Source of the DNA: a virus
IMG/VR virus record: IMGVR_UViG_3300046010_003177
Span: 1 to 20,867 of that record
Direction: 5' to 3' (one strand)
Length of the DNA: 20,867 bases
Position numbers and translations under genes: made by a program. The notes beneath the pieces were generated by a model. It did no database searches. It saw only the letters and a program-made list of their open reading frames with translations, and was not told the origin of the DNA. Below are positions 1 through 20,867 of the stretch, piece by piece; the stretch's first letter is position 1, and every line of letters begins with the position of its first letter.

Positions 1-630
1 CCCTTCAAGGTCAACACCCGCAGCGCCTGGACGGCGCAAAACCCGGTGCTGATGGCCGGCGAGCCTGGCATTGAAAGCCAGACCGGCAACCTGAAAATTG
101 GCGATGGCCGTACCGCTTGGAACGTGCTGCCATACCACGGCTGTCCTGGTTATTGGGGATCTTTCTGGGACACAACTTCGCAGACGGCCACTGCAAATAC
201 ACCGACGGCGATCCTGCTGCGCAAGAACGATCTAGACAGCCACGGCATCAAGGTGATCTCGAATAACCGGATCACGGTTGACCATCCGGGGGTTTATAGC
301 ATCACTTTCTCAATTCAGTTCACCAATAACGACAACAGCATCCACGACATTAATGTGTGGCTGCGCAAGAACGGCAGCGGATCCAGTGGTGATGTGGCTG
401 ACAGCGATAGCAAGTTCAGCATCATCGCCAAGCATGGCAACACACCAGGCAACATCATCGGCACGGTTAACTATGTGCTGAAGCTGGCCGCGGCGGACTA
501 CATCGAACTGATGTGGGCGACCAGCAACGCAGCTGCATACATCCACGCCGAAGCCGCTGCCACCAGTCCGTTCGCGCATCCGGGCATCCCTGGCATCATC
601 TGCACCGTGACCCAGGTGGCCTCAGCATGA
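1..630 (+). CDS. Phage fibre-like structural protein, Mtd-N-like repeat plus C1q-like domain (5' partial)
   Basis: The reading frame is open to the left edge, so the start lies outside the window; 209 residues are visible. The first 40 visible residues show the pattern W-T-A-x-N-P-V-L-x-A-G-E-x-G-x-E, followed by K-I-G-D-G-x-T-A-W-N-x-L-P-Y. This is typical of the N-terminal segment of phage fibre and tropism-determinant proteins. The rest (about residues 50-209) looks like a C1q/TNF-type jelly roll, with alternating beta strands such as PGVYSITFSIQF and YIELMWA and a closing strand ending IICTVTQV. It is probably a surface-exposed head or tail fibre or decoration protein. Its place just before the tail terminator is where head-completion genes usually sit. 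The stop overlaps the next start as ATGA. Fold calls rest on sequence pattern only. Confidence 0.75.
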   Translation, partial: PFKVNTRSAWTAQNPVLMAGEPGIESQTGNLKIGDGRTAWNVLPYHGCPGYWGSFWDTTSQTATANTPTAILLRKNDLDSHGIKVISNNRITVDHPGVYSITFSIQFTNNDNSIHDINVWLRKNGSGSSGDVADSDSKFSIIAKHGNTPGNIIGTVNYVLKLAAADYIELMWATSNAAAYIHAEAAATSPFAHPGIPGIICTVTQVASA

Positions 631-1055
631 CGACCCGCCGCGAGACGATCCTGGCAGCTATCGCGTCCACGCTGGCGGGCACCACAGGCGTGAGCACGCG
701 GATCTACCGCAGCCGCGTTGAGCCGCTCACCAGAGGCGAAAGCCCGGCGCTGGTGATCGAGCCGATCAGCGACAGTGCAGAACAGCTGACCAGCCTGCCG
801 AGATTGGACTGGTCGCTGACGGTGCGGATCGCGGTGATCGTGCGCGGCAACATCCCCGACCAGGTGGCTGATGCCACGATCGAGAGCCTGCACAGCAAGC
901 TGATGGCAGATCTGACCCTTGGCGGCTACGCGATCGACATACAACCGCAGGGCGTGAACTTTGAAATGGTCGAAGCTGATCAGCCAGCCGGCGTGATCAG
1001 TTGCGATTACCTCGTGCGCTATCGCACGAGCGTCGCTAATCTGGCCACAACATAG
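627..1055 (+). CDS. Tail terminator / tail completion-like protein (lambda U position)
   Basis: 142 residues from the ATG that overlaps the preceding stop (ATGA). The frame stays open further upstream, but that part is only the shadow of the fibre gene. The protein has an N-terminal helix (TTRRETILAAIASTL), a mixed strand/helix core and a C-terminal strand ending in CDYLVRYRT. Size, predicted alpha/beta composition and position immediately before the tail tube gene match phage tail terminators (lambda gpU type), which form a ring that caps the finished tail tube and joins it to the head. There is no sequence motif that proves this, so the call rests mostly on gene order. Confidence 0.65.
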   Translation: MTTRRETILAAIASTLAGTTGVSTRIYRSRVEPLTRGESPALVIEPISDSAEQLTSLPRLDWSLTVRIAVIVRGNIPDQVADATIESLHSKLMADLTLGGYAIDIQPQGVNFEMVEADQPAGVISCDYLVRYRTSVANLATT

Positions 1056-1063
1056 TGGCTACG

Positions 1064-1228
1064 ATGGTGGACGAACACAAAGGCCAGGGCGGCAGCTATC
1101 TGGTCAATCCCAAAACCGGCAAGCGACAGCTCGTCGAGCGGACCCAGCCGGCTCCCCATCCAACTCCTGAGGTAGCCCCCAATGGCATCAGTTCTGACCC
1201 GCCGGCGCTTGATCCTGGCGAAGATTGA
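1064..1228 (+). CDS. Small proline-rich phage protein of unknown function
   Basis: A 54-residue frame beginning MVDEHKGQGGSYLVNPKTGK and continuing into a proline- and acid-rich tail that ends in PGED. A GTG at 1055, which overlaps the previous stop by one base, is an alternative start and would add three residues. The last 47 bases overlap the start of the tail tube gene in another frame. The composition is low in hydrophobics and looks disordered after the GSYLV segment. It fills the only gap in an otherwise gap-free cluster, which supports it being translated. I do not recognise a named family. It may be a tail-assembly accessory protein, but that is inference from position only. Confidence 0.5.
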   Translation: MVDEHKGQGGSYLVNPKTGKRQLVERTQPAPHPTPEVAPNGISSDPPALDPGED

Positions 1229-2120
1229 GACCACCTACGGCACCGACTCCAGCCCCACCGGCTCGAGCAACGCCATCCTGGTGCGCAACCTTGAGATCCA
1301 GCCACTGGTAGCCGAGACGGTGAACCGCGATCTGGTGCGTCCTTACATGGGGCAAGCCGATCAGCTGCTGGCGCAGACCCGCGTTGAGGTGAGCTTTGAA
1401 GTGGAGCTGGCTGGCTCCGGCACTGCCGGCACCGCCCCGGCCTACGGTCCCGTCCTTCGCAGCTGCGGCCTGAGCGAGACGCTGGTCACCAGCACCAGCG
1501 CCACCTACGCGCCCGAGAGCAGCGGCTTCGAGAGCTGCACGATTCACTACCACGAGGATGGCATCCGTCACAAGTTGACCGGCTGTCGCGGCACCTTTGA
1601 GATCACCGGCGAAGTCGGTCAGATCCCGGTGATCAGCTTCACCATGACGGGCATCTACAACGCGCCCACAGACGAGACACTGCCCACCCCCACCTACGCC
1701 AACCAAGCCACACCGCTGATCTTCAAGCAGGGCAACACTACCAACTTCACCGCGTTCTCCTACAGCGGTTGCCTGCAAAGCTACAACTTCAGCATCGCCA
1801 ACGACGTGATCTACCGCGAGCTGGTGGGCTGCAGCAAGGAGATCATGATCACCAACCGCGCCCCCAGCGGCACGATCGTGATCGAAGCTCCGACCATCGC
1901 CGCGAAAGATTTCTTCACGGTGGCGACCGGCAGCAGCACCGGCAGCATCACCTTCCAGCACGGCACCACCGGCGGGAACATCGTTACGGTCACGACCGCT
2001 CAGTCCGACCTAGGCAACCTGACCTACTCGGATCAGGACGGTGTGCAGATGCTGAACATGCCTTTCATTGCAGTTCCGACCAGTTCGGGCAATGATGAGC
2101 TGAGTCTCGCTTTTACCTGA
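1182..2120 (+). CDS. Major tail tube protein
   Basis: 312 residues, starting at an ATG preceded by GAGG about ten bases upstream. The protein is rich in Ser, Thr and Gly with many predicted short beta strands. It contains a central stretch with repeated strand-turn patterns (FEITGEVGQIPVISFTMTG and SYNFSIANDVIYRELVG), as in the tail tube proteins of long-tailed phages. Its length is longer than lambda gpV's main domain but normal for the broad phage tail tube family. It would polymerise into stacked hexameric rings around the tape measure protein. It lies between the terminator-like gene and the chaperone pair, exactly where lambda V is found. Confidence 0.85.
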   Translation: MASVLTRRRLILAKIETTYGTDSSPTGSSNAILVRNLEIQPLVAETVNRDLVRPYMGQADQLLAQTRVEVSFEVELAGSGTAGTAPAYGPVLRSCGLSETLVTSTSATYAPESSGFESCTIHYHEDGIRHKLTGCRGTFEITGEVGQIPVISFTMTGIYNAPTDETLPTPTYANQATPLIFKQGNTTNFTAFSYSGCLQSYNFSIANDVIYRELVGCSKEIMITNRAPSGTIVIEAPTIAAKDFFTVATGSSTGSITFQHGTTGGNIVTVTTAQSDLGNLTYSDQDGVQMLNMPFIAVPTSSGNDELSLAFT

Positions 2121-2122
2121 CC

Positions 2123-2482
2123 TTGGCTTTCGTTCTCAAGCAGTCAGATACCTACTCGTGGCCGGTCACTTTCGACATCCCTGTCGATGGAGGCCGGCAC
2201 GAGCGCCAAACATTCGATGGCGAGTTCAAGCGTCTCCCGCAAAGCAAGGTTGCCCCTTTGGTGGCTGAGCTGCAGCGGTTCGATGATGTGGGCGACATTG
2301 AACGGCTAACTGAGCTGGCAGCAGAGGTGCTGGTTGGGTGGTCCGGCGTCAACGATGACAACGGCAAAGAGATCCCGTTCAGCCAGAAGGCACTCGAGCA
2401 GGCGCTTGAAGTGCCGCTGCTTTCGGTGGCGATTCTCAAGTCCTACATGGACAGCATCAAGGGAGCCAAGCGAAAAAACTGA
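2123..2482 (+). CDS. Tail assembly chaperone, zero-frame product (lambda G-like)
   Basis: 119 residues starting from TTG two bases after the tail tube stop. No better start lies nearby in this frame, and the conserved-looking N-terminus (strand-rich, with FDIPVDGGRHERQTF) argues for this one. The middle is helical and acidic. The frame ends in K-N followed by tandem stops TGA TAG. The last two sense codons lie in the slippery heptamer A AAA AAC, so some ribosomes should continue in the -1 frame into the next feature. In lambda, gpG and its frameshift product gpGT bind the tape measure and tube proteins during tail assembly and are absent from the virion. Position just before the tape measure gene fits the same role. 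Confidence 0.85.
   Translation: MAFVLKQSDTYSWPVTFDIPVDGGRHERQTFDGEFKRLPQSKVAPLVAELQRFDDVGDIERLTELAAEVLVGWSGVNDDNGKEIPFSQKALEQALEVPLLSVAILKSYMDSIKGAKRKN
2473..2479 (+). promoter_or_regulatory. Programmed -1 ribosomal frameshift slippery heptamer A AAA AAC
   Basis: Bases 2473-2479 read AAAAAAC, phased as A AAA AAC in the chaperone frame and followed at once by TGA then TAG. This fits the X XXY YYZ rule for -1 slippage. After slipping, reading resumes at CTG (2479-2481) in a frame open to 2808. A downstream stimulatory structure is not obvious. CGCT near the start of the -1 frame could pair with AGCG about 25 bases later, but this is weak. Confidence 0.85.
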
Positions 2483-2808
2483 TAGAGGCCGCTGAGCATT
2501 GGGCAGGCGGTAGCGTCGTTGACGAGACCGCCGCTGATGCCGCGGCCATGGGCATCCCCCTGCCGGATCTGCCGGATGCATCGGCTGAAGATTTCGGCGT
2601 CTGGCCTGAGAACTGGGCAGCCGTTGAAATGTTCCTGCGGGTGCAAACGCAATGGCGGACCACGATGGGCGGCCTGCTGGGCCTTGATTACGGAGTCCTG
2701 GCGTGGGTGTTTAAACTGTATGCAGTGGAGGATGAGCGCTCCATGCTTGAGGACCTGCAGGTAATGGAGGCCGCAGCCATGGCAGTGCTTAGTGAGCGGA
2801 GCGCCTGA
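2479..2808 (+). CDS. Tail assembly chaperone, -1 frameshift extension (lambda T-like)
   Basis: 109 codons in the -1 frame relative to the upstream chaperone, open from the slip site to TGA at 2806-2808. It should be made mainly as a 228-residue fusion with the upstream protein. Internal ATG 2548 could give an 86-residue product but has no obvious reason to be used. The extension begins LIEAAEHWAGG and includes FGVWPENWAAVEMFLRVQTQ, an aromatic, helical segment that looks like the T part of GT-type chaperones. The T part is the portion that contacts tail tube subunits in lambda. The tape measure start lies two bases after this stop. Confidence 0.8.
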   Translation: MIEAAEHWAGGSVVDETAADAAAMGIPLPDLPDASAEDFGVWPENWAAVEMFLRVQTQWRTTMGGLLGLDYGVLAWVFKLYAVEDERSMLEDLQVMEAAAMAVLSERSA

Positions 2809-2809
2809 G

Positions 2810-5020
2810 ATGGCGATGAACATGGACGCCATGCTCCGCATCAAGGCGGACGTTCAAGGCGAGAACAATATCCGGCGCCTGGGCAACTCCATGCAGGGGC
2901 TGCAGGGTCAGGTCAAGAATGCAGCCCTGGGATTCAGCAATCTTAGGGGTGCGGTCGCTGGCTTTGGTGCAGCCATCGCCGGCAGCGCGGTGGTGGGCGG
3001 CTTGGCTGCCATTGTGAAGCAAGCCATTGATGCAGGCGACGAGCTGTTCAACCTGCAGGCAAAGACCGGTGTGGCGGCTAGTGCGCTGATCGGCATCGGC
3101 AACGCGGCCAAGCTGGCTGACGTGGACATGGCCACGTTGGGCAAGGGCTTGACCAAGCTGAACGTGAATCTGGTCAAGGCGGCCGAGGGCAACGAAGACC
3201 TTGGGCGGAAGTTTGACGCGCTGGGCGTTGCGGTCAAGACTGCCGACGGGCAGGTGGTGCCGGCTGAGAAGGTGCTAAAGCAGATCGCTGATCGGTTTGC
3301 TGACATGCCTGATGGCGCGCAGAAAGCAGCCGCGGCGGTGGCGATTTTTGGCAAGTCTGGCGCCGACCTGATCCCGCTGCTGAACGAAGGCGCGGCGGCG
3401 ATGGACAAGTTCACCTACAAGGTGGGCGAAGATTTTGCCGCGCGATCCGATCTGTTCAATGACACGATCACGGAGCTGGGCATCAGGACTCAGGGCTTCG
3501 GCGCTGAGCTGACAGATGCGCTGTTGCCATCGCTGCAGTCGATCCTTGAAGTCTTTGGCGATCTGTTCGACACAAAGAACGATTGGGACGCTTTGTTCAC
3601 CGTGATCAGGGTAGGCATCCAATCAGTCGCCACGTTTGTCTTTGCCACTGTCAAGCTCTTTGATGTCTTCATCAAGAACGCAGTCGCTGGATTTCAGGTC
3701 ATAGCCAAGGCGGTGCAGGGCGACTTTCAAGGTGCGGCGGAGATTTATCGCACCAGGGTCTCCGGGATGCTTGCGCAAGCTCGCCAGGATTTTGCGCAGA
3801 TCGGCAAGATCTTCAGCGAGGCACCCTCCCCCGGCACTGGTCGCCGCCAAGGTGGGCGCAGCATGGCATTGGATACAACCGAGGAAAACAAGCGCGCTGA
3901 AGCGGCAGCTAAAAAGGCTGCAGCCGCTGCGAAGAAAGCGGCGGATGAGCAGGAGCGCATACTGAAGCGGCGTCAAGAGTTGACGAGAAAAGCCAGCGAT
4001 CTGCTCGAGCAATACAGGCAGAACGTTGAGGATCTCGACACCCAGATTGCAGGCGTCGGTGCCGATCCGTTTAAGCAGTTGATGCTTGAGCGCGAGCAGG
4101 CGATTAGGGATGCGAGCCGCGAAGTCGATCGCATGACCATGGCAGTGGTTGACTTGGCGCGCGAGGTCCGGGCTGCTGGCGGCGAGCTGGACATTGGACC
4201 GTTTAGGGATGCAATCAATGCATTCTCTGATCGCGAGAACGCGCTTGCCGCGCGCAAGTATTCAGAAGGCTTGGCCGAGATTGGTGAGAACGCCAGCAAG
4301 GCTGCCATTGAACTGCTTGATTTCAGCGACGCTGCATCAAGCCAGAAGGACGCGCTGTCAGGCGCGCGCAGTGCAATTGACGATTATCTGCAAAGCGTTG
4401 GCACGTTGAGTGAAAACATCTCTAACGTCACCACCAATGCATTCAGCGGACTGGAGGATGCGATCGTCAGCCTGACCACGACGGGCACGTTCAGCTTCCG
4501 TCAGTTTGCGCTGGCAATCGTCGAAGATCTGACCCGCATGGTCACGCGGATGCTGATCATCGCGCCGCTGCTGAAGTTGATTCAGGGCTTGATTCCTGGC
4601 GGGACCTTTGCATCGGCCAGCGCTGGCCTGAGCGGTGCTGGTGCGCTGAAATCCTTCCTGCCAGGCTTTGCGCTGAACGCGACCGGCAACGTTTACGGCT
4701 CCAATGGCGTGGTGCCATTTGCCCGCGGCGGCATCGTCAACGGTCCGACCATGTTCCCGTTCGCCAAGGGCGTCGGCCTCATGGGCGAGGCTGGCCCTGA
4801 AGCGATCATGCCGCTCCGCCGTGGCGCTGATGGCCGGCTGGGCGTGGCAGCATCTGGTGGCGCTGGCGTCAATGTGACCGTGAACGTTGACGCAGGCAGC
4901 AGCCAAGTGCAGGGTGACGGACCCAACGCCAATCAACTCGGCCGAGTGATCGGCGCTGCAGTGCAGGCTGAGATCGTCAAGCAACAACGGCCTGGCGGCC
5001 TACTCGCAACCACACGCTGA
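2810..5020 (+). CDS. Tail tape measure protein
   Basis: 736 residues from ATG 2810, chosen because GGAG lies eight bases upstream and the previous stop ends two bases before. GTG 2792 would add six residues. Hydrophobic segments are visible at about residues 46-70, 270-300 and 580-600. A long Ala/Lys/Glu-rich helical stretch at about 355-410 looks like coiled coil. The C-terminal region at about 630-680 carries PFARGGIVNGPTMFPFAKG, then GLMGEAGPEAIMPL, the hallmark of lambda-type tape measure C-termini. The protein sets tail length: the tube assembles around it, and it later enters the host envelope during DNA ejection. By the usual length rule (about 1.5 angstrom per residue) the tail would be near 110 nm. 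Stop and next start overlap as TGATG. Confidence 0.93.
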   Translation: MAMNMDAMLRIKADVQGENNIRRLGNSMQGLQGQVKNAALGFSNLRGAVAGFGAAIAGSAVVGGLAAIVKQAIDAGDELFNLQAKTGVAASALIGIGNAAKLADVDMATLGKGLTKLNVNLVKAAEGNEDLGRKFDALGVAVKTADGQVVPAEKVLKQIADRFADMPDGAQKAAAAVAIFGKSGADLIPLLNEGAAAMDKFTYKVGEDFAARSDLFNDTITELGIRTQGFGAELTDALLPSLQSILEVFGDLFDTKNDWDALFTVIRVGIQSVATFVFATVKLFDVFIKNAVAGFQVIAKAVQGDFQGAAEIYRTRVSGMLAQARQDFAQIGKIFSEAPSPGTGRRQGGRSMALDTTEENKRAEAAAKKAAAAAKKAADEQERILKRRQELTRKASDLLEQYRQNVEDLDTQIAGVGADPFKQLMLEREQAIRDASREVDRMTMAVVDLAREVRAAGGELDIGPFRDAINAFSDRENALAARKYSEGLAEIGENASKAAIELLDFSDAASSQKDALSGARSAIDDYLQSVGTLSENISNVTTNAFSGLEDAIVSLTTTGTFSFRQFALAIVEDLTRMVTRMLIIAPLLKLIQGLIPGGTFASASAGLSGAGALKSFLPGFALNATGNVYGSNGVVPFARGGIVNGPTMFPFAKGVGLMGEAGPEAIMPLRRGADGRLGVAASGGAGVNVTVNVDAGSSQVQGDGPNANQLGRVIGAAVQAEIVKQQRPGGLLATTR

Positions 5021-5355
5021 TGGCAACCTTTACCTACACGCCCAGTTTCACCGCTGACCTAGAAGAGCAGCCGATCGTCAGGAGCGTTCGCTTCGGTGAC
5101 GGCTACGAGCAGCGGCTCGCCTACGGCTTGAACACGCAGCCGAAGAAATGGTCGCTGCAGTTCAGCAATCGAGACGACACTGAGCGCGACAATATCCTGA
5201 CCTTCCTGCGCGCGCGTGGTGCGGTTGAGTCGTTCGATTGGACCGATCCGAACGGTTACGTCGGGAAGTGGGTCTGTCGTGGATGGAACACCAGCCAGGT
5301 GAGCTGCAACTTCAACAACATCAGCGCCACCTTTGAAGAGGTGTTCGAGCCCTAA
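5020..5355 (+). CDS. Minor tail protein, lambda M-like
   Basis: 111 residues starting at the ATG that shares one base with the tape measure stop. It contains IVRSVRFGDGYEQRLAYGLN near the N-terminus, then W-x-L-Q-F, a helical segment ending FLRARG, and F-D-W-T-D-P-N-G-Y. This is the characteristic sequence order of the phage minor tail (lambda gpM) family, and the length is normal for it. In lambda, gpM joins the tail tip complex late, around the gpJ/I/L/K/H core. Position between tape measure and L-like genes agrees. Confidence 0.93.
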   Translation: MATFTYTPSFTADLEEQPIVRSVRFGDGYEQRLAYGLNTQPKKWSLQFSNRDDTERDNILTFLRARGAVESFDWTDPNGYVGKWVCRGWNTSQVSCNFNNISATFEEVFEP

Positions 5356-6248
5356 TGGCCTACGCAGCCTGGCAAGCCAGCACGAGCTATGCAGTCGGCG
5401 CCATCGTTCGCGCCACGACCACGCAGGCCAGCGGGCTGGTGTTCCGCTGCACTGTGGCCGGCACCAGCGCCAGCACACAGCCGGCATGGCCGACGGACAT
5501 CGGCAGCACGATCGCAGATGGCGGCGTCACATGGACAGCGATCAGCAGCGTTTATGAAGAGCTGGCGGTCCTGGGTCCGAACGCAATCATCGAGCTGTTC
5601 GAGCTGCAGCTTGACTCCACACTGCACGGCGCCAGTACCACCTACTACTGGCACAACGGCGTGAACGCAGCGGTGACAGGCAATATCGTGTTTGCCAGCA
5701 ACACCTACGTCAGGCTTCCGGTCGAGGCGACGGGCTTCGATTACACCAGCTCTGGCAGCCTGCCGCGTCCGACGCTGCGGATCAGTAACCTTTTCAGCGA
5801 CATGACCACGCTGCTGCTGCTGGTCAACGCGACCACACCCGGCAACGACCTGGGCGGCGCCACGGTCCGGCGGATCCGCACGCTGAAGAAGTTCCTCGAT
5901 GGCGAGGCAGCGGCTGACCCTAATGCTCGCTTCCCGACGGAGATCTGGTACGTCGACCGAAAGTCCAACGAGAACCGCGATCTGGTCGAGTTCGAGCTTG
6001 CCAGCAAGTTTGACCTAGCCGGCGTCATGCTGCCCCAGCGGCAAATCATCGCCAATGTCTGCCAGTGGAAGTATCGCGGCGCTGAGTGCGGCTACACCGG
6101 CAGCAATTACTGGAACGTCAATGATCAAGCTGTTGGCACGCTGGCTGCTGACGTTTGCGGCAAGCGGGTGGAGAGCTGCAAACTGCGGTTTGGGGCGACT
6201 GCTGAGTTGCCGTTCGGCTCCTTCCCCGGCGCCGGCCTGACCCAGTGA
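5355..6248 (+). CDS. Minor tail protein, lambda L-like, with extra N-terminal carbohydrate-binding-like module
   Basis: 297 residues; the start overlaps the M stop by one base (TAATG). Residues from about 75 onward follow lambda gpL: a P-R-P-T-L-R-I-S-N-L-F core and a C-terminal four-cysteine region. Cys236, 245, 268 and 275 have spacing C-x8-C-x22-C-x6-C, which to my recollection equals the ligand spacing of the iron-sulfur cluster in lambda gpL. The first 70 residues are extra compared with lambda L. They show W-Q-A-S-T-S-Y-A-V-G-A-I-V, F-R-C-T-V-A-G-T-S, then Q-P-A-W-P and D-G-G-V-T-W-T-A, a pattern of small carbohydrate-binding modules often fused to phage structural proteins. The protein should sit in the tail tip. 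The binding role of the extra module is inference. Confidence 0.92.
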   Translation: MAYAAWQASTSYAVGAIVRATTTQASGLVFRCTVAGTSASTQPAWPTDIGSTIADGGVTWTAISSVYEELAVLGPNAIIELFELQLDSTLHGASTTYYWHNGVNAAVTGNIVFASNTYVRLPVEATGFDYTSSGSLPRPTLRISNLFSDMTTLLLLVNATTPGNDLGGATVRRIRTLKKFLDGEAAADPNARFPTEIWYVDRKSNENRDLVEFELASKFDLAGVMLPQRQIIANVCQWKYRGAECGYTGSNYWNVNDQAVGTLAADVCGKRVESCKLRFGATAELPFGSFPGAGLTQ

Positions 6249-6961
6249 TGAAGCTGACCGACACGCTCAAGGCCGACATCCTGGTGCACGCGCAGGCCGA
6301 AGATCCCCGCGAGTGCTGCGGCTTGATCCATGTGGTCAAAGGCCGGCGCCGCTACTATCCCTGCCGCAACATCGCCGCTACGCCTGACGAGCATTTCATC
6401 CTTGACCCAGCGGACTACGCAGCAGCCGAGGATCTGGGCGAGATCGTGGCCGTGGTGCATAGCCATCCGGTGACGCAGCCAGTCCCATCAGCAGCGGATC
6501 AGATCGGCTGCAACAACAGCGGCCTGACGTGGGTGATCGTCAACCCCAAGACCGAAGCCTGGGGCGACTGCGAGCCTGCGGCGTTTGAGCTGCCCTACGT
6601 CGGCCGGGAGTTCGTGTTTGGCGTGGTGGACTGCTACTCGCTGGTGCGGGACTGGTATCACCGCGAGTGGGGCTTGACGCTGGCGGACTTCGACCGGCGT
6701 GATCGGTTCTGGGAACGGGGTGAGAACCTGTACCTCGACAGCTACCGCTCGCAGGGCTTCCGGCAGGTGCCGTTCGAGGAGCTGCAGTACGGCGACGCGA
6801 TCTTGATGCAACTATCGGCAAGCCTGCCCAACCACGCGGCGATCTACCTGGGTGATCAGCAAATCCTGCATCATGTACAGGGGCGATTGAGTAGCCGCGA
6901 CGTGTATGGCGGTTACTATGTCAAGAGCACTGCCATGGTCTTGCGGCATGAAAGTCGTTAA
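6248..6961 (+). CDS. Tail tip peptidase, lambda K-like (JAMM plus NlpC/P60 domains)
   Basis: 237 residues from ATG 6248, which shares a base with the L stop (TGATG); GTG 6245 is an alternative. The N-terminal half is a JAMM/MPN metallopeptidase-like domain with H71-S-H73-P, Ser81 and Asp84, matching H-x-H-x7-S-x2-D. The C-terminal half is an NlpC/P60 cysteine peptidase domain with catalytic Cys129 in VVDCYSLVRDWY and His196 in NHAAIYLG, followed by a HHVQGRLS segment. Both sets of key residues are intact. In lambda, gpK is needed for tail tip assembly. The NlpC/P60 fold is generally a peptidoglycan peptidase, and the JAMM domain a peptidase associated with ubiquitin-like partners. The next gene, an I-like protein, overlaps its end by 14 bases. 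Confidence 0.93.
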   Translation: MKLTDTLKADILVHAQAEDPRECCGLIHVVKGRRRYYPCRNIAATPDEHFILDPADYAAAEDLGEIVAVVHSHPVTQPVPSAADQIGCNNSGLTWVIVNPKTEAWGDCEPAAFELPYVGREFVFGVVDCYSLVRDWYHREWGLTLADFDRRDRFWERGENLYLDSYRSQGFRQVPFEELQYGDAILMQLSASLPNHAAIYLGDQQILHHVQGRLSSRDVYGGYYVKSTAMVLRHESR

Positions 6962-7598
6962 GGTCTACGGCGCACTTCGCAAGCGACTCGGACAGTGCCG
7001 GTTCGAGTTCGAGGTAGACACGCCTGCGCAGGCGATCAAAGCGTTGTGCGTCAACTTCCCTGGGCTGGAGCGCTGGCTGATCGACTCTGAGCAGACCGGA
7101 ATGGGCTTCCGCGTCACCGTCGGCAAGGAACGCATCACACAAGAGGATGCCAGCGTGGCTGTGCTGCCATGGTCCGAACGGGACGTGTTCAGCATTGCGC
7201 CGGTGGTGGCTGGTGCTGGGCAGGGCTTCGGGCAGGTGCTGGCTGGCATTGGCCTGGTTGCGTTGGCAATTATTGCCGGTCCTGCGGCTGGCGGCTTCCT
7301 TGGATTGGGTGCCGGTCTAGGCGGCGCTGGTGCAGGCTTGATCGGGGGCACTGCTGCTGTTGCCCTTGGCGGCATCGGCGCCAGTTTGGTCCTTGGTGGT
7401 ATTGCGCAGATGCTGTCCCCGCAACCCGACATCTCAGCACTGCAACGCGGCAAGGAAGCCGCCCGACTGGAGTCATTCAGCTTCAGCGGGATTGTCAACA
7501 CCAGCCAGCAGGGGATGCCGGTGCCGATCGTTTACGGCCGCGCTTTCGTTGGCTCGGCTGTCCTGTCTAGCGGCCTTGACGTGGCACAACTGAAATGA
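6948..7598 (+). CDS. Tail assembly protein, lambda I-like (ubiquitin-like fold family)
   Basis: 216 residues from ATG 6948. The frame is open upstream, but this start gives the family-typical N-terminus MKVVKVYGALRKRLG and overlaps the K-like gene by 14 bases. Residues 1-80 match the lambda tail I pattern (strand, FEFEVDTPAQAIKAL helix, FPGLERWL, FRVTVG, final strand), reported in the literature as a beta-grasp, ubiquitin-like domain. Residues 84-150 are very rich in Gly and Ala and hydrophobic, possibly membrane-inserting or a flexible linker. The tail ends in MPVPIVYGRAFVGSAVLSSG, as in other I-like proteins. Known role: needed for tail tip assembly but not found in the mature lambda virion. 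The stop overlaps the J-like start as ATGA. Confidence 0.9.
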   Translation: MKVVKVYGALRKRLGQCRFEFEVDTPAQAIKALCVNFPGLERWLIDSEQTGMGFRVTVGKERITQEDASVAVLPWSERDVFSIAPVVAGAGQGFGQVLAGIGLVALAIIAGPAAGGFLGLGAGLGGAGAGLIGGTAAVALGGIGASLVLGGIAQMLSPQPDISALQRGKEAARLESFSFSGIVNTSQQGMPVPIVYGRAFVGSAVLSSGLDVAQLK

Positions 7599-10500
7599 CG
7601 CAGCTCCAAGGTTCCGGTGGCGGCGGTGGTGGCGGTGGATGCTTCCTGGGGCACACGTTGGTGCGCACGCCTGACGGGCAGCGTCGCATCGATGAGCTGC
7701 AGGCTGGCGATCAAGTCCTGAGCTTCGATGACAAGGGCACGCTGCACGAGGCGACGATCCTGAAGGTGCATGAGCACCTGAACGAACGCGTCTATCGCTA
7801 TCAGCTTTGGGGCGGCGCGTCACTGGATGCAACCCCGAATCACTGGGTGCTGAACCAGTTCAATGCCTTTGTTGCGATCGGCACCCTTGGCGCTGATGAC
7901 TGCTTGGTGGACGAGAACAATCACCTGCGTCCCATCGTTGGCCGTGAAGAGTTACCTGCTGGCACGGTCTACAACCTGACTGTCGAGGGGCACCACACCT
8001 TCATCGCTGGCGGTATCCGCGTTCACAATGCCGGCCTCGGCGTGCTGCAAGGCGCAGGTGGCGGCGGCGGTGGCAAAGGTGGCGGTGGCACAACCCACGT
8101 CCCATCAGAGGCTGATGACAGCCTGCAATCAGTCCAATTTGCCAGTGTCCTTGACCTGATCAGCGAGGGCGAGATCCAAGGCATCGAGAATGGGGTGCAG
8201 GGCATCTACCTGGATGGGACGCCAGTCCAGAGCAGCAGCGGGATTGACAACTTCACCGGTTACACCGTCGTCACACGCACCGGCACGCAGGCGCAAAGCT
8301 ACATCGCCAACACCAACGGCATCGAGTCTGAAAAGGCTGTCAACGTCGAGATCACCGCTGCTGCATCCGTCACGCGGCAGATCACCGACTCAGATGTGGA
8401 CCGCGCCCGCATCACCGTCCAGGTGCCAGCACTGCAGATCATCGAGGATGACGGCGACATCATCGGCCATAGCGTCAGCATCCGTTGCAGGGTGCAGTAC
8501 AACGGCGGCGGCTACACGACCGTCTTCGAGGACACGATCAGCGGCAAGACAACCAACGCTTACCAGCGCGATTACATCATCGCCCTGAGTGGTGCGTTCC
8601 CGGTTGACATCAGGTTGGAGCGCATCAGCGCTGATGAGACCAGCGCCCGCCGGCAGAACCGCACCTTCTGGTTCAGTTACACCGAGATCATCGACGAGAA
8701 GTTCAGGTATCCCAACAGCGCACTGGCGTTCCTGCGTTTTGACAGCCGCCAGTTCAAAGGCATCCCAGCCCGCAAGTATCTGGTGCGTGGCATCAAGGTG
8801 CAACTGCCGAGCAACGCCACGGTTGACACGACCACCTACCTCGGCCGCGTCACCTACAGCGGCGTCTGGGATGGCACCTTCGGCGCTGCTACCTGGACCA
8901 ACGACCCGGCCTGGTGCCTATGGGATCTGCTGACCAACACCCGCTATGGCGCCAGCATCCCGGCCAGCAGCTTGGACCGGTATGACTTCTACGCGATCAG
9001 CCAATACTGCAACGCGCTGGTCAGCAACGGTCGCGGCGGGCAGGAGCCACGGTTCAGTTGCAACATGCTGATCAACAGCAGGGACGAGGTCTACAACGTC
9101 ATTCAGGAGTTCGTTGCGCTGTTCCGTGGCATCGCCTACTACGGCGCCGGCGCCATGGTGGTGCTGCAGGACAAGCCATCTGATCCGCAGTATCTGCTGA
9201 CTCCCGCCAACGTGGTCGATGGGCTGTTCAACTACAGCGGCTCATCGCAGAAGGCGCGGCACACCACAGCAACCGTCGCTTACCAGGATTACGACAACCT
9301 GGGCGAGGTGTCCTACGAGTACGTCGAGGATGCGTCAGCCGTCGCCAAGTACGGCATCATCAACAAGGACATCAAGGCAGTCGGCTGCTACTCGCAAGGC
9401 CAAGCGCATCGTGCTGGTAAGTGGGCACTGTTGTCAGAGCAGAACCTGACCGAGACCGTCACCTTCTCAGTGTCGATTGACTCGGGCATCGTGCTACGCC
9501 CTGGCATGGTGATCGACGTGGCCGATCCGGTCAAGGCTGGCAGCAGACGCGGTGGTCGCATCGCAGCAGCAACAACCACGACCGTCACGCTGGACGACGC
9601 CACCGGCATCACGCTGGGCACCTCGCCCACAATCAGTGTCCTGCTGCCCACCGGCTTGGTCGAAACCCGTAGCGTTAGCACTCTGGCTGCTGGCGTGGTC
9701 ACGGTCACGAGCGCGTTTAGCGAAGCGCCCAACGCCCAAAGCATCTGGGTCATGGAGAACACCAGCCTGCAGACGCAGCAGTTCCGTGTTGTCAGCGTGG
9801 CCGAGGCTGAGGATGGCATCTACGGCGTGACGGCGCTGGCCTACAACAGCAGCATCTACGCTGCGATTGAGTCAGACATCAAGCTGCAGACGCGGGACAT
9901 CTCCAATTTGTCCGCACTGCCTGAGTCGCCCACCGGCCTGACTGGCACGGAGCACCTCTACACCGATGGCCAGAACGTCCGCACCGCCTTTGAGCTGAGC
10001 TGGGTGCCGCCCACGCAACTGGTGCAGTCCTACCGGGTGATCTATCGACTCGGCAATAACAACTTCTCGCAGATCGACACCAACAGCCCCAGCACCCGCA
10101 TCGAGGGCTTGGACGCTGGCACGCTGCAGGTCCGGGTGCAGTCGATCAACAGCCTCGGCGGCGTCAGCAACCCGGCAACGGCGACCTTCAACCTGATCGG
10201 CAAGACCGAGCCGCCTGGCAACGTCCAGAACCTGACCATCGAGCCGATCAGTGCCAACAGCGCCCGCCTGCGCTGGGATGCCACGGTTGACCTGGACGTG
10301 CGCGTTGCTGGCCGTGTCCACATCCGCCACACCAACCTGACTGATGGCACCGGCACCTGGAGCAACAGCGTTGACCTGATTCCTGCAGTCGCTGGCTACA
10401 GCACCGAGGCGATCGTGCCACTGGTGGAGGGTCAGATCCTGGTCAAGTTCGAGGATGACGGAGAGCGTCAGAGCCCAACTGAAGCGAGCGTGATCGTTGA

Positions 10501-11332
10501 CTTCCCGGATGCGCTCGGCAACCTGCTGGTGCAAAGCCGCCGTGAAGATGCTGACACGCCGCCGTATCAGGGCAGCAAGACCAACGTCTTTTACAGCGAA
10601 GAGTTCGACGCGCTGGTGCTTGACGGTGACGCGCTGTTGGACGCCATCGCTGACTTTGACCTGATCAGCAGCATGGACTACCTCGGCGCCGTGCAGCCGC
10701 TGGGGACCTACGAGTTCCTCAACACGCTCGACTTGGGCGCATCCTATGCCCTTGACCTGAGCCGCTTCTTTGTCACTGCTGGCTTCTTCCCGAACGATCT
10801 GGTGGATAGCCGCACCGCATTGGTGGATGACTGGGCAGATTGGGACGGCGGCATTATCGATCAGGTCAATGCCAAGCTGTACCTGCGCCGCACGCCTGAC
10901 AACCCAAGCAGCTCGCCCACATGGTCCGGCTGGCAGGAGTTCGTCAACGGCACCTTCTTGGGGCGCGGCTTCCAGTTCAAGGCAGAGCTGATCAGCAACA
11001 ACACAGCGCAGAACATCCTGATCGACCAGCTCGGCTACGAGGCCACCTTCCAGCGCAGGACTGAGCAGTCGGTTGGGGCGGTCAGCAGCGGCGCTGGCAC
11101 GAAGGCGGTCACGTTTGACAAAGCGTTCTTCACTGGTACCGCACTGCTCGGTGGTCTGAATGCCTACCTGCCCAGCATCGGCATCGTGGCGCAGAACCTA
11201 GCGACAGGCGACTACTACAACGTGACCAACGTCACCAGCAGCGGCTTTGACGTGACGTTCAGAAACAGTGCTGGCACTGCAGTGAGCAGGAACTTCCTAT
11301 GGACTGCGGTGGGATTTGGCAAGGGCGCTTAA
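7595..11332 (+). CDS. Tail tip / host specificity protein, lambda J-like, with embedded Hint (intein-like) domain
   Basis: 1245 residues. After a glycine-rich start, residues 16-145 form a Hint domain (separate entry). From about residue 169 the sequence is lambda gpJ-like: SLQSVQFASVLDLISEGEI, then Q-N-R-T-F-W-F-S-Y-T-E-I-I-D, PAWCLWDLLTNTRYG, and GQAHRAGKWALLSEQNLTET. Residues about 775-970 look like two fibronectin type III domains (LSWVPP with YRVIYR, and LRWDATVDLD with HIRHT). The C-terminal 250 residues are strand-rich and would carry the receptor-binding function. gpJ forms the central hub and fibre at the tail tip and sets host range. The start overlaps the I-like stop by four bases. 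Nothing suggests a broken gene: the frame is intact throughout. Confidence 0.95.
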   Translation: MTQLQGSGGGGGGGGCFLGHTLVRTPDGQRRIDELQAGDQVLSFDDKGTLHEATILKVHEHLNERVYRYQLWGGASLDATPNHWVLNQFNAFVAIGTLGADDCLVDENNHLRPIVGREELPAGTVYNLTVEGHHTFIAGGIRVHNAGLGVLQGAGGGGGGKGGGGTTHVPSEADDSLQSVQFASVLDLISEGEIQGIENGVQGIYLDGTPVQSSSGIDNFTGYTVVTRTGTQAQSYIANTNGIESEKAVNVEITAAASVTRQITDSDVDRARITVQVPALQIIEDDGDIIGHSVSIRCRVQYNGGGYTTVFEDTISGKTTNAYQRDYIIALSGAFPVDIRLERISADETSARRQNRTFWFSYTEIIDEKFRYPNSALAFLRFDSRQFKGIPARKYLVRGIKVQLPSNATVDTTTYLGRVTYSGVWDGTFGAATWTNDPAWCLWDLLTNTRYGASIPASSLDRYDFYAISQYCNALVSNGRGGQEPRFSCNMLINSRDEVYNVIQEFVALFRGIAYYGAGAMVVLQDKPSDPQYLLTPANVVDGLFNYSGSSQKARHTTATVAYQDYDNLGEVSYEYVEDASAVAKYGIINKDIKAVGCYSQGQAHRAGKWALLSEQNLTETVTFSVSIDSGIVLRPGMVIDVADPVKAGSRRGGRIAAATTTTVTLDDATGITLGTSPTISVLLPTGLVETRSVSTLAAGVVTVTSAFSEAPNAQSIWVMENTSLQTQQFRVVSVAEAEDGIYGVTALAYNSSIYAAIESDIKLQTRDISNLSALPESPTGLTGTEHLYTDGQNVRTAFELSWVPPTQLVQSYRVIYRLGNNNFSQIDTNSPSTRIEGLDAGTLQVRVQSINSLGGVSNPATATFNLIGKTEPPGNVQNLTIEPISANSARLRWDATVDLDVRVAGRVHIRHTNLTDGTGTWSNSVDLIPAVAGYSTEAIVPLVEGQILVKFEDDGERQSPTEASVIVDFPDALGNLLVQSRREDADTPPYQGSKTNVFYSEEFDALVLDGDALLDAIADFDLISSMDYLGAVQPLGTYEFLNTLDLGASYALDLSRFFVTAGFFPNDLVDSRTALVDDWADWDGGIIDQVNAKLYLRRTPDNPSSSPTWSGWQEFVNGTFLGRGFQFKAELISNNTAQNILIDQLGYEATFQRRTEQSVGAVSSGAGTKAVTFDKAFFTGTALLGGLNAYLPSIGIVAQNLATGDYYNVTNVTSSGFDVTFRNSAGTAVSRNFLWTAVGFGKGA
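7604..8089 (+). repeat. Glycine-rich direct repeat flanking the Hint domain
   Basis: Left copy 7604-7639 encodes LQGS followed by eight glycines. Right copy 8045-8089 encodes LQGA, then six glycines, Lys and four glycines. The DNA copies share GGTGGCGGCGG but differ at many third positions, so they are similar rather than identical. The 390-base Hint coding segment lies between them. This could reflect insertion into a glycine-rich linker with duplication, or independent drift of a low-complexity tract. Confidence 0.6.
7640..8029 (+). other. Hint / bacterial intein-like autoprocessing domain inside the J-like protein
   Basis: Codons 16-145 of the J-like protein (130 residues). Block A starts with Cys16 in CFLGHTLVRTPDGQRRIDEL followed by AGDQVLS. 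Block B is LDATPNHWVL with the T-x-x-H motif. The C-terminal blocks are VYNLTVEGHHTFIAGG and IRVHN, ending in His144-Asn145 followed by Ala146. Cys1, block B His and terminal His-Asn are the residues needed for N-S acyl shift and Asn cyclisation in inteins. The +1 residue is Ala, not Cys, Ser or Thr, as in bacterial intein-like domains of type A. No homing endonuclease is present. Cleavage after Asn145 would leave a glycine-rich N-terminus resembling that of ordinary J proteins. Activity is not shown by sequence. Confidence 0.88.
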
Positions 11333-11355
11333 ACTGGTAGCAAAGTGGCCTTGTT

Positions 11356-13083
11356 ATGGCTCAACACGATTACGTCATCGCTAACGGCACCGGTGCGGCC
11401 GTCCGATCTGACATCAACAACGGCCTCGCCGCCATCGTCAGCAACAACAGCGGCGCCACTGCACCCAGCACCACCTACGCGTATCAGTGGTGGGCAGATA
11501 CGACCACCGGCCTGCTCAAGCTGCGCAACGCCGCCAATAACGCCTGGATCACGCTGTTCCAGCTCGACGGCGAGTGGAGCACGCTGGCAGTTGAGAACGG
11601 CTCGGCCGCAGCGCCGTCCATCTACTTCAAGGACAGCGGCACCGATACAGGCATCTACAGCCCCGGCACTGACCAGGTCGCCATCAGCACGGGCGGTACG
11701 GTCCGACTCAGTCTGAGTACCACTGCAGTCAGTTCTGCACTTGCGATTGATCATCCCCTTGGCTCTGTTGGCACGCCGTCGATCACATTTACTGGCGACC
11801 TTAACACTGGCATCTACAGCCCCGCAGCCGACACCCTTGCCTTCGTCGAGGGCGCCGTTGAGGCCATGAGGATCGATTCCAGTGGCCGAGTAGGGATTGG
11901 CACTACTTCGCCCAGCTATTTATTGGATTGCCAAAGCACTGGCGCAACAAACGTTGCTCGATTCCTCACCGGAGCTGTAACCAGCAGCGAGGTTGCTCAG
12001 TTTGGCCGTTCTGATCAAGCCGTCAATCTTTCAATTGATTATGACGGCGCTGGCGCAATGGGAATCGGCACAACGACGGCGCATCCGTTCTTGCTGAAAA
12101 CCGGCGCCACTGAAAAAGCACGACTTGACATTTCGGGACGCCTGTTAGTTGGCACGTCTACTGCGTTTGGCAGTAACGATGAACTGCTGCACATTGCTAG
12201 CCCGTCCGCTGGATCTATAGCTCTTTTGCGAAACGACACATCAATCGGAAGCGGCAATGAACTTGGCGGTATCCGCTGGTATTCAAATGCAACCACTTCC
12301 AGTACTTACCAAGTCTGCGCACAGATTAGAGCTGTTGCTGAAGGCACATTTGCCGATGGTGACAAACCCAGCAGGTTAGTGTTCTCCACTACGGCCGACG
12401 GAGCGAGCAGCCCGACGGAGCGGATGAGGATTGCTAGTGATGGAACAATTTTATTTGTCAAAACAAGCGCAAATTTTGGTGTTGCGGGGGTTGATATACT
12501 TAACGATGGTCAGTTAAGAACAACAAGAAGCGGTGCAACGCCAATAGCTGTAAATCGACTTACCAATGATGGCGATCTTGTTGAATTTTATCAAGCAAGT
12601 ACATTAGAAGGCGCAATTTCCGTCTCCGGCACGACCGTCACATACGGTGGTGGTCACCTTGCTCGTTGGTCCCAGCTTCTCAACAACGAAGACCCGTCTC
12701 CAATCCTCAAGGGCACCGTCATGTCCAACCTTGACGAGATGTGCGAATGGGGCGAGGAGGACAACGAGCAGCTCAACAAAACAAAAATCAGCGACGTAGA
12801 GGGCGACAAGAACGTCGCTGGCGTGTTCGTCTCGACCTCTTTTTCAGACGACGGTCCACTGGACTTCTTCGTTGCGATGACCGGCGACATGGTGATCCGC
12901 ATTGCCGAACTTGTCACGGTGCAGCGAGGTGATCTGCTGATGTCCGCTGGTGATGGCACTGCCAAACCGCAAGACGATGACATCATCCGCAGCAAGACCG
13001 TCGCCAAGGTGACTTCAACTCACGTCACCTGCACCTACGACGATGGCAGCTATTGCGTGCCGTGCGTGCTGATGGCTTGCTAA
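11356..13083 (+). CDS. Tail fibre-like structural protein with tandem GIYSP repeats
   Basis: 575 residues, starting 23 bases after the J-like stop with no clear ribosome binding site. The N-terminus (AQHDYVIANGTGAAVRSDIN, then YAYQWWADTTTG and W-I-T-L-F-Q-L-D-G) resembles fibre N-termini that follow J genes. Two similar blocks at residues 87-120 and 141-175 contain P-S-I-x-F, TGIYSP and a strand ending in R-L or M-R-I, followed by DSSGRVGIGTTSP, typical of beta-helical fibre shafts. The C-terminus (about 431-575; GGHLARWSQLL, GTVMSNLDEM, VAGVFV, AMTGDMVIRI, RGDLLMSAGDGTAKPQ) looks like a conserved trimerising or chaperone-like end domain. It may have intramolecular-chaperone peptidase character, but I cannot confirm that. 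It probably binds a cell-surface glycan. Bases about 12420-12640 are only about 40% GC, well below the rest. Confidence 0.8.
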   Translation: MAQHDYVIANGTGAAVRSDINNGLAAIVSNNSGATAPSTTYAYQWWADTTTGLLKLRNAANNAWITLFQLDGEWSTLAVENGSAAAPSIYFKDSGTDTGIYSPGTDQVAISTGGTVRLSLSTTAVSSALAIDHPLGSVGTPSITFTGDLNTGIYSPAADTLAFVEGAVEAMRIDSSGRVGIGTTSPSYLLDCQSTGATNVARFLTGAVTSSEVAQFGRSDQAVNLSIDYDGAGAMGIGTTTAHPFLLKTGATEKARLDISGRLLVGTSTAFGSNDELLHIASPSAGSIALLRNDTSIGSGNELGGIRWYSNATTSSTYQVCAQIRAVAEGTFADGDKPSRLVFSTTADGASSPTERMRIASDGTILFVKTSANFGVAGVDILNDGQLRTTRSGATPIAVNRLTNDGDLVEFYQASTLEGAISVSGTTVTYGGGHLARWSQLLNNEDPSPILKGTVMSNLDEMCEWGEEDNEQLNKTKISDVEGDKNVAGVFVSTSFSDDGPLDFFVAMTGDMVIRIAELVTVQRGDLLMSAGDGTAKPQDDDIIRSKTVAKVTSTHVTCTYDDGSYCVPCVLMAC

Positions 13084-13086
13084 GCA

Positions 13087-13107
13087 CAGAAGTCCTACTC
13101 ACTTCTG
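13087..13107 (+). terminator. Possible hairpin after the fibre gene
   Basis: CAGAAGT (13087-13093) and ACTTCTG (13101-13107) form a perfect 7-bp stem with a 7-base loop, starting four bases after the fibre stop codon. There is no T-run after it, so it is a weak candidate for an intrinsic terminator; it may instead protect the 3' end. A second, looser inverted repeat ACCCCC/GGGGGT lies at 13130-13135 and 13162-13167. The whole gap 13084-13222 holds no gene that I can support. Confidence 0.35.
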
Positions 13108-13222
13108 CGCCTAGTGCGCTGATAGCAATACCCCCTAAGCCTCTCAACGATGCTCAAACCTGGGGGTCACTATTTCCTTAAGGCGCAGTAGCCATTCCCA
13201 CTAATTACCCCACCCAATCACC

Positions 13223-13573
13223 GTGACCCAAAAAGATTGCCCGATTAACTTCCGAGAGCTGTGCGCTGTGCTAAACAAATGGGTGATTGAACTGGCCGCA
13301 AGTCACCCCAACCTGTCTGATTCAGGTATCGCCAAGATCAACCAGCTTGTTGATCACACCGCTGACGCCCTGGCCCAGTCCGAGCTGGTGCCCGTCGCTG
13401 AACGGTTGCCGGGGCTGCAGGATTGTGATGCAGAGGGAAAGTGTTGGTGGTGGGTCGCTGATGAGCCTGGAGCTTTTCCGCATTGGATCTACGCCCCGCT
13501 TGAAGCGCAAACATGGGCTGGCTATTCGGCCTGGCTTCCTCACCACGCGCTGCCGGTGCCTCAAGCCTCGTAG
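13223..13573 (+). CDS. Conserved phage protein of unknown function (DUF551-like C-terminus)
   Basis: 116 residues from GTG 13223. The N-terminal half is helical (NFRELCAVLNKWVIELAAS). The C-terminal half has LVPVAERLPGLQDCDAEGKC, then three Trp in a row, FPHWIYAPL and AWLPHHALPVP. The V-x-E-R-L-P opening and the closing W-L-P...L-P pattern resemble the DUF551 type of small phage and prophage proteins, whose function is unknown. It follows a 139-base gap after the fibre gene and precedes the lysis cassette. No ribosome binding site is visible and the start is uncertain, but the frame has normal coding character and runs in line with its neighbours. Confidence 0.65.
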   Translation: MTQKDCPINFRELCAVLNKWVIELAASHPNLSDSGIAKINQLVDHTADALAQSELVPVAERLPGLQDCDAEGKCWWWVADEPGAFPHWIYAPLEAQTWAGYSAWLPHHALPVPQAS

Positions 13574-13623
13574 TCACCTTCACTAGACACCCGTCCTAAA
13601 CTCCCACCATCACCCATCAACTC

Positions 13624-13947
13624 ATGGCCACTACTTTTACCTGGCACATCGCCAACCTGGAACGCGAGACAGCCGATGGGTATGTCTTCGTGATCCATTA
13701 CACGGTCGAAGCGTCCGATGGCGTCTACCGCTCGTCGGCGTATGGCTCACTCGGACTGGAGCGCCCAGAGGGCAGCATGATTCCCTACGCCGACCTGACC
13801 GAGGATCAGGTGGTTATGGAGTGGCTGCTGCCCAAGTTCGGCGACGAGAAGGTGCAGGAGATCCATGCAGCCCTGCAGGCGCAGCTTGACGAGCAGCGTC
13901 ATCCCAGCAAAGCCAGCGGGATGCCATGGCAGCAGGCGCTAGCCTGA
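13624..13947 (+). CDS. Conserved small phage protein of unknown function
   Basis: 107 residues from ATG 13624. The first two thirds are strand-rich with the order TFTWHIANLERETADGYVF, then V-I-H-Y-T-V-E-A-S-D-G-V-Y-R, YGSLGLERPEG and PYADLTEDQVV. The last third is a charged helix ending in a Gln-rich tail. I associate this pattern with small conserved proteins found in late regions of cyanobacterial phages and some other phages, but I cannot assign a role. It sits four bases before the first membrane protein of the lysis cassette. The 50-base gap upstream contains nothing that I can identify. Confidence 0.7.
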   Translation: MATTFTWHIANLERETADGYVFVIHYTVEASDGVYRSSAYGSLGLERPEGSMIPYADLTEDQVVMEWLLPKFGDEKVQEIHAALQAQLDEQRHPSKASGMPWQQALA

Positions 13948-13951
13948 ATGC

Positions 13952-14200
13952 ATGATCGAGCTGATCGCTGCTGTTGCTGGGGCATCCATCAGCGTGGCCG
14001 CGATGGGCGCGATGGGATTTACACGGCGTAATGACGAGGCGAGAGACGCCATCATCCGTTTGAGCGCGGCTGTTGAGCACATCGCCACCCAACTCGAAGT
14101 CATGCACACGGACATCCGCGCCGACCGCAAGGAGACTTTCTCACGGCTGAATGGCGTCGAGCAGCGGGTGGCTACGCTAGAGGCACGCCCACACGGTTAG
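13952..14200 (+). CDS. Small membrane protein with coiled-coil tail, possible lysis accessory protein
   Basis: 82 residues. Residues 2-23 are a hydrophobic segment (IELIAAVAGASISVAAMGAM), followed by basic residues F-T-R-R-N and then a long heptad-like helix (A-I-I-R-L-S-A-A-V-E-H-I, R-L-N-G-V-E-Q-R-V-A-T-L-E-A). The layout of one N-terminal transmembrane helix plus coiled coil recalls inner-membrane spanins and some holin partners. It lies directly before a second small membrane protein and the endolysin, which suggests a lysis role. No outer-membrane lipoprotein spanin partner is visible, so the spanin idea is only a possibility. Confidence 0.65.
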   Translation: MIELIAAVAGASISVAAMGAMGFTRRNDEARDAIIRLSAAVEHIATQLEVMHTDIRADRKETFSRLNGVEQRVATLEARPHG

Positions 14201-14202
14201 TC

Positions 14203-14343
14203 ATGGACGCGCAAACTGTCGCCGTCATCGCCATCGTTCTTGCTGCTGGCAGCGAGATCATCGCGCTGACACCGCTCAAGTCCAATAGCTGGGTGCAACT
14301 GCTGTTGCAGGCACTGAAGCTGATGTTTCCTAAGCGCCGCTGA
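14203..14343 (+). CDS. Putative holin-like small membrane protein
   Basis: 46 residues starting two bases after the previous stop. It begins MDAQTVAVIAIVLAAGSEII, a transmembrane helix, followed by a conserved-looking LTPLKSNSW turn, a second amphipathic or membrane-associated helix (VQLLLQALKLMF) and a basic end PKRR. The size, hydrophobic helix, basic C-terminus and position three bases before the endolysin start fit a small holin or a membrane protein that helps endolysin release. No family assignment can be proved from the sequence. Confidence 0.6.
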   Translation: MDAQTVAVIAIVLAAGSEIIALTPLKSNSWVQLLLQALKLMFPKRR

Positions 14344-14345
14344 TC

Positions 14346-15437
14346 GTGGCCAACACCGCGCCGATCACCCTCGAGTCGCTGTTTCGTTACTACAAGAACC
14401 ATCCGCATCAGGCTGCAGCAATCCAGCAGCTCGAGCAGGATCTGGCCGTCAACGGCTACGCCGTCGCGATGCGTCGCGATCGGACGTGGTTCGCTACCTG
14501 GAGCCAAGACGGCAAACAGGTCGATCTGAGCGATGCCCTGAAGCTGATCCAGCAGTTCGAGGGCTGTCACCTCGACGCGTACCCCGATCCAGCCAGCGGC
14601 GGCGAGCCGTGGACGATCGGCTGGGGCACGACACGCTACGGCGACGGCCGCAAGGTCAAGAAAGGCGACAAGCTGAACCGCGTCGAGGCCGACATGCTGC
14701 TGCGGCAAGAGGTGGATCGGATCGCGGCCAAGCTGCGCGAGACGGTCCCCCACTGGCGCGAGATGGCCGATCACCAGCAGTGCGCACTGGTGAGCTTTGC
14801 CTACAACCTTGGCAGTGGCTTCTACGGCTCGACCGGATTCGAGACGATCAGCCGCGAGCTGCGTGAAAAGGACTGGGATGCGGTGCCGGCCGCGTTGCTG
14901 CTTTACCGCAACCCCGGCACCAACGTCGAGGCTGGGCTGAGGCGCCGCCGCGAGGCTGAGGGCAAGCTATGGGCAAAGGGATACCTGAAGGTGGTCGAGG
15001 TTGAGCGGCAGCCTGCCAAGCTCACGCCCGCCAGCTCGTTTGATTTGCGGATCACGCCGCATATCCGATTGGGTGAGTTTGCGCTTGACCAAGAGGCGCG
15101 CCGCTTTGACCAACAGCATCAGCTGGACACGGCCGCCGAGCTGGCGGCATTCCTCGAGCGGGTGCGGATCGCGTTCGGCGGCAAGCCGATCGTGATCACC
15201 TCGGGGTACAGGCCGCCAGCGATCAACCGGCAGGTTGGTGGCGCCAGTGGATCAGAGCACCTCTATGACGCGCCCAGCGTCGGCGCGGTGGACTTCTTCA
15301 TCCATGGCGCTGACATCAACAAGGTGCAGGCATGGGTCGATCGAGAGTGGCCGTTCAGCGTCGGCTATGGCGCGCCTAAGGGTTTCATCCATCTCGGCAT
15401 CCGCAAAGGCCGGCCTAGGGTGCGCTGGGAGTATTGA
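14346..15437 (+). CDS. Two-domain endolysin: GH24-type lysozyme plus M15-type peptidase
   Basis: 363 residues from GTG 14346. Residues 1-55 form a small N-terminal region of unknown role (ESLFRYYKNHPHQAA). Residues about 60-215 are a T4/P22-type lysozyme: catalytic Glu72 in QQFEGCHLDAYPD, Asp81, then WTIGWGTTRYGDG and LVSFAYNLGSG. This domain cuts the glycan strands of peptidoglycan. Residues about 230-363 look like an M15_3 zinc peptidase domain with SGYRPPAINRQVGGASGSEH, His305, Asp316 and His349 (FIHLGI) as likely metal ligands. That domain would cut peptide cross-links, or may only bind. No signal peptide is visible, so it should need the neighbouring membrane proteins for access. The 3' end overlaps the convergent gene at 15415-15588 by 23 bases. 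Confidence 0.93.
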   Translation: MANTAPITLESLFRYYKNHPHQAAAIQQLEQDLAVNGYAVAMRRDRTWFATWSQDGKQVDLSDALKLIQQFEGCHLDAYPDPASGGEPWTIGWGTTRYGDGRKVKKGDKLNRVEADMLLRQEVDRIAAKLRETVPHWREMADHQQCALVSFAYNLGSGFYGSTGFETISRELREKDWDAVPAALLLYRNPGTNVEAGLRRRREAEGKLWAKGYLKVVEVERQPAKLTPASSFDLRITPHIRLGEFALDQEARRFDQQHQLDTAAELAAFLERVRIAFGGKPIVITSGYRPPAINRQVGGASGSEHLYDAPSVGAVDFFIHGADINKVQAWVDREWPFSVGYGAPKGFIHLGIRKGRPRVRWEY

Positions 15438-15588
15438 GCCTTGCGATCCTGATCGGCGCTTCGGCTGGATCGTCGAGCGGAATCATCCGATAGTCATCGA
15501 CGCCGTGGCGCTCTGCCCAGTGCTGTGCCGCGATATGGGTCGGGAACGGCCCGACGTGCCACGGGCCGAGGTCGAGGATATAGGTCAT
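15415..15588 (-). CDS. Small conserved phage protein of unknown function
   Basis: 57 residues from the ATG at 15588; an upstream ATG at 15615 would add nine. The sequence MTYILDLGPWHVGPFPTHIA, then A-Q-H-W-A-E-R-H-G and YRMIPLDDP looks like a compact strand-helix-strand fold. It has the W-x-V-G-P-F-P-T and I-P-L-D-D-P features that I associate with small phage proteins. It is read against the endolysin and overlaps that gene's last 23 bases. Function unknown. No clear ribosome binding site is seen. Confidence 0.55.
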   Translation of the reverse strand: MTYILDLGPWHVGPFPTHIAAQHWAERHGVDDYRMIPLDDPAEAPIRIARLNTPSAP

Positions 15589-15667
15589 GGGTGGGTGGTG
15601 TAGCTGGCGGATCATAGGAGGTTGATACGGTCGCGCCCGTTACCGTTGGGGCAGCAGCGGCCAACCG

Positions 15668-15853
15668 ATGCAGGCGTTCATCGTCGAGGTCAAGGCCACC
15701 GTTGTGGTGCGCTCAGACGCTGACCCTGAGAACCTACCCGCTGATGTCTACAGCCGCATAGCGGAACACGTTCACGACGACGACGACATCCTGAGCCTCG
15801 AGGTTCAGGCCATGCCCCTGCCGCCGGATCTCAGTGGACAAAGCGCACATTGA
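15668..15853 (+). CDS. Small hypothetical phage protein
   Basis: 61 residues from ATG 15668. It starts MQAFIVEVKATVVVRSDADP, followed by a helix and an Asp-rich run (HVHDDDDIL), then a strand. The strand-helix-strand order resembles small ferredoxin-like or sensor-type phage proteins, with no assignable family. Its end overlaps the start of the HNH nuclease gene by 20 bases, so the two are probably co-translated. An AGGAGG at 15617-15622 lies too far upstream to serve this start. The 15589-15667 gap contains no convincing promoter. Confidence 0.55.
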   Translation: MQAFIVEVKATVVVRSDADPENLPADVYSRIAEHVHDDDDILSLEVQAMPLPPDLSGQSAH

Positions 15854-16187
15854 TGGCACCAGGCTCGTCACTCGACGCTCAGCGCGCGATCAGGTCCTAC
15901 TCGCCTGGAACTATCGCTGTGCCTACTGCGGCGATGCGCTAGGCCGCAGCCCGACGCTCGACCACGTCATCCCAAAGGTGCACGGCGGCCTCACCGTGCG
16001 CTCGAACATGGTCGCCTGTTGCCTCGGCTGCAACAGCCGAAAAGGTCACAAACCATGGATCGATTGGTATCGCGCCCAGCCGTTCTGGTCAGCGTTCAGC
16101 GAATGGGCGATCGCGCAGTGGCTAGGGCAGGATTTTGCTCAGCAGCAGGATGACCAGGGCACAGATCAGCCAATACATGGCGGCTAA
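15834..16187 (+). CDS. HNH endonuclease
   Basis: 117 residues from GTG 15834. The HNH fold is clear: Cys29-x2-Cys32 (CAYCGD), Asp43-His44 in TLDHVIPKVHGG, Asn58 in SNMVACC, Cys63-x2-Cys66 and Asn67 in CLGCNSRKG. The two C-x2-C pairs would bind a structural zinc, and His44 would act in DNA cleavage with a divalent metal. Free-standing HNH proteins in phages either serve packaging next to terminase genes or are homing nucleases; no terminase is visible here, so the role is open. The C-terminal 40 residues are Trp- and Gln-rich. The last 66 bases overlap a possible tiny gene on the other strand. Confidence 0.88.
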   Translation: MDKAHIDGTRLVTRRSARDQVLLAWNYRCAYCGDALGRSPTLDHVIPKVHGGLTVRSNMVACCLGCNSRKGHKPWIDWYRAQPFWSAFSEWAIAQWLGQDFAQQQDDQGTDQPIHGG

Positions 16188-16202
16188 GTAGACCAGTGTC
16201 AT
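16122..16202 (-). CDS. Very small membrane peptide
   Basis: 26 residues, MTLVYLAAMYWLICALVILL followed by LSKILP. Almost the whole peptide is one hydrophobic helix. Its ATG overlaps the stop of the upstream gene (16199-16372) as ATGA, which matches the pattern used throughout this leftward block and supports translation by coupling. Its 3' part runs antisense to the end of the HNH gene. Too short for confident annotation. It may be a regulatory or toxic membrane peptide, or simply chance. Confidence 0.4.
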   Translation of the reverse strand: MTLVYLAAMYWLICALVILLLSKILP

Positions 16203-16372
16203 CGCGCTAGCAGGTGATCCAGATACAACTCAGCCTGCCATAGGTCGCTCGAATAGCGGCACATACCGTGGGCACAGCTGCGGTAGTACAGCTCCCCGCC
16301 GCCTTCTGGCTCTAACGTCTCGATCCAGCCGCCATCGCGGTCAATACGGCTCAGCACCTGCGCTTCGCTCAT
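16199..16372 (-). CDS. Small hypothetical phage protein
   Basis: 57 residues from ATG 16372. The sequence opens MSEAQVLSRIDRDGGWIETL and continues with an acidic Gly-rich turn, YYRSCAHGMCRYSS and a C-terminal helix (DLWQAELYLDHLLAR). The two cysteines five apart and the W-I-E-T-L strand give it the look of a folded domain. It overlaps its upstream neighbour by 32 bases and the downstream peptide by ATGA. Function not recognised. It belongs to the leftward block of small early-type genes. Confidence 0.6.
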   Translation of the reverse strand: MSEAQVLSRIDRDGGWIETLEPEGGGELYYRSCAHGMCRYSSDLWQAELYLDHLLAR

Positions 16373-16550
16373 GGCCGCTGATCCAGTCCTTCAGCTCGAT
16401 CACATACTGCCGCAGCTGTTCGGCTTGCAGCAGATGCCAGCGGTCGCCGGTCTGGAAAAACAGACGGTTGTGCCGATCGATCGCGGCTAGGCATTCCTTG
16501 ATCAGAGGGCACCACGGCTCACGCGTGGCGGTTACCCATTCGCGCGGCAT
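16341..16550 (-). CDS. Small hypothetical phage protein
   Basis: 69 residues, starting MPREWVTATREPWCPLIKEC and continuing with helical stretches (LAAIDRHNRLFFQTGD, LLQAEQLRQYVIELKDWI). The composition, with many Trp, Arg and charged helical residues, suggests a compact all-helical protein. It overlaps the upstream Cys-rich gene by 19 bases. I recognise no family. Regulatory or host-takeover roles are typical of genes in such positions but cannot be claimed. Confidence 0.6.
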   Translation of the reverse strand: MPREWVTATREPWCPLIKECLAAIDRHNRLFFQTGDRWHLLQAEQLRQYVIELKDWISGHERSAGAEPY

Positions 16551-16867
16551 GGCTGGAACATCTCACAGCGCGGCGCATAGCGGCCGCCGCTGCGCTTAGC
16601 TTCCGGCAGGTTTAGGTCGCACCCCTGGATGCGCATGTCCCATTGCAGGCAGTCCCAGCACATGCGCGGCGCATCAGCAGGCCGCAGCTGCGTCACCGCC
16701 ATGCGGTAGACCGATTGCGCCCGCTCGAGCGCCGTGGGCAAGTGGACGGTGCCTGTATCAGTCTTGATCTGCAGCTCAGGCTTTGGACCCAGCACGACAT
16801 GAGCCTGCCAGTTGCGGGAGCTGCAGGTGCACACCAGCAGCAAACGGCCGGCGTACAAGCTGATCAT
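16532..16867 (-). CDS. Cysteine-rich small phage protein, possible metal binder
   Basis: 111 residues; ATG 16867 overlaps the upstream stop as ATGA. The N-terminus is strand-like (MISLYAGRLLLVCTCSSRNW). The C-terminal 45 residues hold a cysteine cluster: MCWDCLQWDMRIQGCDLNLP and then YAPRCEMFQPC. Cys spacing C-x2-C-x9-C followed by C-x5-C could bind zinc or an iron-sulfur cluster. The middle helix (PTALERAQSVYRMAVTQLRP) is amphipathic. I do not recognise a named family. The Cys motif strongly suggests a genuine folded protein. Confidence 0.65.
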   Translation of the reverse strand: MISLYAGRLLLVCTCSSRNWQAHVVLGPKPELQIKTDTGTVHLPTALERAQSVYRMAVTQLRPADAPRMCWDCLQWDMRIQGCDLNLPEAKRSGGRYAPRCEMFQPCRANG

Positions 16868-17109
16868 TCGCGTTCGCCGTAGGACGGCTGGTGATAGATG
16901 CGCTCAAGCTGCATCGACAACGGCTCGTCATCGTCTGGCATGAGCAGCAGATCCTCAGCGATCACCATGGCCAGCTCGTCATCCTCGAGCGCCGACCATG
17001 AGATCAGGGTGCTGTTGACCGGTTTGGCAATGACCAGCGCCATCCGCGGGCTGCGGTGCAAAAGCCGCAACGCCCAGCGCTCGAGCCAGTTGAGGTGGGG
17101 CAGTTTCAT
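16864..17109 (-). CDS. Small hypothetical phage protein
   Basis: 81 residues from ATG 17109, chosen because it overlaps the upstream stop as ATGA; an earlier in-frame start at 17145 is less likely. The sequence begins MKLPHLNWLERWALRLLHRS, a basic amphipathic helix. It then has MALVIAKPVNSTLISWSAL and an acidic helix with DDDEP. The design of a basic N-terminal helix followed by an acidic half could suit a membrane-surface or nucleic-acid-mimic protein, but no family is recognised. It is in the same overlapping transcription unit as its neighbours. Confidence 0.6.
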   Translation of the reverse strand: MKLPHLNWLERWALRLLHRSPRMALVIAKPVNSTLISWSALEDDELAMVIAEDLLLMPDDDEPLSMQLERIYHQPSYGERE

Positions 17110-17318
17110 GGCTCCATGGTGCCGATAAGGCGGTCCAGATACCACCGGGCTTTCTTTAAGGATTCGGGATCCTTGTGCTGCTCGCGCCAGACGTACTTCA
17201 GCACGTTGCCTTTGCAGAATCCCCTGAACTCATCAGGCGTCAGCGCTGCGGCGATCGCGTCGATGCACTCGATCTCGCTTTGGTTGTAATGGTCGGGATG
17301 GTTGATCAAATCAGACAT
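17106..17318 (-). CDS. DUF3310 family protein
   Basis: 70 residues from ATG 17318, with GGAG seven bases upstream and an 8-base overlap with the previous gene. Motifs N-H-P-D-H-Y-N near the start, I-E-C-I-D-A-I, and FCKGNVLKYVWREQHKDP followed by L-K-K-A-R-W-Y-L-D-R-L-I are diagnostic of DUF3310. This is a small helical family widespread in phages and sometimes annotated as a nucleotide kinase-like protein. The biochemical role is not settled; there is no P-loop here. Length fits the domain alone. Confidence 0.9.
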   Translation of the reverse strand: MSDLINHPDHYNQSEIECIDAIAAALTPDEFRGFCKGNVLKYVWREQHKDPESLKKARWYLDRLIGTMEP

Positions 17319-17535
17319 GCCCCAGCTCCATGGCGCGGTCGCGCGTGAAGTCGTCAATGGTCTGCACGCAAGCAGCCACGTTGTAGATAACGTCGCTGTC
17401 AGGCGATGGTCCTTTGCGTCGATAATGCTCGCCAGGTTTGAGCCGGCCAGACTCGCGCCACCGGCGCAACGTGCGTACAGAGATGCCTAGCTCGCGAGCC
17501 GTCTGATGGCTCGACATCCAACGGATCAAAGCCAT
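17311..17535 (-). CDS. Helix-turn-helix DNA-binding protein (MerR/excisionase-like)
   Basis: 74 residues from ATG 17535, which has GAGGGG at good spacing and overlaps the upstream gene by ten bases; ATG 17574 is an alternative. Residues about 8-30 (HQTARELGISVRTLRRWRES) form a clear helix-turn-helix of the winged type, followed by a wing-like turn (GRLKPGEHYRRKGP) and a strand I-Y-N-V, as in excisionase and MerR-like small regulators. It probably regulates this operon or acts as a DNA architectural factor. No integrase is in view to support a strict excisionase role. Confidence 0.75.
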   Translation of the reverse strand: MALIRWMSSHQTARELGISVRTLRRWRESGRLKPGEHYRRKGPSPDSDVIYNVAACVQTIDDFTRDRAMELGHV

Positions 17536-17795
17536 TTGCCCCTCAGCAAAAACTGCCGGCAGATGCGGATGCATTGCTGCGCGTGCTTATCGGCCAGATG
17601 GCTCTCGGCCTCGCCAATCGCCAGCACGCAGGCGGCATGAAGGTCGGCGTAATCGGTGTCGCGGAAGTTAGCAGCGATGTCGCGGCTGAACTCCTGCCAC
17701 AGCCCGGTGTAGGTGCCGCAGGTGCGGCCGCTCGCATGGTAGAGCGCTTCAAGCATGTCCGAGCGTTGCTGTTCGAGTTGGCTGCCGTTCAGCAT
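17526..17795 (-). CDS. Small hypothetical phage protein
   Basis: 89 residues, mainly helical: LEQQRSDMLEALYHASGRTC, then TGLWQEFSRDIAANFRD, and YADLHAACVLAIGEAESHLA followed by a basic C-terminus QFLLRGKWL. The start overlaps the stop of the previous gene by seven bases. The regular helical pattern suggests a helical-bundle protein. No family recognised. Part of the leftward small-gene block. Confidence 0.62.
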   Translation of the reverse strand: MLNGSQLEQQRSDMLEALYHASGRTCGTYTGLWQEFSRDIAANFRDTDYADLHAACVLAIGEAESHLADKHAQQCIRICRQFLLRGKWL

Positions 17796-17992
17796 GGTTC
17801 GAGGGCTTGGCGGATCCTGAGCAGTTCAGCGCAAATCGCGCTTACCTGCGGCACGGTAGGACCGCTCCGCAGCTCGTCCACCCTTGCAGTTAGCAACAGC
17901 TGCAGCCGACGGCGTTCTTCGAGCTGGCCGGCGTTGAACATGCTCGAGTCGCTGATGAGAGCCTCGAGCTTGGCGCGGATGTGGTCGGTCAT
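17789..17992 (-). CDS. Small helical hypothetical protein
   Basis: 67 residues with a strong ribosome binding site (GGAGGT, seven bases before ATG) and ATGA overlap with the upstream gene. The sequence MTDHIRAKLEALISDSSMFN, then Q-L-E-E-R-R-R-L-Q-L-L-L and VSAICAELLRIRQALEPC is helical with heptad-like leucines, probably a short coiled coil or helical hairpin. Function unknown. The strong ribosome binding site is unusual in this block and may raise expression from this point downstream. Confidence 0.62.
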   Translation of the reverse strand: MTDHIRAKLEALISDSSMFNAGQLEERRRLQLLLTARVDELRSGPTVPQVSAICAELLRIRQALEPC

Positions 17993-18228
17993 GGCAGCAC
18001 CTCCACCGTTGCGTTCGGCCAGCGGTTCTGGGCGTACCGCAGCGCGTGGCGTTTGGTCTCTGCCTGCGTGATCCAGACCATCGGCTGGGTGTGTGCTTTG
18101 CGCACCAGCACGCGGTACTCGCGCGTCTGAGCGCCATGCCGCGGGCGGCTGATGCCTTCGCCGTGTTTGCTGTCGTCTGGTTCTTCATGCCATGCCCAAG
18201 GGAGCATCGCGCCGATCGTGTCACTCAT
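17989..18228 (-). CDS. Small hypothetical phage protein
   Basis: 79 residues from ATG 18228, which overlaps the upstream stop by eight bases; a longer reading from 18309 is possible but would overlap the neighbour extensively. The N-terminal part is low-complexity and polar. The C-terminal half has EYRVLVRKAHTQPMVWITQA, then a helix with A-L-R-Y-A-Q-N-R-W-P-N-A and a final strand VEVLP. This resembles a strand-strand-helix-strand unit seen in many small phage proteins that transform an A-x2-A-x2-RWP helix. Function unknown. Confidence 0.6.
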   Translation of the reverse strand: MSDTIGAMLPWAWHEEPDDSKHGEGISRPRHGAQTREYRVLVRKAHTQPMVWITQAETKRHALRYAQNRWPNATVEVLP

Positions 18229-18397
18229 GGGTTGCAGGGTCGGTGACGGTTTCAGGGTTGAGCCATTCGATCTCAGACCACCACGGCAGCCAACCGGACT
18301 GCTCGGCAATCTGTTTGGCTTCGGTCAGGGTGTGCGCCGTGATCGCCTCGATCACGTTGGCGCTGCGGATCTGGAAATAGAAGCGGCGGGGAGTCAT
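18221..18397 (-). CDS. Small hypothetical phage protein
   Basis: 58 residues from ATG 18397, coupled to the upstream stop as ATGA. It begins MTPRRFYFQIRSANVIEAIT, then TLTEAKQIAEQSGWLPWWSE, and ends in a polar tail. The strand-helix-strand arrangement with T-L-T-E-A-K-Q-I-A resembles the C-terminal unit of its downstream neighbour (strand, A-E-T-K-R-H-A-L helix, W-P), so the two may be related small-domain proteins. Function unknown. Confidence 0.6.
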   Translation of the reverse strand: MTPRRFYFQIRSANVIEAITAHTLTEAKQIAEQSGWLPWWSEIEWLNPETVTDPATHE

Positions 18398-18537
18398 GGC
18401 TTCAGCCCCTGATGGCAAGCGGGGTGATTGTGATGCGCTTCGGCGGCTTGATCACGGCCGACGCTAATGCCGACGGCATACATCATGAACAGCAGCGCCA
18501 GGGCGGCGAAGCGGTTGATCCAAGGATTAGTGGTCAT
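18394..18537 (-). CDS. Small membrane protein
   Basis: 47 residues from ATG 18537; an in-frame ATG at 18603 would overlap the upstream gene and encode an unlikely proline-rich leader. One transmembrane helix is clear (NRFAALALLFMMYAVGISVG), preceded by a short polar N-terminus and followed by a His-rich tail (EAHHNHPACHQ) that could bind metal. No ribosome binding site is visible, and a stable hairpin lies just upstream. Function unknown. Confidence 0.55.
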   Translation of the reverse strand: MTTNPWINRFAALALLFMMYAVGISVGRDQAAEAHHNHPACHQGLKP

Positions 18538-18558
18538 GGTGGTGTGGGTGATAGTGGG

Positions 18559-18586
18559 GAGCCCCGGAGGGCTCAGAGGTGAGCCC
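18559..18586 (-). other. Two mutually exclusive RNA hairpins sharing one arm, one with UCCG tetraloop
   Basis: In the leftward RNA the order is GGGCUC (18586-18581), ACCUCU, GAGCCC (18574-18569), UCCG, GGGCUC (18564-18559). The middle arm can pair with either side, giving a 6-bp stem with a 6-base loop or a 6-bp stem closed by C(UCCG)G, a member of the very stable UNCG tetraloop class. The stop codon of the upstream gene (18575-18573) spans the junction. Possible attenuator, processing site or translation insulator. There is no U-tract, so a simple terminator is unlikely. Confidence 0.5.
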
Positions 18587-18743
18587 CGCAGGTGGCGATC
18601 CATCGCTGGAGTTCGCCATGACGACGGCTCAGCTCCAGATAACGGCCTGGATCCTTGTGGGGCAGGGAGCCGCGCAGCTCCTGAGCAATGTCGTGAGCCT
18701 CAGCGTTGAACTGAGCGATCAGGGTGATGATCTGCTCCTGCAT
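18573..18743 (-). CDS. Small helical hypothetical protein, first gene after the leftward promoter
   Basis: 56 residues from ATG 18743, with GAGG about 12 bases upstream. The sequence MQEQIITLIAQFNAEAHDIA, then Q-E-L-R-G-S-L-P-H-K-D-P-G-R-Y-L-E-L-S-R and HGELQRWIATCG is helical with regular hydrophobic spacing, and it looks like a helical hairpin. It is the first gene after the sigma70-like promoter at 18799-18827, so it may be the first early product of this unit. Function not recognised. It ends within the paired-hairpin element. Confidence 0.6.
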   Translation of the reverse strand: MQEQIITLIAQFNAEAHDIAQELRGSLPHKDPGRYLELSRRHGELQRWIATCGAHL

Positions 18744-18798
18744 GTTCAGCGCAGCCTCTGGGCTGCCGAGTGGAGGACTGATCGCCTCCGGTCCCCTA

Positions 18799-18827
18799 AC
18801 AATACACCGTAGACGGCGTGCTGTCAG
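18799..18827 (-). promoter_or_regulatory. Candidate sigma70-type promoter for the leftward small-gene block
   Basis: On the minus strand, -35 CTGACA (18827-18822, 5 of 6 consensus bases) and -10 TATTGT (18804-18799, 4 of 6) are separated by exactly 17 bases. Transcription would start near 18792 and enter the 56-residue gene at 18743. The -35 box overlaps the stop codon of the upstream zinc-ribbon gene, so it sits in the only sizeable gap of the leftward strand between 18744 and 18823. Confidence 0.55.
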
Positions 18828-19171
18828 CCCCGGCTGTTGTGATCCGTTACATTGCGCCGCAGTTCGGCAGCCTCCGATCTTCGACGGTTGGCGTCCAGCA
18901 GGTTCTGGATTGAGTCCTGCGCTTCTTCATGGCTCGCCCCGATGCGGACCATGCCAGTGGTCACCTCAGCCGGCACGCGCAGAACGGGCTTCCGCTGGAG
19001 GCCTGACGACCAGCCGACCGCATACTTGGGCACCTCTACCTCGACCGTGAACCAGACATGGCCACAGTCGCCACAGACACGCTTGCGAACGATCTGATCG
19101 TCCATCTGGCCATTGGTGACCGGGACCTTGTGGTTCTTGCTGCGACAGTCTGGGCAAATCATGGGCAACAT
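18824..19171 (-). CDS. Zinc-ribbon protein (NrdR/Ogr-like N-terminus)
   Basis: 115 residues from ATG 19171; ATG 19162 would start directly at MICPDC. The N-terminal 45 residues contain C-P-D-C and C-G-D-C-G-H separated by about 25 residues with Q-I-V-R-K-R-V before the second pair and WFTVEVEV after it. This is a four-cysteine zinc ribbon laid out like the N-terminus of NrdR and like Ogr-type phage activators. No ATP-cone follows. The C-terminal half has a helix with A-Q-D-S-I-Q-N-L-L-D-A-N-R-R-R. It is probably a DNA- or RNA-polymerase-binding regulator; its target is unknown. Its gene is divergent from 19192-19407 with a palindrome between them. Confidence 0.72.
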   Translation of the reverse strand: MLPMICPDCRSKNHKVPVTNGQMDDQIVRKRVCGDCGHVWFTVEVEVPKYAVGWSSGLQRKPVLRVPAEVTTGMVRIGASHEEAQDSIQNLLDANRRRSEAAELRRNVTDHNSRG

Positions 19172-19186
19172 GGGGCAACTGCCCCA
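19171..19186. promoter_or_regulatory. Palindrome at divergent gene starts, possible operator
   Basis: TGGGGCA (19171-19177) and TGCCCCA (19180-19186) are perfect inverted arms with two bases between, giving a 16-base near-perfect dyad. It lies between the start of the leftward zinc-ribbon gene and the rightward gene at 19192. Related direct repeats TGGGCAA occur at 19151-19157 and 19162-19168, so TGGG(G)CAA repeats three times at 11- and 9-base steps. Part of the repeat is coding, so chance cannot be excluded. Confidence 0.4.
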
Positions 19187-19191
19187 GATCG

Positions 19192-19407
19192 ATGGACTTC
19201 GGGAAATGGATGCAGGTCGAGATCCCAGCAGAGCGGCTGTTCAAACTTGAAAGCAACTGCCGCGGCCTGGCCGAACATGGCACCGTCGGCAAACTGGCAG
19301 CGCAACTGCTACGGCAGAACTACCGCCAGCAGGAAATGCTCCAAGCGGCGGTCCATGAGATCGCGCGCCTGGAGCTGATGATCATGAATCAGAACACGTC
19401 GGCCTGA
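19192..19407 (+). CDS. Small hypothetical protein, isolated rightward gene
   Basis: 71 residues from ATG 19192; an in-frame ATG at 19210 has GGGA upstream and is an alternative. The sequence MDFGKWMQVEIPAERLFKLE, then A-E-H-G-T-V-G-K-L-A-A-Q-L-L-R-Q-N-Y and a long helix with A-A-V-H-E-I-A-R-L-E-L-M looks like a folded, mostly helical protein. It is the only rightward gene between leftward genes and converges with the next one, overlapping it by 19 bases. The opposite strand has no better frame here, which supports it. Function unknown; a regulator opposing the leftward unit is conceivable. Confidence 0.55.
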   Translation: MDFGKWMQVEIPAERLFKLESNCRGLAEHGTVGKLAAQLLRQNYRQQEMLQAAVHEIARLELMIMNQNTSA

Positions 19408-19766
19408 ATCACCGTGCCGCCGGTCGCCTGAGCCAGGCTGGCGGCTGCAGCAGGCACCGACGTGGCCGCAGCTTCCTCGATCGCCTTCTGAGTCTTGTAG
19501 TCCGGCTCGATCGACATCGACACATACGCATCGCCGCCGCCTTGTGGCTCCTTGCGCCAGCCGCTGATGCGCATCGGGATGTTGCCCCGATCGTTCGGCT
19601 GCGCGTTCATCAGGTAGTTGGCCAGCGCATAGGCCTGGTCGGCCGGCACGCTGATCACCCCGTCATACATCGGATAATTCTTCGAAGCCTCGAAGCGATC
19701 GCCCAGTCGGGCGCGCAGCTTCTCTTCAGTGTTGCGAAACAGTGCGCCGTTTGCTTTGAAGCTCAT
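19389..19766 (-). CDS. Conserved phage protein next to recT, possible ssDNA-binding or recombination accessory
   Basis: 125 residues; ATG 19766 overlaps the upstream HTH gene stop as ATGA. The first 85 residues are strand-rich (MSFKANGALFRNTEEKLRAR, then YDGVISVPADQAYALANYLM, IPMRISGWRKE, YVSMSIEPDYK), which could be an OB-like fold. The C-terminus is Ala-rich and ends I-Q-A-D-V-F, an acidic-hydrophobic-Phe tip like that of single-stranded DNA-binding proteins. Position in the recT unit fits such a role. I do not recognise the family by sequence, so this is inference. Confidence 0.65.
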   Translation of the reverse strand: MSFKANGALFRNTEEKLRARLGDRFEASKNYPMYDGVISVPADQAYALANYLMNAQPNDRGNIPMRISGWRKEPQGGGDAYVSMSIEPDYKTQKAIEEAAATSVPAAAASLAQATGGTVIQADVF

Positions 19767-19954
19767 GATTGATCGTGGGTAATGGTGTTGGCCTTTTCGT
19801 ATTGCTCCACCTCGGCCAAGGGGTAGAGCACGAATCCAGGGGTTCTGAAGTACGGCGGACCTTTGCCCGCCTTGCGCCAGCGCATCAGCGTGTCAGGATG
19901 CAGCCCCCAACGCTCAGCCAACTGAGGGCCGGTCAGATAATCAGAAGAGTTCAT
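19763..19954 (-). CDS. Helix-turn-helix DNA-binding protein (excisionase-type HTH)
   Basis: 63 residues from ATG 19954; GTG 19957 would add one residue. Almost the whole protein is one HTH_17-like domain: S-D-Y-L-T-G-P-Q-L-A-E-R-W-G-L-H-P-D-T-L, then MRWRKAGKGPPYFRTPGFVL and Y-P-L-A-E-V-E-Q-Y-E. Such small proteins act as excisionases or local repressors. Its start lies inside the 3' end of recT (14-base overlap) behind an exceptionally complementary ribosome binding site. Its stop overlaps the next gene as ATGA. Confidence 0.85.
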   Translation of the reverse strand: MNSSDYLTGPQLAERWGLHPDTLMRWRKAGKGPPYFRTPGFVLYPLAEVEQYEKANTITHDQS

Positions 19955-20624
19955 CACTGATCACCTCCACCGGTTCAGGCTCAGGCTCGACGGCGATCTG
20001 TGCATTCAGGTCGTCGAGGCTCGTCTTGGGCAGCTCAGGCTCAGCGGTGCGCACCTTGACCGGCTCGATGTCCACCACTTCCTCCTGGCTCTGCATCCCA
20101 AGCAGAATGTCGCTGGCGTACAGCCTGCCCCAGAAAGCCGCCGCCCGGTAACGAATCATCAACTCAGGCATCGTCTGCCACTTGCTGCCCGACTTCGTCG
20201 ACCATCCTTCTTTCTTGGCCATGGCCATGGTGATGGTTGGCCCCTTCAGCTCCTGCCCACTGGCAAGATCGCTGGCGATCGCATAACAGGCCAGGCTGTC
20301 GCCTTCGCCGCTGATCTCGAACCGCAGCGGGCTAAAGCGGCCGGAGCCGTTCACCATCGCAATGATGAAGCTGCTGGACCAGCTTGGCCGGCCGTGGATG
20401 ACGTGCAGGTGCTGCATCGCCAAGAACGGGCTGATGCCCATTCGGTTGGCGATCTCAAGCGCAACCAAGCAGTTGGCAAAGCCCTGCTGGCCTTGAAATT
20501 GCGGCGGAATCAGCGTGCTGCTGGCCAGGGCCTTGGCGATCCGCTGGGCATCCTCGAACGCTTGAATCCCCGAAAAGACAGAGCCGGCTGGCTGGGTGGT
20601 GGTGAGTGCTGTTGATTGAGTCAT
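19941..20624 (-). CDS. recT: RecT-family single-strand annealing recombinase
   Basis: 227 residues; ATG 20624 overlaps the upstream stop as ATGA. The RecT signature runs through residues about 25-180: AQRIAKALASSTLIPPQFQG, F-A-N-C-L-V-A-L-E-I-A-N-R-M-G, PFLAMQHLHVIHGRPSWSSS, and TITMAMAKKEGW, with WQTMPELMIRYRAAAFWGRL. These proteins bind single-stranded DNA, form rings or filaments and anneal complementary strands in phage recombination and replication. A partner exonuclease is not in the window. The last 30 residues are acidic and end in EPEPEPVEVISDELF, resembling an SSB C-terminal tip. It is co-directional with the HTH gene and the 125-residue protein downstream. Confidence 0.95.
   Translation of the reverse strand: MTQSTALTTTQPAGSVFSGIQAFEDAQRIAKALASSTLIPPQFQGQQGFANCLVALEIANRMGISPFLAMQHLHVIHGRPSWSSSFIIAMVNGSGRFSPLRFEISGEGDSLACYAIASDLASGQELKGPTITMAMAKKEGWSTKSGSKWQTMPELMIRYRAAAFWGRLYASDILLGMQSQEEVVDIEPVKVRTAEPELPKTSLDDLNAQIAVEPEPEPVEVISDELF
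19959..19968 (-). promoter_or_regulatory. Ten-base ribosome binding site GGAGGTGATC for the HTH gene
   Basis: On the minus strand GGAGGTGATC is fully complementary to the 3' end of bacterial 16S rRNA and lies inside the recT coding sequence, six bases before GTG 19957 when counted from GGAGG and nine before ATG 19954. It decides the start of the HTH gene and predicts strong translation independent of recT. Confidence 0.7.
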
Positions 20625-20867
20625 GAGAGTTTAGCGAAGGCTCCAAAGATTTCGGCCTCATAAGACCGCCTAGCATCTACAGCTGATTCAAGATCAGTAA
20701 AATTGCCAATGTGTTTCTTTTTGCCGTTAATTGTGATGTAGGCTTTATATTTGCAGGCTTTTGAGTCCCAGCAAACGCCTTTGACACCCAGTTTGTTTGC
20801 CTTTGTTGCGCCACGGTTCATGCCGTTTTGCGCATTGCTGCACAGCCTAAGATTTGCGAAAGCATTC
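20621..20867 (-). CDS. AP2-domain HNH homing endonuclease, C-terminal part (5' partial at window edge)
   Basis: The leftward frame is open to the right edge, so the start is outside; 81 residues are visible. The first 20 (NAFANLRLCSNAQNGMNRG) match the N-x3-NLR-x6-QN-x2-N stretch that follows the HNH motif in homing endonucleases. Then comes an AP2 DNA-binding domain: GVKGVCWDSKACKYKAYITI, NGKKKHIGNF, and AVDARRSYEAEIFGAFAKL. The HNH catalytic part is expected just beyond the window. GC content here is about 42%, well below the surroundings, which fits a mobile homing gene. It overlaps the recT start as ATGA. Confidence 0.85.
   Translation of the reverse strand, partial: NAFANLRLCSNAQNGMNRGATKANKLGVKGVCWDSKACKYKAYITINGKKKHIGNFTDLESAVDARRSYEAEIFGAFAKLS

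Follow-up and report, generated by a model that had tools for sequence, protein, structure and literature searches.

A minus-strand array of small genes at 18743-16122 of an uncultured virus sequence (IMG/VR record IMGVR_UViG_3300046010_003177; the window, 20.9 kb) combines a conserved backbone with slots at which whole genes are exchanged, an organization that the original prediction for this DNA missed. We consider it most probable, at roughly 60%, that these genes form a translationally coupled operon devoted to the DNA and nucleotide metabolism of the phage and to regulation, with slots for accessory genes. The virus is a relative of the Synechococcus siphophage S-CBS3, and its host is probably a Synechococcus-type blue-green alga. 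Two scans of GTDB genomes for hosts or prophages, one using g12 and the other the g6 family, yielded no confirmed relative.

A conserved array of overlapping genes

About 13 leftward frames of 26-111 residues had been predicted, with start and stop codons overlapping at nearly every junction. Both features are present, as 13 ATG frames (Table 1) with overlaps at 11 of the 12 junctions; at the remaining one, g1|g2, an earlier g2 ATG at 18603 would overlap g1. The window also encodes a RecT-like annealing protein at 20624-19941.

Table 1. Genes of the array and the left junction of slot A. Distances are to the next gene; negative values are overlaps.
Feature	Coordinates	Strand	Distance (nt)	Description
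g1	18573..18743	-	+35	56 aa; rare family; no Pfam or PHROG match
g2	18394..18537	-	-4	47 aa; hydrophobic segment; likely a membrane protein
g3	18221..18397	-	-8	58 aa; phrog_22131; weak motif likeness to T7 Gp2
g4	17989..18228	-	-4	79 aa; strand-strand-helix-strand predicted in second half
g5	17789..17992	-	-7	67 aa; backbone; slot B precedes it in relatives
g6	17526..17795	-	-10 (-49 if g7 starts at 17574)	89 aa; backbone; start codon for next gene inside last codons
g7	17311..17535	-	-8	HTH protein, the cargo of slot A; 74 aa from likely start, ATG 17535 (87 aa from upstream ATG 17574)
g8	17106..17318	-	-4	70 aa; DUF3310 domain protein
g9	16864..17109	-	-4	81 aa; backbone
g10	16532..16867	-	-19	111 aa; invariant Cys
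g11	16341..16550	-	-32	69 aa; absent in some relatives
g12	16199..16372	-	-4	57 aa; dN/dS 0.14, strongest constraint; gp25 in S-CBS3
g13	16122..16202	-		26 aa; single hydrophobic segment; antisense overlap with convergent HNH gene
Slot A left junction	17526..17537	-		g6 end AAATGGCTTTGA; g6 stop 17528-17526

The G+C content of 60.5% favours long open frames, and the frames might on that account be an artefact of an open, G+C-rich strand. There is next to no chance of this. The longest chain of ATG frames (at least 25 aa, junction overlaps of 0-35 nt) comprises 13 frames and, with the earlier g2 start that it must use, extends over 2622 of 2622 nt, whereas the longest chain in 200 dinucleotide shuffles spans 1204 nt, less than half of the array, and that on the antisense strand 566 nt. 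Over pairs differing at no more than 30% of sites, dN/dS in the true frame is 0.14-0.34 and the lowest of the six frames for 13 of 13 genes (0.19-0.48 under another pair filter). Both analyses omitted sequences that contained stops or were unusual in length, and pairs outside the distance limits. One antisense frame, rev1, likewise has low values (0.30-0.57), the usual outcome where third codon positions are aligned. The value for g2 is 0.34; that for g1 (0.25) comes from 3 pairs only, and that for g7 from 22. For the array overall the artefact reading is thus refuted; g1 is its least tested member.

Lack of conservation in relatives would have spoken against the predicted frames; instead they recur, g1 and g7 being the least widespread. 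By tblastn in 162 loci, a set in which the window's own copy and a few repeat fetches of a contig are counted, g6, g9 and g10 were matched in 89 each, g5 and g12 in 83, g3 in 80, g11 in 75, g4 in 55, g13 in 51, g2 in 47, g7 in 16 and g1 in 7. DUF3310 (g8) was matched in 158, a count raised in part by 80 loci that had been retrieved through it. With loci that share an identical 800-nt stretch, as sampled, collapsed into one, gene order deviates in only 2 of 102 nonredundant loci, both through an additional g10-like match before g5. The overlaps recur as well: among 80 loci, g9|g10 is -4 in all 80, g8|g9 overlaps in 78 and g12|g13 is -4 in 45 of 46, and in relatives without g11, g12 is overlapped directly by g10. 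These loci are kin, and the counts therefore overstate independent events. The description of a dense, poorly characterized array holds, and its genes are real.

Exchange of whole genes at three slots

Three positions accept additional genes in relatives: slot A between g6 and g8, slot B between g3/g4 and g5, and slot C upstream of g3. At least 110 nt separate g6 and g8 in 98 of 100 loci, g4 and g5 in 32 of 73, and g2 and g3 in 11 of 58; at each of the other seven junctions such a distance occurs in 0-2 loci only. Slot A holds the HTH gene in the window and, in relatives, an RHH-like gene, ThyX, an HTH-like gene or others. The RHH-like family fills it in 59 of 99 loci (in 6 of these with a Dcd-like gene behind), the HTH-like family in 12, ThyX in 9 and the family of the window's g7 in 6. 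Among slot A cargo, Pfam recognizes Thy1 (8.2e-46), DCD (3.6e-27) and DPBB_1 (2.6e-16), and among slot B cargo an NrdR-type zinc ribbon (4.1e-09). The RHH-like label of the commonest cargo is a reading of its sequence that Pfam did not confirm, and the HTH-like label relies on Pfam matches under the cut-off. A Dcd-like gene is found outside the slot, on the opposite strand, in at least 29 of 80 loci (flanks cut), and its place in the slot is therefore not needed. A g7 profile was tried as a marker and dropped; its opening residues are g6 sequence read in antiphase, which made it match other loci.

The 99 cargo loci are the 101 listed by our script minus L148 (unrelated; 1 of 102 in the cargo-family table, and excluded from the junction-gap and Arg-codon counts) and L184, where the listed 'cargo' is g8 itself; L297, from which the cargo is missing together with the initial 43 positions of g8, was set aside. 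Both overlaps around the cargo are retained in 93 of the 99 nonredundant loci (94 of 101 as listed), the right-hand overlap being absent in six (L072, L075, L076, L077, L161, L218). An ATG or GTG start lies 4-10 nt inside g6 in all 99 (100 of 101 as listed), and in 87 loci it lies at -10, across the terminal Lys/Arg-Trp codons of g6. In the window, the g7 ATG (17535-17533) consists of the last base of the Lys codon and the first two of the Trp codon. In L184 slot A is empty and the overlap is re-formed, with g8 starting 4 nt inside g6. Where Arg precedes the terminal Trp, its codon is CGA in 14 of 22 cases, compared with 6.4% of Arg codons elsewhere; 5 of the 22 (4 CGT, 1 CGC) give no ATG or GTG there. 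We find it conceivable, at clearly less than even odds, that the Lys/Arg-Trp end of g6 (RTGG) is kept partly as a start codon for any newcomer, g6 being a built-in expression dock; newcomers would then be translated in step with the operon, and phages would test single genes for regulators and nucleotide enzymes in turn.

Cargo changes repeatedly among relatives. On a tree of g6+g9+g10 for 95 loci (a quick search, with L175, L055 and L101 on long branches), at least 18 changes of the first cargo are required; for ThyX the number is 6, and starred branches force every one of them. In six pairs with differing cargo, whose g6 DNA is 88-95% identical, identity runs to the last g6 codons and then drops. 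Close relatives carrying unrelated genes at slot A, with identity breaking at the boundary, are the pattern of mosaic exchange.

Exchange of genes at their boundaries is already known; a re-used slot within an overlapping chain is a new form of it. In the available parts of a report on mycobacteriophage Brujita (PMC3029335), gene 65 is a single-gene replacement with breaks near the gene boundaries and intact neighbours. The array shares single-gene replacement at boundaries with neighbours left whole and differs from that account in that one position in an overlapping chain is re-used often, mostly with both overlaps kept and with the start inside the upstream gene. In cultured S-CBS3 (NC_015465), the genes from gp30 to gp24 follow the order of the array: g3, g5 and g6 are succeeded by a slot A gene, then by g12 and the convergent HNH gene, and a sigma factor stands between g3 and g5. 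There the start of gp26 lies 4 nt within the g6 homologue, and the slot A gene is followed by a gap of 47 nt; g1, g2, g4, g8-g11 and g13 were not found by profile. The available portion of PMC6157547 gave no description of this layout, nor did the titles and abstract openings searched in the open-licence literature describe the array or its slots.

Individual gene families and comparison with T7

For Pfam, it is correct that only DUF3310 and an HTH protein are recognizable: g7 matches HTH_17 (9.1e-07) and g8 matches DUF3310 (1.7e-20; 73.2 bits against a curated cut-off of 24). NCBIfam named none of g3-g6 and g8-g12 above cut-off. The PHROG matched by g3, phrog_22131, is of unknown function, and g3 homologues also occur in cultured phages S-CBS1, S-CBS3, KBS-S-2A and S-H1. 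Single IMG/VR scans confirmed 526 relatives of g6 (80 kept) and 500 of g10. Four Cys are invariant in g10 (C70, C73, C83, C101) and perhaps form a metal site; its AlphaFold model is weak (mean pLDDT 65.6, most of the Cys part below 50), and structural comparison gave no convincing match. Against 50,697 phage records g10 had 0 matches at E 0.01, and phage-record protein searches with g9 and with the RHH-like cargo gave none. Sequence searches of solved structures reached E 0.033 (g12), 0.098 (g6) and 1.3 (g8) at best, and nothing up to E 1 for g4 and g10.

The DUF3310 domain is shared with T7 gene 1.7, which is 37% identical to g8 over 62 columns and overlaps its next gene by 8 nt. The 70 aa of g8 align only to residues 122-184 of the 196 of gp1.7, which has about 120 further N-terminal residues, and from this alignment we class g8 as a DUF3310 protein and not as the gp1.7 nucleotide kinase. 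On the T7 side Gp2 and gp1.7 were compared, and no secure match to another array family was found.

T7 carries genes 1.7, 1.8 and 2 in that order, and g3 and g4 likewise lie near a DUF3310 gene. The two could be inhibitors of host RNA polymerase in the manner of Gp2, small proteins with a strand-strand-helix-strand order that act by clamping the polymerase; we judge this improbable. The g4 model, usable at about residues 31-79, resembles Gp2 from the polymerase complex with a TM score of 0.65 by target length and 0.45 by query (rmsd 1.8 over 47 columns; YkzG is also listed), and fold comparison gave Z 4.1 (rmsd 1.7, 44 aligned). However, the Foldseek E is about 1 and the Z, below 5, is tied with unrelated ribosomal and PurS chains. 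T7 Gp2 scores 4.8 bits on the g3 profile, attained by 6 of 1000 shuffles, but g10, presumed unrelated to Gp2, is as rarely attained (5 of 1000; g4 by 92). On the Gp2-family profile g10 outscores g3, and column shuffles score as high in 9 of 150 cases for g3 and 40 of 150 for g4. Neither g3 nor g4 matches Pfam RNA_pol_inhib (PF16857), which T7 Gp2 itself matches. A g4 homologue does lie between the RNA polymerase and exonuclease genes of the uncultured T7-like phage MedDCM-OCT-S38-C3, and Gp2 kinship stays a weak lead.

The hint that several units share strand-helix-strand elements through duplication found no profile-profile support. Origin of the array by tandem duplication of such a unit would fit the predicted strand-strand-helix-strand order of g4 and a likeness, by eye, of g3 to the slot B protein X. 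We consider it very improbable: all-against-all profile-profile comparison gave a best probability of 11% (g10-g12, 15 columns), with 0.15% for g3-g4 and 0.2% for g3-X and g4-X. A small fold in common is no evidence of duplication.

A probable coupled operon or a possible host-takeover island

The coupled operon that we prefer would work as follows. The array would belong to a single polycistronic operon of Synechococcus-type siphophages that is probably transcribed in the DNA-replication phase. Its backbone (g3, g5, g6, g8-g10 and g12, often also g4, g11, g2 or g13) is joined by start/stop overlaps, and a ribosome ending one gene would restart on the next, tying protein amounts together without separate ribosome-binding sites. 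Whole genes are exchanged at slots A, B and C, which would occur by recombination in the flanking backbone genes. A slot A newcomer usually takes its start codon from the Lys/Arg-Trp end of g6 and overlaps the DUF3310 start with its stop, so that the chain is rarely broken. A role in DNA and nucleotide metabolism is suggested by the T7 gp1.7 domain of g8 and by ThyX and a dCTP-deaminase-like protein in slot A. Against this role, most slot A cargo is not of nucleotide metabolism, and the presence in g8 of only the C-terminal domain of gp1.7 also counts against a coupled DNA and nucleotide operon.

The ATGA-type overlaps are the structural signature of coupled translation. In the available parts of PMC6728339, termination-reinitiation was assayed on 14 gene pairs in Haloferax volcanii and Escherichia coli, and 13 were strictly coupled; the array shares the signature of those pairs. 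Anti-Shine-Dalgarno pairing of array starts averages -3.7 kcal/mol, compared with -3.2 at random sites, and 20 other listed window positions (one not a start codon) look alike by eye. Pairing is strong at g5 (-12.9), g8 (-7.1) and g3 (-7.0 kcal/mol), which could start on their own; pairing therefore does not single out coupling. Promoter and terminator scans were at or below chance, a promoter-like site near the array start (18827-18799) being one of 2 found compared with 1.6 expected.

Dense arrays of this kind had been suggested to encode host-takeover or anti-defence proteins. Small proteins would bind and inhibit host proteins early, and the slots would hold variable counter-defence genes; host takeover by the array is possible, and this account of it rather unlikely. 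Small size, density, few known domains, the sigma factor in slot B of S-CBS3 and slot turnover between close relatives all speak for it. So does toxicity: in the available parts of PMC11797047, DUF3310-domain proteins of four mycobacteriophages were all highly toxic when overexpressed, although among the sizes given there (141 and 208 aa, and 735 nt) they are larger than g8. Host takeover draws weak support from these toxic proteins and from the g4-Gp2 likeness, which stands at noise level. Against it, the recognizable cargo consists of DNA-binding-type proteins, nucleotide enzymes and a DPBB protein, and the backbone is under purifying selection; most of it is conserved, unlike the turnover that an arms-race island might show, with exchange mainly at the slots. 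No anti-defence match was found in PADLOC, where array proteins other than g7 had no match below E 0.01 and g7 matched mad1 (2.8e-07) and MTase_II (0.0079); its models are of defence and not anti-defence genes, so this is hardly a test.

Implications

What was a string of unknown microgenes becomes a system with testable parts, namely a fixed core, defined sites of exchange and a start codon lying within the upstream gene. The Pfam-less families g6 and g10 become approachable, g6 through the cultured relative S-CBS3. Close relatives with differing cargo (HTH, ThyX, RHH-like) provide matched sets for guessing function, and the slots are a natural experiment in how phages insert new genes into an operon with expression control kept.

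Conservation of the thirteen-gene array

The thirteen leftward frames of the original prediction (g1 to g13) are confirmed in the window sequence at their claimed coordinates, with overlap at 11 of 12 junctions. Overlapping ATG frames form a chain spanning all 2622 nt, against 1204 nt in the best of 200 dinucleotide shuffles. In comparison with relatives, true-frame dN/dS is 0.14-0.34 across the 13 genes (g1 from 3 pairs only), below every other frame, and 0.19-0.48 under another pair filter; low values (0.30-0.57) are seen in one of the antisense frames as well. Searches of IMG/VR returned 117 confirmed relatives for g10 (111 aa) and at least 588 for the DUF3310 protein g8, while profile-based scans returned 526 for g6 and 500 for g10, with 80 kept for each. 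Among the 80 loci that have six or more of g1-g13, the g9/g10 junction lies at -4 in 80/80, g5/g6 at -7 or -4 in 69/70, g12/g13 at -4 in 45/46 and g2/g3 at -4 in 35/41. Of 24 loci that do not have g11, 23 show a direct overlap between g10 and g12. The array looks like an ordinary phage operon and is well conserved.

The ends of the window, a virus record of 20,867 bases, are linear according to IMG/VR, a class that often means a fragment. Tail genes and a lysozyme/peptidase occupy the left part on the plus strand; the right part, where the minus strand carries most of the genes, has a RecT-like gene together with small genes. Within the phage collection searched, the DNA resembles Synechococcus phages, bar one Pantoea phage stretch. 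The antisense overlap of g13 with the HNH gene recurs in 40 of the 51 loci where both genes were found.

Features in and around the array, and one in a cultured relative
Feature	Position (strand)	Description
Array g1-g13	18743-16122 (-)	
g13	16122-16202 (-)	Convergent with HNH gene, 66-nt antisense overlap
HNH gene	15834-16187 (+)	
Zinc-ribbon gene	18824-19171 (-)	115 aa, adjoins array upstream; NrdR-type zinc ribbon at N-terminus (Pfam 3.2e-07), rest unknown
71-aa frame	19192-19407 (+)	Amid minus-strand block, between zinc-ribbon gene and a 125-aa gene; no match in PHROG search
RecT-like protein	20624-19941	In the right part of the window
Tail assembly protein	6245-6958 (+)	JAB-type peptidase joined with NlpC/P60 domain
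Tail-tip protein J-like gene	7595-11329 (+)	Hint/intein-type domain near N-terminus, after poly-Gly stretch (Pfam Hint 2.7e-07, PT-HINT 3.2e-06; Intein_splicing 2.6e-05, below cut-off)
S-H1 ThyX gene	L309 4081-4728	Overlaps preceding gene by 8 nt, downstream of g3 homologue

Exchangeable genes within a conserved backbone

After loci with a sampled identical stretch of 800 nt in common had been merged, 102 remained that have g6 plus a backbone gene downstream of it. The order of these conserved genes deviates in 2 of the 102, by an additional g10-like hit ahead of g5. Room for an extra gene is found at g6/g8 (slot A, holding the HTH protein g7 in the window) in 98/100 loci, at g4/g5 (slot B) in 32/73, at g2/g3 in 11/58, and at each other junction in 0-2 loci.

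Among the 102 loci listed, slot A cargo belongs to an RHH-like family, so labeled from reading the sequence, in 59 (six followed by a Dcd-like gene, one by another gene), to HTH-like proteins with Pfam matches below cut-off in 12, to ThyX in 9 and to the window's HTH family in 6. Multi-gene cargo starting with a DPBB protein accounts for 4, the family of gp26 from the cultured Synechococcus siphophage S-CBS3, alone, for 4, a further small family for 3, and single rows for 5. Three single rows were set aside, namely an unrelated locus (L148), one with an empty slot and g8 starting 4 nt inside g6 (L184), and one missing cargo and most of g8 (L297), leaving 99 cargo-bearing loci. Slot B either is empty beyond g4 or holds a 63-65 aa protein (X) or other genes; Pfam-named cargo comprises ThyX, DCD-like and DPBB proteins in slot A and, in slot B, a zinc ribbon. 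L173 and L175 have a g10-like hit between g4 and g5, at slot B, so this Cys-rich module, too, may move as cargo.

Cultured phages share parts of this organization. S-CBS3 follows the window's order, with g3, a sigma factor as its slot B content, g5, g6, the slot A gene, g12 and the HNH gene. In KBS-S-2A, g3 is accompanied by a partial match to g6, and in the stretches compared S-CBS1 and S-H1 have g3 only. The arrangement of ThyX in S-H1 echoes slot A, and we read the gene before it as probably HTH-like.

Slot A content is listed for 101 loci; 100 of them have an ATG or GTG start 4-10 nt inside g6 (87 at -10), and in 94 both slot ends overlap. Without L148 and L184 these become 99/99 and 93/99. 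The exceptions to overlap at both ends are L072, L075, L076 and L077, with a single base between stop and start, S-CBS3 (gap of 47 nt) and L218 (71 nt). Some loci, including the window (TTG), have a second candidate start at -4, and the true start is thus a choice. The -10 start consists of the last base of the codon preceding the near-terminal Trp of g6 and the first two bases of the Trp codon. Of the 101 loci, 70 have Lys just before this Trp, 22 have Arg and 3 have Gly; in 6 the Trp sits at least one codon further inside g6. The loci are related, so neither these figures nor the start-codon counts are independent. The Arg codon is CGA in 14/22 cases versus 6.4% of Arg codons elsewhere, with 4 CGT and 1 CGC not fitting the start-codon pattern. 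Cargo swapping mostly preserves the overlapping chain.

In six pairs with differing cargo and g6 DNA 88-95% identical, identity extends up to the last g6 codons and then falls; on the right-hand side the first g8 codons vary with cargo, most clearly in RHH-like loci. A quick g6+g9+g10 tree of 95 loci requires at least 18 changes of first slot A cargo among 10 states, including the empty slot: 6 for ThyX, all forced by starred branches, 13 for RHH-like (11 forced) and 3 for the window's HTH (2 forced). Cargo labels still cluster on the tree, as shuffled labels need 37.6 changes; inheritance therefore plays a part as well. The new feature is a re-used swap slot whose overlapping junctions are mostly preserved.

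Possible working and function of the operon

The frames, conservation, overlaps, slots and swaps are direct observations. The array would be read as one transcript, with ribosomes restarting at overlapping junctions; one study (PMC6728339) reports termination-reinitiation for 13 of 14 overlapping gene pairs in other organisms. Anti-Shine-Dalgarno pairing at array starts is about that of random sites, but the starts of other genes in the window look similar, and strong sites are present at some of the array starts. Cargo may be exchanged when the flanking genes recombine, a process in which the RecT-like protein perhaps assists.

The original prediction is a true observation whose interpretation is right in part. 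Host takeover is a serious rival explanation: DUF3310 proteins of four mycobacteriophages are described as highly toxic (PMC11797047). The g4 model (strand-strand-helix-strand) has T7 Gp2 and YkzG among its matches, at scores tied with unrelated chains, and profile and shuffle tests of sequence did not secure kinship of g3/g4 with T7 Gp2. The invariant cysteines of g10, which lie in a part where the model is uncertain, suggest a possible metal site.

The DUF3310 protein g8 has 37% identity over 62 columns to residues 122-183 of T7 gp1.7, in whose nucleotide kinase activity DUF3310 has reportedly been implicated. ThyX with an adjoining Dcd-like gene fits dTMP supply, but cargo is mostly of DNA-binding type or unknown, and a Dcd-like gene lies elsewhere, outside the slot, in at least 29 of 80 loci. 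With moderate confidence, the best reading is an operon that serves the metabolism of nucleotides and DNA and whose accessory genes can be exchanged.
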